Shown piece after piece: positions 1 through 64,000 of a DNA stretch of 64,000 nucleotides. The notes under the pieces were generated by a model. The model was not told where the DNA came from, did no database searches, and saw only the letters and a program-made list of their open reading frames with translations. The stretch spans positions 5,370,001 through 5,434,000 of the forward strand of contig NZ_CP045740.1 of NCBI RefSeq assembly GCF_009650765.1, given 5' to 3'. Source of the stretch: Streptomyces sp. SUK 48. Lineage in GTDB: Bacteria; Actinomycetota; Actinomycetes; Streptomycetales; Streptomycetaceae. Made by a program: the position numbers and the translations under genes. Each line of letters starts with the position of its first letter. The first letter of the stretch is position 1.

Positions 1-2
1 TC

Positions 3-215
3 GCTCGGCAAGCAAACGAGATTTTGCAAGCGGCCATTCCTCGCCCGGCGTGGGGCGAGATCCTATTGAGGGATCTGGACGAGGTCGGCCCAGGACTTCC
101 GAAGGATCCGAGCGAGAGGCTGAGAAAAGTGCGAGGGTATGCTCGTTTCCATTACTCGGCTATGAAGTTTACAGACCAGGAAATTGCGACTTTCAATAGC
201 GCATATCACAAGTAA
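3..215 (+). CDS. C-terminal fragment of an unrecognised protein
   Basis: The reading frame is open from the left edge of the window to a TAA stop, so this is probably the end of a longer gene rather than a 63-residue protein starting at the internal TTG. The visible tail is hydrophilic (about 70 residues) and I do not recognise a family. Base composition is less GC-rich than the core genes further right, in keeping with its place in a decayed island. A hairpin follows the stop directly. Confidence 0.4.
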   Translation, partial: ARQANEILQAAIPRPAWGEILLRDLDEVGPGLPKDPSERLRKVRGYARFHYSAMKFTDQEIATFNSAYHK

Positions 216-245
216 AGTGCCATCCCGGAATGGAGTGGCACTGAA
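215..245 (+). terminator. stem-loop after the first partial gene
   Basis: AGTGCCA (216-222) pairs with TGGCACT (236-242), with a further 3-bp inner stem (TCC/GGA) and one bulged base. It begins at the stop codon of the upstream frame, so it is a likely terminator. There is no strong T tract. Confidence 0.45.
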
Positions 246-277
246 AGTGAATGAGTTGATGAAAAGAAAGGAGCGGG

Positions 278-405
278 GCTCTACTGCTTGAGCTACGATC
301 CACAAGGGACGCCGGGATTTGCACCCGAATCTCCGCGCTTTTTGTGAGACATGCGGTTGTGAGCCGCCAGGCCCGAAGCCTGCCTCTGCGGGGGGAAGTG
401 TAGCA
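278..405 (-). other. tRNA-like relics, two in tandem
   Basis: Read on the minus strand, 387-306 can be folded like a class II tRNA: a D stem AGGC/GCCT, an anticodon-like stem GCGG/CCGC with loop CTCACAA, a variable arm TCTC/GAGA, and a T arm CGGG-TGCAAAT-CCCG followed by GCGTCCC. No 5' half-acceptor complementary to GCGTCCC is present, and the T loop departs from TTCRANY. Directly after it (300-278) lies a second tRNA-like 5' end with a proper D arm (GCTC-AAGCAGTA-GAGC) and then nothing recognisable. This resembles the remains of a close-packed phage or plasmid tRNA array. Function is doubtful. Confidence 0.3.
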
Positions 406-650
406 CGGGGCACAGGACGCCGGTGGAGTCTCAACGAGTAAGGCCAGCCAACAGCTGCCGGCGTTCCCTGCGCGGGAGCTACGAGCGGTAGGCCGCCTGT
501 ACCGCACACGGCTGCGGAGAGCGCTCGGTCCCAGGGAAAGCAACTGGTCGCTGAGGTGTGGGGCTGTCCGGGCTCGTTGATGTCACTGCGGGATGGCAGT
601 AGACGTCGTTGGGGCGGCTCGCCCTGAGAAGCTCGTGCGTAGCTTGCGCG
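406..650. other. gene-free stretch
   Basis: I see no convincing coding region, RNA gene or repeat here. Short open frames on both strands have no family resemblance. It separates the tRNA-like relics from the 3' end of the pentapeptide-repeat gene. Confidence 0.4.
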
Positions 651-1739
651 TCAGAACTCGTCCTCCCCGCCACCCCAGTGCAACGGAAGGACTGTATTTT
701 CGTCGGTAATTGCCTCAGCGAGTTGATCCTGCTTCAGTCCGCGAACGGTACTCAAGTCGACGCCGCAAAGGTTAGTACTGGTGAGTTTTGCGCGGGTGAA
801 TCTTGAATTTCTCAGGATTGCGGGAGGTAGTGGAGGATTCCCGTCTTCTGCGTATCTTCGCCCGAAATCAGATCCACTCAGATCGCAGCCGTAAAAGTCG
901 CTATTCGTTAGATCGGCCGCAAGGAACCAGCAGTTTCGATAAATGGCATTAACGAAGTGGGCTTCACGGGCAGTGGAGCGAGTGAAAGCTGCTCTTTCTG
1001 CCTTGCAGAAAGATAGGTCTGCACCATCGATCTTCGCGCCTGAGAATCCGGCTCCCGTCAAGTTGCTGTAGTAGAACATGGATCCCCGGTAGTCCCCATG
1101 TAGCTGAGCATCGGTCAATCCACAGTGGTAGAAGTCCAGCTTCGAGTCGCCCAGGTCGACTGCCCTTCTTCCAAGCACGGTGAGGGCGGCCTGAACGTCT
1201 GCGGTCACATGGGTATCTTTAGGGGAACGCGGATCATCTCTGGTGTTCTCACGGATATGGGCTGTTAGCAGCTCTATCACCGTGGGCCTATCGTCCTTTG
1301 AGTCCCTCGCGATGCGTTCGAGCGAGAAAATCCCGCCAATTCTAACCGTCATATTTTCCGAGGACAGGAGCTTGATAGCCTCTACGTACCTGTCAGTTAC
1401 TTGACCCTCGCGGGTGAGCTGCGCCTGCTCTCGATCCTTCTCTCGCGTGTGTTCGAATAGCTTCTCCGACTGTTCGAAGAGTCTTTCTGTGTGCTTATGG
1501 CTGCGGTGGGTGTAATAAAGGCCGAGTCCAGCGATAACACCGGCGCCCAGTGCGACGAGGGTTGTACGAAAGCCTGTGATGACAACACCGTCTGCGGGCT
1601 GGAGATCCTTCTGCCGGAGGTGGCTGCTATCAAACCACCAGGGCCCCTTCCAAAGGAGGAGCCCGTATCCCAGCACGACCGCAGCAGCCGCAAGCCCAAG
1701 ACCCACAGGTCTGACCCATGCCTTCATGTCCCGCAGCAT
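651..1739 (-). CDS. membrane-anchored pentapeptide-repeat protein
   Basis: The 362-residue protein has two N-terminal membrane segments (about residues 10-30 and 52-75), a charged linker rich in E, K, R and H that is probably helical (about 80-115), and a C-terminal half with pentapeptide repeats of the A(D/N)LXX type, for example SNLTGAGF, AKIDGADLSF, ADLTNSDFYG and AKLTSTNL. Such repeats form a right-handed quadrilateral beta-helix. Function cannot be told from the fold, which includes DNA-mimic gyrase protectors and many uncharacterised membrane proteins. GAGG lies a few bases before the chosen ATG; an ATG four codons later is also possible. It lies in the decayed island and is the only intact gene there. 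Confidence 0.75.
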   Translation of the reverse strand: MLRDMKAWVRPVGLGLAAAAVVLGYGLLLWKGPWWFDSSHLRQKDLQPADGVVITGFRTTLVALGAGVIAGLGLYYTHRSHKHTERLFEQSEKLFEHTREKDREQAQLTREGQVTDRYVEAIKLLSSENMTVRIGGIFSLERIARDSKDDRPTVIELLTAHIRENTRDDPRSPKDTHVTADVQAALTVLGRRAVDLGDSKLDFYHCGLTDAQLHGDYRGSMFYYSNLTGAGFSGAKIDGADLSFCKAERAAFTRSTAREAHFVNAIYRNCWFLAADLTNSDFYGCDLSGSDFGRRYAEDGNPPLPPAILRNSRFTRAKLTSTNLCGVDLSTVRGLKQDQLAEAITDENTVLPLHWGGGEDEF

Positions 1740-1840
1740 GCCTCGGCGAGCAAGGATCTAACCGCTAAACTATCGAACCCTGAGCAACAATTGAGGTATG
1801 AGACCCCCGGCGGCCAGCACGGTGTACGAGGTCGGCGGAG

Positions 1841-1986
1841 CGGCTTTGGGCTGGAGCTGCTTTGGGGCGAGTGATCATGGCCCCGTAAGCTTCCGGCGAG
1901 TCGGGCAGTCTGTGGACCTGCCCGTTAAAGCACGACGTTGGGGCCATGATCTTAGAGGCTCGCCCCAAAGTGGCTGCCTAAAGCCG
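1841..1986. repeat. large imperfect inverted repeat, MITE-like
   Basis: Outer arms CGGCTTT (1841-1847) and AAAGCCG (1980-1986) enclose 12-bp arms CTTTGGGGCGAG (1860-1871) and CTCGCCCCAAAG (1959-1970), then GATCATGGCCCC (1873-1884) and GGGGCCATGATC (1940-1951). In the centre is another hairpin, CGGGCAG/CTGCCCG (1902-1908, 1918-1924). It lies between genes and no open frame explains it. It could be a miniature inverted-repeat element, a recombination site or a strong bidirectional terminator. Confidence 0.7.
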
Positions 1987-2150
1987 TGGAGCCGACCGCC
2001 CCAGCCGCAGAGGGTGTCTCCCACCTCATGCCCGTAGCTCGCCAGCGCGCCACCGGGCGCGGCCAGCCGGGGCGGAGACAGGAGGCAGGCCGCGCCGCAG
2101 AGGCGGCAGGGCCCGCGCCGCGCGCGGGCCCTGATGAAGTAGAGAAAGTC

Positions 2151-2575
2151 TTATCCCGCCGGGGTGAGGCGCTGGCCATCATGGCTGCGTACCTGTGGGC
2201 CGTTGCCGTCCAAGGCGTCCAGGAGCCTGACTGCGAAGACCTCGGACATGCGCTCGCTGACCTCTTCCGGGGTGAGCCAGGAGACGGCCGTCGACTCCGC
2301 TTGAGGTGCGTTCGGTTCCGCCGGAGGGCTTGCAGCGGAAGACCAGGGCCACGATGCCGCGGGTCAAGTTCTTGTAGGCGCGGGTCAGTTCGTCCACCTC
2401 GACGTGGGTGCCTGTTTCCTCCAGGACCTCGTGGCGACACCGGCCTCAAGGGTCTCGTTGAGTTCGAGGATGCCGTCGGGGAGTTTCCAGGTGCTGTTGT
2501 CGGCTCGGTGAGGGTCAGGAGGTGGCTGTCCTCGCGCACCAGGAAGCGCAATCGTCGGATTCTCGACATCGTCAT
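2151..2575 (-). pseudogene. NUDIX hydrolase, frameshifted remnant
   Basis: Three minus-strand frames read in turn give a typical actinobacterial NUDIX protein: an N-terminus MSRIRRLRFLVRED, then a NUDIX-box-like stretch KLPDGILELNETLEAG followed in another frame by HEVLEETG, then DELTRAYKNLTRGIVALVF, and in a third frame WLTPEEVSERMSEVFAVRLL up to a TAA stop. The normal REVLEET of the box is HEVLEET here, and at least three frame changes are needed. It is a true degraded gene rather than a single indel. Confidence 0.65.
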
Positions 2576-2608
2576 GAAGCACGCGATCCGACCGAGGAGT
2601 CGGCGGCC

Positions 2609-3256
2609 GTCGTGAAGACCGCGGATGCCTTGGACGAGCACTCGTTGCTGAACCCGGAGCCGGCCAGGGTGTTCCTCGTCTGGACCCATCGCCGGCCACG
2701 TGGCGGCAAGCGGCTCCATGCCTCCGTGGCCACGCTGTACTACTGCGTGGCCACGTGGGCGGAGGAGTGCGAGTTGCTGACCCATGCGGCGGACTCTGGG
2801 GTCGGGGAGCAAGGGGCCGACGCGGGGGAGATCCATGAGCAACTGAACTTGAAGCGCTGTGCGGACGGTGGGGCGCGCACGGTGCCGGGCTCCCGGCCCT
2901 GGCGCGTGTCCTGCGGCAGCGCATCGAGAGCGGCCAACTTCAGGCGGCGTCCTCGCCGGTGCCGTCATCCGCCGGGCGTGGCGTGGTGAGTGGAAGGCCG
3001 TACTGCCTTCGCGTGGATTCGACTCGCCGGCCGGACGGTGCGTGTGGCTCAACGAGGGCTCGCGCCTGCCCAGGTGGCGGAGTGGGCCGGGGACAGTGCC
3101 ACCGTGCTTCTGGTCGCCTACGCCCGCTGTGCCGACCGGCAGCTGCTCCACCTGAAGAGGCGGCACGAAGCGGCTGAAGATCTTCCCTGGGAGTCGTACG
3201 CCGGGCGGCCCGTCGGGGCGGGAGCTTCGACACGGATTCGACGCGGTCCCCCGTGA
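2609..3256 (+). pseudogene. tyrosine recombinase (phage/ICE integrase), decayed
   Basis: Fragments in successive frames match the C-terminal catalytic half of Streptomyces site-specific integrases: LLNPEPARVFLVW...RLHASVATLYYC (2640-2750), LPALARVLRQRIESGQL (about 2890-2940), VLAGAVIRRAWRGEWKAVL (about 2946-3000), then LAPAQVAEWAGDSATVLL and VAYARCADRQLLHLKRR (about 3060-3190). The last segment keeps the presumed nucleophilic tyrosine (AYAR), but the region that should hold the R-H motif (DLRHT...) is lost. The gene points to the 3' end of tRNA-Arg 130 bp away, the usual arrangement for an integrase using that tRNA as attachment site. Confidence 0.6.
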
Positions 3257-3353
3257 GAGCCCGGTTGCAGTCGGACGGGACCGGTGGCAGACCTTGAGCG
3301 TCGCAGGGGGCTTCCGGGGTCGGCGCACGCCCGACCGCACCCATCCTGACCAG

Positions 3354-3379
3354 CAAAAAGCCCTCCCCGAAGGGAGGGC
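3354..3379 (-). terminator. rho-independent terminator of tRNA-Arg
   Basis: The 8-bp stem GCCCTCCC/GGGAGGGC (3360-3367, 3372-3379) with a 4-base loop is followed, on the minus strand, by five T residues. It sits just downstream of the tRNA-Arg 3' end. Confidence 0.8.
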
Positions 3380-3388
3380 GACGGGTGG

Positions 3389-3461
3389 CGCCCCCGGCAG
3401 GACTCGAACCTGCGGCCAAGCGCTTAGAAGGCGCCTGCTCTATCCGCTGAGCTACGGGGGC
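3389..3461 (-). tRNA. tRNA-Arg (anticodon TCT)
   Basis: A complete cloverleaf is visible on the minus strand: acceptor GCCCCCG/CGGGGGC, D arm GCTC-AGCGGATA-GAGC, anticodon stem GGCGC/GCGCT with loop CTTCTAA (anticodon TCT, codon AGA), and T arm GCAGG-TTCGAGT-CCTGC. The genomic bases after the discriminator G read CCA (3388-3386). A decayed integrase faces its 3' end, so it is the probable attachment site of the island on the left. Confidence 0.95.
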
Positions 3462-3735
3462 CTGGTGGCGCGTTCAAGGATAAAGCTCCCTGCTCGCCGA
3501 CCCTGTCGCTTCGCCTCCGTGGCTCGATGTGGAGGTTCGGTGAAGCGGTCCTGATAATCGCAGGCAGGTACGAATCGTGCAGCGCTTTTGGCGCCCGACG
3601 CCACCGGGTGTTGTGCACTCGTTATGCCTGGCCCGCGCCCATGTCCCAGTCGCCCCATCCGCCCTTTCTGTCCTGTCGGCGCGCAGACATGTCCATATGC
3701 TTCAGAATTCCCCTAAAATTGGGCATTCTTCCCAT

Positions 3736-5358
3736 GTGGTGACCTTGGACGTACGGCCCCAGCTGCTCGACACACTCTCCGCTCTGCGCGACCGTGTCGC
3801 CGCCGCACGCTTTCCGCTGCCCCTGGCCGGGGCCCCACGCGCGCGTGCCAACCGCGACGAACTCCTCGCCCAGCTGGACGACTACCTCGTACCCAGACTA
3901 CGGGCCCCCGAGGCGCCGCTGCTGGCCGTGGTCGGCGGGTCCACCGGCGCGGGGAAGTCGACCCTCGTCAACTCCCTCGTCGGGCGCCGCGTGAGCGAGG
4001 CCGGCGTGCTCCGGCCGACGACCCGCACTCCGGTCCTGGTCTGCCATCCGGCGGATCACCACTGGTTCAGCGGCATGCGTGTCCTGCCCGACCTCGCGCG
4101 CGTCTGGATGCCCCACCAGGACGCCCGCGACGACGACCTGTTGCTCCCGGGCGAACTCCCCGGCGACCAGCCCGTCCGCGCCCTGCGTGTCGAGACCGCC
4201 GACACCCTCCCGCGCGGACTCGCCCTCCTGGACGCCCCCGACGTCGACTCCCTGGTCGCCGAGAACCGCGTCCTCGCCGCCGAACTGCTCTGCGCCGCCG
4301 ACATCTGGGTCATGGTCACCAGCGCCGCCCGCTACGCCGACGCCGTCCCCTGGCATCTGCTGCGCACCGCCAAGGAGTACGACGCCACGCTCGTCACTGT
4401 CCTCGACCGCGTGCCCCACCAGGTGGTCTCCGAGGTCTCGCGGCAGTACGCCGCCCTGCTCACCAAGGCCGGCCTCGGCGACGTGCCCCGCTTCACCGTG
4501 CCCGAGCTGCCCGAGTCCGTCTGGAGCGCCGGACTGCTGCCCGCCACCGCCGTCGCGGCCCTGCGCACCTGGCTCATCCAGCACGCCCAGGACCCCGGCG
4601 CCCGGCAGTACGTCATGGCCCGTACCGCCCACGGCCTCCTCGACTCGCTGAGAACCCGGATGCCCGAACTGGCCGGCGCCGCAGCCGCCCAGTACGCGGC
4701 CGCGCTCCGGCTCACCACCGCGGTGGAGGGGGCGTACGACAGGGAGCACGCGCGTCTGCGCGACCGCCTCCAGTCCGGCGCCGTACTCGCCGGGGGCGCC
4801 CTCAAACGCTGGCGCGCCTTCCCCCTGGACTGCACCGCGGGCGAACTCCTCGACGCCCTCGTGGAGAGCCTCGGCGCGCTGCTGCTGTGCGCCGTCACCG
4901 CCGCCGACGAGCGGGTGGCCGAGGCATGGCGCCGCGAGCCCGCCGCGGCCGCCCCGGGACTCGCCGGGTGCGATCCCTCGCCGGAGAGCGCGGAGCACCG
5001 TATCGGCCTCGCGGTACGGCGCTGGCGGCGCGAGCTGGAGGAGTACGCCGAGGACGAGGTGCGCGAGCTGGACCGCAGCGTCGCGCCCGACTCCGAGGCC
5101 GTCGCCGCCCTCGCGGCCACCGCCCTGCTGGGCGGCCGCCGGGGACGCCACGCGGGTGAACGGCTCGCCGACCGGGTCGGCGCCCACGGCGCGCTGCGCC
5201 TGCGCGACCGCGCCGAACGGCTGCTCATCGACCACGTGGACCGCGTCGTCCACCGCGAACGCGAACGCCGCCTCGCCCCGCTCGACGCGCTCGACATCCA
5301 TCCCGAGCCCCAGGCCGAACTCATCGCCGCCCTGTCCGTACTGCAGAAGGAGAGGTGA
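3736..5358 (+). CDS. dynamin/YfjP-like GTPase, first of a pair
   Basis: A 540-residue protein with a Walker A motif GSTGAGKS at about residues 68-75, preceded by [15 protein letters not shown], and a DAPDVDS G3-like motif near 170. The C-terminal half is alpha-helical and charged. No membrane segment is visible. I took GTG 3736 as the start because similarity to related proteins appears to begin at [13 protein letters not shown] 3739 is equally possible, and the frame is open further upstream without coding character. The stop is three bases from the next GTPase start, so the two are co-translated. The pair resembles actinobacterial two-gene dynamin-like sets, such as DynA-DynB which act at sporulation septa, but that assignment is inference. 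Confidence 0.8.
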
Positions 5359-5361
5359 CCG

Positions 5362-7704
5362 GTGTCCGCCGTCACTGACCAGGAGCACATGGACCACACC
5401 GATCGCGTCGAGCCCAGGGACCACATGAGCCCCGTCGATCCCGCCGGCCCCACGGACCCCACCGACCCCGGCAATCCCATCAAACCCGTCAATCCTGCGG
5501 GTCCTGTGGGTCCTGCGGGCCCGGGCAGCTCCATCGATCACATCGCGCGACCGAGGGGCGTCGACATCGGGAAGCAGGGGGAGGGTGCCCGCGGGGACCG
5601 GGGGAGAGCAGGGGACGGCGGGGGAGACGGAGACGGTACGACGGCCACCGCTGCTCCCGCCGCGGGGGAACGGGGCGAGGAAGGTACGCCGATGCCGGAC
5701 GCGGGCGGGATCGTAGCGGACGAGGCCGGCAGGCGCGGCCAGGACGGGGAGAAGAAGGCGGCCCCGGGTGCGCGGGGGAAGACAACCGGCGCCGGTGCGC
5801 CGCAAAGTGAGCCCGGCGGCTCCTCTCGCGCCGCGCGCGCCCCCCGTACCTCCGGTGCCGAGAGGGCCCCGGCCGTCCCCGCCAACCCGCGCGGCACGTC
5901 CGGCGGTTCGGCCCCCTCCACCCCCTCCACCCCCTCCACTCCCTCGACTTCCTCCACCCCCTCCGGCCCCCCTGGCCCCTCCGACCCCTCTGGCTCCTCC
6001 GACTCCTGGGACGACGGCCTCATCGCCCGCCGTATCAACGACGCCGCCGCGCTCGTCGCCCCCGTGGCGCCGGTCCCGGCGCGTGGCGGGGCCGCCCGTA
6101 CGGTCGTACCGCTCGCCTACGACGGCCCCCTCCGCTCCCGCCTCGACGCCCTGCGGGAACTCGTCGGGCTCTCCCGGACGCGGCTGGACAGCCAGACCCT
6201 CGCCGAGGCGGGCCGGGTGCTGGACGAGGCGGCGGACCGGCGCAAGCTGTCCGGGCGGCACACGGTCGTCGCGATCGCGGGCGCCACCGGCAGCGGCAAG
6301 TCGCAGCTGTTCAACTCCCTCGCCGGGGTGGCCATCTCGGAGACCGGCGTACGGCGCCCGACCACCTCCTCGCCGATCGCGTGCAGCTGGAGCGACGGCG
6401 CCGCCGGACTCATCGACCGGCTCGGCATCCCGGGCCGGCTGCGCCGCCGTCCGCTGAACAACCCGGAGTCGGAGGAGCAGTTGCGCGGGCTGGTCCTGGT
6501 CGACCTGCCCGACCACGACTCCGCCGCCGTACAGCACCGCGAGCAGGTCGACCGGATTCTCAAGCTGGTGGACGCGGTGATCTGGGTGGTCGACCCGGAG
6601 AAGTACGCCGACGCCGTGCTGCACGAGCGCTATCTGCGGCCCATGGCCGGGCACGCCGAGGTCATGTTCGTCGTGCTCAACCAGGTCGACCGGCTGCCCG
6701 GAGAGGCCGCCGACCAGGTCCTGGACGATCTGCGGCGGCTGCTGGACGAGGACGGCGTGGCGCTCGGCGAGCACGGGGAGCCCGGCGCCACCGTGCTCGC
6801 GCTGTCCGCGCTCACCGGCGAGGGCGTCGGCGACCTGCGCGAGTCGCTCGGCGAGTTCGTGGCCGAACGGGGCGCGGCGGCCCGCCGGGTCGCCGCCGAC
6901 GTGGACGCCGCCGCGGCCGAGCTGCGGCCGGTCTACGCCGCCGGGCGCCGGGTCGGGCTCAGCGAGGAGGCGCGCGAGGACTTCGCCGCGCGGCTCGCGG
7001 ACGCGGTGGGCGCCACCGCGGCGGGCGAGGCCGCCGAACGGGCCTGGCTGCGCAACGCCAACCGGGCCTGCGGCACGCCCTGGCTGCGGCTGTGGCGCTG
7101 GTACCAGAAGCGCGGTACGGCGGCGACCGGCCGCCATCAGGTGGGCGCCCAGGCCGACGAGGAGGCGACGGCGCGGCAGCGCGTGGAACAGGCGGTCCGT
7201 ACGGTCGCCGACCGGGCCTCGGCCGGGCTGCCGGTGCCCTGGGCGCAGGCGGTGCGGGAGGCGGCCGTACGCGGTGCGCAGGGGCTGCCGGAGGCGCTGG
7301 ACGAGCTGGCGGAGCGGGCCGGGGGCCCCTCCGGGCGGCCGCCGCGGCCCGGCTGGTGGCCGGCGGCGGTGCTGGTGCAGGCGGCGATGACGCTGCTCCA
7401 GATCGCGGGCGGGCTGTGGCTGGCCGGGCAGATCGCCGGGGTGATGGCACCCAACCTGGGCGTCCCGGTGCTGCTGATGATGTGCGGGATCATCGGCGGC
7501 CCGCTGGTGGAGTGGGGCTGCCGGATGGCGGCGCGGGGGCCGGCGCGGCGGTACGGCCAGGACGCGGAACGGCGATTGTGCGAGTCGGCCGCGAGCTGTG
7601 GCCGGGCGCGGGTGCTGGACCCGGTGGCGTCGGAGCTGCTGCGGTACGGAGAGGTGCGGGAGCAGTACGGGAGGGTGGTGCGGGCGGGGGCCGGGGTGGG
7701 GTGA
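5362..7704 (+). CDS. dynamin/YfjP-like GTPase with disordered N-terminus and membrane hairpin
   Basis: The 780-residue protein starts with about 230 residues of low complexity: tripeptide runs such as PAGPVGPAGP, and [16 protein letters not shown] near 190. The GTPase domain has Walker A GATGSGKS at about 307-314, G3 DLPDHDS and G4 NQVD. Near the C-terminus two adjacent hydrophobic segments (AAVLVQAAMTLLQIAGG and VPVLLMMCGIIGGPLV) form a membrane hairpin. It follows the soluble partner GTPase by three bases. Membrane attachment of one partner and a soluble second partner suggests a hetero-oligomeric membrane-remodelling system. Confidence 0.8.
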   Translation: MSAVTDQEHMDHTDRVEPRDHMSPVDPAGPTDPTDPGNPIKPVNPAGPVGPAGPGSSIDHIARPRGVDIGKQGEGARGDRGRAGDGGGDGDGTTATAAPAAGERGEEGTPMPDAGGIVADEAGRRGQDGEKKAAPGARGKTTGAGAPQSEPGGSSRAARAPRTSGAERAPAVPANPRGTSGGSAPSTPSTPSTPSTSSTPSGPPGPSDPSGSSDSWDDGLIARRINDAAALVAPVAPVPARGGAARTVVPLAYDGPLRSRLDALRELVGLSRTRLDSQTLAEAGRVLDEAADRRKLSGRHTVVAIAGATGSGKSQLFNSLAGVAISETGVRRPTTSSPIACSWSDGAAGLIDRLGIPGRLRRRPLNNPESEEQLRGLVLVDLPDHDSAAVQHREQVDRILKLVDAVIWVVDPEKYADAVLHERYLRPMAGHAEVMFVVLNQVDRLPGEAADQVLDDLRRLLDEDGVALGEHGEPGATVLALSALTGEGVGDLRESLGEFVAERGAAARRVAADVDAAAAELRPVYAAGRRVGLSEEAREDFAARLADAVGATAAGEAAERAWLRNANRACGTPWLRLWRWYQKRGTAATGRHQVGAQADEEATARQRVEQAVRTVADRASAGLPVPWAQAVREAAVRGAQGLPEALDELAERAGGPSGRPPRPGWWPAAVLVQAAMTLLQIAGGLWLAGQIAGVMAPNLGVPVLLMMCGIIGGPLVEWGCRMAARGPARRYGQDAERRLCESAASCGRARVLDPVASELLRYGEVREQYGRVVRAGAGVG

Positions 7705-8002
7705 GTTCGGCCTCGTACCGGAGGAGTCTGCGGCGTGCCGGACGAGCCTGCGGCATCCGGATGAGCCGGCGCCGGACAGGGCGAATCGGTGCCGTGCGGG
7801 GTGAGCCGGCGCGGTTCGCGGGGGGCGGTCACTCGCGCGGGTGGCGGAGTTTTCCACAGGCGCGGGGGCCGTCCACAGGGCTCAGCGGGCTCGGCCCGGC
7901 GGAGGCAGTCTGGGGTCGTGGCAGACGCCGCCGTACGGGACGGGCCCGTACGTACGTCCGCCCGTCCGGCGAGGGCGCCGGACGGGGGAGGGGAGCGCGA
8001 GG

Positions 8003-8488
8003 ATGAACGAGACCGTGGTCTGTGTGGTGGGCAATGTGGCGACCGCGCCGGTGTACCGGGAGCTGGCGGCGGGGCCGTCGCTGCGGTTCCGGCTCGCGGC
8101 GACCGCGCGCTACTGGGACCGGGAGAAGAGCGCCTGGACGGACGGGCACACCAACTTCTTCACGGTGTGGGCCAACCGCCAGCTCGCCGCCAACGCGATG
8201 GCGTCGGTGGAGGTGGGGCAGCCGCTGGTCGTGCAGGGCCGGCTGAAGGTGCGCACGGAAGGGCGCGACGGGCGCGAGGGGCAGCAGCAGTGGGCGTCGG
8301 CGGACATCGACGCCACGGCGATCGGCCATGACCTCTCACGGGGTACGGCGGTCTTCCGGCGCGCGGGCAAACCGGAACCCCCGGCCGGGGCCGCCCGGCC
8401 CGAGCCCGACTGGGCGACCCCGCGGCCGCCGGACACCGGGGAGGACACCGCCGTTCAACAGGCGCCGGAACCAGCCACAGTGACGTGA
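8003..8488 (+). CDS. single-stranded DNA-binding protein-like (OB fold)
   Basis: A 161-residue protein starting MNETVVCVVGNVATAPVY, with the SSB/OB-fold pattern: GNVATAP, an aromatic-rich WDREKSAWTDGHTNFFTVW segment, a VEVGQPLVVQGRL strand and a DIDATAIGHDL strand. The C-terminal 50 residues are Pro/Glu-rich and lack the DDDIPF tip of the essential SSB, so this is a paralogue. The 298-bp gap upstream (7705-8002) holds no gene I can support; GAGG close to the ATG fits as ribosome site. Confidence 0.8.
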   Translation: MNETVVCVVGNVATAPVYRELAAGPSLRFRLAATARYWDREKSAWTDGHTNFFTVWANRQLAANAMASVEVGQPLVVQGRLKVRTEGRDGREGQQQWASADIDATAIGHDLSRGTAVFRRAGKPEPPAGAARPEPDWATPRPPDTGEDTAVQQAPEPATVT

Positions 8489-8703
8489 AGTCAGCAGTCC
8501 AGTCGGGTGGATTTATCGATAAGGGCTGCTCAACGGCGGTCCGGCGATAACGATTCCGGATCGGAAACGCCATCGGATCATCCGACCGGCCAGAGAGGCA
8601 CAGCCCGAGTCCATAGGATGCCGGGCGTGCCCCTCGGGGCCGCCGATTCTGCTGGTGGGACCCGTCCCCCACGTCCAACGGGTCCTGCTCGAAGGGGAAT
8701 TCT

Positions 8704-10101
8704 GTGCTTGCTTCGCTCTCTGGGTTCTGCCGGTCCACCACCGTGGCCCGCCTGGCCGCCACCGCCACGGTGTCCGGTCTCGTGGCGGCCGGTGTGCTGT
8801 CCGGCGCGGGTACGGCCGCGGCCGACGTGGCCCCGCAGACCGAGGGCGGGGCGAGCGCCACGCTGGACGGCCTGAAGATCTTCGGCGCGGCCGTGGTCCA
8901 TGAGGCGGGCGGCGACCAGCCGGTGTCGGCGGGGCTGTTCGAGATGTCCGTGGACGGCGGCGGCACCCTGCAGACGTACGGCGTCGACCTGCACAATCCG
9001 GTCCAGCGCGACGCCCGCTACCAGGAGACGTCCTGGAGCGGCACCTCGCTGGGCACCAACCGGGACGCGGGCCGGATCGACTGGATCGTGCAGCACTCCT
9101 ACCCCCAGGTCAACGACCTCGCGGCGCTCGCCCACCGGGCCGGCGTGGGGAGCCTCAGCGAGCAGGACGCGGCGACCGGCACCCAGGTGGCCATCTGGCG
9201 GTACTCGGACCACGCCAAGGTCGACGCCGTGGCCCCCGGCGCGGAGAAGCTCGCCGACTACCTCCAGCGCAGCGCCCGCGCCGCCGGCGAACCGGGGGCC
9301 TCGCTGTCCCTGGACCCGGCCGCGGTCTCCGGCCGCCCGGGCCTGGTCGGACCGGTGACCGTGCACACCGACGCGGGCGCGGTCGCGGTGATACCGCCCG
9401 CGGACGCGGCGACCAGCGGGGTGCGGATCACCGACAAGACCGGCAAGGCGCTGACCACGGCGACGGACGGCAGCCGGATCTACTTCGACATCCCGAAGGA
9501 CGCGGCGGACGGCTCCGCCCAGCTGAGCGTGCAGGCGTCGACGACCGTGCCGGTGGGGCGCGCCCTCGCCTCCGACAGCCGCAGCCAGACCCAGATCCTG
9601 GCCGGCTCCAGCGAGTCCGCGGTCTCCGCGAGCGTGACGGCCGACTGGGCCGCGCGGGGCGCGATACCGGCGGTGTCGGCGCACAAGGACTGCGCCAAGG
9701 GCACGGTGGACATCACGGCCGCCGACAAGGGCGACCAGCCCTTCACCTTCAGCCTGATGGGCACCGAGCACACCGTCCCGGCCGGCGCCACGCGCACCGT
9801 CCCGGTCCCCCTCCAGGAGGACCAGGGCTACGACTTCACGATCACCGGCCCGAACGGCTTCACCCGCCGCTTCACCGGCGTCCTGGACTGCCGGGTCCAG
9901 GGCACGATCGTCTCCAAGGCCGCCGCCCAGACCGTCGGCGAACCGACCCCGCTCGCCACCCCCGCCTCCGGCGGCACCGACCTCGCCGCCACGGGTGGTT
10001 CCGCCGTCACCCCCGTGATCGCCGGCGCCGCGATCGGCCTGGTCGTCATCGGCGGGGCGGTCCTGGTGCTCCTGCGCAAGCCGGAACAGCCCGGCGAATG
10101 A
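8704..10101 (+). CDS. TQXA-domain LAXTG surface protein lacking the thioester cysteine
   Basis: A 465-residue exported protein. It has a signal peptide (about 1-40, cleavage near TAAA/DV), a TQXA-type thioester domain (about 50-180) with TQVA at 160-163, an Ig-like middle region, and a C-terminal sorting signal LAATG followed by a hydrophobic stretch and RK. LAXTG is the class E sortase signal in Streptomyces. In the family the motif near residue 92 is TYC-(I/V)-D, and its Cys forms an intramolecular thioester with the Gln of TQXA. Here it reads TYGVD (codon GGC at 8980-8982), so the thioester cannot form. GTG 8704 is preceded by AAGGGGAA. Confidence 0.85.
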   Translation: MLASLSGFCRSTTVARLAATATVSGLVAAGVLSGAGTAAADVAPQTEGGASATLDGLKIFGAAVVHEAGGDQPVSAGLFEMSVDGGGTLQTYGVDLHNPVQRDARYQETSWSGTSLGTNRDAGRIDWIVQHSYPQVNDLAALAHRAGVGSLSEQDAATGTQVAIWRYSDHAKVDAVAPGAEKLADYLQRSARAAGEPGASLSLDPAAVSGRPGLVGPVTVHTDAGAVAVIPPADAATSGVRITDKTGKALTTATDGSRIYFDIPKDAADGSAQLSVQASTTVPVGRALASDSRSQTQILAGSSESAVSASVTADWAARGAIPAVSAHKDCAKGTVDITAADKGDQPFTFSLMGTEHTVPAGATRTVPVPLQEDQGYDFTITGPNGFTRRFTGVLDCRVQGTIVSKAAAQTVGEPTPLATPASGGTDLAATGGSAVTPVIAGAAIGLVVIGGAVLVLLRKPEQPGE

Positions 10102-10122
10102 GCCCGCCGCGGGGCGGACGGA

Positions 10123-10533
10123 TCAGCGCCCCGCCCGCCCGGCCTCCGGCTTCACCGCCCTGACCAGCGCGCAGACGAGGCCGGTGGCGCCCACACTCCC
10201 GAACATGACCATGGCCACCCCGACCGCGAAGAGACCGCTGGAGTCGTCGGACCAGTCGTACCAGGCGGCGAGGGTCAGCCCGATCGTCGTCCCGGCCACC
10301 GTCGCCACGGTGTGCCGCCGGAGGGCCGCCCAGCAGACCACCACCAGCAGGCTCAGCACCAGACCGGCCACCTGCCACACCTCGTACGGCCCGCTCACCG
10401 TGCCGTCGGGCCCCACATCCTTGTGCTGATCCCATCCCAGCCAAGCGGCCCACAGGCCGGCCGCGACGACGCCCAGCCCGAGGGCCCATACGGCCTGCCC
10501 GGCCGGCTTCTTCCACCACACTCCTGAACGCAT
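10123..10533 (-). CDS. small integral membrane protein
   Basis: A 136-residue protein starting MRSGVWWKKPAG, with four hydrophobic segments separated by short polar loops (for example ALGLGVVAAGLWAAWLGW and VAGLVLSLLVVVCWA). A longer reading from 10584 is open, but the extra residues look non-coding. The family is not recognised. It is convergent with the surface-protein gene, 21 bp away. Confidence 0.6.
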   Translation of the reverse strand: MRSGVWWKKPAGQAVWALGLGVVAAGLWAAWLGWDQHKDVGPDGTVSGPYEVWQVAGLVLSLLVVVCWAALRRHTVATVAGTTIGLTLAAWYDWSDDSSGLFAVGVAMVMFGSVGATGLVCALVRAVKPEAGRAGR

Positions 10534-10728
10534 GCCCCAAGCGTCGCCCCCGGCCCCGGCCCCGCCCAGAGCGCGCGTACTCACCCCGCCCCCGCACTCC
10601 TACTCACCCCGCCGGGAACCCCCAGGTCACAGCCCGCCACCCCAACGGGTTTCCGCGCAGGGGTGGCGATACGGCAAGATGGGGTGTATCTGCCCACTGC
10701 CAGATTTCAAGCTGCCGGACGGTTTCTC

Positions 10729-12393
<1,665 letters not shown>

Positions 12394-12399
12394 TCGGTC

Positions 12400-12822
12400 T
12401 TGCGCCACACCTACGCGTGCCCGCTGCGCTGGTCCGACATGGACGCCTACGGCCATGTCAACAACGTGGTCTTCATCCGCTATCTGGAAGAAGCCCGGAT
12501 CAACTTCCTGTTCCGTCCGGACAAGGAGTTCCAGCAGGGCTCCGTGGTGGCGCGCCACGAGATCGACTACAAGCGCCAGCTCGTCCACCGGCACCACCCG
12601 GTGGACATCGAGCTGTGGGTCGCCGAGATCCGGGCCGCGTCCTTCACCATCGCCTACGAGGTGAAGGACGCGGACGTGGTCTATGTGCGGGCCTCGACCG
12701 TCGTCGTACCGTTCGACTTCGAGGCCCAGCGGCCGCGCCGGATCACCGCGCCGGAGCGTGAGTTCCTCCAGGAGTACCTGGAGCAGGCCGGCGCCGAAGA
12801 GGGCGAGGCCGTCGCGGCATGA
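12400..12822 (+). CDS. acyl-CoA thioesterase, hotdog fold (4HBT type)
   Basis: A 140-residue protein with the 4-hydroxybenzoyl-CoA thioesterase-like motif WSDMDAYGHVNNVVFIRYLE near the N-terminus, where the D and the NN/H positions form the active site, followed by the usual strands (YKRQLVHRHHPVDIELWV). It likely hydrolyses an acyl-CoA in the cytoplasm; the substrate is unknown. The start is TTG 12400. It sits between ettA (6 bp) and a gene that overlaps its stop by ATGA, so the three form an operon. Confidence 0.82.
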   Translation: MRHTYACPLRWSDMDAYGHVNNVVFIRYLEEARINFLFRPDKEFQQGSVVARHEIDYKRQLVHRHHPVDIELWVAEIRAASFTIAYEVKDADVVYVRASTVVVPFDFEAQRPRRITAPEREFLQEYLEQAGAEEGEAVAA

Positions 12823-13511
12823 CGGTGCTGCACCTCGTGGACGAGACGGAGACGGCGGACCTCGCCGCCTTCCTCGCCCGGCTGCTCCACTACGACCGCG
12901 GTGCCGCGGTGCGCCTCCAGGCGGCCGGCACCGCGCTCGCCGTCTTCGGCCGGCCGCCGTCCTTCGAGGTGCTCGCGGTCCGCGCCGTACGGCTCGCGAA
13001 GCCGTACGAGCACGGTCTCGATGTCTCCCTCGACGTCACCGTCTCCGCGGGCGAGCTGCTGGAGTCGGTGTCCGAGCGGGCGGCCACCGCGGCCGTGCCC
13101 GGCGCGGTCACCGGGCCGCCGTGGGCCGGTGTGCTGCCGCCGCGCGGCGGCTGGCGGACCGAGCCGGGGCTGCCCGCGCCGGACGCGCTGCGGGCGATGG
13201 TCGCCGCGGCGGTCGGTGAATTCCGGGCGCGCAGCGAGGAGTTGGCGCCCGAGGGGCGTACCCGGGCGGAGCTGGACCGGATCGGGCGGGACATCTGGTC
13301 GCGCGAGATCGGGCACACCGGGCTGCCCGTACGGGCCGTGCACGCGGCGCAGTCCCTGGGCTTCCTGCGGCCGGGCACCGAGGCGGCCGACACCGGGCTG
13401 CTGGCCAGCGGCGCGTGGCTGCGGCTGCGCACGCCGTACGGCTCGATCGCGGTACGGCGGGCCGGGGCGCCCGGCTCCCTCGGGCTGCTGGGCGTCAGCG
13501 TCGGCGGCTGA
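12819..13511 (+). CDS. conserved hypothetical protein in the ettA operon
   Basis: A 230-residue, acidic, soluble protein starting MTVLHLVDETETADLAAFLARLL. The ATG overlaps the preceding TGA (ATGA), showing translational coupling. No signal peptide, membrane segment or known catalytic motif is visible. I do not recognise the family. Confidence 0.75.
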   Translation: MTVLHLVDETETADLAAFLARLLHYDRGAAVRLQAAGTALAVFGRPPSFEVLAVRAVRLAKPYEHGLDVSLDVTVSAGELLESVSERAATAAVPGAVTGPPWAGVLPPRGGWRTEPGLPAPDALRAMVAAAVGEFRARSEELAPEGRTRAELDRIGRDIWSREIGHTGLPVRAVHAAQSLGFLRPGTEAADTGLLASGAWLRLRTPYGSIAVRRAGAPGSLGLLGVSVGG

Positions 13512-13535
13512 ACCGCCGCCGGTCAGGCCGCCGGA

Positions 13536-13940
13536 TCAGTCCGGGGTGTTGATCATCGAGGCGGCGGCGTACGTCAGGTAGTTCCACAGCGTCCGCTCGT
13601 GCTCCTCGGACAGGCCCAGATCGTCCACGGCCGCCCGCATGTGCCGCAGCCAGGCGTCGTGCGCCGCGCGGTCGACCGTGAAGGGCGCGTGCCGCATCCG
13701 CAGCCGGGGGTGGCCGCGGTTCTCGCTGTAGGTGGTGGGGCCGCCCCAGTACTGCATCAGGAAGAGCCGCAGCCGCTCCTCCGCCGGGCCCAGATCCTCC
13801 TCCGGGTACATCGCCCGCAGCTCGGGGTCCTCGGCGACCCCCTCGTAGAAACGGTGGACGAGCCGGCGGAAGGTGTCCTCACCGCCGACCTGCTCGTAGA
13901 AGGTCTGCTCCTGAAGCGTGCCGCGCCGAATCTCATTCAC
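13536..13940 (-). CDS. glbO: group II truncated haemoglobin
   Basis: A 134-residue protein with the trHbO pattern: [22 protein letters not shown] (helix A/B with tyrosine B10 in HRFYEG), [28 protein letters not shown] with the proximal histidine in RMRHAPF, and W in the DAWLRHM helix. Such globins bind O2 and help in redox or nitric oxide handling. It is convergent with the ettA operon. Confidence 0.92.
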
Positions 13941-14019
13941 CCGTCCATGGTCTCAGACGGAACGGCCCAGGTCTCAAGCCTTAGGACCACCGGGGAGATC
14001 CCGGTCCTAGGGTGGTCGT

Positions 14020-14991
14020 ATGGGTGCCTACGACACCGAGGAACTCGCCGCCGCCGCGCGGGCCGAGATGGTGCGGGAGATCGCGGCGGGGGGCGCCTTC
14101 GCGGCGGACCCCGGGTGGCGGGAGCCGTTCGCGCGGGTGCCCCGGCACCTGTTCGTGCCGTACTACTTCGTCGCCGGGCCGCGCGGCTACGAGCGGCGCT
14201 GGGGCGAGAGCCCCGACCCCCGGGACCGCGAGCGCTGGGTGCGCGGCGCCTACGCGGACGAGCCGCTGGCCACCCGGCTGCGCGACGGCGAGCTGCTGTC
14301 CTCCAGCAGCCAGCCCTCCCTGATGGCCCGGATGCTGGCCGCGCTGCGCGTCACGGACGGCGAGCGGGTCCTGGAGGTGGGCGCGGGCACCGGATACAAC
14401 GCGGCCCTGCTGGCCCGGCGGCTCGGCGACGACGATCTCGTCACCAGCGTCGAACTGGAGCCGGAGATCACCGAGTCCGCGCGGACGCATCTGGCCGCCG
14501 CCGGGTACCGGCCGGTGGTCGTCACCGGGGACGGGGCGCGCGGGGTGCCCGAACGCGCCCCCTTCGACCGGATCATCGCGACCTGCGCGCTGGACACGGT
14601 GCCGCGCGCCTGGCTCGCCCAGTGCCGCCCCGGCGCGCGGGTGCTGCTCCCGCTGGCGACCGGACTGCTCGCGCTCGCCGTGCGGGACGCGGCGCACGCC
14701 GAGGGCCGTTTCCTCGCCACGGCCGCCTACTTCGTGCCGCTGCGCGGACAGGGCCGGGCGGAACCCGAGGGCGTCCGCCGCGCGGGGCTGCCGCGCGGGG
14801 CCTGTGAGCAGGACACCTTCCGCTTCCTGCTGGCGCTGGGCCGGGGCGCGCTCGACCCGCGGGAGGCGTACGCGCTGTGGGAGCGCGAGCGGGCGCCGGG
14901 ACGCGAACGGTACGGCGTCACGCTCGCCGGCGCGCACGGCTGGGCCTGGCTGGACGACCCGGAGGGGCCGTACACCTGGCCCCTCCCGTGA
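14020..14991 (+). CDS. protein-L-isoaspartate O-methyltransferase-like methyltransferase
   Basis: A 323-residue protein with a PCMT core: SSSSQPSLMARML (substrate loop), VLEVGAGTGYNAALLA (SAM motif I), SVELEPEI, and FDRIIATCALDTVPRAWLAQ. It is longer than bacterial Pcm (about 210 residues) and has an extra C-terminal domain ending WAWLDDPEGPYTWPLP, as in actinobacterial PCMT-like proteins including RiPP-associated ones. No precursor gene is nearby. Start ATG 14020 is 79 bp from the divergent globin. Confidence 0.78.
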   Translation: MGAYDTEELAAAARAEMVREIAAGGAFAADPGWREPFARVPRHLFVPYYFVAGPRGYERRWGESPDPRDRERWVRGAYADEPLATRLRDGELLSSSSQPSLMARMLAALRVTDGERVLEVGAGTGYNAALLARRLGDDDLVTSVELEPEITESARTHLAAAGYRPVVVTGDGARGVPERAPFDRIIATCALDTVPRAWLAQCRPGARVLLPLATGLLALAVRDAAHAEGRFLATAAYFVPLRGQGRAEPEGVRRAGLPRGACEQDTFRFLLALGRGALDPREAYALWERERAPGRERYGVTLAGAHGWAWLDDPEGPYTWPLP

Positions 14992-15009
14992 CCGTCCGGC
15001 CGCCGGTGC

Positions 15010-16927
15010 TCAGCCCCGGCGGACGGTGATCGTCGTCCAGGCGCCCACGTGCACCCGGTCGCCGTCGCGCAGCGGAACCGGCACGAACGGCTGAATCGGC
15101 TCCTCGGACATGTTGACCGTGGTGCCGTTGGTCGAGTTCTGGTCGACCACCGCCCAGCTGCCGTCCGGCTGCTGCACCAGCATCGCGTGCTGGTGCGAGA
15201 CGCCCGGGTCCTCCGGCGGCACGGCCAGGTCGATGTCCGGGGTGTCGCCGGTGGAGTGCCGGCGGCGGCCGATCGTCACCTGGTCGCCGGTGAGGGTGCG
15301 CTGCTGCTCGGGGGAGTACGCGGGCAGGTTCAGGCCCGTGGCCTCGGGGCCCGAGCGCTGCATCATCGCCATGAAGTACGCGCGGTCCGGGCCGACGGTG
15401 GCGGTCCAGGTGGACTGCCCCGGCGCGTCCGGGAAGCCCGGGCCCGCGGGGGCCTTCTGGAAGCCGGGGCCCGAGGGGGCCTGGGTACCACCGGGCTGGG
15501 GATAGCCGTAGCCGCCCTGGCCGTGTCCGCCGGGACCCTGGCCCTGGCCGGGGCCCGAGGGGTCGGTGGACGACGGCGGGGAGATCACCCAGTCGTCGTC
15601 ACCGCCGCCGAAGGAGGGACCGCCGGAGCCGGGGCCGCCGAAGGGGCCGCCGGCCGGGGGGCGGCCGGTCTCCTGCGGGAACGCGGGGGGCGCGGGCGGC
15701 CCACCGGCCGCCGATGGGAACGCCTGCGGGGCGCCACCGGGACCCTGACCGGGACCACCGGGACCCTGACCGGGACCACCGGGACCACCGGGTCCGGCAG
15801 GGCCACCCGGGCCGCCGGGGCCCGTGGGCCGGGAGGGGTCGCCGAAGGGGCCCTGGCCGGGACGGCTCCCGAAGAGCGAGGAGCTGCCGGTCTGGCCACC
15901 GGGGCCCGCGCCGGGGCCCCGGTCGCCGCCGAAGCTCGGGGCGGGGACTGCTGGTTGCCGGGCTGGGGGTAGCCGTAGCCACCGTTCCGACCCTGACCGC
16001 CGGGACCCTGGCCGGGACCGGAGGGGCCACCGGCACCCGGACCGCCGGTACCGGGACCACCGGGACCCGATGGGCCACCGGCACCCGGACCCTGACCCGG
16101 GGCGTTGCCGAAGGGCGAGGGGCGGCCGGCCGGAGCGCGGTCGCCGCCGAAGCCCGGCGGTGGCGGAGGGGACTGGGGGTTGCCGGGCTGCGGGTAGCCG
16201 TACCCACCGCCCTGGCCGCCGGGACCCTGGCCGGGACCGGCGGGGGCGCCGCCGCCCTGGCCACCGGGACCCGCGCCGGGGCCCCGGTCGCCGCCGAAGC
16301 CCGGCGGCGGGGGCGGGGACTGCTGGTTGCCGGGCTGCGGGAAGCCGTAGCCGCCCTGGCCGCCGGGGCCCTGGCCCTGGCCGGGGCCGGACGGAGCACC
16401 GGGCGCGCCCTGGCCCGGGACCCGGCCGAAGGCGGGCGGGGCCGGGGGACCGGGGGAGGCCGGCGGGCTCGGCGGGGTGCGGTCGAACGGGGTCGGCCCC
16501 GAGGGCTCGCTGCCGAAGGACGGGATCGGCTCGGCCGGACGGTTCACCCGCGAGGGCCGCGAGCCCTGGTACTCGTACCCGTCACCGCCGCCGAACGGCG
16601 TGTTCGGCGACGGGAAGTGCGGGCCGCCCGTGGGGCGCGGGGCCGCCGGGGTGTACGAGGTCGCGGTGTTGGTGAGGAAGTTCCACCGGCACTCCTCGCA
16701 GAAGGGCGCGCCGCCCTCGCGGGGCGTACGGCACTGCGGGCACAGCTCGGCCTCGCCGGCGGCGGCCGGCGGACGGGCGCCCTGGTGGCCGGCCCCGGGG
16801 GCGGGAAGCCGTAACCGCCGGTCGGCGGGGGCGGCGGAGGCGGAGGTACGGCACCGGCCATGCGGTGACCGCACACCTCGCACCAGTCGTCGGAACCCGA
16901 CTGGTGTCCGTTCGGGCAGGTCGGCAT
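15010..16927 (-). pseudogene. zinc-ribbon/FHA protein, interrupted by two 1-base frameshifts
   Basis: The restored protein has an N-terminal zinc ribbon (CPNGH...CEVCG), a second one (CPQC...CEEC), a long Gly/Pro/Gln linker with four copies of a GYGYPQPGN module, and a C-terminal FHA domain with GRR, SHQH and STNGTTVN, which binds phosphothreonine. It is the last gene of the PknG cluster, so it is a natural reader of the kinase. As given, the frame is lost at 16793-16801 and 15938-15941; one extra G/C in each run restores a single frame. Sequence error is the likelier cause. Confidence 0.75.
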
Positions 16928-16986
16928 GTCGGTGCTTCCCCTTCTTCCGTTAAGGGTCCGGCTGGATCGCTAGGGTCGCTTCCAGA

Positions 16987-18324
16987 TCACTTCTTGACAC
17001 GAACAGTCTTGGTGGACCGGGTCTCCAGAGTCATCTCGTCGGCCTCCGCGACCCTCGTCTTCAACCGCACAGTACCTGTCGCGGCGTCGACCACGTCCAC
17101 CACCTTCGAAAGCAGTTTCGCAGTATCCGCGTTCCCCGAGGCGCTCGCCAGCTGAACGGCCCGTCCCAGTTTGGCGGTTGCTCCATCGAAATCGCCCACT
17201 TTGCGCAGATCGAGCCCCTGTCTGATGACATGTGCGAGTTCGGCCTGACCCGTGTAGTGGGCGACCTGGGGGCTGATCGCGGTGGAGGCCGCCATGTCGT
17301 CGGTCCATACGGCCCGTACGAGGCCCTGCGCGCCGAGGTTCTGCGCCGGGCCCTCCGCCTGCGGGATGACCAACGAGACCCGCGCGGCCAGCATTTCGCG
17401 GCCGAGGCCGGCCGGTGGCACCTCCACGCACAGGTGGTAGTCGCGGGACTCGTCGCCCCAGGACCCGGTCGGATAGTCCCCGGCGCGCGGCCCGGCCTCG
17501 GTGCGGCGGGCGGTCAAGTCCTCGACGGCGGGAGCGACTTGTTTGACATAACGGATGGCGGTGCCGACCGGCGTCCACACCCGCAGGGCGACGTCGGCGA
17601 CCTCCTTGTCCATCGCCGTCTCCATCATCCGGGTGAAGTCGGCGGCGAGGCCCGCCGGATCGGCGACGATGTCGGCCGTGCCGAGGAGCGCCGAGGCGAT
17701 CCCTGTGACTTCTTTCACTTCCCAGTCGGTGCCCACGCCCCGCGCGTCACAGGTGAACCGGCCGGCGCAGGCGTCGAGGGCGGCGCGGAGGTCCTCGGGC
17801 GTCTCGTGCTCGTTGCGCCCGTCGGTGAGCAGGATGCCGTGGCGCAGGGTGACGTCCGCCGAGGACAGCAGCCGGTCGGCGAGGCGCAGCCAGGTGCCGA
17901 TGGCCGTACCGCCGCCCGCGGCGAGGCGGCGCAGCGCCTGCTTGGCCCGGTGCCGGGTGGTCGGGCTCGCGACGGCGAGACCGCCGTCGCCGGGGTAGAC
18001 CTCGGTGGCCACGTGGGTGCCGGCGATCACCGCGAAGCGGGTGCCGTCGCGCAGGGTGTCGATCGCGGCGGCCGTGGCGTCCCGGGCGTTGCGCATCTTG
18101 GCCGGCGGGTAGTCCATGGAGCCCGAGCAGTCGACCATGATCGCCACGGCGGCGGAGGGACGGCCGTCCGCGGTGCCGGGGCCCAGGCCCGCGCCCAGCG
18201 TGCCGCCGCCCGTCGCCGTCACCGTGACGATGGCGTTGACCTCGCGGCCGCCCTCGGGCAGGTACTCGTTCTGGTACACGTCCACCGAGAACCGTGGCAC
18301 GCTCGGTTTCGCGAAATTGGCCAT
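16987..18324 (-). CDS. von Willebrand factor A domain protein
   Basis: A 445-residue cytoplasmic protein. The VWA domain (about 60-240) keeps the metal-ion-dependent adhesion site DCSGS near residue 69 and a TDGRNEHE segment. The C-terminal part is beta-rich and then helical with a TPR-like repeat (DFDGATAKLGRAVQLASASGN). It lies 30 bp after the PP2C gene and 59 bp before the FHA gene in the PknG cluster. In such clusters VWA proteins are thought to be scaffolds or substrates of the kinase; here this is inference. Confidence 0.85.
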   Translation of the reverse strand: MANFAKPSVPRFSVDVYQNEYLPEGGREVNAIVTVTATGGGTLGAGLGPGTADGRPSAAVAIMVDCSGSMDYPPAKMRNARDATAAAIDTLRDGTRFAVIAGTHVATEVYPGDGGLAVASPTTRHRAKQALRRLAAGGGTAIGTWLRLADRLLSSADVTLRHGILLTDGRNEHETPEDLRAALDACAGRFTCDARGVGTDWEVKEVTGIASALLGTADIVADPAGLAADFTRMMETAMDKEVADVALRVWTPVGTAIRYVKQVAPAVEDLTARRTEAGPRAGDYPTGSWGDESRDYHLCVEVPPAGLGREMLAARVSLVIPQAEGPAQNLGAQGLVRAVWTDDMAASTAISPQVAHYTGQAELAHVIRQGLDLRKVGDFDGATAKLGRAVQLASASGNADTAKLLSKVVDVVDAATGTVRLKTRVAEADEMTLETRSTKTVRVKK

Positions 18325-18354
18325 ACGAACTCAAATCCCCCTCCACCGGCCCGC

Positions 18355-19789
18355 TCACGCGCGGCGGTGCTGTGTACGGGCCGGTCCCCTCCGGCCCGTG
18401 GCCCCCGTGGCCTCAGGCCGATCCTGCCCCCGCGGTGGTGCCGGGAACGGCAGGACGGCCACTGTTACGTTGTCGTGGCCCCCGCCGTCCAGGGCGTGGC
18501 CGACCAGGACGCGGGCGCTGTGCAGCGGCCGTACGGCGGCGTCCGCCGGGATCGTCTCGGCCATCTCCCGCGCCGTCTCGGCGTAGTTCCACAGTCCGTC
18601 GGTGCACACCACCACCACACCGGGCCGGTCCGGCTTGAACGACGCGGTGTGCGGCTCGAGTTCGTAGGCGTCCGCGCCGAGCCAGCCGGTGATCGCGTGG
18701 GCGCGCTCGTCGGCGTACGCCTCGGCCTCGCTCATCAGTCCGGCGGCGACCATCTGCGCGGCCCAGGAGTCGTCCTCGGTCAGCCGGGCGGGCGGCGCGT
18801 CGCGGTCGTCCGGCACCCAGTAGGCGCGGCTGTCGCCGACCCAGCCGACCACCAGGAGCCCGGCGGCGACCACGGCGGAGACGATGGTGCAGGCCGGGGC
18901 GTTCTGGTGCGGGTCGTGCTCGCGGGCCGCGTCCGGCTCCCCGGCCAGCGCGTTGACGGCCCCGGCGGCGGCGACGATCGCCTCGTGCATGGCCGCCTGC
19001 GGGTGCGTGCCGCGCGGCAGGGCGGCGAGCAGCACGTCACCGGCCGCGCGCGCGGCGGCGGCCGACGCCTCGTCGGGGCGGGTCGCCGAGGAGACGCCGT
19101 CGCAGACGACGGCGAGCGTGGCGGGGCCGCCGTCGGGCAGCGTGGTGTGGCCGAGGGCGAAGGAGTCCTCGTTGCGGTGATGGCGCAGTCCGCGGTCGCT
19201 GACGGCGGCCACCGGGCCCGACTCCCGCTCCATGTGGTCGCGTTCGCGGGGCTGGGCGTGCCCGCAGTTCTCGCAGTAGCCGTCGCTGTCCACGCGCCCG
19301 GCGCGGCAGGCGACACAGGTCGTGGCGGGCCGCGCGGGCTCCTCGGGCCGCTGTTCCGGTCCGGGGGTCTCGTTCGCGGCGCGGGGTTCGGGGGCCTGCA
19401 AGGGGTACTCCTCGGGTTCCGCCGGCCGGTCGAGGCGGACGCCGGACCCGGGCGCTCCCGCGGGCGCACCCGGTGCGCCGGGGTGCAGCGGGTGGCCGCC
19501 CGAGTCGGTGCCGGGCAGATCGGTCGGCAGATGCGTCGTGGGGGAGGTGGAGCCGGAGCCGGGGGCTCGGCGGCGGGCCACTCCACGCCGTCCCTGGGCG
19601 CCGGGACACCGGAGTCCCGGGGCCGGGCGCGCGGGGACCGGTCATGGGCAGCGTGGGGTGGTCCTGGGGCGGGGCGGGCAGCACCGAGAGGTCGTGACCG
19701 CACGCACCACAGAAGAGGTCGTCGGGTTCGACGGGCTCCGCACAGCTCGGGCACGTGGCCGGTGCGGCCTGCTGGGGCATCTGCGACAT
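18355..19789 (-). pseudogene. PP2C-family Ser/Thr phosphatase with zinc ribbon, interrupted by two 1-base frameshifts
   Basis: The N-terminus (MSQMPQQAAPATCPSC..., zinc ribbon with CPSC and CGACG) lies in one frame and the PP2C domain in another. The phosphatase part has a second zinc ribbon (CVAC...CENCG), SDRGLRHHRNEDSF, VCDGVSS, VGDSRAYWV and GGHDNVTVAVL, the usual PP2C metal-binding motifs. Adding one G/C in the runs at 19619-19622 and 19561-19565 gives a single reading frame through RDSGVPAPRDGVEWPAAEPP. It starts three bases after pknG and would reverse its phosphorylation. Confidence 0.8.
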
Positions 19790-19792
19790 CAA

Positions 19793-22279
19793 CTACACCC
19801 ACGTCCGGGGGCGGTAACGGTTGGCCCGTTCCACCAGTTCGTTCCTCTCCTGGCCGCCGGGGGCCAGCCGGGCCAGCGTGCGGTAGGCGCGTTCCAGGCC
19901 GAAGCGCAGGCCGCGCTCGTCCAGTCCGCTGCCCAGCAGCACCCGCCCGCCGAAAGCCGTCCGGACGGTGTTCCGGTCCCCGGAGAGTATCCAGTCCAGC
20001 GCACAGCCGAGCACTTCCGCCGACAGCACCTCGCGCCGCGCCGGATCGAGCCCGTACGCCTTAAGCGCCTCGACCTGCCCGGCGGCGGCGGTCAGATCCT
20101 CCAGGAACGGTACGTCACCCGCGACCGCGGTGCGCCCCCTGAGCCGCGCCCGGACGGCGGCGACCCGGGCGGCCGTGTAGTGGATGGACGACTCCGGCAC
20201 CGACTCCAGCGTGCGCACCGCGCCCTGCCGGTCCCCGGCGGCGAGCCGCACCCGGGCGAGCCCGAACGCCGCGCTCACATGACTGGGATCGGTCGTCCAC
20301 ACCAGGTGGTAGTAGTCGGCCGCGTTGTCCAGCTGGCCCAGCACCTCGGCGCAGGCGCCGAGCGCCAGCTTGGGCGCGGCCTCGCCGGGGAAGGCGTCGT
20401 AGATCGCGTCGAAGGCGAGCGCGGCGCCCTCGAAGTCGCCGGTGACCAGCGCGGCCAGGCCCCGGTACCAGACCACCCGCCAGTCCTCGGGCCGCTCCTC
20501 GTCCAGCGCGGCGAGCACGGACAGGGCGCTGTAGTGGTCCCCGGTCTCCAGCCGCGCCCGCACCTGCCGCAGCCGTGTCTCCACGCTCTGCGCGGGCACC
20601 GCCGCCAGCGCCCCGAGCAGCTCCCCGGGCGCGGAGGTCACGAGGCCCGCGAGGAACCCGGCGTTGGGGTCGCCCGCGTCCACCAGGGGCACGGGCAGCG
20701 CGAGGGCGGCGGCGGGGAAGTCGAGCGGCCGGACCAGGGCGGACGCCGAGGGGGCCGGCGCGGGGGCGGCGGTCCGCCGGCCGCGCGCCGGGAGCTCCCG
20801 CGCCCCCAGCCGCGACACGTGCCCGGCCAGCAGGGGGAACAACTCCGTGTCGGTGACCCGCACTTCGGGCCCGAACAGGGTCGACAGGGCCGGCCGCGCC
20901 TGCCCGCTCTGGAGGGCCACGACCTCCCGCAGCACCCCCGTCAGCTGCTCCGCCATCTCCTGCGCGGAGCCGAAGCGGCGGGCCGGGTCGGGGTCGGTGG
21001 CGCGCACCAGGAGGCGGTAGAAGGACTCGTAGCGGCGGAAGACCTCTATGGTCTCCGGGTCCGGCAGCGCGTCGGCGTAGACGTGGGTGTAGCCCTGGAA
21101 GTCGAAGGTCAGCACGGCGAGGGTGCGGCCCACGGTGTACAGGTCGCTCGCCACCGAGGGGCCGACCTCGGCGACCTCGGGGGCCTGGTAGCCGACCGTG
21201 CCGTAGATCGCGGACTCGTCGTCGTCCATGCGGCGCACCGCGCCCATGTCGATCAGCTTGAGCTGGTCCTCGGTCTGGATGGCGTTGTCGACCTTGAAGT
21301 CGCAGTACAGCAGATTGCGGCTGTGCAGATGGCCGAGCGCCTCCAGCGCCTCGATGCCGTAGGCGCACGCCTGCTCCACCGGCAGCGGATCGCGTCTGCC
21401 CTCCGGGGTGCGGCGGGCGTTGGCGATCTCCTTGAGGGACTTGCCGCCGACGTACTCCATGACGATGTAGCCGTCGAGGGAGCCGGTGCGCTGGTCCAGG
21501 TGCTCCACGAAGTTGTAGATCCGCACGATGTTGGCGTGCTCGATCTCCGCGAGGAAGCGCCGCTCGGAGATCGCGGCGGCCATCGCGTCCTGGTCGCCGG
21601 TGTCCAGCAGGCCCTTGAGCACCACCCAGCGGTCGGAGACGGCCCGGTCCACGGCGAGGTAGACCCAGCCCAGACCGCCGTGCGCGAGGCAGCCCGCGAC
21701 CTCGTACTGGCCGTGCACGATGTCCCCGGCCTTCAGCTTGGGCACGAAGGAGTACGGGTGGCCGCACTTGGTGCAGAACCCCTCGGTGCGCCCCGGCCGT
21801 TCGCCCCGGGCCCGGCCGACCGGCGCCCCGCAGTCCGAGCGGGAGCAGAACCGTTTGCGTTCGGGCACCTCGGGGTTGTCGAGGACCATGCTGTGCGGGT
21901 CGGGCCGCGGCACCTGCGGCACGTCCACCAGGCCCGCGCCGAGCCGGCCGCGTGCCGAGGGTGCCGAGGCGGAGCCGGAGCTGCGCACCGACACCGAGCG
22001 GGCGGTGGCGGCGCCGCCCGACAGGGACCGGGAGAGCCGCCCGGACACCGAGCGCCGCGACCTGGACGACTGCGAGGAGGTGCGCGCGCTGCGGGCGCTG
22101 CCGGACCCCCGGCTCTCGGCGGCGCCCCGGGTCAGCCCGGTGGGCGGCGAGCCGACCAGTCCGGTCGCCGACACCACGGGCGCCAGGCCACAGGTGTCGC
22201 AGTACAGCTCGCCGCCGCCGACGTCCTCGTACGACCCCTCGCAGCCCGGCCGCTGACAGGCCCGCCCGGCCCCGCTCAT
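19793..22279 (-). CDS. pknG: serine/threonine protein kinase PknG
   Basis: An 828-residue PknG orthologue. It has an N-terminal zinc ribbon and disordered Ser/Arg region, then the rubredoxin-like domain (CSRSDCG...CTKCGHPYSF, about 195-225), the kinase domain beginning KAGDIVHGQYEV with AHGGLGWVYLA, ATP-binding lysine in VVLKGL, EYVGG hinge, YCDFKVDN catalytic loop and LIDMGAV, and a C-terminal TPR region. The catalytic loop lacks the HRD arginine, as in mycobacterial PknG. The start overlaps the preceding stop (TGATG). In mycobacteria PknG acts with GlnH and GlnX to adjust glutamate metabolism; both partners are encoded upstream here. Confidence 0.92.
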   Translation of the reverse strand: MSGAGRACQRPGCEGSYEDVGGGELYCDTCGLAPVVSATGLVGSPPTGLTRGAAESRGSGSARSARTSSQSSRSRRSVSGRLSRSLSGGAATARSVSVRSSGSASAPSARGRLGAGLVDVPQVPRPDPHSMVLDNPEVPERKRFCSRSDCGAPVGRARGERPGRTEGFCTKCGHPYSFVPKLKAGDIVHGQYEVAGCLAHGGLGWVYLAVDRAVSDRWVVLKGLLDTGDQDAMAAAISERRFLAEIEHANIVRIYNFVEHLDQRTGSLDGYIVMEYVGGKSLKEIANARRTPEGRRDPLPVEQACAYGIEALEALGHLHSRNLLYCDFKVDNAIQTEDQLKLIDMGAVRRMDDDESAIYGTVGYQAPEVAEVGPSVASDLYTVGRTLAVLTFDFQGYTHVYADALPDPETIEVFRRYESFYRLLVRATDPDPARRFGSAQEMAEQLTGVLREVVALQSGQARPALSTLFGPEVRVTDTELFPLLAGHVSRLGARELPARGRRTAAPAPAPSASALVRPLDFPAAALALPVPLVDAGDPNAGFLAGLVTSAPGELLGALAAVPAQSVETRLRQVRARLETGDHYSALSVLAALDEERPEDWRVVWYRGLAALVTGDFEGAALAFDAIYDAFPGEAAPKLALGACAEVLGQLDNAADYYHLVWTTDPSHVSAAFGLARVRLAAGDRQGAVRTLESVPESSIHYTAARVAAVRARLRGRTAVAGDVPFLEDLTAAAGQVEALKAYGLDPARREVLSAEVLGCALDWILSGDRNTVRTAFGGRVLLGSGLDERGLRFGLERAYRTLARLAPGGQERNELVERANRYRPRTWV

Positions 22280-23550
22280 CACTGGTCCCCCTTACGGTCC
22301 TCGGGCGCGCCGTCCAGCAGTTCGGCCACCGCCCGCTGGTAGCGCAGTACCGCGCCCTCGGCCACCCGCAGATCGCAGGGCGCGCTCCACAGCATCCGCC
22401 GCGCGGCGTCGTACCGCTCCACCAGGAACGGGTCCTCGGCCAGGCCGTGCCGGGCCACCTTCGCCTTGTAGGCGTCGAGCCGGCCGCGCAGTTCGGCGCG
22501 GACCGCGAGCGGCGCGGTGACCGCGGTCAACTGCTCGCGGGCCCGCAGCAGTTCGTCCTCGGCCTTGTGTTCGAGGGACTCCAGCAGCGGGGACAGGCGG
22601 TGCCACTGGGCGCCCCGCCGGTACTCGGCCGCCGCCGCCAGCTGCTCCTGGAGCACGGTCGGCGGGCCATTGACCACCGGCACCTCGGTGGCGGCGATCT
22701 TCGCCAGCACCTCGCCGCGCGCGGTACGGGCCTCGGCGAGGGTGCGGTCGGCGCGCGAGAGGATGTCCCGGAGGCGGATCAGCCGGGCCTCGGCGTCCTG
22801 GCGCACCGTCAGCACCGCGTCGATCTCCCGGCGCACGTCCTCCAGGGCGCGCGCCTCGCGGTCGTACACCGTGGTGTCCGGGCGGCCTCCGCCGGGCGCC
22901 GAACTGCCCTGGGCGGGCACCCAGAAGGCGAGCGGGTCGCGGATCACGTCCTCGCGCAGCCGGGTCAGGGTGCGGGTGATCCGCTCCAGGTCGTCCCCGG
23001 CCGGGTGCTCGCCGGGGCGCACGCCGACGGAGTGCGCGAGCTGCCGGGTGCGCTGGAGCTCGGCGGCGAGCAGGTCGATCCGGGCCGGCAGCGCCGACCA
23101 GACCGTGTCGGCGGTGACGACCAGGTCCAGGCTGGTCGCGTACAGCTCGTTCATCCGGTCCACCAGCTCGGCCAGCGAGAAGCTCTCGCTGAGCCTGCCG
23201 GTGCCGGGCCCGGCGACCGCCACGGAGGTGCCGCGCAGCAGTTCGGTCAGCTCGGCCAGGTCCTCCCGGCTGGACCAGCGGCGCCGGGCGCGGATCTCAC
23301 GGGCGCCGCGCAGCGCGGCCGTATAGGCGTCGAAGTACGACCACAGCAGGGTGATCCGCGCCTCCGTGGCCTGCCAGCGCTCCTGGGTGACGCCGGACAG
23401 TTCGGCGCCCTCCAGGAGTCTGCGGCCCGCGTGGTCCTGGAGGGCGAGCAGCGAGGTCTCGATGGCCTCGTGCTCCTGGCCGAGCCGCGCCAGCGCACGG
23501 TCCACCTCGTCCCGGTCCATCACCGGCCCGGCGGGGTCCGTGACGCCCAT
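22279..23550 (-). CDS. coiled-coil protein of the PknG cluster
   Basis: A 423-residue, strongly alpha-helical, charged protein without signal peptide or membrane segment. It is mostly heptad-like Leu/Ala/Arg/Glu sequence (for example ARLGQEHEAIETSLLALQDH). It starts MGVTDPAGPVMDRDEVDRAL; a start at the second Met is possible. It is translationally coupled to pknG and follows glnH by 41 bp. I do not know a function; an adaptor between membrane sensor and kinase is a guess from position. Confidence 0.8.
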   Translation of the reverse strand: MGVTDPAGPVMDRDEVDRALARLGQEHEAIETSLLALQDHAGRRLLEGAELSGVTQERWQATEARITLLWSYFDAYTAALRGAREIRARRRWSSREDLAELTELLRGTSVAVAGPGTGRLSESFSLAELVDRMNELYATSLDLVVTADTVWSALPARIDLLAAELQRTRQLAHSVGVRPGEHPAGDDLERITRTLTRLREDVIRDPLAFWVPAQGSSAPGGGRPDTTVYDREARALEDVRREIDAVLTVRQDAEARLIRLRDILSRADRTLAEARTARGEVLAKIAATEVPVVNGPPTVLQEQLAAAAEYRRGAQWHRLSPLLESLEHKAEDELLRAREQLTAVTAPLAVRAELRGRLDAYKAKVARHGLAEDPFLVERYDAARRMLWSAPCDLRVAEGAVLRYQRAVAELLDGAPEDRKGDQ

Positions 23551-23591
23551 CGATCACCTCTCGCTTGCTGTGTGTTCCGGTCGGCCGTGGT

Positions 23592-24620
23592 TCAGCTGGT
23601 GCGCAGATACCGCGGTGCCGGCGGCCTGGACGCCGAGGAGTCCTTGCCCAGTGTGGCCGACAGCCATGTGTCGTACGACGCCTGCCAGCCGCTCGTGCGG
23701 TAGGCGACCAGGACCCGGTTGACCCGGCGCACCAGATCGGAGGCGTCCTTCTTCATCGCCACTCCGTAGTACTCGGTCGTGAACGGCGCGCCCTTGAGTT
23801 CCACGGTCGGGTCCTGCGCGGCCTGGCTCGCGGCGAGGGCGCCGTCGGTGACCACCGCGTCCACCTCGCCGAGCTGGAGCCGCACCAGGCAGTCCAGCTG
23901 GTTGGGCACGGTGGTGGAGAGGTCGGTGGAGGCGGGCAGCGTCCCGGCCTTCTTGTCGGCGGCCAGCTTCGCGTACCCGGTCGAACCGGTGGCCGTGCAC
24001 ACCTCCTTGTGCGCCAGGGTGTCGTCGTACCCGGTGATCGGGGACGACTTGGGGGCGAGGACCTGCTGCCCGGTCTTGAAGTACGGCGCCGAGAAGGCGA
24101 CTTGCCCGAGCCGCTCGCAGGTGATCGTCATCGTGCGCACCACCATGTCCACCCGGCCGTCCTGGATCGCCGCGATGCGCTGGTTGGTCGGTATCGCCTT
24201 GAACTGGACCGCGTCCGGGTCGCCGAGGATGTCCTTGGCGATGCGGTGCACCAGGTCGATGTCGAAGCCCTCCAGCTGGGCGCCCTCGGTGTTGGGGTTG
24301 CGGTAGCCCCAGCGGTAGCTGTTCTGGTCGACGCCGACGATCAGCTTGCGCCGGGCGCCCGCGCGGGCCTTGATGGCGTCGACGGCCGGACCGTCCGCGC
24401 CGGACGGGGCGAGGGTCTGCGCCTGCGCCTCGGAGTCCTGGCAGGACCCGGCGCGCACCTGGCTGCCCTCGGCGAGCTGCTGCCCGGCCCGGTCCGGGGC
24501 GGTGTGGTGGTGGTGCGCGATCTGCGTGCACGGCAGCAGCAGGACGAAGGCCAGCGCCAGGGCGCACAGGACCGCCATCGTGCCGACCCCGCCCCAGCCG
24601 CGCAGCCGGCTCGCGTCCAT
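23592..24620 (-). CDS. glnH: amino-acid-binding protein GlnH-like
   Basis: A periplasmic binding protein type 2 (about 342 residues) with an N-terminal hydrophobic anchor (MAVLCALALAFVLLLPC, possible weak lipobox) and the SBP_bac_3 pattern: KLIVGVDQNSYRWGY, LEGFDIDLVHRIAK, RVDMVVRTMTIT, VAFSAPYFKTGQ and YYGVAMKKD. The mycobacterial homologue senses aspartate/glutamate and works with GlnX, not with a transporter; no permease is present here either. ATG 24620 has AAGGGG upstream; the GTG at 24638 overlaps the glnX stop and is the alternative. Confidence 0.82.
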   Translation of the reverse strand: MDASRLRGWGGVGTMAVLCALALAFVLLLPCTQIAHHHHTAPDRAGQQLAEGSQVRAGSCQDSEAQAQTLAPSGADGPAVDAIKARAGARRKLIVGVDQNSYRWGYRNPNTEGAQLEGFDIDLVHRIAKDILGDPDAVQFKAIPTNQRIAAIQDGRVDMVVRTMTITCERLGQVAFSAPYFKTGQQVLAPKSSPITGYDDTLAHKEVCTATGSTGYAKLAADKKAGTLPASTDLSTTVPNQLDCLVRLQLGEVDAVVTDGALAASQAAQDPTVELKGAPFTTEYYGVAMKKDASDLVRRVNRVLVAYRTSGWQASYDTWLSATLGKDSSASRPPAPRYLRTS

Positions 24621-24634
24621 CGCCCCGCCCCTTC

Positions 24635-26104
24635 TCACCGGTACTCCGAAAGCCTGCGGCCGATCCCGGCGAGCGCGCCCGCCGCGCCGAGCACCGCGAG
24701 GGCGGCGGCGCCCACGGGCAGCCCGGTCATGGCGTCCCGTCCGTTCGCGGCGGCCCGCTGGAACTCGGCCTGCTCATGGCCTATCGCGCGGGCGAGGTCG
24801 CTGTCGACACCGTCGAAGCATTCGCCGGTGGTGCCCTGGGCACCGATCACCTTGTCCAGCGCCTGCTGGTAGTCGCCGTTGTCGTCCTCGGTGCGGGCCG
24901 CGCCGTGCCGCTGCTTCCACAGCGCGGCGCCGGCCTCGGCGGACTTCACGGGCGCGGTGCCGCCGGAGTCGTCGGCGAGCCGCTCCGCCCGGCCGAGGCC
25001 CTTGCCGAGCACGGTCATGTCCTTGTCGAAGTCGTAGGAGTACGTGTCGTACTGCTTGCCGTCGACCGTGACGGTCTCGGCGCCGCGCGCCACCAGGCTC
25101 AGGTTCTCGTTGCCCCGCGCCTTCAGGGAGGCGATGCGGGCGTCGTGCAGGACGGTCAGGGAGCGGATGCCGTGGTCGTAGGAGCCGGTCAGCTCGGAGC
25201 GCGCGACGGTGTGTCCGATGGTGAGCCACAGCAGGGCGACGACGGTGGCGCCGCCGGCCGCGACCAGGCCGTGGTTGAGGACGCGGTGGGTGCGCAGGTA
25301 GTCGCGGCGCTGGGCCCAGCCGAGCCCGGCCAGGGTGAGCACGCCGAGCGCGATGGCCGCCCAGGGGTACGGCGTCGCGTCCCCGTAGTCGGCGTCCAGG
25401 CGCGCGTTCTCCTTGGTGTAGAGGTCCTCCGCGGCCGGGAGCATCTGCGTCTGCATCTTCTCGTTGGCGTAGCGCAGATACGCGCCGCCGACCGGGTAGC
25501 CCTGCCGGTTGTAGGTGCGGGCCCGCTCCACGAGGCCCTTGTACTCGGGCAGCAGCCGGTTCAGCCGGGCGACGGTGGCCTCGGAGGCGCTGCCCGGTTC
25601 GGCGTTGGCGGCGGCCGTGACCAGGCCGGAGGCGGCCGCGCTGATGTCCTTCTCGTACCGGTCGCGGGTGGCCGCGGGTTCCTGGCCGCCCGCCAGGAAG
25701 CCGCTGGAGGCGGCGGTGTTGGCGTCCGCCAGCGAGCGGTAGATGTCGGCGGCGCCGGAGCTGAGCGGCTGGCTGCGGTGCAGCACGTCGTCCGCGGCGG
25801 CCGCGCGCTCGCTGCTCTGCCAGGCGGTGACCGCGCCGAACGCCACGACCAGCAGGGCGAGTACGGCACCGATGATGCGCAGCCGGCCCGGCTCGGTGGT
25901 CGAGGCGGCCCGCAGCCTCTCGGCGCCCTCGGCGAAGGCGGTCCGCCGGGAGTGCGGCCCCCGGGGCGGGTGCGGCGCGTGGGCCGGGTGCGGCGCGTGG
26001 GCCGGCGCCGGAGCGGGCGGGCCGGGCTGGACGGGGATGCCGGGGGCGGCGGGCACGGCGGAGCCCGCGGCCGGTGGTGCTGCGCTCTGCGGCGGGTGTG
26101 TCAC
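24635..26104 (-). CDS. glnX: GlnX-like transmembrane sensor protein
   Basis: A 489-residue membrane protein with a Pro/Ala/His-rich cytoplasmic N-terminus and four membrane segments (IIGAVLALLVVAFGAV; WAAIALGVLTLAGLGW; TVVALLWLTIGHTV; AALAVLGAAGALAGIG). Between TM1-2 and TM3-4 are helical extracytoplasmic regions of about 160 and 180 residues, the layout of mycobacterial GlnX, which passes the GlnH signal across the membrane to PknG. GTG 26104 follows a GGGGGAGGTCGA ribosome site. It is the first gene of the seven-gene cluster, so the promoter should lie in 26105-26305. Confidence 0.8.
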   Translation of the reverse strand: MTHPPQSAAPPAAGSAVPAAPGIPVQPGPPAPAPAHAPHPAHAPHPPRGPHSRRTAFAEGAERLRAASTTEPGRLRIIGAVLALLVVAFGAVTAWQSSERAAAADDVLHRSQPLSSGAADIYRSLADANTAASSGFLAGGQEPAATRDRYEKDISAAASGLVTAAANAEPGSASEATVARLNRLLPEYKGLVERARTYNRQGYPVGGAYLRYANEKMQTQMLPAAEDLYTKENARLDADYGDATPYPWAAIALGVLTLAGLGWAQRRDYLRTHRVLNHGLVAAGGATVVALLWLTIGHTVARSELTGSYDHGIRSLTVLHDARIASLKARGNENLSLVARGAETVTVDGKQYDTYSYDFDKDMTVLGKGLGRAERLADDSGGTAPVKSAEAGAALWKQRHGAARTEDDNGDYQQALDKVIGAQGTTGECFDGVDSDLARAIGHEQAEFQRAAANGRDAMTGLPVGAAALAVLGAAGALAGIGRRLSEYR

Positions 26105-26305
26105 TCGACCTCCCCCATGGTCATCCGTACGCAGCCAAGTATCGCCGTACGGACCGACATTCCGCACCGGGCTTCACCGGATCTTGTGCGCAGCTCAGGG
26201 TGCGCTGCCCCTATACACGCCGGGAGCAGGTGTTCGGTTCCTCGGGCCGGGGCGTGCGCCATGCCCCGGCCCGCCCCGGGGAACCCGCCTTTCCACAAGG
26301 CAAGT

Positions 26306-27292
26306 TCAGGGCGCCTCCCAGTACCTTCGCGCCCGCTCCCGCGCCCGCTCGGGCACCCCGAGCCGGTCCAGTCCGAGCAGGACGGCGCCGAGCACCGGAC
26401 GCGCGTTGACGACGTGTACGGCGGCCTCGGGGGCGCGGGCCGCGAGCCGGGCCCGGATGCCGTCGTCCAGCCGGGCGTGCCCGGCGGTCAGCACGCTCCC
26501 GCCGAGCAGCACCGGCACCGGTTCGTCCAGCAGCCCGAGGCGGGTCAGCGCGACCGTGGCCAGCACCGTCACCTCGTCCGCGAGCCGGTCCACGAGCGCC
26601 CGGGCCACCGGGTCGCCGCCGGCCGCCGTGGCGAACAGCACCGGGGCCAGCTCGCCCCGCCGCTCCGGCGCCAGGTGTTCCAGGTGCAGCGCCTCGATCA
26701 GCGCGTACATGGAGGGCAGCCCGAAGTGCGCGGGCAGGGTGTGCGCGAGGGCCGTCGCCTCGCCCCGGCCGTCCTCGGCCCGCGCGGCGCACCACAGCGC
26801 CTCCTCCGCGAGGCCCCAGCCGCCGCCCCAGTCGCCGGAGATCCGGCCGATCGCCGGGAAGCGCGCGGTACGGCCGTCGGGCCGCATCCCCACGCAGTTG
26901 ATGCCGGCGCCGCAGACCACCGCCACGCCCCGGGGTTCGGCGACGCCCGCGCGCAGGATCGCGAAGGTGTCGTTGCGCACCTCCACCGCGCCGCCCCAGC
27001 CGCGCGCGTGCATCGCGGCCGCCAACCGCTCCTCCTCCACCGGCAGATCGGCGTTGGCCAGGCACGCGGAGACCTGGGTGACCCGGTCCAGGCCCGCCTG
27101 CGCCAGTGCCCGCCGCACCGGCTCGGCGAGCGCGTCGAAGGCCGCCGTAACGCCGGTCGTCGGCGGCCGGAAGCCGCCGCCGCGCGCCGTGGCCAGCACC
27201 TCGCCGTCGGCGCCGACCACGGCCACGTCGGTCTTGCTGTTGCCCGCGTCGATGGCGAGCACGCTCGCTCTGTCGGTCGAGGTCAGGCCCAC
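26306..27292 (-). CDS. csnK: N-acetylglucosamine/glucosamine kinase (BadF/BcrA ATPase family)
   Basis: A 328-residue sugar kinase of the ASKHA fold: phosphate-1 motif LAIDAGNSKTDVAVV, VVCGAGINCVG, ISGDWGGGWGLAEEAL and a C-terminal PVLLGGSVLTAG. It phosphorylates the amino sugar released by the GH4 enzyme encoded just upstream, whose stop its GTG start overlaps. It is the last gene of a six-gene operon ordered as in S. coelicolor csnR-csnE-csnF-csnG-csnH-csnK. Symbol by order and family. Confidence 0.82.
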   Translation of the reverse strand: MGLTSTDRASVLAIDAGNSKTDVAVVGADGEVLATARGGGFRPPTTGVTAAFDALAEPVRRALAQAGLDRVTQVSACLANADLPVEEERLAAAMHARGWGGAVEVRNDTFAILRAGVAEPRGVAVVCGAGINCVGMRPDGRTARFPAIGRISGDWGGGWGLAEEALWCAARAEDGRGEATALAHTLPAHFGLPSMYALIEALHLEHLAPERRGELAPVLFATAAGGDPVARALVDRLADEVTVLATVALTRLGLLDEPVPVLLGGSVLTAGHARLDDGIRARLAARAPEAAVHVVNARPVLGAVLLGLDRLGVPERARERARRYWEAP

Positions 27293-28548
27293 GCGAGATG
27301 CTCCCGGTTGTGTGCGATCAGTCGGTCGGTCAGGGTCTCGGCGTACTCGAACTGGCCGATCAGCGGGTGTGCGAGCAGGGCGCGGAAGACCCGGTCCCGG
27401 CCGCCGCGCAGGGCGGCCTCCAGGGCCAGCTCCTCGTACGCCGTCACGTTCGCGATCAGGCCCGCGTACAGCGGGTCCACCTCGGGCACCGGCAGGGGCG
27501 CGGGACCGGCCGGGCCGACCGCCGCCTGCACCTCGATCACGGCGTCGTCGGCGAGGAAGGGCAGCGTGCCCTGGTTGAGCGTGTTCACCACCTGGTACGG
27601 GCTGCCCGCTCCGGTGAGCAGCGCGGCCGCCAGGTCCACCGCGGCCTCCGAGTAGTAGGCCCCGCCGCGCTGGGCGAGCAGCGCCGGCTTCTCGTCCAGG
27701 GCCGGATCGCCGTACATCGCCAGCAGCTCCCGCTCCATCCGCGCCACCTCCTCGGCCCGCGAGGGTTTGGTGCGCAGTTCCCGGACGACCTCGTCGTGGG
27801 CGTAGAAGTAGCGCAGGTAGTACGAGGGGACGACGCCGAGCCGGTCCAGGAGGGGGCGCGGCAGGCGCAGGTCGTCGGCGATGGCGTCGCCGTGCTCGGC
27901 GAGCAGTTTCGGCAGCACGTTCTCGCCCTCGGGCCCGCCGAGCCGTACCGCGGTCTCCCAGGTGAGGTGGTTGAGCCCCACGTGCGCGAGGTGCACGTCC
28001 CGCGCGCTCACCCCGAGGCGGTCGGCGAACTTGCGCTGGAGGCCGATCGCCACGTTGCACAGGCCGACCGCGCGGTGGCCCGCGTGCAGCAGGGCGCGGG
28101 TGACGATGCCGACCGGGTTGGTGAAGTCGATGATCCAGGCGCGCGGATTGGTACGGCGCACCCGCTCGGCGATGTCCAGCACCACCGGTACGGTGCGCAG
28201 CGCCTTGGCGAGGCCGCCCGCGCCGGTGGTCTCCTGGCCGACGCAGCCGCACTCCAGCGGCCAGGTCTCGTCCTGCCGCCGGGCCGCCTGGCCGCCGACG
28301 CGCAGCTGGAGCAGCACCGCGTCGGCGCCGTCGATGCCCGCGTCCAGGTCGGCGGTGGTCACGACCCGGCCGCCGTGCCCCTGCCTGGCGAAGATCCGCC
28401 GGGCCAGTCCGCCCACCAGTTCCAGGCGTTCGGCGTCCGGGTCCACCAGGACCAGTTCCTCGACGGGCAGGGTGTCCCTGAGCCGGGCGAAGCCGTCGAC
28501 GAGTTCGGGGGTGTAGGTCGAGCCGCCGCCGACCACGGTGAGTTTCAT
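27283..28548 (-). CDS. csnH: family 4 glycoside hydrolase (6-phospho-beta-glycosidase type)
   Basis: A 421-residue GH4 enzyme with an N-terminal NAD-binding motif ([18 protein letters not shown]), LRVGG, CNVAIG (catalytic metal-binding cysteine in CNVPIG-like motif), VGLNHLTW with metal-binding histidine, and a [12 protein letters not shown] tail motif. GH4 enzymes use NAD+ and Mn2+ in a redox elimination mechanism. In the csn operon it should split imported glucosamine oligosaccharides. It lies 7 bp downstream of the permease gene csnG. Confidence 0.85.
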
Positions 28549-28555
28549 ACAGAGA

Positions 28556-29449
28556 TCAACCCTTTACTCCGGTGAGCGTGACGCCTTCGACGAATGCCTT
28601 CTGGGCGAAGAAGAACACGACGATCACGGGGGCCATGACCAGCACCGTCGCGGCCATGGTGAGGTTCCAGTCGGTGTGGTGCGCGCCCTTGAAGGACTCC
28701 AGGCCGTAACTCAGCGTCCAGGCGCCGGGGTTCTCGGAGGCGTAGATCTGGGGGCCGAAGTAGTCGTTCCAGGCGTTGAAGAACTGGAAGAGGGCCACGG
28801 CGGCGATGCCGGGCTTCGCCATCGGCAGCACGACCCGGACGAGGGTGCGCAGTTCGCCGCAGCCGTCCACCCGGGCGGCGTCGACGTACTCGTCCGGGAT
28901 CGTCGTCAGGAACTGGCGCAGCAGGAAGATGGAGAACGCGTCGCCGAACGCCATCGGGACGATCAGCGGCCACAGCGTCCCGGACAGGCCCAGCTGTTTC
29001 GCCCAGAAGAGGTACATCGGGATGACGACGACCTGCGGGGGCAGCATCATCATCGAGATCACCAGCATCAGGGCCAGACTGCGGCCCCGGAAGCGGAACT
29101 TGGCGAGCGCGTAGGCCACCGGGACCGAGGACACCACGGTCAGTACGGTGCCGAGGCCGGCGTAGAGCAGGGTGTTGCGCCACCAGGTGAGGAAGCCGGG
29201 CGTGTCGAAGACCTTGCGGTAGTTGGCCCACTCCCAGGTGCCCGGGACCAGGTCCCGGCTCAGTGCCTGGCTGTCGCTCATCAGCGAGGTCAGCAGCACG
29301 AACACGAAGGGCAGCACGAAGAAGAGCGCGGCGGCGACGCCCAGGGAGTGCACCGCGATCCACCGGAGCAGCTCCTTGCGGCGGGCGGTGCGTCTGGCGG
29401 GTGCGCAGGACGGCGTCGACTCGGCCGGTGTGGCGAGCACTTGGGTCAT
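28556..29449 (-). CDS. csnG: sugar ABC transporter permease (MalG type)
   Basis: A 297-residue permease with six membrane segments and the EAA loop near residue 195 (EYVDAARVDGCGELRTLVRVVLPMAKPGI). It forms the channel with csnF, whose stop it overlaps by four bases (ATGA). No ATPase gene is in the operon; in Streptomyces such sugar transporters share the ATPase MsiK encoded elsewhere. Confidence 0.88.
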   Translation of the reverse strand: MTQVLATPAESTPSCAPARRTARRKELLRWIAVHSLGVAAALFFVLPFVFVLLTSLMSDSQALSRDLVPGTWEWANYRKVFDTPGFLTWWRNTLLYAGLGTVLTVVSSVPVAYALAKFRFRGRSLALMLVISMMMLPPQVVVIPMYLFWAKQLGLSGTLWPLIVPMAFGDAFSIFLLRQFLTTIPDEYVDAARVDGCGELRTLVRVVLPMAKPGIAAVALFQFFNAWNDYFGPQIYASENPGAWTLSYGLESFKGAHHTDWNLTMAATVLVMAPVIVVFFFAQKAFVEGVTLTGVKG

Positions 29450-30393
29450 GGTCGGTCACCTGCCTGGATCAGGCCGCCCCGGCGCCGCATCAGCAGCGCG
29501 GTGAACGCCATGGAGAGGGCGAAGAGTACGAGGGCGACGACGCACGCGGAGCCGTAGTCGAAGCGCTGGAAGCCGAGGTTGTAGACCAGCTGGGGCAGGG
29601 TGAGCGTGGACTTGTCCGGGTAGCCGGGCTCGAACTGGGCGCCCGCGCCTTGGATCACCCCGGAGGCGACCTTCCCCGCGACCAGCGGCTCCGTGTAGTA
29701 CTGCATGGCCTGGATCACGCCGGTGACGACGGCGAACATCACGATGGGGGAGATGTTGGGCAGTGTCACGTACCGGAACCGCTGCCAGGCGGAGGCGCCG
29801 TCCAGCTCGGCCGCCTCGTACTGCTCCCTGGGCACGTCGAGCAGCGCGGCCATGAAGATCACCATCAGATCGCCGATGCCCCACAGCGCGAGCAGGGTCA
29901 GCGCCGGCTTGGACCAGTCCGGGTCGCTGAACCAGCCCGGCGCCGGTATCCCGGCCTTCTCCAGGAGCGAATCGACCGGCCCGGTACCGGGGTTGAGGAG
30001 GAAGGCGAAGGCCATGGTGGCGGCGACCGGCGGGGCGAGGTAGGGCAGGTAGAAGAGGGTGCGGAAGACACCCGTACCCGTCTTGATCCTCGTGACGAGC
30101 ATCCCGATGCCGAGCCCGAAGGCCACGCGCAGGGTCACCATCACCACGACCAGCCACAGCGTGTTGCGCAGCGCGGGCCAGAACAGCGGGTAGTGCTCGA
30201 AGACGTAGGCCCAGTTCTTTCCGCCGCTCCAGGCGGGCGGCCGGAAGCCGTCGTAGTGCATGAAGGAGAAGTAGACGGTCGAGATCAGCGGGTACGCGAA
30301 GAACACCGCGAAGCCGGTCAGCCACGGCGACAGGAAGGCGAGCGTGCGCAGCGCCGAGCGGCGGCGCTTGGCGGTCAGGGTGAGCGTGCTCAT
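29446..30393 (-). CDS. csnF: sugar ABC transporter permease (MalF type)
   Basis: A 315-residue permease with six membrane segments and the EAA loop QYEAAELDGASAWQRFRYV (about 215-235). It pairs with the downstream permease and follows the binding-protein gene by 3 bp, so the transporter genes are translated together. Confidence 0.88.
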   Translation of the reverse strand: MSTLTLTAKRRRSALRTLAFLSPWLTGFAVFFAYPLISTVYFSFMHYDGFRPPAWSGGKNWAYVFEHYPLFWPALRNTLWLVVVMVTLRVAFGLGIGMLVTRIKTGTGVFRTLFYLPYLAPPVAATMAFAFLLNPGTGPVDSLLEKAGIPAPGWFSDPDWSKPALTLLALWGIGDLMVIFMAALLDVPREQYEAAELDGASAWQRFRYVTLPNISPIVMFAVVTGVIQAMQYYTEPLVAGKVASGVIQGAGAQFEPGYPDKSTLTLPQLVYNLGFQRFDYGSACVVALVLFALSMAFTALLMRRRGGLIQAGDRP

Positions 30394-30396
30394 CGG

Positions 30397-31749
30397 CTAC
30401 CTCGCCTGCGCGATGTCCGTGTCGATCTGCGCGGCGGCCTTCTTCAGCCCGGCCGCCAGATCCGTGACCCTGCCGCTCTCGTAGTCGTAGCCCAGCTGCT
30501 GGAGCGTCACCAGGTACTGGCCGCCGTTGAGGGAGGCCGGGGTGGTGGTGGAGTCGGGGTCGGCGGCGATGTCCAGGAAGATCTTGAAGCGCGGATCGTA
30601 CGTCAGCTTCGGGGACTTGAGGGCCGCGAGGGTGGACGGCACGTTGTGGATGTCGTTGGCGAAGCCGACCACGGCGTCCGTGTCCGTGCTGATGTACTTC
30701 ACGAACTCCCAGGCCGCGTTCTGCTTGTGGCTGGTGGCGGCGATGCCGGTGATGGTGCCGGTGATGTAGCCCTTGCCGTACTGGTCCCTCTGATCGTCCG
30801 GTACGGGCAGCGGGGCGACGCCTGTCTGGAACTTCGGCTTGGCCTGCTCGGCCATCCCGAGCCGCCACTCGCCGTCCAGCTGCATGGCCACCTGGCCGGT
30901 GTGGAAGGGGTGCCTGGCGCCCCACTCGTCGCCGAGGGTGGAGCGGAACCTCTCCAGCTTCCGGAATCCGCCGAGTTCGTCCACGAGCCGCTTCTGGAGC
31001 GCGAACCCTTCTGCGAACGCCGGGTCGTTGGCGACGTTCGACTTCCCGTCCTCGGTGAAGTACGTCGGCGAGAACTGGCCGAGGTAGTGCTCGGTGGTGG
31101 TCTCCCAGCCGTGGTAGTCGGGCATGAATCCGAGCTGCTTGTACGAGTCCCCGTCGGGCACGGTCAGCCGCTCGGCGTCGGCCTCGAACTCGCTCCAGGT
31201 CCTGGGAGGTCGCTCGATCCCCGCCTTCGCGAACGCCGTCTTGTTGTAGTACAGCCCGTACGCGTCGCCGAGCAGCGGCACGGTGCAGCGGTCGCCGTCG
31301 AAGCGGGTGTACTCGTTCATCGCCTTCGGGAAGGTCGTCGCGGGGTCGATGCCCGCCTTCTTCAGGAAGGGGTCGAGGTCGATCAGTGCGCCCGAGGAGC
31401 AGAACTTGCCCACGTTGTTGGTGGTGAAGGAGGAGATCACGTCCGGGGCGTCGCCGCCGCCCGCGCGCAGCGCCTGGTTGATCTTGTCGTCGGTCATGTT
31501 GCCGACGATGTGCACATGGATGGCCGGGTGTGCCTTCTCGAACCCGGCGACCAGCTTCCTGACCGCCGCGACCTCGTTCGGCGCGCTCCAGGCGTGCCAG
31601 AAGTTGATCGTCGTGTCCTTGGTGGGGTCGTCCGTGGCGCCCGCGCCGGACTGCCCGGTGCAGGCGGCGGTCAGCAGCACGGCGGAGGCGGCGAGGGCGA
31701 GGGCGGCTGCGCGGGTGGCTCTGGTGACTCCGGGTGCTGCTGTGGGCAT
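30397..31749 (-). CDS. csnE: chito-oligosaccharide-binding lipoprotein
   Basis: A 450-residue type 1 solute-binding protein with a lipoprotein signal (LAASAVLLTAAC, modified Cys at about 30) and sugar-binding protein features: NFWHAWSAPNEV, DVISSFTTNNVGKF, LGDAYGLYYNKTAF, QVAMQLDGEW and AAWEFVKYIS. It captures the oligosaccharide outside the membrane and hands it to csnF/csnG. Upstream, between it and csnR, is an unusual tandem repeat. Confidence 0.87.
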   Translation of the reverse strand: MPTAAPGVTRATRAAALALAASAVLLTAACTGQSGAGATDDPTKDTTINFWHAWSAPNEVAAVRKLVAGFEKAHPAIHVHIVGNMTDDKINQALRAGGGDAPDVISSFTTNNVGKFCSSGALIDLDPFLKKAGIDPATTFPKAMNEYTRFDGDRCTVPLLGDAYGLYYNKTAFAKAGIERPPRTWSEFEADAERLTVPDGDSYKQLGFMPDYHGWETTTEHYLGQFSPTYFTEDGKSNVANDPAFAEGFALQKRLVDELGGFRKLERFRSTLGDEWGARHPFHTGQVAMQLDGEWRLGMAEQAKPKFQTGVAPLPVPDDQRDQYGKGYITGTITGIAATSHKQNAAWEFVKYISTDTDAVVGFANDIHNVPSTLAALKSPKLTYDPRFKIFLDIAADPDSTTTPASLNGGQYLVTLQQLGYDYESGRVTDLAAGLKKAAAQIDTDIAQAR

Positions 31750-31815
31750 GGCGAGATCTCCCAGGACGGTCGGGTCGGGGTGGGGAGGGCGCGGTGCGGG
31801 GGTATGTCGGGACCC

Positions 31816-31883
31816 GGGCCTTCTCGGGTGGGGCCGGGCTTTTTCGGGGGTCGGGCTTTTTCGGGACCTGGGCTTTTTTCGGG
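31816..31883. repeat. four tandem copies of a 13-14 bp T-tract repeat
   Basis: GGGCYTTYTCGGG-type units start at 31816 (GGGCCTTCTCGGG), 31836, 31853 (GGGCTTTTTCGGG each) and 31870 (six Ts), spaced 20, 17 and 17 bp. They fill the csnR-csnE gap. The regular helical-turn-like spacing could reflect repeated protein contacts or slippage expansion. Confidence 0.7.
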
Positions 31884-31896
31884 GTGCCGGGTCCGG

Positions 31897-33111
31897 TCAG
31901 CGGGAGGTGTCGAAGACCTCGTCCCGGGTGGTGGCGAGCGCGGACTCCAACGCGCCGCGCAGCACGGGGTGTTCGCGGATGTCACCGAGGACGAGCCGGG
32001 GCCGGGCCGCCGCCAGCTCCTCCAGCTCGGCCTGGATCAGGGCGCGCAGCACCTCGCCGCCGGCGGTCAGGGCGGAGCCGCTGAGGACGACGAGTTCGGG
32101 ATCGAGGACCGAGACCAGCGCGGCGAGACCGGTGGCGAGGCGGGTCGCGTACGCCGTCAGCAGCTCCCGGTGCGGGCCGCCGTCCGCGTGCTCGGCGGCC
32201 CGGGCCAGCAGCTCCCGCGCCGCCTCGGTGTACGGCCCGGGCGGCACGTCGGGGACGCCGAGCTCACGGGCCAGCTTCGGCAGCTCCTGGGCGCCGGCCA
32301 GCTCCTGGTAGCCGCCGCTGTTGGCCCGGGTCACCTGGCGCACCAGCGGCGTGCCGGGCACCGGCAGGAAGCCGACCTCGCCCGCGCCGCCGGTCCAGCC
32401 GCGGTGCAGCCGGCCGCCGAGGACGAGGGCGGCGCCGAGGCCCTCCTCGTTCCACAGCAGCACGAAGTCCCCGTGGCCGCGGGCGGCGCCGAGGCGCTGT
32501 TCGGCGACGGCGACGAGGTTGACGTCGTTCTCGTACTCGACCGGCATCGGCAGCGCGGCGGCGAGTTCGTCGAGCAGCGCGGGGGAGTGCCAGCCGGGCA
32601 GGTGCGAGGCGTAGCGCAGCCGGCCGGTGTTCGGGTCGAACGCGCCGGGCGTGCCGATGACGACCCGGTGCAGCTCGCCGCGCGCCAGCCCGGCCGCCTT
32701 CACGGCGCCGTCGAGGGCGTCGGCGACCTGTCGTACGACGGACCGCGCGGGCCTTCTGCCGGGGGTGGGCAGCTCGTACTCGCCGACCGTGCGGCCGGTG
32801 ATGTCGGCGACGGCGGCGCGGATGCGGTCCGGGGCGACGTCGAGCCCGGCGGCGTAGGCGGCGCCCGGGTTCACCGCGTACAGCTGGGCGCTGGGCCCCG
32901 GCCGGCCCTCGCTGGTCCCGGTGACCCGGACCAGCCCCGCGGCCTCCAGCCGGGCCAGCAGCTGGGAGGCGGTGGGCTTGGACAGCCCCGTCAGATTCCC
33001 GATCCTGGTCCGGGACAGCGGCCCGTGCTCCAGCAGCAGATCCAGCGCGGCACGATCGTTCATCGCACGCAGCACACGCGGGGTCCCCGGCGTACCGGCC
33101 GTTCCTGCCAT
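31897..33111 (-). CDS. csnR: ROK-family repressor CsnR
   Basis: A 404-residue ROK regulator. The N-terminal winged helix (LSRTRIGNLTGLSKPTASQLLARLEAAGLV) is followed by a ROK domain with an ATP-binding-like GLDVAPDRIRAAVADI, ENDVN and the EEGLGAALVLGGRL segment. The Cys-rich ROK zinc motif is absent: PLVRQVTRANSGGYQE stands where CxCGxxGC is usual. ATG 33111 is preferred; GTG 33132 lies only 3 bp from the operator palindrome and has no ribosome site. It represses chitosan-oligosaccharide uptake in S. coelicolor/lividans relatives. Confidence 0.85.
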   Translation of the reverse strand: MAGTAGTPGTPRVLRAMNDRAALDLLLEHGPLSRTRIGNLTGLSKPTASQLLARLEAAGLVRVTGTSEGRPGPSAQLYAVNPGAAYAAGLDVAPDRIRAAVADITGRTVGEYELPTPGRRPARSVVRQVADALDGAVKAAGLARGELHRVVIGTPGAFDPNTGRLRYASHLPGWHSPALLDELAAALPMPVEYENDVNLVAVAEQRLGAARGHGDFVLLWNEEGLGAALVLGGRLHRGWTGGAGEVGFLPVPGTPLVRQVTRANSGGYQELAGAQELPKLARELGVPDVPPGPYTEAARELLARAAEHADGGPHRELLTAYATRLATGLAALVSVLDPELVVLSGSALTAGGEVLRALIQAELEELAAARPRLVLGDIREHPVLRGALESALATTRDEVFDTSR

Positions 33112-33135
33112 GGATTCCGCCACCTGCCTCACTGT

Positions 33136-33150
33136 TAGGAAACTTTCCTA
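33136..33150. promoter_or_regulatory. CsnR-type operator palindrome
   Basis: TAGGAAACTTTCCTA is a perfect 7-1-7 palindrome directly upstream of csnR. It matches in type the AGGAAA/TTTCCT box known for CsnR repression in Streptomyces, so the operon is probably autoregulated. Confidence 0.75.
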
Positions 33151-33268
33151 TTGCGCCCGAACGTAAGCCCGGGGCGGAGGGGGCGTCAATACGCGAGACC
33201 CCCGAGGCAACAGAGTCGTTATCTCGGGGGCCGGGTGCGCGGGGCCTCGGGGGCCGGTCGCGCGAGCG

Positions 33269-34435
33269 CTACTTCCTCGGCGGAACCGTCCGCTGGGTCG
33301 TGATCGGGGTGGTCGCCATCGACTGCGGGGAGTCGGCGTTGGAGAAGGCGGAGGGGGCGGCGACCGCGGCGGTGGGGTCGGGGAGGTCCTGGACGTCCTC
33401 GACGGCCGTCGCGCCGCCCACGATGCGGATGTGCGCCGCGTCGAAGGCGCGCTTGATGCGCCAGCGCAGCTCGCGTTCGACGGCGACGGACTTGCCGGGC
33501 ATGGTCTTGGCGGAGACGCGGACCACCATGGAGTCGATGAGCACGGAGTCCAGGCCGAGGACCTCGATCGGGCCCCACAGCAGCTCGTTCCAGGGCTCTT
33601 CCTTGCTGGTCTTCTCGGCGACCTCGTCCAGCGTCGCCCTGACCCTGTCCAGGTCCTCGCTCGCGCGCACGGTCACGTCGACCCCGGCCGTCGCCCAGCC
33701 CTGGGACAGGTTGCCGATCCGCTTGACCTCGCCGTTGCGGACGTACCAGATCTCGCCCTCGGCGCCGCGCAGCTTCGTCACGCGCAGCCCGACCTCGATC
33801 ACCTCGCCGGTGGCCACGCCCGCGTCGATCACGTCGCCGACGCCGTACTGGTCCTCCAGGATCATGAACACGCCGGACAGGAAGTCCGTGACGAGGTTGC
33901 GCGCGCCGAAACCGATCGCGACACCGGCGACACCGGCGGACGCCAGCAGCGGCGCCAGGTTGATCTTGAAGGTGGACAGCACCATCAGCGCCGCCGTACC
34001 GAGGATCAGGAAGCTCGCCACCGAGCGCAGCACGGACCCGATCGCCGCCGACCGCTGCCGCCGCCGCTCCGCGTTGACCAGCAGTCCGCCCAGCGCGGTG
34101 CCGTCCACGGCCTGCGCGGTCCGGGCCATCCGCTCTATCAGCTTGGTGATCGCCCGCCGCACCACCGAGCGCAGCGCCACCGCCACGACGATGACCAGCA
34201 GGATCTGAAGCCCCATGGCGAGCCACGTCGACCAGTTCTGCTCGACCCAGCTCGCCGCGTTCGTCGCGCTGTCCTGGGCGTCCTGGAGCGTCGGCACCGC
34301 GGGCGCCGTACCCGACGGCGACGGGGACGGCGACGCACCGGCGGCCATCAGGACCACGGGCAAGGACGACACGGCAGGTACCTCCAGGTGCTGCACGGTC
34401 CGTACCGGTGGGGCGGGCAGGGTCTGCGAGGTCAC
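33269..34435 (-). CDS. small-conductance mechanosensitive channel, MscS family
   Basis: A 388-residue membrane protein: three or more membrane segments, the pore helix region GVAGVAIGFGARNLVTDFLSG (about 185-205), the beta domain LEDQYGVGDVIDAGVATGEV and a C-terminal ferredoxin-like domain. It opens under osmotic down-shock. The start is uncertain: GTG 34435 is taken, but the frame is open further and an ATG lies at MAAGASPSPSPSG. Confidence 0.82.
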   Translation of the reverse strand: MTSQTLPAPPVRTVQHLEVPAVSSLPVVLMAAGASPSPSPSGTAPAVPTLQDAQDSATNAASWVEQNWSTWLAMGLQILLVIVVAVALRSVVRRAITKLIERMARTAQAVDGTALGGLLVNAERRRQRSAAIGSVLRSVASFLILGTAALMVLSTFKINLAPLLASAGVAGVAIGFGARNLVTDFLSGVFMILEDQYGVGDVIDAGVATGEVIEVGLRVTKLRGAEGEIWYVRNGEVKRIGNLSQGWATAGVDVTVRASEDLDRVRATLDEVAEKTSKEEPWNELLWGPIEVLGLDSVLIDSMVVRVSAKTMPGKSVAVERELRWRIKRAFDAAHIRIVGGATAVEDVQDLPDPTAAVAAPSAFSNADSPQSMATTPITTQRTVPPRK

Positions 34436-34697
34436 GAAAAGATCACCGGACGGCGAGCACCACCACACTAACGGGGCATTGTGGGTGTCCCGCGCGGATC
34501 CGCCGAGGAGGAGCGCAGGAGAGACACGGCTCACCCCGGCTTGAACAGGCCGTGATCCGGGGGATGTATCCCCTGTGGTCGAAAACACTCCCAGCCCGTT
34601 ACCGGGACATGGTGGCGCCGCCACCAGGCATGAGGGGAGACTGGCTGCAGATCGTCCCGGCGCGAGCCACGCGCCGCCGACGCCCAAGGAGGCACCC

Positions 34698-35234
34698 GTG
34701 CCGCATGTCCTGGTCCTCAACGCGTCGTACGAGCCGCTCGGCGTCGTACCGCTCCGCCGCGCGCTCATCCTCGTCCTGGAGAACAAGGCCGTCTCCCTGG
34801 AGGAATCCGGCGCCTTCATGCACAGCGCGACCGTCACAGTCCCCGCACCCAGCGTGGTCCGGCTCAAGCGATTCGTCCGGGTTCCCTACCGCGGGCCCGT
34901 TCCGCTCACCCGCCGTGCGCTCTTCGCACGCGACGGGGGCCGGTGCATGTACTGCGGTGGCGTCGCAACCAGCGTCGACCACGTCATCCCGCGCAGCCGC
35001 GGGGGCAAGCACGTCTGGGACAACGTGGTGGCCTCCTGCCGCCGCTGCAACCACGTGAAGGCCGACCGCCACCTCGTCGAACTGGGCTGGCGCCTGCACC
35101 ACAAACCCGCCCCGCCCACCGGTCTGGCCTGGCGCATCATCGGCACCGGCCACAGGGACCCGCGCTGGCTGCCCTACCTACAGCCGTACGGCGCGGACGA
35201 CGCCATGGCCCGGATCGACGGCATCTCAGCCTGA
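34698..35234 (+). CDS. HNH endonuclease
   Basis: A 178-residue protein starting MPHVLVLNASYEPLGVVPLRRAL, typical of the actinobacterial stand-alone HNH family. The HNH/zinc site is CMYCGG, then DHVIPRSRGG, then WDNVVASCRRCNHVKADR. It probably cuts DNA, with a role in repair or restriction unknown. GTG 34698 follows AAGGAGG at ideal distance, which rules out the longer reading from 34575. Confidence 0.85.
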   Translation: MPHVLVLNASYEPLGVVPLRRALILVLENKAVSLEESGAFMHSATVTVPAPSVVRLKRFVRVPYRGPVPLTRRALFARDGGRCMYCGGVATSVDHVIPRSRGGKHVWDNVVASCRRCNHVKADRHLVELGWRLHHKPAPPTGLAWRIIGTGHRDPRWLPYLQPYGADDAMARIDGISA

Positions 35235-35423
35235 CGATCCGGGCCTTCGCGCGTCTCCCCCGCGTGCCGGCCTCCTCGGCCGGGGACGCGGGGCGCGGAG
35301 GCGTGCCCGCCCTTCGGCCGTATCGGCCGGCGCTGCCCCTGTCGCGTTGCGCTGCGTAACGTCACGCTCATCACTTGACGATCACGGTCCGGTGTGCGCT
35401 CCTTGTGACCATCTGTCGCTCTT

Positions 35424-35443
35424 ACTGAACCCTTACGTTCAGT
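35424..35443. promoter_or_regulatory. inverted repeat upstream of the 35497 gene
   Basis: ACTGAAC (35424-35430) and GTTCAGT (35437-35443) form 7-bp arms with a 6-bp spacer, about 55 bp before the next start. It could be an operator or a sigma-factor-region element. The rest of the 262-bp gap shows nothing else I can support. Confidence 0.4.
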
Positions 35444-35496
35444 GCCTTTGCGGCGGTATCACGGCTGTGATGCGGGCGAGAAAGTGAAAGAAGTCA

Positions 35497-36111
35497 GTGA
35501 GAGAGCCGATGGCTGACATCGCCGGGGCCGCCCTCCGGTCGGGGGTGCCGCTGGGTGCCCGCACCGCCGTGAAGCGCCTGCCGCTGGACGCCGGTACCCC
35601 CCTCGTCGCTGACGTCTGGATCGGCGGCGACCTCGGGTTCGTCCTCCTTCTGCACCGCAGGGGCGACGGCCTCGTGGCCGAAGAGCTGTACTACTCCTCG
35701 CGTGGAGAAGACGGCGTCTGGGAGTGCCCGGAACATCTCAGCGGGGGCATCGTGGGCGTGGAGACGGCGGACCCCTCCGCCGTCGAGTGCGCGCTCGCCG
35801 GGGCGCCGATGTCTGTGGTCGCTGAATCCGAGTCCCTGGTGTACACGAGACCCGGCCCCAAGAGCGACGGTGAGGCGTTCGTACACGTGTGGGAGCTCCT
35901 GGTGAGCGGTGCGGCGGACCTCATCGAGATCCAGCGCTCTTCACCGGCCCTCCCCGAGGCCCCGGCGCTCTCCAGGCGGGAGCTGACCGGCCCCTTGGTC
36001 CTCCTCGTCCTCCTGCCTGGCGAACGCGCGCGCGTTCAGGCCGTGCGAAGAGGGAATTCATCGCTCACTCGACTCGGTGCCCCACTGGAACTCCGTCACC
36101 CGGAGCAGTGA
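35497..36111 (+). CDS. hypothetical protein near a HATPase/XRE cassette
   Basis: A 204-residue soluble protein. The central part (GTPLVADVWIGGDLGFVLLLHRRGD, EELYYSSRGEDGVWECPEHLSGG) looks like a beta-rich domain; the end is Leu/Arg-rich. GTG 35497 has GAAAGAAG upstream; the in-frame ATG at 35509 is the alternative. Its 3' end overlaps the convergent ATPase gene by 47 bp. The family is not recognised. Confidence 0.65.
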   Translation: MREPMADIAGAALRSGVPLGARTAVKRLPLDAGTPLVADVWIGGDLGFVLLLHRRGDGLVAEELYYSSRGEDGVWECPEHLSGGIVGVETADPSAVECALAGAPMSVVAESESLVYTRPGPKSDGEAFVHVWELLVSGAADLIEIQRSSPALPEAPALSRRELTGPLVLLVLLPGERARVQAVRRGNSSLTRLGAPLELRHPEQ

Positions 36112-36538
36112 CCGGCGCGGGCCCGAGGCTCCACTGAGCCCAGACCGTCTTGCCGACGCCGACCCGTGGCGCCACGCCCCAGTCGTCCGCCAGTGCCTGG
36201 ACCAGCAGCAGACCCCGCCCGAACTGCTGGTCGCCGGTCACCGCACGGAGGCTCGGCCGGAGTTCGCCACGGGGGTCGCTGACCTCGACGCGGAGGGCGG
36301 CGGCCGTGGTGAGGACCCGCAGCCGGATGAACCGGCCGCGCAGGCTGCCGTGCAGCAGGGCGTTGGTCATCAGCTCGCTGACGACGAGGGCGACGTCTTC
36401 GGTGAGCGCCGTGTACCCCCACTCGCCGACCAGACGCGAGGTGCGGTGCCGGGCCAGGGTGACGCTGCGGGGGAGGGGGGTGTAGTCGAGCTGGTCCTCG
36501 TGGACGAGGGCGATGGGGGAGGGGATGGCGTCGGGCAT
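36065..36538 (-). CDS. ATP-binding protein, anti-sigma kinase-like HATPase
   Basis: A 157-residue protein with a GHKL ATPase fold: ALTEDVALVVSELMTNALLHG (N box), LRVEVSDPRGELRP (G1 box) and GDQQFGRGLLLVQALADDWGV (G2 box). It is like the many SpoIIAB/RsbW-like proteins of Streptomyces. It is divergent from the XRE/DUF397 pair, the usual neighbour of such genes. Confidence 0.85.
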   Translation of the reverse strand: MPDAIPSPIALVHEDQLDYTPLPRSVTLARHRTSRLVGEWGYTALTEDVALVVSELMTNALLHGSLRGRFIRLRVLTTAAALRVEVSDPRGELRPSLRAVTGDQQFGRGLLLVQALADDWGVAPRVGVGKTVWAQWSLGPAPVTAPGDGVPVGHRVE

Positions 36539-36673
36539 GGGGAGCCTCCGGTGAATTCGCTGAGTGAGCGACCGAAGGCTGACGGTAGCGACGCTTGAGT
36601 TATAGATGCAATGTCTGCGGAGATAATTGTCTCCAACGAGTGACGTGCCGTCAGGATGCGACAGACTGAGGCC

Positions 36674-37558
36674 GTGACTCGTACCTCATCCCTGGGTAAC
36701 CGAACGTCAACTGTCCTGGGCCGCAGGCTCGGTGGAGAACTGCTGCGGCTGCGGGACGCGGCGGGCAAGACCCAACGGCAGGCCGCCGAGGCGATCAACG
36801 CGACGAACTCGAAGATCGTGAAGATGGAACAGGGCTGGGTCCCGATGCGGGACCCGGACATCCGCGTGCTCTGCGAGTGCTACGGGCTCGACGATCCCGA
36901 GGCGGTGGGCCGGCTGCTGGACCTGGCCAGGCTGGACCGCGAACGCCGTAAGGCCAAGGGCTGGTGGCAGGACTCGCCCCACCCCGGCGCGCTCACGGAG
37001 TACATCGCACTGGAGGCTGCCGCCAGTCGAGTGCGCACATGGCAACTCTCCCTGGTCCCCGGTCTGTTCCAGACCGCCGAGTACGCCCGTGCGCTCGCGG
37101 TCAGCGAAGGCGCGGGTGTCTGGGAGGACCCGGACGAGATCGAGCGCCTGGTGGAGATCCGCATGCGCCGTCAGCAACGGCTGTACGACGAGCGCCCACT
37201 TGAGGTGTACGCCATCGTCTGGGAGGCGGCACTGCGGCAGTTGATCGGCGGTCCCGGCGTCATGCGCGCCCAGCTGGAGCACCTGCTGAAGGTGGCCGAA
37301 CTGCCCAACGTCCGTTTGCAGGTACTGCCGTTCCACGCGGGCGGGCACCCCTGTCTCACCGCTTCGTTTACCATCATCTCGTTCGCTGAGAGTGAGGCGG
37401 TGGACGTCGTTCACGCGGACACCAACACGTCCACGGTGTGGGCGGAGAACAAGTCCGACAGTACGGCGTACGACGCCTTCTTCGAGCGCACGGCCCGGCT
37501 CAGCCGCGCCCAGCGTGATTCGGCCCAGCTGATCGACACCATTCGCCAGGAGATCTGA
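36674..37558 (+). CDS. XRE-family regulator with DUF5753 (WhiJ-like)
   Basis: About 294 residues: an N-terminal helix-turn-helix (LGGELLRLRDAAGKTQRQAAEAINATNSKIVKMEQG) and a C-terminal DUF5753 domain (WQLSLVPGLFQTAEYARAL...). GTG 36674 is chosen by family pattern (TRTSSLGNRTSTVLGRRL); ATG 36656 is possible. The DUF397 gene begins 4 bp later. In Streptomyces these pairs, with a HATPase, form a large paralogous regulatory set related to whiJ and differentiation control. Confidence 0.85.
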   Translation: MTRTSSLGNRTSTVLGRRLGGELLRLRDAAGKTQRQAAEAINATNSKIVKMEQGWVPMRDPDIRVLCECYGLDDPEAVGRLLDLARLDRERRKAKGWWQDSPHPGALTEYIALEAAASRVRTWQLSLVPGLFQTAEYARALAVSEGAGVWEDPDEIERLVEIRMRRQQRLYDERPLEVYAIVWEAALRQLIGGPGVMRAQLEHLLKVAELPNVRLQVLPFHAGGHPCLTASFTIISFAESEAVDVVHADTNTSTVWAENKSDSTAYDAFFERTARLSRAQRDSAQLIDTIRQEI

Positions 37559-37562
37559 CCTC

Positions 37563-37736
37563 ATGCCCGAGTTCGACTTCGTGAAGTCCAGCTACAGCAA
37601 CACCGGGGGCGAGTGCGTCGAAGTCGCCCGCAACGTCCCCGACGTCGTCGCCGTCCGCGACTCCAAGACCCCCGACGGGCCGCTGCTCCGTCTCGACCCC
37701 CGTGCCTGGACGGAGTTCACTGTTTCGCTCGGCTGA
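37563..37736 (+). CDS. DUF397 small protein
   Basis: A 57-residue protein, MPEFDFVKSSYSNTGGECVE... ending TEFTVSLG, with the hallmarks of DUF397: KSSYSN, G-ECVEVA, VAVRDSKTPDGP and W-F near the end. It is the partner of the XRE/DUF5753 regulator immediately upstream (4 bp) and is thought to modulate it. Confidence 0.9.
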   Translation: MPEFDFVKSSYSNTGGECVEVARNVPDVVAVRDSKTPDGPLLRLDPRAWTEFTVSLG

Positions 37737-37782
37737 CGGCCCGGTCCCGGGAGCCCCCCCGCGCCCCCGGGACCGCACGGCG

Positions 37783-39097
37783 TCACGCGTACCGCAGCTC
37801 CCCCGGCCGTGCCGAGCGGTGCAGCAGGGGCAGGGCGGTGGCCGCAGAGAGCAGGCAGCAGGCGTAGACGAGGACCGGCACCAGCAGGGCGGCGTACGGG
37901 ACGGTGACCGTGCCGCCGGTCACCGTGGCGTACCAGGTGCCGATCGCCATGCCTCCGGCGCCCGCCAGGACCAGCGCGGGCAGCAGCGGCAGGGCGGTCT
38001 CCAGGAGCAGGGCCCGGCCGAGCACCGCCCGCGGCACCCCGGCGGCGGCTCGCCAGGGACTCGGCGGTCGCCACGGCGAGCCCGCACAGGGTGATCGCGA
38101 GGGCGACCAGGATCGCGGCGCCCGTCAGATCGATGCCCGTGGTGTAGAAGGACATCGGCATGCCGAGCCCATGGTCCTGGCGCATCCGGCGCAGGTCGGC
38201 GAGGAGCGCCTGCCGCTCGCCCGCGAAGCCGGTGCCGACCACCGTGACGAGCAGGACCGCCGCGTGGGTGCGGGCCGCGGCCCACGGGTCGTCGCGCAGC
38301 CGTTCCGCCGCGATCAGCGCCGCCGCGGTCCGGGCCCGGCGCGCCACCAGCCGCCCGGCCAGCCGCGCCATGGCCCCGGCCAGCCCCACCGTTCCCGCGC
38401 CGACCAGCACGACCAGCGCGAACACGGTCAGCGGCAGCCACCCGCGCGCACCGCCGAAGGCGGCCAGTGCTCCGAGAAGGACGAAGAACAGGAGACCGCT
38501 CACGAGCAGCGGCCCCCGCCCGCCGCGCGGCCGCACCCGGCGCACCCGGCCGAGCGGCGAGGCCACCAGCCGGCGCAGCGCCAGCACGGCCACCGCGGTG
38601 CCCACCACCGGCACCCCGAGCGCGATCAGCGCGAGGCCGGCCCAGGCTGCCGGTTCCGGGCTGCTCCACAGACGCAGTACGGCCGTGACGGCGGCGACAG
38701 TGGCGAGCAGCGAGCCCAGCAGACAGGCCGGGCCGGTCTCCAGCGCGGCGATCCGGCGGACCTGGGCCGGGGTGGCACCGGCCAGCCGCAGCCCGGCCAG
38801 CCGCCGATCCCGGTGCACGGCACCGATCCGGGCACACTGGCCGAGGAAGCCCAGCACCGGCACCAGCAGGAGGAGAAGGGCCAGGACCACCCCCGAGCGC
38901 TCGCCCTGCTGGTCCAGCAGGCCGCCGCCGACGGAGACGCGGTACTGGCCCCGCAGCGCGGCCAGCGCCACCGCGGCCTGGGCGAACCCCGTCGCCAGCG
39001 CGGCCCCGGCCGCGGTCAGCCCGGCCCGCCACCACTCCCGCCGGTCCGCGCCCCGGCCGAGCCGCCAGGCCAGCCGCGCCTCCGTCCACACGCTCAC
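37783..39097 (-). pseudogene. FtsX-like ABC transporter permease, frameshifted
   Basis: Membrane segments, WYRR-type linkers and a large soluble part mark an ABC-exporter permease. The first frame (from MSVWTEARLAWRLGRGADRREWW) is good as far as ATAESLASRRR; the C-terminal membrane part (VPRAVLGRALLLETALPLLPALV ... ARPGELRYA) is in another frame. The break is at about 38037-38046. Compared with what I expect of relatives, several residues may also be missing between RRR and VPRAV, so this may be a small deletion rather than a single-base error. Confidence 0.7.
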
Positions 39098-39810
39098 GCC
39101 GCCACCCCCGCCGGCAGCACGAGACCGTCGCTCAGCCGCACCTCGCGGTCCGCGTACGCCGCGACCTGCGCGTCGTGCGTGATCAGCAGGACCGCCGTAC
39201 CCGCCGCGCGGGCCGTGCGCACCAGCGCCGTCATCACCTGCTCGCCCGCCAGCGAGTCCAGGGCCCCCGTCGGCTCGTCCGCGAAGACCACCTTCGGACC
39301 GGTCACCAGGGCCCGCGCCAGTGCCACCCGCTGCGCCTGCCCGCCGCTGAGCTCACCGGGCCGCAGTTGCTCCTGCCCCCGCACCCCGAACCGCTCCAGC
39401 CACTCGCCCGCCCGCCGCCGGGCCTCGGCGCGGGAAGTTCCGGCCAGCAGCAGCGGCAGCCCCACGTTGTCCACGGCCGTCAGCTCCGGGATCAGCTGCC
39501 CGAACTGGAAGACCACCCCGAACTCGGTGCGGCGCAGCTCGGTCAGCCGCTGCTCCGGCAGCCGGTCGAGCCGCTGCCCGGCGTACGACACCGAGCCCTC
39601 GTCCGGTCGTACGATCCCCGCCAGCAGGTGCAGCAGCGTGGACTTCCCGCTGCCGCTGGCCCCCGTCACGGCCAGGATCTCGCCCGCGGCCAGCGTGATC
39701 GAGGCGCCGCGCAGTGCCGGTGTCCTGCCGTGCGCCTTGACCAGATCCAGGCCCGCCAGCAATGGCGCCTCGCCGCTCATCAGGTCCCCCCTGGGTTTCA
39801 TGCCGCTCAT
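39094..39810 (-). CDS. ABC transporter ATPase (LolD/MacB type)
   Basis: About 238 residues with Walker A GASGSGKS, Q loop VFQFGQLIPELTAV, signature LSGGQAQRVALARAL and Walker B VVFADEPTGALDS. It overlaps the permease start by four bases. A second ATG at 39780 gives a 228-residue protein; both starts have the same ribosome site because the region is duplicated. Confidence 0.85.
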   Translation of the reverse strand: MSGMKPRGDLMSGEAPLLAGLDLVKAHGRTPALRGASITLAAGEILAVTGASGSGKSTLLHLLAGIVRPDEGSVSYAGQRLDRLPEQRLTELRRTEFGVVFQFGQLIPELTAVDNVGLPLLLAGTSRAEARRRAGEWLERFGVRGQEQLRPGELSGGQAQRVALARALVTGPKVVFADEPTGALDSLAGEQVMTALVRTARAAGTAVLLITHDAQVAAYADREVRLSDGLVLPAGVAA

Positions 39811-39830
39811 CAGGTCCCCCTGTGTTTCAT
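39772..39830. repeat. 29/30-bp tandem duplication of ribosome site and start codon
   Basis: Copies 39772-39801 and 39802-39830 are near-identical (GCCGCTCAT, CAGGTCCCCC, then GTTTCAT on the plus strand). Each holds the minus-strand AGGGGG-ACCTG-ATGAGCGGC, so the ABC ATPase gene has two equal starts ten codons apart. Confidence 0.85.
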
Positions 39831-40360
39831 GTCGTCTCGACCTCCGAGGTCAGCGTGGTCAGCCGGGCCCCCGTGGTGGTCATCCAGCGGAGGTCGGCGT
39901 CGAGGTGGTTCAGGGCGTAGTCCGCCGAGAGCACGGACGCCAGATCGGCGCCCGGGCCCGTCTTCACCGCCGTCAGCTCCCGCATCCGCGCCTTGTGCGC
40001 GGCCTGCTGGGCGCGCAGATAGGCGGCCGGATCGCCGCCGGCCAGGATGGAGACGACGACCTTGGCGAAGATCTCGTTCGTCACGAACGGCGCGGGCGGG
40101 GCGATGTCGCCGGCCCAGTGGGCCAGCTCGCGCGCGCCGGCGGCCGTCGAGCGGTACAGCGTGCGCTCGGGACCGCCGTCCGCGTCCGTCCCCTCGATCT
40201 CCGCGAGACCGTCCCTGACCAGGCGTTGCAGCGTCGTGTAGACCTGCCCGTAGGCCAGGGGGCGCGCCTGCGGGAAGCGTTCGTCGTGGCGCCGTTTGAG
40301 GTCGTAGCCATGGCTCGGCCCCGCCTCCAGCAGGCCCAGGAGGATGTGCCGGGTGCTCAT
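39827..40360 (-). CDS. PadR-family transcriptional regulator
   Basis: A 177-residue PadR protein: winged helix STRHILLGLLEAGPSHGYDLKRRHDERFPQARPLAYGQVYTTLQRLVRDGL, then a C-terminal dimerisation helix. It heads the leftward PadR-ATPase-permease operon and most likely represses it. Confidence 0.9.
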   Translation of the reverse strand: MSTRHILLGLLEAGPSHGYDLKRRHDERFPQARPLAYGQVYTTLQRLVRDGLAEIEGTDADGGPERTLYRSTAAGARELAHWAGDIAPPAPFVTNEIFAKVVVSILAGGDPAAYLRAQQAAHKARMRELTAVKTGPGADLASVLSADYALNHLDADLRWMTTTGARLTTLTSEVETT

Positions 40361-40381
40361 GGCGGATCAGTATGCACCAGA

Positions 40382-40389
40382 TACATGTA
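40382..40389. promoter_or_regulatory. candidate PadR operator
   Basis: TACATGTA is an 8-bp palindrome 21 bp before the padR start; GATACATGTACTGAG surrounds it. PadR boxes often contain ATGT/ACAT. It lies between the divergent padR and 40470 genes. Confidence 0.4.
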
Positions 40390-40469
40390 CTGAGTGAATA
40401 GTGAGTGGGGCGGCGTTCACGGGGTAGGGCTGCGATGACCCCCGAAGACCCCACGACGAGGAGGCCCCC

Positions 40470-40775
40470 GTGCCCGCACCGACCCGCACCCCGAGCCAGT
40501 CCCGCACCCCGATCCCGGCCCAGTGGAAACACGGCCGCGCCCACAGCGCGCGCAAACCCCTGGCGGAGACGTCCGCCGAGACCATCGAGTCGATCGAGTC
40601 GACCGAGACCGGAGAGATCAGGCTGTACGCGTTCAACGCGGAGGCCGCCGCCACCACGGCGCCGCTCACCAGCGAACCGCCGCTGCCCGCCGCCGAGCCC
40701 CTGACCAGTGAGCCGCCGCTCGCGGACACCAGCACCCTCACCAGCGAGTCGGACGCCTACGCGGCGAGGTCGTAG
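40470..40775 (+). CDS. small acidic Ser/Thr/Glu-repeat protein coupled to malQ
   Basis: A 101-residue protein, basic in the first third and then acidic, with PLTSEPPL twice and TLTSESD once in the last 40 residues (APLTSEPPL, EPLTSEPPL). GTG 40470 follows GAGGAGG. The stop is directly followed by the malQ ATG. No signal peptide or membrane segment. The repeat-bearing C-terminus with many T, S, E and D looks like a precursor-peptide core or a disordered tail; no modifying enzyme is adjacent. Unknown family. Confidence 0.6.
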   Translation: MPAPTRTPSQSRTPIPAQWKHGRAHSARKPLAETSAETIESIESTETGEIRLYAFNAEAAATTAPLTSEPPLPAAEPLTSEPPLADTSTLTSESDAYAARS

Positions 40776-42869
40776 ATGACGGGGACGCGCACGGACGAGC
40801 TGTCACGGCTCGCCGAGCTGCACGGGGTCGCCGTCTCCTACAGCCCCGCCCCGGACCTCACGGTCACCGTCCCCACCACCGCCGTCGTCGCCGCGCTGCA
40901 TGCCCTCGGCGTCGACGCCACCACCCCCGAAGCGGTCCGCGCCGCGCTCGCCGACCGGGAACGCGCGCTGGGCGAACGCCTGCTGCCGCCGACCGTCGTG
41001 CACTGGGCCGGCGACACCCACGACCCCGCCGCCCTCACCGCCCTGCCGCCCGGCACCCGGGTGCGCGTCGAGACGGAGGAGGGCGAGGAGTCGTACCGCG
41101 CGAGCGCGCACCTCGTCGCCGGGCTGCCCCTCGGCGTCCACCGGATCACCGCCACCGCCCCCGACGGCCGCACCGGACACGCCCACCTCGTCGTCGCCCC
41201 CGACCGGCTGCCCGCACCGCCCGGACGCTCCTACGGACTCCTCGTCCAGCTGTACTCGCTGCTCTCCCGCCGCTCCTGGGGAATGGGCGACCTCGGCGAC
41301 CTCGCCGAGCTGGCCGGCTGGGCCGGTCACGTCGCCGGAGCCGGGTTCGTGCAGGTCAACCCGCTGCATTCGGCCGTGCCCGGCACGCCCACCGACCCCT
41401 CGCCGTACCGGCCCTCCTCCCGGCGCTTCCCCGACCCCGTGCACCTGCGGGTCGAGGACGTCCCCGAGTACGCGTACGCCGAGGACCGCGAGCGGCTCGC
41501 CGGGCTCCTGGAACGGGCCGCGCGGCTACGGGCCGCCGTCCTCGACCAGGGCGCCCTCATCGACCGGGACGCGGTGTGGGAGCTCAAGCGCGAGGCGCTG
41601 GAGACGGTCCTCGCCGTACCCCTCGGCCCCGGCCGCCGCGCCGCCTACGACGCCTTCCGCGCCGCCCACGGCCAGGCCCTCGACGACCACGCCACGTACT
41701 ACGCCCTCGCCGAGGCCCACGGCCCCGACTGGACCGCCTGGCCCGACGGCCTGCGCGACCCCCGCTCCGCGGAGACCGCCCGCGCGCGCGCCGGACTCGC
41801 CGACCGCGTCGCCTTCCACACCCGCCTCGCCTGGCTCACCGACGGCCAGCTGCGGGCCGCGCAGCGCACCGCCCGGGAGGCCGGGATGCCGGTCGGGATC
41901 GTGCACGACCTCGCCGTCGGCGTGCACCCCGCGGGCGCCGACGCCTGGGCCCAGCAGGACGTCTTCGCCGCCGGCATGTCCGTCGGCGCGCCCCCGGACG
42001 CCTTCAACGCGCGCGGCCAGGACTGGGGCCTGCCGCCCTGGCGCCCCGACCGCCTCGCCGCCTGCGGCTACGCCCCCTACCGCGACCTCCTGCGCGCCCT
42101 GTTCCGCTACGCGGGCGCCCTGCGCATCGACCACGTCATGGGCCTGTTCCGGCTCTGGTGGATCCCCCAGGGCAGCCCGCCCACCGAGGGCACGTACGTC
42201 CATTACGACGCCGAGGCCATGCTCGCCGTCCTCGCCCTGGAGGCCGGGCGCGCCGGGTCCGTCGTCATCGGCGAGGACCTCGGCACGGTGGCGCCCGGCG
42301 TCCGCGAGACCCTGCAACGGCGCGGTGTCCTCGGCACCTCCGTGCTCTGGTTCGAACGCGACTGGACCGGCGACGGCCGCCCGCTGCCCCCCGAACGCTG
42401 GCGCGCCGACTGCCTCGCCACCGCCACCACCCACGACCTGCCGCCCACCGCCGCCCGCCTCACCGGCGACCACGTCGCCCTGCGCGACCGGCTCGGCCTG
42501 CTCACCCGCCCCGCCGCCGAGGAACGCGCCGAGGCCGTCGCGGACGCCGCCGAGTGGCTCGCCCTGCTGGGCAGCCTCGACCTGGTGGACAGCGCGGCGA
42601 CCGGGCCGCCCGGCACCGACGAGGAGGCGGAGGTCCGCGCCGTCCACCGGTTCCTGCTGCGCACCCCGGCCCGGCTGATCGGGGTCTGGCTGCCGGACGG
42701 CGTGGGCGACCGCCGCCCGCAGAATCTGCCGGGCACCTGGGCCGACTACCCCAACTGGCGGCTGCCGATCGCGGATCGCACGGGCTGGACGGTGCCGCTG
42801 GAGGAACTGACGGCCGCTCCGCGGCTGCGCGCGCTCCTGGCGGTGTTCGCCCAGCTCAGGGAGGGGTGA
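40776..42869 (+). CDS. malQ: 4-alpha-glucanotransferase (amylomaltase)
   Basis: A 697-residue GH77 enzyme. The N-terminal domain seen in actinobacterial MalQ is followed by the catalytic barrel: GFVQVNPLHS, LRIDHVMGLFRLWW (nucleophile aspartate region), GEDLGTVAPGVR (acid/base glutamate) and TTHDLPP. It transfers maltosyl units in maltodextrin and glycogen metabolism. It begins at the base after the stop of the small upstream gene. Confidence 0.92.
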   Translation: MTGTRTDELSRLAELHGVAVSYSPAPDLTVTVPTTAVVAALHALGVDATTPEAVRAALADRERALGERLLPPTVVHWAGDTHDPAALTALPPGTRVRVETEEGEESYRASAHLVAGLPLGVHRITATAPDGRTGHAHLVVAPDRLPAPPGRSYGLLVQLYSLLSRRSWGMGDLGDLAELAGWAGHVAGAGFVQVNPLHSAVPGTPTDPSPYRPSSRRFPDPVHLRVEDVPEYAYAEDRERLAGLLERAARLRAAVLDQGALIDRDAVWELKREALETVLAVPLGPGRRAAYDAFRAAHGQALDDHATYYALAEAHGPDWTAWPDGLRDPRSAETARARAGLADRVAFHTRLAWLTDGQLRAAQRTAREAGMPVGIVHDLAVGVHPAGADAWAQQDVFAAGMSVGAPPDAFNARGQDWGLPPWRPDRLAACGYAPYRDLLRALFRYAGALRIDHVMGLFRLWWIPQGSPPTEGTYVHYDAEAMLAVLALEAGRAGSVVIGEDLGTVAPGVRETLQRRGVLGTSVLWFERDWTGDGRPLPPERWRADCLATATTHDLPPTAARLTGDHVALRDRLGLLTRPAAEERAEAVADAAEWLALLGSLDLVDSAATGPPGTDEEAEVRAVHRFLLRTPARLIGVWLPDGVGDRRPQNLPGTWADYPNWRLPIADRTGWTVPLEELTAAPRLRALLAVFAQLREG

Positions 42870-42927
42870 GGAGCCGCTATGGGACCCCGGGCGCGCGTCC
42901 TTCCGGGTGATTCGCTAACTTGAGATC

Positions 42928-43209
42928 GTGGACAAGAAGAACGCCCTGCGCGCCGGCACCCTGGGCGCCGGTACGACGCTGATGATGCTGCTCATGTCGT
43001 CCCCTGCGCTCGCGCTGATCCGCGACGACGGCGACGACCCCGGTCCGGGCCTGAGCGTCGTCCAGACGCTGGGTCTGTACGTGCTGCTCCCGCTGGTCCT
43101 CTTCGGGATCATCGCCGGTCTGGTGATGGTGCTGGACAAGTCCCGCGGCAAGGGCAAGACCCCCTCGTCCAACATCACCGTCAAGCCCGACGCCCAGGCC
43201 GAGGTCTGA
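42928..43209 (+). CDS. small membrane protein
   Basis: A 93-residue protein with a signal peptide or anchor (LRAGTLGAGTTLMMLLMSSPALA), a short acidic loop (DDGDDPGPG), a second hydrophobic segment (LGLYVLLPLVLFGIIAGLVMVL) and a polar tail. GTG start at 42928. A typical streptomycete small membrane protein of unknown role. Confidence 0.8.
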   Translation: MDKKNALRAGTLGAGTTLMMLLMSSPALALIRDDGDDPGPGLSVVQTLGLYVLLPLVLFGIIAGLVMVLDKSRGKGKTPSSNITVKPDAQAEV

Positions 43210-43360
43210 TCGCCGGTTCATCGGTTCCTACGCCGGGGGCGCCTGTCCTCCCGTCGGTACGCGCCTGTCGCGTACCCGGGTGAGGTCGGCGCCGTCGGCG
43301 TTTCCGCGTGCCCGGCTCTGCCGCGACGGCTGCGGCCGTTCCGCGACCGCTGCGGCCTTT

Positions 43361-43774
43361 CTACGGCCGTCGCGGTGCCGACCGGCTGAAGGCGCCCGGG
43401 AGCAGCTCGGCGACGGGCAGCCGGGTCAGCCGCTCCCCGTCCGGCCGGACCAGGACGCCGATGCCGGGGAAGTAGTCGATCAGCACCTGCCGGCAGCGGC
43501 CGCAGGGCGGGACCACCGCCATGTCGCGCGAGCGGACGGCGACCATCGCGGTCAGCTCGTACGCCCCCTGCCCCGCGGCGGCGCCGATCACGACCAGCTC
43601 GGCGCACGGGCCGCCGGTGAAGTGGTAGACGTTCACGCCCGTGACGATCCCGCCGTCGCCGGTGCGCGCGGCCGCGGCGACGGTGTGCAGGTCGGGGCGC
43701 GCGTACTCCTCGGCGACGTGGCGGGCGGCGGCGACGAGGGCGAGGTCGTCAGGGGTCGCGCCCACGGCCGTCAC
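43361..43774 (-). CDS. cytidine deaminase-like protein
   Basis: A 137-residue zinc deaminase: GGPCAELVVIGAAAG (zinc ligand Cys and catalytic Glu) and VVPPCGRCRQVL (two zinc-ligand cysteines). The Cys-Ala-Glu form is that of tetrameric cytidine and blasticidin S deaminases. Its GTG overlaps the tetR stop (GTGA), so the two are co-expressed. Confidence 0.85.
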   Translation of the reverse strand: MTAVGATPDDLALVAAARHVAEEYARPDLHTVAAAARTGDGGIVTGVNVYHFTGGPCAELVVIGAAAGQGAYELTAMVAVRSRDMAVVPPCGRCRQVLIDYFPGIGVLVRPDGERLTRLPVAELLPGAFSRSAPRRP

Positions 43775-44397
43775 GGGTTCGGCGCGGTCAGGTACCGCTG
43801 CACCGTCGGGCCCATCCAGGCCACCAGTTCCTCCCTGGTCAGCGCCTGCGACGCGGGCATGCGCAGGACGAAGCGGGTGAGCGCGAGGCCGAGGAGCTGG
43901 GCGGCGCACAGGGCGGCGCGGGCGGGGACCTGCTCGGGGTCGGGGCACACCTGCCGGGCCACCGGGAGCAGCTGATCGCGGAAGACTCCCTGCATCCGCT
44001 CGGCACCGGCCTGGCTGGTGGCGCCGACCCGCATCATGGCCCGCAGCCGCTCGTTCCCCTCCCACAGATCGAGGAAGTGGCCCACCAGGGCGCGGCCGGC
44101 CTCCTCCCGCGGCACCGACGTCAGGTCGGGCAGCCGCAGATCGACGTCGATGGCCGAGGCGAACAGCCCCTCCTTGCTGCCGAAATAGCGCATCACCATC
44201 GACGGGTCGATCCCGGCGTCCTTGGCGATGGCGCGGATGGTGGCGCGGTCGTAGCCGTCGGCGGCGAAGCGTTCGCGGGCGGCGGTGAGGATGGCGGAGC
44301 GGGTGGTGTCGGAGCGGCGGGGCGCGGGGGCGGACGCGGGTGGGGGAGGGGACGCGGGTGTGGGGGACGCGGGTGGGGGCGGGTGGTTTTCGGTCAC
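43771..44397 (-). CDS. TetR-family regulator
   Basis: About 208 residues: a low-complexity Pro/Ala start, then the TetR helix-turn-helix (TRSAILTAARERFAADGYDRATIRAIAKDAGIDPSMVMRYFGSKEGLF) and a ligand domain. GTG 44397 (VTENHPPPP) is chosen because a longer frame runs across the operator array. It is divergent to the flavin monooxygenase it probably controls. Confidence 0.85.
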   Translation of the reverse strand: MTENHPPPPASPTPASPPPPASAPAPRRSDTTRSAILTAARERFAADGYDRATIRAIAKDAGIDPSMVMRYFGSKEGLFASAIDVDLRLPDLTSVPREEAGRALVGHFLDLWEGNERLRAMMRVGATSQAGAERMQGVFRDQLLPVARQVCPDPEQVPARAALCAAQLLGLALTRFVLRMPASQALTREELVAWMGPTVQRYLTAPNP

Positions 44398-44410
44398 GCC
44401 GACGAGCGTA

Positions 44411-44511
44411 GGCCAACACGCGTAGGCCAACAAGTGTTGACCTGCCTCCGGGCCCCGCACTACCGTGGTCAACGGACGTTGGCCAACAAACGTTGACCAA
44501 CGAGCGTTGGC
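44411..44511. promoter_or_regulatory. array of TetR-type operator half-sites
   Basis: GGYCAAC/GTTGRCC half-sites recur: GGCCAACAAGTGTTGACC (44425-44442), GGTCAACGGACGTTGGCC (44467-44484) and GGCCAACAAACGTTGACC (44481-44498), with further half-sites at 44411 and 44505. They fill the gap between the divergent tetR and monooxygenase genes. Confidence 0.8.
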
Positions 44512-44528
44512 ACCCACAGGAGGCCACC

Positions 44529-46073
44529 ATGACCGGCACCACGGACACCCCCGCCGCCCCCCTCGCCCTCGCCCTCGCGCGCGTCATCGTCGTCGGCTCC
44601 GGCCCCACCGGCCTCCTCCTCGCCGGTGATCTCGCCGCCGCCGGCGTCCCGGTCACCGTGCTGGAGAAGCGCCCCCGGAAGATCAGCAACCTCTCCCGCG
44701 CCTTCGCCCTGCACGCCCGCAGCCTCGAACAGCTCGACGCCCGCGGCCTCGCCGACGAACTGGAAGCCCTCGGCCGCCCCCTCGGCCGGCTGCGCTTCTT
44801 CGACCGCCTCTCCGTCGACCTCACCGAACTCCCCTCCCGCTTCAACCACGTCCTCGTCCTCCCGCAGTACGAGGTCGAGAAGGTGCTGGCGCGCCGCGCC
44901 GAAGAGGCGGGGGCCGAGTTCCGGTACGACACCGAGATGACCGGGCTCGTCCAGGACGCCGACGGGGTGACCGTCGAGACCCGGGGCCCGGAAGGCCGTA
45001 CCCGGACGCTGCGCGCCGCGTACGTGGTCGGCGCGGACGGCATGCGCAGCGCGGTGCGCGAGGCGATCGGGCTGCCGTTCCCCGGGAAGTCGGTGATCCG
45101 GTCCGTCGTACTGGCCGATGTGCGGCTCGCCGAGCAGCCCGAGGGGCTGCTCACGGTCAACGCGGTGGGCGACGCGTTCGCGTTCCTCGCGCCGTTCGGG
45201 GACGGGTACCACCGGGTGATCGGCTGGCACCGCGGCCATGACGTGCCCGACAGCGAGCCGCTGGACCTGGCCGAGATCAAGGAGATCACCCGGCTCGCGC
45301 TCGGCCATGACTACGGGATGCACGACGCCCGCTGGATGTCCCGCTTCCACAGCGACGAGCGGCAGGCGCCGGCGTACCGGGTCGGCCGGGTGTTCCTCGC
45401 CGGGGACGCGGCCCATGTGCACACCCCGGCCGGCGGGCAGGGCATGAACACCGGGCTCCAGGACGCCGCCAACCTCGGCTGGAAGCTGGCCGCCGTCCTC
45501 GCCGGGCACGCGGACGCGGACCTGCTCGACACCTACCAGGCCGAACGGCACCCGGTCGGCAAGGCGGTCCTGCGCAGCAGCGGCGGGCTGGTGCGGCTGG
45601 CCATGGTCAAGCACCCCTGGTCCCGGGCCGCCCGCGCCGCGCTCACCGGGCTCGTGAGCACCGTCGGCCCCGTCCGCCGCAAGGCCACCGCCCAGGTCAC
45701 CGGCATCGGCTACCGCTACCCCGCGCCCCGCGGCGCCCACCCGCTCACCGGCACCCGCGTCCCCGACGTCCGCCTCGCCGGCGGCACCCGCCTCTACGAG
45801 GCCCTGCGCGGCGGCCGGTTCGTCCTGATCACCCCGGCCCACGGACCATCGAACCCGACCCGCGAGCCCCGCACCCCGACCCACGAGCCCCCGGCCGAGA
45901 CCCGCCCCGACCGCCTGACCACGGCCCACTGGGCGAGCGCCCGCCGCACCACCCTCCTGGTCCGCCCCGACGGCTACGCGGCCTGGGCCACCGACACCAC
46001 CCCGACCCCGGGCACCCTGCAATCCGCCCTGACCGCCCACCTGGGCCCCACCCCCGCCCGCCAACTCCACTGA
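44529..46073 (+). CDS. FAD-dependent aromatic monooxygenase (PHBH class)
   Basis: A 514-residue flavoprotein: GSGPTGLLLAGDLAAAGVPV (FAD/NAD motif), VVGADGMRSAVR (DG motif), GRVFLAGDAAHVHTPAGGQG and MNTGLQDAANLGWKLA (GD motif), then a thioredoxin-like C-terminal region. It hydroxylates an aromatic substrate with NAD(P)H, perhaps the TetR ligand or a xenobiotic. AGGAGG precedes ATG 44529. Confidence 0.9.
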   Translation: MTGTTDTPAAPLALALARVIVVGSGPTGLLLAGDLAAAGVPVTVLEKRPRKISNLSRAFALHARSLEQLDARGLADELEALGRPLGRLRFFDRLSVDLTELPSRFNHVLVLPQYEVEKVLARRAEEAGAEFRYDTEMTGLVQDADGVTVETRGPEGRTRTLRAAYVVGADGMRSAVREAIGLPFPGKSVIRSVVLADVRLAEQPEGLLTVNAVGDAFAFLAPFGDGYHRVIGWHRGHDVPDSEPLDLAEIKEITRLALGHDYGMHDARWMSRFHSDERQAPAYRVGRVFLAGDAAHVHTPAGGQGMNTGLQDAANLGWKLAAVLAGHADADLLDTYQAERHPVGKAVLRSSGGLVRLAMVKHPWSRAARAALTGLVSTVGPVRRKATAQVTGIGYRYPAPRGAHPLTGTRVPDVRLAGGTRLYEALRGGRFVLITPAHGPSNPTREPRTPTHEPPAETRPDRLTTAHWASARRTTLLVRPDGYAAWATDTTPTPGTLQSALTAHLGPTPARQLH

Positions 46074-46098
46074 AGGGGACGCCGCTTACACTCCCCAC

Positions 46099-46137
46099 GT
46101 GGCATTCCTGAGCACCCCGCACCACTGCTTCCTCTGA
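46099..46137 (+). CDS. 12-residue leader peptide MAFLSTPHHCFL
   Basis: GTG opens a 12-codon reading frame ending TGA, placed between the monooxygenase gene and the rRNA methyltransferase gene. A strong hairpin begins a few bases after its stop. Short peptide plus hairpin before a ribosome-modifying enzyme is the layout of antibiotic-induced attenuation. Inferred from layout only. Confidence 0.55.
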   Translation: MAFLSTPHHCFL

Positions 46138-46149
46138 CCGGAGGACGAC

Positions 46150-46177
46150 GAGGGCGACGCCGTACGGCATCGCCCTC
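46150..46177 (+). promoter_or_regulatory. attenuator-like hairpin before the rRNA methyltransferase
   Basis: GAGGGCGA (46150-46157) pairs perfectly with TCGCCCTC (46170-46177); a small inner stem lies between. Upstream GAGG and downstream CTC-rich bases offer alternative pairings. It starts 13 bp after the leader peptide stop and about 70 bp before the methyltransferase start. Confidence 0.6.
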
Positions 46178-46248
46178 CTCGCTGTGCCCGGCGGCGTGAA
46201 CCCCGGGCACCGTCCCCCTCCCGTCGGTCCGCCAGGAGCGCCTTCGCC

Positions 46249-47199
46249 ATGTCCCCCATGTCCCCCATGTCCTCCGTGCCGTCCAGCTCCGCGCCGTATC
46301 CGCGCGCCCTCCTACCCTTCCTCGGTCTGCTGCGCTGCCCCGTCTGCCGCGCGCCCGGTCTGAGCCCCGGCCCCGGCGCCCTGCGCTGCCCGGCCGGGCA
46401 CACCTTCGACATCGCCCGCCCCGGCTACGCCGCCCTCCTCACCGGCGCCCGCACCACCAGCGGCGACGACGCGCCCATGGTCCGCGCCAGGGAACGCTTC
46501 CTGGCCACCGGCGGATACGCGCCCCTGCGCCGGGCCGTGGCCCGGCTCGCCGCGGGCACGGCGGCGGACCGGGCCACGGTCGTGGACGCGGGCTGCGGCA
46601 CCGGCTACCACCTCGCCGGTGTCCTCGACCGGCTGCCCGGCGCCCGCGGCCTCGGCCTGGACTCCTCCGCGCGCGCCCTGCGTTCGGCCGTCCGCGCCCA
46701 TGACCGGGCCGCCGCGGTGAGCTGGGACGTCTTCCGCCCGCTCCCGCTGGCCGACGGCGCGGCCGATGTCGTCCTGGACGTGTTCGCGCCGCGCAACCCG
46801 GCCGAGTTCCACCGGGTGCTGCGCCCGCACGGCCGCCTGGTCGTCGTCCGCCCCACCGCCCGGCACCTCACCGAACTCCGCGACCGGCTGCCCGGGATGG
46901 TCGCCGTCGACCCGGACAAGGAGCGGCGGCTGCACCGTGCGCTGGACCCCTACTTCGAGGCCGCCGGCACCGAGCGGGTCGAGTACGGGCTGGACCTGGC
47001 CGCGGCGCAGGCCCTCGACCTGGTCGCGATGACCCCGAGCGCGCGCCATCTGGAGCCCGCCGGAGCGGCCGGGCGGGTCACCGTCTCCGCCCTGGCCACC
47101 GTCTACCGGCGGCGGCCCGTCAGCCCCGGCGGACCTCGTACAGGAAGCACCCGTACTCCACCGCCCGCACCTGGACCAACGCCACCTCCGGGTCGCTGA
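46249..47199 (+). CDS. 23S rRNA (guanine-N1) methyltransferase RlmA-like
   Basis: A 316-residue protein with an N-terminal zinc finger (CPVC...CPAGHTFD), SAM motif VVDAGCGTGYHL, and FAPRNPAEFHRVLRPHGRLVVV. This is the RlmA(I)/RlmA(II)/TlrB family that methylates G745/G748 in helix 35 and can give tylosin resistance. AGGAG precedes ATG 46249; two more in-frame ATGs follow. The 3' end overlaps the convergent DUF1203 gene by 80 bp, and its last 20 residues are low-complexity. Confidence 0.85.
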   Translation: MSPMSPMSSVPSSSAPYPRALLPFLGLLRCPVCRAPGLSPGPGALRCPAGHTFDIARPGYAALLTGARTTSGDDAPMVRARERFLATGGYAPLRRAVARLAAGTAADRATVVDAGCGTGYHLAGVLDRLPGARGLGLDSSARALRSAVRAHDRAAAVSWDVFRPLPLADGAADVVLDVFAPRNPAEFHRVLRPHGRLVVVRPTARHLTELRDRLPGMVAVDPDKERRLHRALDPYFEAAGTERVEYGLDLAAAQALDLVAMTPSARHLEPAGAAGRVTVSALATVYRRRPVSPGGPRTGSTRTPPPAPGPTPPPGR

Positions 47200-47590
47200 A
47201 GGCACGGGTGAGGGCCGCCGGGAAGTCCTCGTGCACCAGGTCCCCGCCGAGGATGTGACCCTGCGCCGAGTACCGGCGCAGGACGCGGCGGGCGTCGGTG
47301 AACGGCAGCTGCGGGCCGGACCGGCCGGGGCAGCCGTCCGCGTGCACGAAGACCGGCCCCTGCTCGTCGTACGCGCCGGGGCGGGCGCCGGTCTCCGCCG
47401 CCCAGCGGCGCAGCGGGGCGTACGAGACCAGGGCGATCCGCTCCCCGAGTGCGCTGCGGCGCAGACAGCAGCGCAGCGGCGCGCCGCCCTCCGGATCGGG
47501 GAAGGGGGCCGCGGGATTCCCCGCGTCGTCCTCGGTCAGCAGGGCGGCGAGGACGGGGGCCGGAACAGGACACACGGTGTAGGTCGTCAT
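47120..47590 (-). CDS. DUF1203 protein
   Basis: A 156-residue protein with the DUF1203 pattern: CCLRRSALGERIALVSYAPL, YDEQGPVFVHADGC and ARRVLRRY...GHILGG. ATG 47590 chosen from MTTYTVCPVP. Cytoplasmic, function unknown. It is divergent to pepN with a 135-bp gap that holds the promoters. Confidence 0.85.
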   Translation of the reverse strand: MTTYTVCPVPAPVLAALLTEDDAGNPAAPFPDPEGGAPLRCCLRRSALGERIALVSYAPLRRWAAETGARPGAYDEQGPVFVHADGCPGRSGPQLPFTDARRVLRRYSAQGHILGGDLVHEDFPAALTRAFSDPEVALVQVRAVEYGCFLYEVRRG

Positions 47591-47725
47591 GAGTCCACCT
47601 TCCGGCGCCGCGGCCCACGTCACCGGCGGCATACGGACATCGCGTTCCCGGCATGCGGACATCGCTTTCCCGCCGGACGGCATGGAAGGATGGCGCAACC
47701 CACACATAAACGAGGAGATGACCGC

Positions 47726-50296
47726 GTGCCTGGCACAAACCTGACTCGCGAAGAGGCGCGGCAGCGGGCTGAGCTGCTCAACGTTGACTCGTACGAGATC
47801 GATCTCGACCTCTCCGGCGCGCAGGAGGGCGGTACCTACAGGTCCGTGACCACGGTGCGCTTCGACGTCGCCCGTACCGGGGCGCAGTCCTTCATCGACC
47901 TGGTGGCCCCGGCCGTCCACGAGGTCGTGCTCAACGGCGATCCGCTGGAGCCGGCCGAGGTGTTCGCGGACTCGCGGATCACGCTGCCGGGTCTGCTGGA
48001 GGGCCGCAACGTCCTGCGGGTCGTGGCCGACTGCGCCTACACCAACACCGGCGAGGGCCTGCACCGGTTCGTCGACCCGGTCGACGAGCAGGCGTACCTG
48101 TACACCCAGTTCGAGGTCCCGGACGCGCGCCGCGTCTTCGCGTCCTTCGAGCAGCCGGACCTGAAGGCCACCTTCCAGTTCACCGTGACGGCGCCCGACG
48201 GCTGGACGGTGGTGTCGAACTCGCCGACCCCCGAGCCGGTCGGCAACGTCTGGACGTTCGCGCCGACGCCCCGCATCTCGTCGTACATCACCGCGCTGAT
48301 CGTCGGCCCGTACCACTCGGTGCACAGCGCCTACGAGAAGGACGGCCAGAGCGTGCCGCTCGGCATCTACTGCCGGCCCTCGCTCGCGGAGTTCCTCGAC
48401 TCGGACGCGATCTTCGAGGTCACCCGCCAGGGCTTCGACTGGTTCCAGGAGAAGTTCGACTGCGCGTACCCCTTCGAGAAGTACGACCAGCTGTTCGTCC
48501 CCGAGTTCAACGCGGGCGCGATGGAGAACGCCGGCGCGGTCACCATCCGCGACCAGTACGTCTTCCGGTCCAAGGTGACCGACGCGGCGTACGAGCTGCG
48601 CGCGGAGACGCTGCTGCACGAGCTGGCCCACATGTGGTTCGGCGACCTGGTCACCATGGAGTGGTGGAACGACCTGTGGCTGAACGAGTCGTTCGCCACC
48701 TACACCTCCATCGCCTGCCAGGCCGCCGCCCCCGGCTCGCGCTGGCCGCACTCGTGGACCACGTTCGCCAACTCCATGAAGACCTGGGCGTACCGGCAGG
48801 ACCAGCTGCCCTCCACGCACCCGATCATGGCGGACATCCGCGACCTGGACGACGTCCTCGTCAACTTCGACGGCATCACCTACGCCAAGGGCGCCTCCGT
48901 CCTCAAGCAGCTGGTGGCCTACGTCGGCGAGGACGAGTTCTTCAAGGGCGTGCAGGCGTACTTCAAGCGGCACGCGTTCGGCAACACCCGCCTGTCCGAC
49001 CTGCTGGGCGCCCTGGAGGAGACCTCCGGACGCGACCTGAAGACCTGGTCGAAGAAGTGGCTGGAGACCGCCGGGATCAACATCCTGCGGCCCGAGGTCG
49101 AGACGGACGCCGACGGGGTCGTCACCTCCTTCGCCGTGCGCCAGGAGGCCCCCGCGCTGCCCGCCGGCGCCCAGGGCGAGCCGACCCTGCGCCCGCACCG
49201 CATCGCGATCGGCCTCTACGACCTCGACGCGGCCGGCAAGCTGGTCCGCGGTGAGCGCATTGAGCTGGACGTGGACGGCGAGCTGACCGCCGTACCGCAG
49301 CTGACCGGCAAGGCGCGTCCGGCCGTGATCCTGCTCAACGACGACGACCTGTCGTACGCCAAGGTCCGCCTGGACGAGCAGTCCCTCGCGTTCGTCACCG
49401 AGCACCTCGGCGACTTCGAGGCGTCCCTGCCGCGCGCCCTGTGCTGGGCCTCCGCCTGGGACATGACGCGGGACGCCGAGCTGGCCACCCGCGACTACCT
49501 CTCGCTGGTGCTGTCCGGCATCGGCAAGGAGTCCGACATCGGCGTCGTGCAGTCGCTGCACCGCCAGGTGAAGCTGGCCATCGACCTGTACGCCGACCCG
49601 GCCGCCCGTGAGCCCCTGCTCACCCGCTGGACCGACGCCACGCTCGCGCACCTGCGCAGCGCCGAGGCGGGCGGCGACCACCAGCTGGCCTGGGCGCGGG
49701 CCTTCGCGGCGACCGCCCGCACCCCCGAGCAGCTGGACCTCCTGGAGGCCCTGCTGGACGGCTCCCAGACCATCGAGGGCTTGGCCGTGGACACCGAGCT
49801 GCGCTGGGCGTTCGTGGAGCGCCTCGCGGCCGTCGGCCGGTACGACGAAGCGGAGATCGCCGGCGAGTACGAGCGGGACAAGACCGCCGCGGGCGAGCGG
49901 CACGCGGCCACCGCCCGCGCGGCCCGGCCTACCGAGGAGGCGAAGGCGGAGGCGTGGACCTCGGTGGTCGACTCCGACAAGCTGCCGAACGCCGTGCAGG
50001 AGGCCGTGATCGGCGGCTTCGTGCAGACGGACCAGCGCGAGCTGCTGGCGCCGTACGCCGAGCGGTACTTCGAGGTCGTCAAGGACGCCTGGGACTCCCG
50101 TTCGCACGAGATCGCCCAGCAGATCGCCGTCGGCCTCTACCCGTCGCTCCAGATCTCCGGCGAGATCCTGGACCGCACGGACGCCTGGCTGGCCTCGGCC
50201 GAGCCCGGCGCGGCCCTGCGCCGCCTGGTCTCGGAGTCCCGCGCGGGCATCGAGCGCGCGCTGAGGGCCCAGGCCGCGGACGGCGCCGCCAAGTAG
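47726..50296 (+). CDS. pepN: aminopeptidase N (M1 family), first copy
   Basis: An 856-residue M1 metallopeptidase: GAMEN exopeptidase motif in FNAGAMENAGAV, zinc site HELAH at about 298-302 with the third ligand in WLNESFA, then a long ERAP-like helical domain. It trims N-terminal residues from peptides in the cytosol. GTG 47726 (MPGTNLTREEARQRAELL) follows AGGAG. A second, clearly related copy lies at 57229-59826. Confidence 0.93.
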   Translation: MPGTNLTREEARQRAELLNVDSYEIDLDLSGAQEGGTYRSVTTVRFDVARTGAQSFIDLVAPAVHEVVLNGDPLEPAEVFADSRITLPGLLEGRNVLRVVADCAYTNTGEGLHRFVDPVDEQAYLYTQFEVPDARRVFASFEQPDLKATFQFTVTAPDGWTVVSNSPTPEPVGNVWTFAPTPRISSYITALIVGPYHSVHSAYEKDGQSVPLGIYCRPSLAEFLDSDAIFEVTRQGFDWFQEKFDCAYPFEKYDQLFVPEFNAGAMENAGAVTIRDQYVFRSKVTDAAYELRAETLLHELAHMWFGDLVTMEWWNDLWLNESFATYTSIACQAAAPGSRWPHSWTTFANSMKTWAYRQDQLPSTHPIMADIRDLDDVLVNFDGITYAKGASVLKQLVAYVGEDEFFKGVQAYFKRHAFGNTRLSDLLGALEETSGRDLKTWSKKWLETAGINILRPEVETDADGVVTSFAVRQEAPALPAGAQGEPTLRPHRIAIGLYDLDAAGKLVRGERIELDVDGELTAVPQLTGKARPAVILLNDDDLSYAKVRLDEQSLAFVTEHLGDFEASLPRALCWASAWDMTRDAELATRDYLSLVLSGIGKESDIGVVQSLHRQVKLAIDLYADPAAREPLLTRWTDATLAHLRSAEAGGDHQLAWARAFAATARTPEQLDLLEALLDGSQTIEGLAVDTELRWAFVERLAAVGRYDEAEIAGEYERDKTAAGERHAATARAARPTEEAKAEAWTSVVDSDKLPNAVQEAVIGGFVQTDQRELLAPYAERYFEVVKDAWDSRSHEIAQQIAVGLYPSLQISGEILDRTDAWLASAEPGAALRRLVSESRAGIERALRAQAADGAAK

Positions 50297-50334
50297 CGAC
50301 GGCGAGCGGTACGAGGAACGAGCGGTACGAGGAA

Positions 50335-50364
50335 GGGGCGCCCGGCGGTTTCGCCGGGCGCCCC
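50335..50364. terminator. bidirectional terminator between pepN and asd
   Basis: A 13-bp perfect stem, GGGGCGCCCGGCG/CGCCGGGCGCCCC, with GTTT loop and TTT on the plus strand. It lies between two convergent genes. Just before it AGCGGTACGAGGAA is repeated twice. Confidence 0.88.
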
Positions 50365-50381
50365 TTTCGTCGGTGCGGGGG

Positions 50382-51575
<1,194 letters not shown>

Positions 51576-51699
51576 CTACGGATTCCGGTCATACGACGAT
51601 GTGACGTACGCCTCTGTCCATCGCCCGGGCCGGTCCGAACATTTCCGCCCGCCCCCGCGTCGTAGGCGCGTCGCAGGGCGTCCCGGGTGCTGTCCCTCG

Positions 51700-52245
51700 C
51701 CCTCGGACAGGGCCTGGACGAACACACGGCGGTCCGCGCCCTGCGCGGCTGGCGGAGGAGCTGGACCCCCCTGAGGAGGCGCGGGGAACCGCGACCCGCC
51801 CCGCGCACACCACGGACCCCGCGCACACCACGGCCCCCGTGCATCCCGTACGGATCGCAAATTCCGCCGCCCCCTCCCCACCGCCCTCGCCGTCGCCGCG
51901 TGCCTCTCCCTCTTCGCCGGGATCGGCTGGCTCGCGGCCCACCCGGGCGGCGGGGGTGTCGCGGCGGGCGGGGCCGACCAGGGGGCCAAGAGGGCGCGGC
52001 CCGGCGAGGACGCGCGGCGCCCGGCCTGTGCCGTGACCGTCGTGGAGGGGACCGGGCCAGGGTCGAGCCCCGGGGGAGCGGCGACAAGGTCACCGTGACC
52101 GTCGTACGGCCGTACGAGCCCGCCCGTGGACCGGCCGAGGTCGCCTTCCCGCTCGGCGGGGACGCGCGCCCGGATCGAGGCGGCACCGCACGAGTCCCGG
52201 AGCATGTGCCCGGGCGCCGGAAAGGCTCCCGTACCCCGGTAGTTG
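51700..52245 (+). pseudogene. unrecognised gene, broken by frameshifts
   Basis: The region 51402-52456 has no intact gene. Within it, frame pieces join sensibly: RPARLAEELDPPEEARG..., then (one C missing at 51846-51848) RTDRKFRRPLPTALAVAACLSLFAGIGWLAAHP, a membrane segment, then (one G missing at 52054-52056) RVEPRGSGDKVTVTVVRPYEP, a beta-like domain. It would be a single-pass membrane protein. The start is not visible and I do not recognise the family. Confidence 0.35.
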
Positions 52246-52259
52246 AACGGAAGGCGACC

Positions 52260-52304
52260 GGCCCCCGGCGGGGCACGGACGAGTCCGTGGCCGGGCCGGG
52301 GGCC
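52260..52304. terminator. strong stem-loop
   Basis: GGCCCCCGG/CCGGGGGCC outer stem (9 bp) with an inner CACGGA/TCCGTG stem. It follows the broken 52-kb gene and precedes the phosphoesterase gene, so it is a likely terminator. Confidence 0.6.
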
Positions 52305-52456
52305 ATAGATCCACGTACGGTGATCGGCGCCCCGAGTTGCCGTGGCGTTCGCATAGATGCCATCCCCGTTGCCAACAGTCCTTAGCAAGCGGGACGTTCG
52401 CGTCCGTGACGGCCCGCGGCCACTGCCGACGCGTTCGCACCCGGGGAGACCGCACC

Positions 52457-54211
52457 ATGTCGCGCCTACGCTCTGCCGCCACCTCCGCCGCGGGGGTCGA
52501 CCGCCGTACCGTCCTCACCGCCGTCGGAGCGGCCTCGCTCGCCGCGGGCGTCGGCTTCGCCCTGCGCCCCACCGACAGCGAGGCCGCCACCGCCACCGCC
52601 GCCCCCGGGCAGGCCCCGGTCGCCCAGTCCCGGCCGGCCGCCGCCGCACCGCTCGCCCCCTACCGCACGGGCACCACCCTGGCCAGCGTCTCCACCGCGC
52701 GCGGCTCCGGTTACCGGCGCCTCGCCGACGGCCCCGGCTGGCAGCGCGTGGTGCGCACCGAACTGGCCAGGCCCAAGGTCGGCCGCGACAAGCGCCGCCA
52801 CGCCCTCGCCGCGTTCGTGCAGTTCACCGACCTGCATCTGCAGGACGTGCAGCACCCGCTGCGCCTCGAGTACCTGCGCGCCGCCCACCAGGACGTCTGG
52901 CGGCCGCACGAGGCGCTCACCGTGCCCGGCGCCGTCTCGCTGGTGGAGCGGGTCAACGCGCTGCGCGGCGCCCCCGTCACCGGCGCCCCGCTCCAGTTCG
53001 TGATGACCACCGGCGACAACACCGACAACAACGCCCGCTCCGAACTGGAGTGGTTCATGAAGGTGATGAGCGGCGGCCGCATCACCCCCAACAGCGGCGA
53101 CCCGAGACACTACGAGGGCGTCCAGAACAGCGGCCTGTCCCTGTACTGGCAGCCCGAGTCCACCGCCGGGGACAGCGACAAGGCGCTCGGCTTCCCGCAC
53201 CTGGACGGCTTCCTGGCCGCCGCGATCCGCGAGGTGCGCAGCCCCGGCCTGAACCTCCCCTGGTACTCCACCGTCGGCAACCACGACGCCCTCCCGCTCG
53301 GCATCTACGGCGCCCGCGGCGACCAGTACCTCGCCGAGGCCGCGATCGGCGGCAAGAAGCTGTTCAGCGTGAGCGCCGCCGACGCCAAGAAGCTCCAGGA
53401 CTCCATCTGGAGCGGCAAGGACCCCAAGGGCGCCGCCTACCGCGACTTCCTCAAGTCCCAGGCGAGCGGCATGCGTTCGGTCACGGCCGACGAGTCGCGC
53501 GCCCTGTACACCCCGGCCGAGTACCTCAAGGCCCACCTGGACCCCGCCCACCAGGGCCACGGCCCGGCCGGGCACGGCTACTCCTCGGCGAACCTCGACG
53601 CGGGCACCCAGTACTACGCCTTCCGGATCGCCGAGGACGTCATCGGCGTCAGCCTGGACACCACTGACGCGGGCGGCCACTACCAGGGGTCCGTCGGGAG
53701 CGCCCAGCTGAAGTGGCTGGAGAAGACCCTCCAGGACAACAAGGGCTCCCACGTCGTCGTCTTCAGCCACCACACCAGCGACTCGATGACCAACACCCGG
53801 CCCGACCCGGCCCGGTCCGAGCTGCGGCACACCGGCGCCGAGGTGGTCTCCCTGCTGGCCCGGCACGCCCATGTGCTGGCCTGGGTCAACGGGCACAAGC
53901 ACGAGAACGAGATCACCCCGCACCGCAACAGCGCGGGCGGCGCCTTCTGGGAGATCTCCACCGCCTCGCACATCGACCATCCGCACCTGGCCCGCATCAT
54001 CGAGCTGGTCGACAACAAGGACGGCACGATCTCCCTGTTCACCACCCTGATCGAGTCCGCCGCCCCGGCCCGCACCGACTTCACCGACCTCTCCCAGACC
54101 GGACTGGCCTCCCTCTACCGGGAGTTGGCCTTCAACGCCCCCGGCGCGAAGACGAACCTGGCGGGCACCTCGGTCGACCGCAACACGGAACTGGTCCTCA
54201 AGAAGCGCTGA
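52457..54211 (+). CDS. Tat-exported metallophosphoesterase (PPA1498 type)
   Basis: A 584-residue protein with a twin-arginine signal (DRRTVLTAVGAASLAAGVGF) and calcineurin-like metal motifs: FTDLHL, TTGDNTDN, GNHD, FSHHTS and NGHKH. The family is described as TIGR03767 metallophosphoesterases. Secreted; probably releases phosphate from esters or nucleotides. ATG 52457 taken because the signal peptide starts there, though the frame is open further. Confidence 0.87.
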   Translation: MSRLRSAATSAAGVDRRTVLTAVGAASLAAGVGFALRPTDSEAATATAAPGQAPVAQSRPAAAAPLAPYRTGTTLASVSTARGSGYRRLADGPGWQRVVRTELARPKVGRDKRRHALAAFVQFTDLHLQDVQHPLRLEYLRAAHQDVWRPHEALTVPGAVSLVERVNALRGAPVTGAPLQFVMTTGDNTDNNARSELEWFMKVMSGGRITPNSGDPRHYEGVQNSGLSLYWQPESTAGDSDKALGFPHLDGFLAAAIREVRSPGLNLPWYSTVGNHDALPLGIYGARGDQYLAEAAIGGKKLFSVSAADAKKLQDSIWSGKDPKGAAYRDFLKSQASGMRSVTADESRALYTPAEYLKAHLDPAHQGHGPAGHGYSSANLDAGTQYYAFRIAEDVIGVSLDTTDAGGHYQGSVGSAQLKWLEKTLQDNKGSHVVVFSHHTSDSMTNTRPDPARSELRHTGAEVVSLLARHAHVLAWVNGHKHENEITPHRNSAGGAFWEISTASHIDHPHLARIIELVDNKDGTISLFTTLIESAAPARTDFTDLSQTGLASLYRELAFNAPGAKTNLAGTSVDRNTELVLKKR

Positions 54212-54239
54212 CGCGCGCCGGGCCCCGCGGCGACCCGGG

Positions 54240-55040
54240 TCAGCCGGTGCGATCCCGGTCCTCGGCGTACACCACCAGCGTCTGGTCCGGCTGTTCGGCC
54301 AGGTGGAACGCGGTGTAGGCGAACTCCACCACCCCGCGGCCCGGGACCCGCAGCCGCTTGCGTCCGCCGCGCCGGGGCTGCACGTCGTACTGCGGCCACC
54401 AGGCGCGTGCCTCCGCGCTGCCCGCCGTCAGCTCGTCGGCCAGCCGGGTGTAGCGGGGGTCGCCCGGGTGGCGTCCGGCCAGGGTCCGCAGCCGGGCCAG
54501 CAGGCCGCGCGCCTCGGGCTCCCAGTCGACCACGACCTCCCGGGCCGCGGGTTCGAGGAACACCCAGCGGGCGAAGTTCGGCGGCCGTTCCCCGGCGGCG
54601 GTGAGGCGCGGGAACAGGTCGGCGGCGGCCCGGTTGCGGCTGAGCACGTCGTAGGTGCCGCCGATGAGGTACGCCGGGTGCGGCTGGAGCAGGAGCGGTA
54701 CGGCGGCCGCGTCGGCCGCGAGCGGTTCGCTTTCCCCGGTCTCGGGCGCGGGCGCGTGACCGGCGAGGCGCAGCAGGTGGGCGCGTTCGTGCCGGTCGAG
54801 CCGCAGGGCCGTGGCGAGGGCGTCGTACACCTGGTCCGAGGCCCGCACGTCCCGGCCCTGTTCGAGGTACGTGTACCAGGTGGCGCTGATCCCGGCGAGC
54901 AGCGCGAGTTCCTCCCGGCGCAGACCCGGGGTGCGCCGCCGGCCGGTGTGCGGCAGCCCGACCTGGTCGGGGGTGATCCGCTCCCGGCGGCTGCGGAGGA
55001 AGGCGGCCAGCTCGCGGCGTCGGTCCGGCGGTCGGGGCAT
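54240..55040 (-). CDS. helix-turn-helix regulator with MmyB-like ligand domain
   Basis: A 266-residue protein: HTH RRRTPGLRREELALLAGISATWYTYLEQGRD, followed by the MmyB-like PAS domain (PLLLQPHPAYLIGGTYDVLSRNRAAADLF, NFARWVFLEPAAREVVVDWEPEA). These regulators sit next to and control an SDR oxidoreductase gene, which is what lies divergently upstream here. Confidence 0.88.
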   Translation of the reverse strand: MPRPPDRRRELAAFLRSRRERITPDQVGLPHTGRRRTPGLRREELALLAGISATWYTYLEQGRDVRASDQVYDALATALRLDRHERAHLLRLAGHAPAPETGESEPLAADAAAVPLLLQPHPAYLIGGTYDVLSRNRAAADLFPRLTAAGERPPNFARWVFLEPAAREVVVDWEPEARGLLARLRTLAGRHPGDPRYTRLADELTAGSAEARAWWPQYDVQPRRGGRKRLRVPGRGVVEFAYTAFHLAEQPDQTLVVYAEDRDRTG

Positions 55041-55155
55041 GTGGATGGCAGTCCTGGTTCCAGAATAAACGGGTTCTGGATACCAGGCTAAGCCCGTCAC
55101 AGACTGGAGGTTCGAGAAGTAATCAGAACAAACCAGAACAAACTTGGGAGAGAAC

Positions 55156-55893
55156 GTGTCGGGAATCGAGGGCAAGGTCGTGGCGGTCACGGGGGCCGGC
55201 TCCGGCATCGGCGAGGCGACCGCGCTGCTGCTCGCCGAGCGGGGCGCGCGGCTCGTCCTGGGGGCGCGCCGGACCGAGCGCCTGGCGGACCTGGTGGCGC
55301 GGATCGAGAAGGCGGGCGGCACCGCCGTACAGCTCCGCACGGACGTGACCCGGAGCGAGGACCTGCGCGCGCTGGTCGCCCTGGCCGGTGAGCGGTTCGG
55401 CCGGCTCGACGTGCTGGTCGCCAACGCCGGGGTCGGCACCATCTCGCCGCTCGACGATCTGCGGGTCGAGGAGTGGGACCGGATGATCGACGTCAACATC
55501 AAGGGCGTGCTGCACGGCATCGCCGCCGCGCTGCCCGTCTTCCGGGCCCAGGGCAGCGGCCACTTCGTCACCGTCGCGTCCACGGCCGCGTTCCGCGTCG
55601 CACCGGCCATGGCGGTCTACTCCGGGACGAAGGTCGCGGTCCGCGCCATCTGCGAGGGGCTGCGCCAGGAGGCCGGCGACGCGCTGCGGGTGACCACCGT
55701 CTCGCCCGGCGTCGTCGCGACCGGATTCGCCGAGGCGTCGACGAACCCGGGGGTCCGCGCGCGGATCACGGAGATGCGGGACCGGATCGCGATCCCGCCC
55801 GAGGCGATCGCCCGGGCCGTCGCGTTCGCCGTCGAGCAGCCGGAGTCCGTCGACGTGAACGAGATCGTCGTCCGCCCCACCGCCCAGGGCTGA
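55156..55893 (+). CDS. short-chain dehydrogenase/reductase
   Basis: A 245-residue SDR: VTGAGSGIGEA (Rossmann TGxxxGxG), NAG in VLVANAGVG, catalytic Ser in VASTAAF and YSGTK (YxxxK). NADP(H)-dependent oxidoreductase; the substrate is unknown. GTG 55156 with GGGAGAGA upstream. Expression is probably controlled by the divergent MmyB-like regulator. Confidence 0.9.
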   Translation: MSGIEGKVVAVTGAGSGIGEATALLLAERGARLVLGARRTERLADLVARIEKAGGTAVQLRTDVTRSEDLRALVALAGERFGRLDVLVANAGVGTISPLDDLRVEEWDRMIDVNIKGVLHGIAAALPVFRAQGSGHFVTVASTAAFRVAPAMAVYSGTKVAVRAICEGLRQEAGDALRVTTVSPGVVATGFAEASTNPGVRARITEMRDRIAIPPEAIARAVAFAVEQPESVDVNEIVVRPTAQG

Positions 55894-55910
55894 CCCGGAA
55901 GGGGCCCGGA

Positions 55911-56972
55911 CTACCGGGGCAGCACCACCACATGGGCGGCGGGCTCGCGGTCGTCCGCCGCCATCAGGGCCGTACGGACCACCGCGGCCTGCTGCTCCAT
56001 CGCGTCCCTGAGCTTCCTCGGGGTCAGATGGACGACCGTGATGCCGAGCCGCTCCAGGTGCTCCCGCTTGCGGGCGTACCGCGCCCACTCCGTCTCCTCG
56101 TCGCACTCGCCCTCCGGATGACCGTGCCGCGCCCGGGTGTCCAGCTCGACCGCGACCGCCTGGTCCGGCCAGTACGCGTCCAGCGCGCCGAGGCGGGGCC
56201 CGCCGGGCAGCCGCAGGTCGACGTTCCACAGCGGGTCCGGCAGCCCGTGCTCGCGCACCATCCGGTACAGCCGGTTCTCCGCGATCGCGCGGCTCTCCGC
56301 CACCAGCGAGTCCACCGCGTCCCTCACCTGCGGCAGCCCGAGCAGCTTCGCGTTCGTCAGCTCCCGCACGACGGCGGCGGGTTCGCAGTGTCCGTCGCGC
56401 ACCGCCTCGGTCAGCAGCCGCCGTACGGCCGCCCCGTCCCGCAGCTGGGCCACCGCGTCCGCCAGCGCCCGCGCCACCGGCGCCACCGGCAGTCCGGTCA
56501 CGGTGGCGGGCTCGGGCAGCTCGGCGGTGCGCAGGACGCGGACGTAGCCGGTGGAGCGCAGCCGGCGCTGCCGGGGCACCAGGACGTCGACCTGCTCCAG
56601 GTCCGACAGGGGCGTGCGAGTGAAGCCGTACAGGGCGAGCGCCGCGTGGCCGGTGAGCACCGCGCCCGGGTAGGGCGGCCGGTGCGCGTGCCGCCCGGTC
56701 GGCTGGACCGGGACGCCCGGCGCGGGCTCCCGGGCCGCGTACCGCAGGGCGCCGTGCAGCCGCTCCTCGCTCGTCGGCGGCCCCGGGTGCAACAGGTAGA
56801 CGTGCGGCAGCAGTTGGGACCAGGGCCCGCCCGGGCGGCAGCGTCCGGAGAGTTCGGCCGCGGTCACCCCGTGGGCGCGCAGCTGGGCCGCGGTCAGGAC
56901 CCGCTGATGGGGCTCGGTGAGCGGGCCGAGGTGACCGAGGGGGCGGGAGGAGAGCGGTGCATTGTGCGTCAT
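55911..56972 (-). CDS. AbiEi-like/DUF559-type protein
   Basis: A 353-residue protein with an N-terminal winged helix typical of AbiEi antitoxin-like proteins (RVLTAAQLRAHGVTAAELSGRC...) and a C-terminal nuclease-like fold (LGALDAYWPDQAVAVELDTRARHG... LERLGITVVHLTPRKLRD). The ELD and later QAxK-like positions recall Vsr/DUF559, but the catalytic set is not complete by eye. No AbiEii toxin gene is adjacent, so it is not a standard toxin-antitoxin pair. Confidence 0.65.
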   Translation of the reverse strand: MTHNAPLSSRPLGHLGPLTEPHQRVLTAAQLRAHGVTAAELSGRCRPGGPWSQLLPHVYLLHPGPPTSEERLHGALRYAAREPAPGVPVQPTGRHAHRPPYPGAVLTGHAALALYGFTRTPLSDLEQVDVLVPRQRRLRSTGYVRVLRTAELPEPATVTGLPVAPVARALADAVAQLRDGAAVRRLLTEAVRDGHCEPAAVVRELTNAKLLGLPQVRDAVDSLVAESRAIAENRLYRMVREHGLPDPLWNVDLRLPGGPRLGALDAYWPDQAVAVELDTRARHGHPEGECDEETEWARYARKREHLERLGITVVHLTPRKLRDAMEQQAAVVRTALMAADDREPAAHVVVLPR

Positions 56973-57085
56973 GCCCTTCGGATGCCCACCCTTGGTCCCC
57001 CTTTAACCGCTGTTACACGGTCGTCGAGGAATGCGGACAAGGTAGTACTAAAGGTCAGGTGTTCGGATGCCGAAAGGGCACCGGA

Positions 57086-57119
57086 AACCCCTGGTCCGCG
57101 CGGGTGCGGACCAGGGGTT
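57086..57119 (-). terminator. terminator of the second pepN
   Basis: CCCCTGGTCCGC/GCGGACCAGGGG, a perfect 12-bp stem extended by AA/TT, 6-base loop. Confidence 0.85.
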
Positions 57120-57164
57120 ACGGCCTGGCGGGTACGGGTCCCGTAACGGTCACCGACCGCCGAA

Positions 57165-57207
57165 GCTCAGGCCAAAGCCCGGCTCAGGCCAAAGCCCGGC
57201 TCGGGCC
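57165..57207. repeat. 17-bp tandem repeat, 2.5 copies
   Basis: GCTCAGGCCAAAGCCCG occurs at 57165-57181 and 57182-57198, and a partial copy follows. It lies just beyond the stop of the second pepN. Confidence 0.85.
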
Positions 57208-57228
57208 CATGGCCGGTCGGGCCCCGGG

Positions 57229-59826
57229 TCAGCCGGCCTGCGCGTCGCGCTCCTGCGCGCGCAGGGCCCGCGCCAGGTCGTCCCGCGCCTCCAGCACCAG
57301 CCGCCGCAGCGCCGGCGCCGTGTCCTCGTGCGCCGCGAGCCACGCGTCCGTCGCCGCCAGCGTCTCGGACCGGTCCTGGAGGGCCGGGAACAGCCCGCTG
57401 ACGATGTCCATGCCGATCTGGATCGAACGCTCCCGCCAGAGCCGGTTGATGGCCGCGAAGTACTTCTCGGCGTACGGCGCGGTCAGCTCCCGCTGGGAGG
57501 GCTGGTCGAAGCCCGCGATCGTGGCCTCCACCAGCGCGTTCGACAGCGTGTCGGACTCCACCACCTGCGCCCACGCCTGCGCCTTGACCGCCGCCGACGG
57601 ACGGGCCGCCAGGCAGCGCACCTGGTGGCGCTTGCCGGACGCGGTGTCGTCCCGGGCCAGCTCGGCGGCGATCACGGACTCGTCCGCGCCGCCGTGGGCG
57701 GCCAGCGGGCCGAGGAACGCCCAGCGCAGCTCCTGGTCCACCTCCAGGCCATCGATCGACGTGGTGCCGTCCAGCAGCTCCCTCAGCAGCGCGAGGTCCG
57801 GCTCGGCCGAGGCCGTCGAGGCGAAGAAGCGCGCCCAGGCCAGCTGGTGCTCGCTGCCCGGACCGGCCGCCCGCAGCTGACGCAGCGCGCCCTCGGCGAG
57901 CAGCGCGCCCCCCGTCTCCCGCCAGCCGGGGGCGGCGTAGCGGTCCAGGGCGGTGTGGGTCCAGGCGTGCAGCATCTGGAGCACACCGATGTCGGACTCG
58001 CGGCTCGCGAACCGCAGCACCAGGGCGATGAAGTCCCGGGCCGGCAGCAGCGCGTCCCGGGTCAGGTTCCACAGCGCCGACCAGCACAGCGCCCGCGCCA
58101 GCGGGTCGGTCAGCTCGCCCAGGTGCTCCCGGAGCGTGTCCAGCGAGGCCGCGTCGAAGCGGATCTTGCAGTAGGTGAGGTCGTCGTCGTTGACCAGCAC
58201 CAGGTCCGGGGCCTCGGCGCCGGCGAGGTCCGCCACGACCGTGCGCGGGCCCTCCACGTCCGTCTCCACCCGCGCGTACCGCTCGAGGGCGCCGCCCTCG
58301 GTCAGCCGGTACAGGCCCACCGCGACCCGGTGCGGGCGCAGCTCGCCACGCGGCGGAGCCGCCTGATCGGATTCGGCGGGCTCGGCGGCCTCCTGGAGCA
58401 CCGCCAGCTCGGCGACGCGGGAGTCCTCCAGGAGCACCTGCGGGGTCAGCGAGTTCACCCCGGCCGTCTGGAGCCAGGACCGCGACCAGGCCGTCATGTC
58501 CCGGCCGCTGGTCTCGCCGAGAACCGACAGCAGGTCCTCCAGGCGCGTGTTGCCGTACGCGTGCCGCTTGAAGTAGCGGCGGGCGCCCTCCAGGAACGCG
58601 TCCTGGCCGACGTACGCCACCAGCTGCTTGAGGACGGAGGCGCCCTTGGCATAGGTGATGCCGTCGAAGTTCAGCTTGGCGTCCTGGAGGTCGCGGATGT
58701 CCGCGGTGATCGGGTGCGTGGACGGCAGCTGGTCCGCGCGGTACGCCCACGCCTTGCGGCGGTTGGCGAAGGTGATCCAGGCGTCCTTGAAACGGGTCGC
58801 GCCGACATTGCCGAACGTGCCCATGAAGTCCGCGAAGGACTCCTTCAGCCACAGGTCGTCCCACCAGGCCATGGTGACCAGGTCGCCGAACCACATGTGC
58901 GCCATCTCGTGCAGGATCACATTGGCGCGGGCCTCGTACGACGCCTGCGTCACCTTCCCGCGGAAGATGTACTCCTCGCGGAAGGTCACCAGGCCCGGGT
59001 TCTCCATCGCGCCCAGGTTGTACTCCGGCACGAACGCCTGGTCGTACTTCCCGAACGGGTACGGGTAGTCGAAGTTCTCGTGGAAGAAGTCCAGGCCCTG
59101 CTTGGTGACCAGGAAGACGTCGTCGGCGTCGAAGTGCGGCGCGAGCCCCTTGCGGCACATCGCGCCCAGCGGGATCTCCAGCGTCGTACCGTCCGCGAAC
59201 GTCCGGGAGTAGGAGTCCGTCACATAGTGGTACGGCCCCGCCACCACGCAGGTGATGTACGTCGAGATCGGCTTCGTCTCCGCGAACTTCCAGACACCTT
59301 GGGTGAGTTCACCGGCGCCGTTGCTCCACGCGGTCCAGCCCTCGGGCGCGCGCACCTCGAAGCGGAAGGGCGCCTTGAGATCCGGCTGCTCGAAGCCCGC
59401 GAACACCCGGCGGGAGTCGGCCGGTTCGTACTGCGTGTAGAGGTAGACCTCGCCGTCCTCGGGGTCCACGAAGCGGTGCAGGCCCTCACCGGTGCGGGAG
59501 TAGGCGCACTGGGCGTCGACCACCAGCTCGTTCTCCGCGGCCAGGTCCTCCAGGGCGATCCGGGCGCCGTCGAAGACCTCGCTCGGGTCCAGGTCCTTGC
59601 CGTTGAGCGACACCGCGGTCACGCTCGGCGCGATCAGGTCGGCGAAGCTGGACGCGCCCGGCTCGGCGCAGCGGAAGCGGATCGTGGTGACCGAGCGGAA
59701 GGTGCGCGGCTCCCCGTCCGCGTCGCCGACGGCCGACCTGAGGTCCAGGGACACGTCGTATCCCTCGACGGACAGCAGTGCGGCCCGCTCCCGGGCCTCG
59801 TCGCGGGAAAGATTCTCACCGGGCAC
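57229..59826 (-). CDS. pepN: aminopeptidase N (M1 family), second copy
   Basis: An 865-residue paralogue of the 47.7-kb pepN, with NLGAMENPG, HEMAHMWFGD (zinc histidines near 306 and 310) and WLKESFADF. It starts MPGENLSRDEARERAALL, closely like the other copy (MPGTNLTREEARQRAELL). The two lie about 7 kb apart on opposite strands. Confidence 0.93.
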   Translation of the reverse strand: MPGENLSRDEARERAALLSVEGYDVSLDLRSAVGDADGEPRTFRSVTTIRFRCAEPGASSFADLIAPSVTAVSLNGKDLDPSEVFDGARIALEDLAAENELVVDAQCAYSRTGEGLHRFVDPEDGEVYLYTQYEPADSRRVFAGFEQPDLKAPFRFEVRAPEGWTAWSNGAGELTQGVWKFAETKPISTYITCVVAGPYHYVTDSYSRTFADGTTLEIPLGAMCRKGLAPHFDADDVFLVTKQGLDFFHENFDYPYPFGKYDQAFVPEYNLGAMENPGLVTFREEYIFRGKVTQASYEARANVILHEMAHMWFGDLVTMAWWDDLWLKESFADFMGTFGNVGATRFKDAWITFANRRKAWAYRADQLPSTHPITADIRDLQDAKLNFDGITYAKGASVLKQLVAYVGQDAFLEGARRYFKRHAYGNTRLEDLLSVLGETSGRDMTAWSRSWLQTAGVNSLTPQVLLEDSRVAELAVLQEAAEPAESDQAAPPRGELRPHRVAVGLYRLTEGGALERYARVETDVEGPRTVVADLAGAEAPDLVLVNDDDLTYCKIRFDAASLDTLREHLGELTDPLARALCWSALWNLTRDALLPARDFIALVLRFASRESDIGVLQMLHAWTHTALDRYAAPGWRETGGALLAEGALRQLRAAGPGSEHQLAWARFFASTASAEPDLALLRELLDGTTSIDGLEVDQELRWAFLGPLAAHGGADESVIAAELARDDTASGKRHQVRCLAARPSAAVKAQAWAQVVESDTLSNALVEATIAGFDQPSQRELTAPYAEKYFAAINRLWRERSIQIGMDIVSGLFPALQDRSETLAATDAWLAAHEDTAPALRRLVLEARDDLARALRAQERDAQAG

Positions 59827-59966
59827 GGCGGCACTTCCTTGTGATCGCGTGATGGAGGGCTGAACAGGACCGATCCTGCCATGTGGCCCTGACCGGAAGC
59901 ACCGGGGAATGCCCTCCGGAACGACATCGTTGATCCCTCAAGAAGACCGTTCCGCTGAGGAGAACC

Positions 59967-60629
59967 ATGTCCGAGACCCCGTCTCCGTCCGGCAAGACCC
60001 CCGTCGACTTCTGGTTCGACCCGCTGTGCCCGTGGGCCTGGATGACCTCCCGCTGGGTCCTGGAGGTGGAGAAGCTCCGGGACATCGAGGTCCGCTGGCA
60101 CGTCATGAGCCTGGCCGTCCTCAACGAGGACAAGCTGGACACGCTGCCCGAGGAGTACCGGGAGATGCTCGCCGTGCGCGCCTGGCAGGGCGTCCGGGTG
60201 GTCACCGCCGCCTGGCAGAAGCACGGCCAGGAGGTCGTCGGCCCGCTGTACACCGCGCTGGGCACCCGCATCCACAACAACGGCGAGGGCGCCACCCTGG
60301 AAGCCATCGCCGGGGCCCTCGCCGACGTCGGCCTGCCCGCCGAGCTGATCGACTACGCCGAGCAGCAGGACTTCGAGTTCGACGCCGAGCTGCGCGCCTC
60401 CCACAAGGAGGGCATCGACAAGGTCGGCCAGGAGGTCGGCACCCCGGTCATCGCCGTCCCCGGCGAGGACGGCGAGCAGATCGCCTTCTTCGGCCCGGTC
60501 GTCACCCCCGCCCCCAAGGGCGAAGAGGCCGCCCGCCTCTGGGACGGCACCCTGGCCGTCGCCTCGGTCCCGGGCTTCTACGAGATCAAGCGGACGCGGA
60601 CGAAGGGCCCCGACTTCAGCAACCTGTAG
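59967..60629 (+). CDS. DsbA-fold oxidoreductase, mycothiol-dependent nitroreductase type
   Basis: A 220-residue thioredoxin-fold protein with FWFDPLCPWAWMTSRW; it is a homologue of the actinobacterial Rv2466c family, which in M. tuberculosis uses a CPWC site with mycothiol. Here only the first cysteine remains (CPWA), implying a monothiol mechanism. GAGG precedes ATG 59967. It is divergent to pepN. Confidence 0.83.
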   Translation: MSETPSPSGKTPVDFWFDPLCPWAWMTSRWVLEVEKLRDIEVRWHVMSLAVLNEDKLDTLPEEYREMLAVRAWQGVRVVTAAWQKHGQEVVGPLYTALGTRIHNNGEGATLEAIAGALADVGLPAELIDYAEQQDFEFDAELRASHKEGIDKVGQEVGTPVIAVPGEDGEQIAFFGPVVTPAPKGEEAARLWDGTLAVASVPGFYEIKRTRTKGPDFSNL

Positions 60630-60804
60630 CCGCGATGCCGGGCCCGTTCCGACACCGGGCCCGGCCGTTCCCCCAGGGGCGCGGGGAACGGTGCGACCAG
60701 CCACAACGCACCCGCACCCGGCCACACACCCGCACCCCCTACGGCGCCACAACGCACCCGCACCCCCCCGCGGCGAGCCTCCGCCCACCGCACCGCGCCA
60801 CGGC

Positions 60805-61826
60805 TCACGTAAGACAGTGCGCGAGCGATTCCCCCCGCACCCACCGCCCCACCTCCGCCGCCGCGATCCGCGCCCCCTTCTCCGCCACCGCCCGGCTCGC
60901 CCCGCCGACATGCGGCGTCAGCACCACCCGCCCCCGACCGTCCGCAGCCGCGAGTCCGCCGGCAGCGGCTCGTCGGCGTACGTGTCCAGCGCCGCCACCG
61001 CGAGCCGCCCGTCCTCCAGCGCGTCGCACAGCGCCCCCTCGTCCAGCAGCGCCCCCCGCGCCGCGTTCACCACCACCGCCCCCGGCGGCAGCAGCGCCAG
61101 CTCCCGCGCCCCGATCAGCCCCCGCGTCTCCTCGGTGAGCCGGGCATGCAGACTGATCACCCGCGAGCGCCGCAGCAACGCGTCCAGCGAGGCCATCCGC
61201 AGCCCGTGCATCTCGCCGCGCGCGTACGGGTCGTACACCATCACCCGCGCCCCGAGCGCCCCCAGCACCCGCGCCACCCGGCTGCCGACCGCGCCGTACC
61301 CGATGAGTCCGACGGGCAGGTCCTCCACCTCCAGGCCGCTGTGCTCGTACGCGTAGTACCGCGACCCGGCCCAACTCCCCTGCGTGGCAAGGCGGTCATG
61401 GGCCTGCGGGATGCGTCGCAGGGCGGCGAGCAGCAGTCCGAGGGTGAACTCGGCCGTCGCCGCGGCCTTGCGGCCGGGCGCGCAGCAGACCCGGACCCCG
61501 TGCGCGCGGGCCGCGTCGAGGTTGACGTTCACCGGACGGCCCCGGCAGAGCGCGACCAGCCGTAACTCGGGGCGGGCGGCGAGCACCCGTTCGGTGACCG
61601 GTGCCATCTGGGTGACGAGGACGTCCGCGCCGGCGAGGGCCGCGATCAGCTCCTCCTCCGCGCCGCTGGCCTCCTCCACCTCGGCGACCGTGCCGAACGG
61701 TCTCTGCGGCCAGCCGAGCGTCAACTCCCGTACATCGCAGTGGGCTTGCCTGGCCAGCGCGGCCGTGATCAGCGAGGGGAGCACGAAGCCATCACCGGCG
61801 GCCAGTACCCGCACACTGGAGGTCAT
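60805..61826 (-). pseudogene. D-2-hydroxyacid dehydrogenase, one frameshift
   Basis: A SerA-like dehydrogenase of about 340 residues: catalytic Arg in VALCRGRPVNV, VGLIGYGAVGSRVARVLGALG (NAD motif), PPGAVVVNAARG and, beyond the break, VVLTPHVGGASRAV with the catalytic histidine. As given it stops early (DSRLRTVGGGWC). One more G/C in the run at 60931-60935 restores RTVGGRVVLTPHVGG. Likely a sequence error. It is followed by a clear hydroxyacid-DH C-terminus. Confidence 0.8.
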
Positions 61827-61923
61827 CACAGGAACACAGGTTGTAATGATCGCCCGAGGGGCGTCAATCCCCGGTGTGTGGGGAAAGCGGGAAGACTCGA
61901 ACTCGCCCTGTGCGTGACGCGGA

Positions 61924-61958
61924 AGGCCCTCCGCGAGTCATGTCCTCGCGGAGGGCCT
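61924..61958. terminator. 14-bp stem terminator
   Basis: AGGCCCTCCGCGAG/CTCGCGGAGGGCCT, perfect, 7-base loop, between the dehydrogenase start and the sod stop. No gene is seen in 61827-62040. Confidence 0.85.
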
Positions 61959-62040
61959 CCCCTCATCCGCCTGCCGCCGTGAAGGGTGAGAAGACGATCA
62001 CGAGGCAGGGCGCTTCAGCGGCGCGCGGGGCGCGCCGGGC

Positions 62041-62688
62041 TCACGGGGCCAGCAGCAGCGTGTTCGCGCGGGAGGTGGCGGCCTCGTAACGGCGGGCCAC
62101 GTCCTGCCAGTTGACGACGGCCCACATGGCGTCGATGAAGTCGACCTTCTGGTTCTTGTACTGGAGGTAGAAGGCGTGCTCCCAGGCGTCGAAGACCAGG
62201 ATCGGGGTGGCGCCCTGGCCGACGTTGCCCTGGTGGTCGTAGACCTGCTCCACGATCAGCCGCCCGCTCAGCGGCTCGTACGCGAGGACGCCCCAGCCGG
62301 AGCCCTGCGTGGTGGCCGCTGCCTTGGTCAGCTGGCCCTTGAGCCCGGCGAAGGAGCCGAAGGACTCCTTGATCGCGTCGGCGAGCGTGCCCACGCCGTC
62401 GGCGGCCAGCGGCTCGCCGCCGCCGTCCTTCGGACCGGTCATGTTCTGCCAGTAGATGCTGTGCAGGATGTGCCCGGAAAGGTGGAAGGCCAGGTTCTTC
62501 TCCAGGCCGTTGATCGAGCCCCAGGACTCCTTGTCCCGCGCCTCGGCCAGCTGCTCCAGCGTGTCGTTGGCCCCCTTCACATAGGCCGCGTGGTGCTTGT
62601 CGTGGTGCAGCTCGATGATCTCGGGGCTGATCACGGGAGCCAGCGCGGAGTAGTCGTAGGGCAGCTCGGGCAGCGTGTAGACGGGCAT
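62041..62688 (-). CDS. sodF: Fe/Mn-type superoxide dismutase
   Basis: A 215-residue SOD: metal ligands in [10 protein letters not shown] (His), [13 protein letters not shown] (His) and [10 protein letters not shown] (Asp, His). It dismutates superoxide in the cytosol. ATG 62688 begins [16 protein letters not shown]. The promoter region carries a Nur-like box, so the gene should be repressed when nickel is available, as for sodF in S. coelicolor. Confidence 0.93.
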
Positions 62689-62711
62689 GGGTGATCGCCT
62701 CCGGGACCTTA

Positions 62712-62728
62712 TTGCAAACTGCTTGCAA
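62712..62728. promoter_or_regulatory. Nur-like box of sodF
   Basis: TTGCAAACTGCTTGCAA: two TTGCAA units separated by 5 bp, 24 bp from the sodF start. This agrees with the TTGCA-N5-TGCAA Nur box reported for S. coelicolor sodF. Confidence 0.75.
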
Positions 62729-62795
62729 CTACACGCTAGCAACAACTGCACGGGGGCGACAGGAAGGCTCCCCTTAGTGTCGATACGATCGCGCG

Positions 62796-63560
62796 GTGAT
62801 CATTTCCAGCGTCCGCACCACGGTCTTCGACGTCGACGGCACGCTCTGTTTCGACGGCCGGACGATCGACGGCCGCATCCGCGCCGCCATCGAGAGCTGC
62901 GAACGCGCGGGCCACCACCTGGTCTTCGCCTCCGCCCGGCCGGTCCGCGACCTGCTGCCGGTGCTCGGCGGGGCCTTCCCCGCCGCCACGCTGATCGGCG
63001 GGAACGGCAGCCTGGTCTCCGTCGGCGGCGAGGTCCGGGCACGGGCCGCGTTCGAGCCCGGCGACCTCGGCAAGCTGCTGATCGAGGCCGACCGCTACCG
63101 CGCGGGCTACCTCGCCGACGGACCGTGGGACTACGCCTACACCGGACCGGCCGGCCACCCGGTCCTCGGCCGCGTCGACCAGGGCCGCCTCGCCCGCCGG
63201 GTCGAGCTCGCGGAGCTTGCCCGCGTGGTGAAGTTCCTCGTGGTCGAGGCGACCGACATGCCCGCCCTCGCCGAGGCGGGCCGGGTGCTCGGCATGACCG
63301 TCCACCACCATCTCGACGAGGCGATCATCGACTTCGCCCCGGGCACCACGAACAAGTGGGAGGCCCTCACCTCCCTGGGCATCGACCGCTACGACGCGTT
63401 CGGCAACGACATCAACGACCTCGACCTGCTGCGCCACGCGCACCACTCGGTCCGGGTCGGTGCCCACCCGGCCCTGGACGGCATCGCCCGGGTCACCGTC
63501 GCCCCGGACCCCGGGGCCGTCGCCGCCGAGATCTCCCGGCTGGCCGCCGCGCTGCGGTAG
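62796..63560 (+). CDS. HAD-superfamily hydrolase (Cof type)
   Basis: A 254-residue HAD phosphatase: [11 protein letters not shown] (motif I), FASARP (motif II), and [29 protein letters not shown] (motifs III/IV, GNDxND). Likely dephosphorylates a sugar or cofactor phosphate. GTG 62796, divergent to sodF. Confidence 0.88.
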
Positions 63561-63582
63561 CCGCCGTACGCCCGCTCCCGGG

Positions 63583-64000
63583 TCAGCGCTTGGCGCGCAC
63601 CCGCTGCCAGACGTATCCCGCCGCCGCGAGCACGACCGTCATCGTGCCCGAGGCGTAGAGCTGGACCCGGGTGTCGGGCTGCCGGGCCATCAGGACGAAG
63701 ACCGCGGCCATGCCCGCGAGCGCCACCCAGGTGAGGTACGGGAACGCCCACATCCGCACGACCAGCTTCTCCGGGGCCTCGCGTTCGATGCGGCGGCGCA
63801 GCAGCAGCTGGGAGACGGCGATGAAGATCCAGACGACCAGGATCACCGCGCCGATCATGTTCAGCAGCCACGGGAAGACGTCATCGGGCCGCCAGTAGCT
63901 CAGCAGCACGCAGACGAACCCGACCACGCAGGAGGTCAGCACCCCGATCCGGGGCACCCCGCCGGACACCTTCGCCAGCACCTTGGGGCCCTGGCCGCGC
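63583..64000 (-). CDS. amino-acid permease (APC family), C-terminal part
   Basis: The frame continues beyond the right edge. The visible 138 residues carry four membrane segments (GVLTSCVVGFVCVLLSYW, LLNMIGAVILVVWIFIAVSQLLLRRR, FPYLTWVALAGMAAVFVLM, TMTVVLAAAGYVW) and the RVPRIGV-like VSGGVPRIGV found in AnsP/CycA-type permeases. Import of an amino acid; the substrate is not visible. Confidence 0.8.
   Translation of the reverse strand, partial: RGQGPKVLAKVSGGVPRIGVLTSCVVGFVCVLLSYWRPDDVFPWLLNMIGAVILVVWIFIAVSQLLLRRRIEREAPEKLVVRMWAFPYLTWVALAGMAAVFVLMARQPDTRVQLYASGTMTVVLAAAGYVWQRVRAKR

Follow-up and report, generated by a model that had tools for sequence, protein, structure and literature searches.

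A seven-gene cluster around the kinase gene pknG in Streptomyces sp. SUK 48 and its conservation among actinomycetes

Results

The locus lies in a stretch of 64,000 nucleotides of the Streptomyces sp. SUK 48 genome, referred to below as the window. A cluster on its minus strand runs from 26104 to 15010 in the order glnX, glnH, a gene for a coiled-coil protein, pknG, pp2c, vwa and fha (Table 1), with intergenic spacings of -4, 41, -4, 0, 30 and 59 bases, measured with the first in-frame ribbon start taken as the start of pp2c and of fha. A sequence-only reading of this DNA had placed seven same-strand genes here, and ORF and domain searches bear this out: Pfam and NCBIfam confirmed the domains of every cluster protein except the coiled-coil protein, which had no match in either. 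Positions and domains of that description stand, but neither pp2c nor fha is one continuous open frame in this assembly. The remark that GlnH has no ABC permease beside it also holds, as no permease gene is found among the seven. A consensus scan of the locus, which says little for Streptomyces, returned no promoter-like and no terminator-like site. The genome encodes a second PknG (C1:1875811), which we rejected as a second full cluster because a distant VWA was the only match within its 20 kb.

Table 1. Features of the pknG cluster in the window
Feature	Position	Strand	Basis
glnX, membrane sensor	24635..26104	-	NF058618 GlnX family, 490.5 bits (cut-off 250)
glnH, family 3 solute-binding protein with N-terminal hydrophobic segment	23592..24638	-	PF00497 E 2.6e-27; hydropathy
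GlnH Gln247 codon, at the position of M. tuberculosis ligand-contacting Trp232	23898..23900	-	alignment
coiled-coil protein, 423 aa, predicted helical rod	22279..23550	-	AlphaFold mean pLDDT 89.5, pTM 0.71
pknG, Ser/Thr kinase (rubredoxin, kinase, TPR)	19793..22282	-	PF16919, PF00069, PF16918
PknG N-terminal zinc ribbon, residues 9-31	22190..22258	-	pattern search
PknG rubredoxin domain	21734..21952	-	PF16919 E 9.6e-32
pp2c, zinc ribbons and PP2C phosphatase, frame-disrupted in the assembly	18355..19792	-	PF13672 E 1.6e-13, PF13248 E 6.7e-7, in different frames
vwa, VWA domain (MIDAS intact) and VWA_3_C domain	16987..18324	-	PF18571 E 6.4e-22, PF13768 E 1.1e-8
fha, zinc ribbons, Gly/Pro-rich linker, FHA domain; frame-disrupted in the assembly	15010..16927	-	ORF frames
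FHA domain (R108, S131, N154 of the 192-aa frame)	15043..15279	-	PF00498 E 1.4e-15

The membrane protein belongs to the GlnX family as had been proposed, its score lying well above the family cut-off, and it scored 189.2 bits against the PknG-activating equivalog NF041460, below the cut-off of 780. Its start was read at 26104, a GTG behind a purine-rich stretch; the longest ORF begins at 26167, and in the numbering of this 510-aa ORF hydropathy gives three hydrophobic segments (98-116, 300-318 and 485-503). The identity of GlnH is likewise upheld by its match to the solved GlnH 6h1u (E 1.2e-46). The residues of the Asp/Glu-type site in M. tuberculosis GlnH, as given in PMC6069109, are the ligand-contacting Arg147, Thr162 and Trp232 together with Ser164, Arg169 and Asp250. 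In the window protein R154, T169, R176 and D265 are retained, Ser164 is replaced by T171 and Trp232 by Q247, so that the full Asp/Glu-type set is absent. Every one of the 101 aligned Streptomyces GlnH sequences (24/24 primary loci and 77/77 named rows) has Gln at the Trp232 position. Because a ligand-contacting Trp is replaced by Gln, the Asp/Glu sensing suggested by the sequence-only reading is doubtful.

The kinase is of the PknG family, as had been claimed: it aligns with solved PknG 2PZI over residues 113-826 (E 3.9e-172), its domains follow in the order PF16919 (111-183), PF00069 (194-395) and PF16918 (523-827), and the catalytic residues K223, D328, K330, N333 and D345 are all present. 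This catalytic set is also complete in 24/24 primary Streptomyces loci and in 77 of the 78 named Streptomyces rows, the remaining one being unaligned; two of the 80 named loci (L044 and L075) lack pknG, their contigs beginning inside the cluster. The N-terminal zinc ribbon, found by pattern search, is present on most extended PknGs and on none of 27 minimal ones of the mycobacterial family f4; it follows the extended form in most families, but only 6 of 14 extended PknGs of family f18 show it.

In the SUK 48 assembly the first zinc ribbon of pp2c lies in the frame 19037-19792 and the catalytic part in the frame 18355-19581, and the reading of fha is spread over three frames. The claim that the cluster is complete is therefore not borne out for SUK 48 itself. 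A single frame spans the phosphatase and both ribbons of pp2c in 76 of the 80 named Streptomyces loci that gave a match, and by a looser criterion (either ribbon in the phosphatase frame) this rises to all 80. Two of the four exceptions start at a contig end, and in the other two (L035 and L059) the same linker seems to carry a shift or masking. For fha, 70 of the 71 named loci with a match have ribbon and FHA domain in one frame, and the remaining locus contains a run of N. In S. griseofuscus (L003), the nearest of the named relatives, each of the two genes is in one frame. Thirteen PP2C columns, acidic metal-binding ones included, are identical in the window, in 24/24 primary and in 80/80 named Streptomyces loci; judged by its residues, the cluster PP2C has the metal site of an active phosphatase. 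Across relatives these metal-site residues and the MIDAS residues of VWA (D65, S67, S69, T140 and D168 in the window) are nearly invariant. In the FHA domain R108, S131 and N154 occupy what we take to be the usual phospho-binding positions, and these Arg/Ser/Asn positions are kept in 136 of 139 rows.

To follow the cluster beyond SUK 48 we compared 118 PknG loci from actinomycete genomes, and genome-wide co-occurrence was counted over 394 genomes. All seven genes, in a single order, are found in 24 of 24 primary Streptomyces (f1) loci, three further loci being second copies, and they are all present in 13/29 loci of family f17, 9/16 of f18 and 2/33 of the mycobacterial family f4. In f26 (8/8 loci) and in one locus each of f42 and f11, glnX, glnH, pknG, pp2c and vwa are present, and the search for the coiled-coil gene gave no match or a weak match only. 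Most loci of f17, f18 and f26 contain all or most of the seven genes; in f17 the sensor genes stand downstream of pknG, still inside the cluster. Four f17 loci retain pp2c and fha and lack vwa, which indicates that VWA is not always needed. Of 94 genomes having the VWA protein, 93 have a rubredoxin-type PknG (Fisher p 1.6e-51, uncorrected for kinship). Co-conservation of the cluster is far above chance; of what would have spoken against the sequence-only reading, neither low similarity of the membrane protein to GlnX nor an absence of co-conservation of the FHA, VWA and PP2C genes is observed. Gene content, gene order, this co-conservation and the intact catalytic and binding motifs of relatives are observed directly.

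The position of the cluster in Streptomyces is stable, with the PIMT-like and the globin neighbour each present in 70 of 80 named loci and, in each case, nine of the ten loci without it cut by contig ends. The PIMT-like, globin and sugar-kinase neighbours have no match in any locus outside Streptomyces, and the shared unit therefore ends at the seven genes. Mycobacterial loci mostly contain glnX-glnH-pknG alone. Two f4 genomes have both the extended and the minimal form; a Mycobacterium genome (sp. Y57, judging by one protein) carries the extended cluster alongside minimal copies. The statement that the phosphatase and the FHA reader are elsewhere in mycobacteria consequently describes most loci sampled and fails for this genome. 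No description of the extended seven-gene cluster was found in the open-access literature searched.

The first PknG tree comprised 58 selected loci and the window, and a more careful one left out six fast-evolving rows (L135, L136, L137, L101, L193 and L194). A single clade of minimal operons was rejected (AU test, p 0.0098) for a group that was defined after the first tree was known and consisted of the minimal and lone pknG rows of f4 plus f46; L112, a minimal row of f17, lay outside it. By family, the VWA tree is in broad agreement with the PknG tree. The only outgroup candidates for the PknG tree are long-branched second copies, and for this reason the tree does not decide between gain and loss.

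Discussion

We regard the locus as an extended PknG signalling module reaching from amino-acid sensing to phospho-reading, with a probability of about 0.6; that its parts form a working circuit we infer from sequence. The first steps would follow the GlnH-GlnX-PknG relay known from work on C. glutamicum and mycobacteria (PMC6069109 and PMC9769921): extracellular GlnH would bind a small amino acid or a related compound, GlnX would relay the state of GlnH through the membrane to the PknG TPR domain, and PknG would phosphorylate itself and partners. The later steps are proposed only here. The neighbouring PP2C would undo phosphorylation by PknG, and the zinc-ribbon FHA protein would read a phosphothreonine that PknG has produced. 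Scaffold or adaptor roles may fall to the coiled-coil and VWA proteins, and the ribbons of PknG, PP2C and FHA may aid assembly of a complex. One output of this module is probably GarA, as before, with the cluster FHA protein as a second.

Compared with glnX-glnH-pknG and GarA/OdhI of Mycobacterium and Corynebacterium, the families of sensor, relay and kinase are alike, PknG likewise bears a TPR domain, and the rubredoxin domain is shared with mycobacterial PknG; SUK 48 adds the coiled coil, PP2C, VWA, FHA and the N-terminal ribbon of PknG, and it differs in the Gln of GlnH and in a PknG tail without a stretch like STQALFRPDF. Such a stretch occurs in 6 of 20 readable minimal f4 tails (7 unreadable), the tail being variable even within minimal PknGs. 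The same GarA-like docking stretch was sought in the extended tails and found in none of the 144 readable ones, window included (12 unreadable). Whereas FHA domains prefer phosphothreonine, the Streptomyces tail is rich in Arg and Ser, with S, T and R accounting for about 60 per cent of its final 75 residues, and it lacks the stretch found in some mycobacterial tails; GarA-style docking is hence unsupported.

It is conceivable, though we think it unlikely, that only the known GlnH-GlnX-PknG-GarA metabolic switch operates, with PP2C, VWA and FHA tuning GarA phosphorylation and having no output of their own. GlnX, GlnH and PknG are indeed of known families, and at E 1e-25 a GarA-like protein is found in 381 of the 394 genomes of the class, 44 of which pass the curated cut-off. 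The SUK 48 copy, elsewhere in the genome, scores 187.5 bits, just below the OdhI cut-off of 200, and bears a zinc ribbon as well as an ETTSTISI stretch resembling mycobacterial ETTSVF. However, the extra genes are absent from most of the mycobacteria sampled, which have the three-gene form, and an FHA domain with intact binding residues is encoded within the cluster itself. As had been suggested, this FHA protein is unlike GarA; with 22.6 bits to the OdhI model, far under the cut-off, it was ruled out as GarA. The GarA frame could be read in 38 of 41 loci (the three unreadable being 3/3 of f26), with a ribbon in 27 and none in 11 (8/8 f4, 2/2 f46 and 1/1 f37). We rejected the GarA ribbon as a mark of the extended cluster, since ribbon-bearing GarA also occurs without rubredoxin-type PknG and is hence not tied to that cluster.

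A circuit acting on envelope growth or division, in which an EzrA-like coiled-coil rod and the FHA protein would tie nutrient state to growth machinery, appears improbable. The resemblance of the coiled-coil protein to EzrA is weak, and Foldseek returned nothing for its model at E <= 0.001. The kinase of the actinobacterial cell-division locus is of the transmembrane PASTA type, unlike the soluble PknG, and no GlnX, GlnH or VWA is known there. The likeness to this locus (PASTA kinase, PstP, FHA; cf. PMC6554272) is the co-location of kinase, PP2C and FHA. Another Streptomyces locus, SCO4775-4779 of S. coelicolor, is similar only in the broad sense of clustered Ser/Thr kinase genes and was rejected as the same cluster, as it consists of five independently transcribed kinases (PMC4416010, the main text of which nowhere mentions PknG, PP2C or FHA).

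That VWA, PP2C and kinase form a stress or anti-phage module of the TerY-P kind, with PknG as an incidental choice of kinase, is very improbable. TerY-P triads (PMC11090510) unite a TerY-like VWA, a PP2C and a kinase whose C-terminus bears a zinc ribbon, and modules related to them act against phage; co-encoded VWA with MIDAS, PP2C, Ser/Thr kinase and zinc ribbons are indeed common to the triads and the SUK 48 cluster. However, the SUK 48 kinase is a PknG that ends in TPRs and whose ribbon is N-terminal, the location in Streptomyces is stable, and in PADLOC only the kinase domain matched (31 models), in a manner resembling general kinase similarity, the other six proteins matching no model. 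The cluster also differs from the triads in its sensor pair and FHA reader.

Returning to the extended PknG module, we can tentatively propose that the seven genes represent the ancestral actinomycete PknG circuit. The mycobacterial three-gene operon would then be a remnant from which the phosphatase, reader, VWA, scaffold and N-terminal ribbon of the kinase were lost together, with an independent reduction of the same kind in at least one other family. On comparison of the loci, the well-studied mycobacterial version may be a trimmed form of the extended cluster.

PknG is well known as a kinase of mycobacterial and corynebacterial metabolism, where work on it has dealt with two sensor genes and a single FHA substrate. 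The exchange of Trp for Gln in GlnH predicts that the Streptomyces ligand would be other or broader than Asp. The widely conserved extended version brings in a phosphatase, another FHA protein and candidate scaffolds, which are concrete partners that can be tested, and it hints at functions that the reduced form may have passed to other genes.

Gene content and reading frames of the cluster

Seven genes follow one another on the minus strand of the 8.34 Mb Streptomyces chromosome, from 26104 to 15010: glnX, glnH, a coiled-coil gene, pknG, pp2c, vwa and fha, with spacings of -4, 41, -4, 0, 30 and 59 bases. Pfam and NCBIfam identify six of the products: GlnX; GlnH, as a family 3 solute-binding protein; PknG, with its rubredoxin, kinase and TPR domains; and the PP2C phosphatase, VWA and FHA proteins. 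Neither collection has a match to the coiled-coil protein. Residues 113-826 of PknG align with the solved M. tuberculosis PknG structure 2PZI (E 3.9e-172). The nearest named relative among the matches listed is S. griseofuscus DSM 40191, whose VWA protein is 95 per cent identical.

For comparison with named Streptomyces, the best 80 of 572 VWA-protein relatives from a scan of genome contigs were used, and because only these were kept the sample is biased to close Streptomyces. pknG was present in 78 of these 80 loci, and 68 of the 78 carry all seven genes, nine are without fha only and one is without glnX, glnH and the coiled-coil gene. At 9.6 to 13.9 kb, these incomplete loci, ten in all, fall short of the usual 21 kb owing to contig ends. 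The parts and the linkage proposed in the sequence-only reading are supported, both by family matches for PknG, GlnX, the solute-binding protein, PP2C, VWA and FHA and by conservation of the cluster in relatives. Its description of the set as complete in this strain was not borne out, as neither pp2c nor fha is a single frame in this assembly, while the remaining five genes are open.

Frame-disrupted genes of the cluster
Gene	Position	Strand	Description
fha	15010-16927	-	frame-disrupted, low-complexity, GC-rich
pp2c	18355-19792	-	frame-disrupted, low-complexity, GC-rich

Where named Streptomyces loci give a match, 76 of 80 pp2c genes have the two zinc ribbons and the phosphatase in a single frame, as do 70 of 71 fha genes for ribbon and FHA domain. 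Two of the four pp2c exceptions begin at contig ends; in the remaining two (loci L035 and L059) the same pp2c linker appears shifted or masked. The disruptions in the SUK 48 assembly may represent assembly error or decay.

Distribution across the class

Across the class, 394 genomes were compared with the PknG rubredoxin family; 144 matched, 139 of them over the cut-off, and 118 loci, a subset of our choice from the listed matches, were fetched. We call extended those loci where pknG has pp2c or fha beside it, full those with all seven genes and minimal those with glnX-glnH-pknG. All 24 primary Streptomyces loci (family f1) are full, and three further loci, second copies, hold pknG and a VWA gene only. 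Family f4 includes Mycobacterium (its genus g4), as indicated by a PknG score of 1400 bits against 2PZI and by a VWA protein (L167) identical to one of Mycobacterium sp. Y57; its 33 loci comprise 27 minimal, four with pknG alone and two full. Among 29 loci of f17, which includes Thermomonospora umbrina (L102), 13 are full, 14 are truncated or keep part of the pp2c-vwa-fha set, one is minimal and one has pknG with vwa; the sensor genes lie downstream of pknG wherever found. Four f17 loci (L184, L185, L188, L189) retain pp2c and fha with no VWA gene matched between them. The 16 loci of f18 are full in nine cases and hold some of pp2c, vwa and fha in five; one has glnX-glnH-coiled coil-pknG at a contig end and one pknG without same-strand partners. 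glnX, glnH, pp2c and vwa occur in all eight f26 loci, fha in five and the coiled coil in one; f42 has the same set without fha and f11 with it, f27 has pknG, pp2c, vwa and fha at a contig end, and both f46 loci are minimal. Neighboring PIMT-like, globin and sugar-kinase genes were matched in no locus outside Streptomyces; the ABC-F neighbor, of a widespread family, was matched also in 13/33 f4 and 5/16 f18 loci.

At E 1e-60 or better, 94 of the 394 genomes encode the VWA protein. The rubredoxin-type PknG is present in 93 of these, and 1 of the 250 PknG-less genomes has the VWA protein (Fisher p 1.6e-51, uncorrected for kinship). PknG occurs without the VWA protein in 51 genomes. The two Streptomyces genomes that lack PknG (G277, G309) also lack VWA, and in genome G153 both matches are weak or partial. 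One f46 genome has a VWA relative (46 per cent; G249:C260:19877-21148) on a different contig from its minimal PknG operon.

Relationship of the extended and minimal forms

In an unrooted tree of 53 PknGs every f4 sequence falls on one side of a single branch (100/98). The two extended f4 PknGs (L095, L167) lie outside the minimal f4 clade (100/100), on the path from it to all other PknGs, and the minimal f46 PknGs are nested within extended ones (96/92). A single clade of minimal f4 and f46 PknGs was rejected by the AU test (p 0.0098), for a group fixed after the first tree and with the minimal f17 row L112 outside it. At least three changes between the forms are needed on this tree. When the long-branched second copies serve as the root, minimal f4 PknGs come out as a derived clade, a reading on which we do not lean. 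Each of the two f4 genomes carrying an extended copy has minimal copies as well; the genome assigned to Mycobacterium sp. Y57 by L167 has three PknG loci, two minimal (L166, L168) and one extended. Lone pknG genes without sensor genes in f4 genus g31 (L092, L094, L096, L178) make up a separate clade next to the operon copies. The SUK 48 genome encodes another PknG, divergent in sequence and bearing an N-terminal ribbon (L137, G000:C1:1875811-1876008), its sole partner a distant VWA gene; similar pairs are seen at L135 and L136, from two further Streptomyces, and at L101 of an f17 genome.

Ligand, catalytic residues and zinc ribbons

In M. tuberculosis GlnH the Asp side chain is contacted by Arg147, Thr162 and Trp232 (PMC6069109). 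By alignment the window GlnH retains equivalents of the first two and has Gln at the Trp232 position, and the seven-column signature RRTTRQD is shared by 24/24 sampled and 77/77 named Streptomyces proteins. That position is Trp in 2/2 f46 and 28/29 f4 rows, Tyr in 26/26 f17 rows and variable in f18 and f26. As to the extracellular amino-acid response of the sequence-only reading, which names Asp and Glu as the ligands to check, GlnH is likely to bind some amino acid; a preference for Asp is not likely in Streptomyces GlnH, given the Gln at the Trp232 position.

The Arg, Ser and Asn of the FHA domain are retained in 136 of 139 rows, and the PP2C metal residues and VWA MIDAS are intact almost always. 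A pattern search found an N-terminal zinc ribbon ahead of the rubredoxin domain on most extended-type PknGs: Streptomyces 24/24 sampled and 77/77 alignable named, f17 24/26, f26 8/8, f42 1/1, f11 1/1 and f4 2/2, with lower counts in f18 (6/14) and f27 (0/1, contig end). On minimal PknGs the counts are f4 0/27, f46 0/2, f18 0/1 and f17 1/1, on lone PknGs f4 0/4 and f18 0/1, and on PknGs whose loci have vwa yet neither pp2c nor fha they are f1 3/3 and f17 2/2. Two ribbons are found on PP2C (f1 24/24, f17 25/26, f26 8/8, f18 4/13), and the cluster's FHA proteins carry them too. Such ribbons might hold a PknG-PP2C-FHA complex together.

GarA, the known FHA substrate of PknG, is encoded apart from the cluster. 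At E 1e-25 it is matched in 381 of 394 genomes, and in 44 of these the score is over the curated cut-off. The GarA-like copy of the SUK 48 genome (L201, G000:C1:6767573) combines an ETTSTISI stretch with a zinc ribbon. Such an N-terminal ribbon is present on the GarA-like proteins of Streptomyces and most other families sampled and absent from sampled f4 and f46 GarA. In Streptomyces the tail of PknG is rich in Arg and Ser and has no counterpart of the stretch found in some mycobacterial tails.

Relation to the known pathway

glnX-glnH-pknG is described as a conserved operon in PMC6069109 and PMC8546545, and as a gene cluster in PMC9769921. PP2C, VWA and further FHA genes beside it are unmentioned in the accessible portions of these three and of PMC12321487, PMC4416010, PMC11090510 and PMC4978471, and the operon-conservation figure of PMC6069109 could show the neighbors. 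A search by title and abstract start, with figures and most subscription papers outside its scope, returned no paper on the extended cluster. The seven-gene cluster is a conserved extended form of the known PknG pathway.
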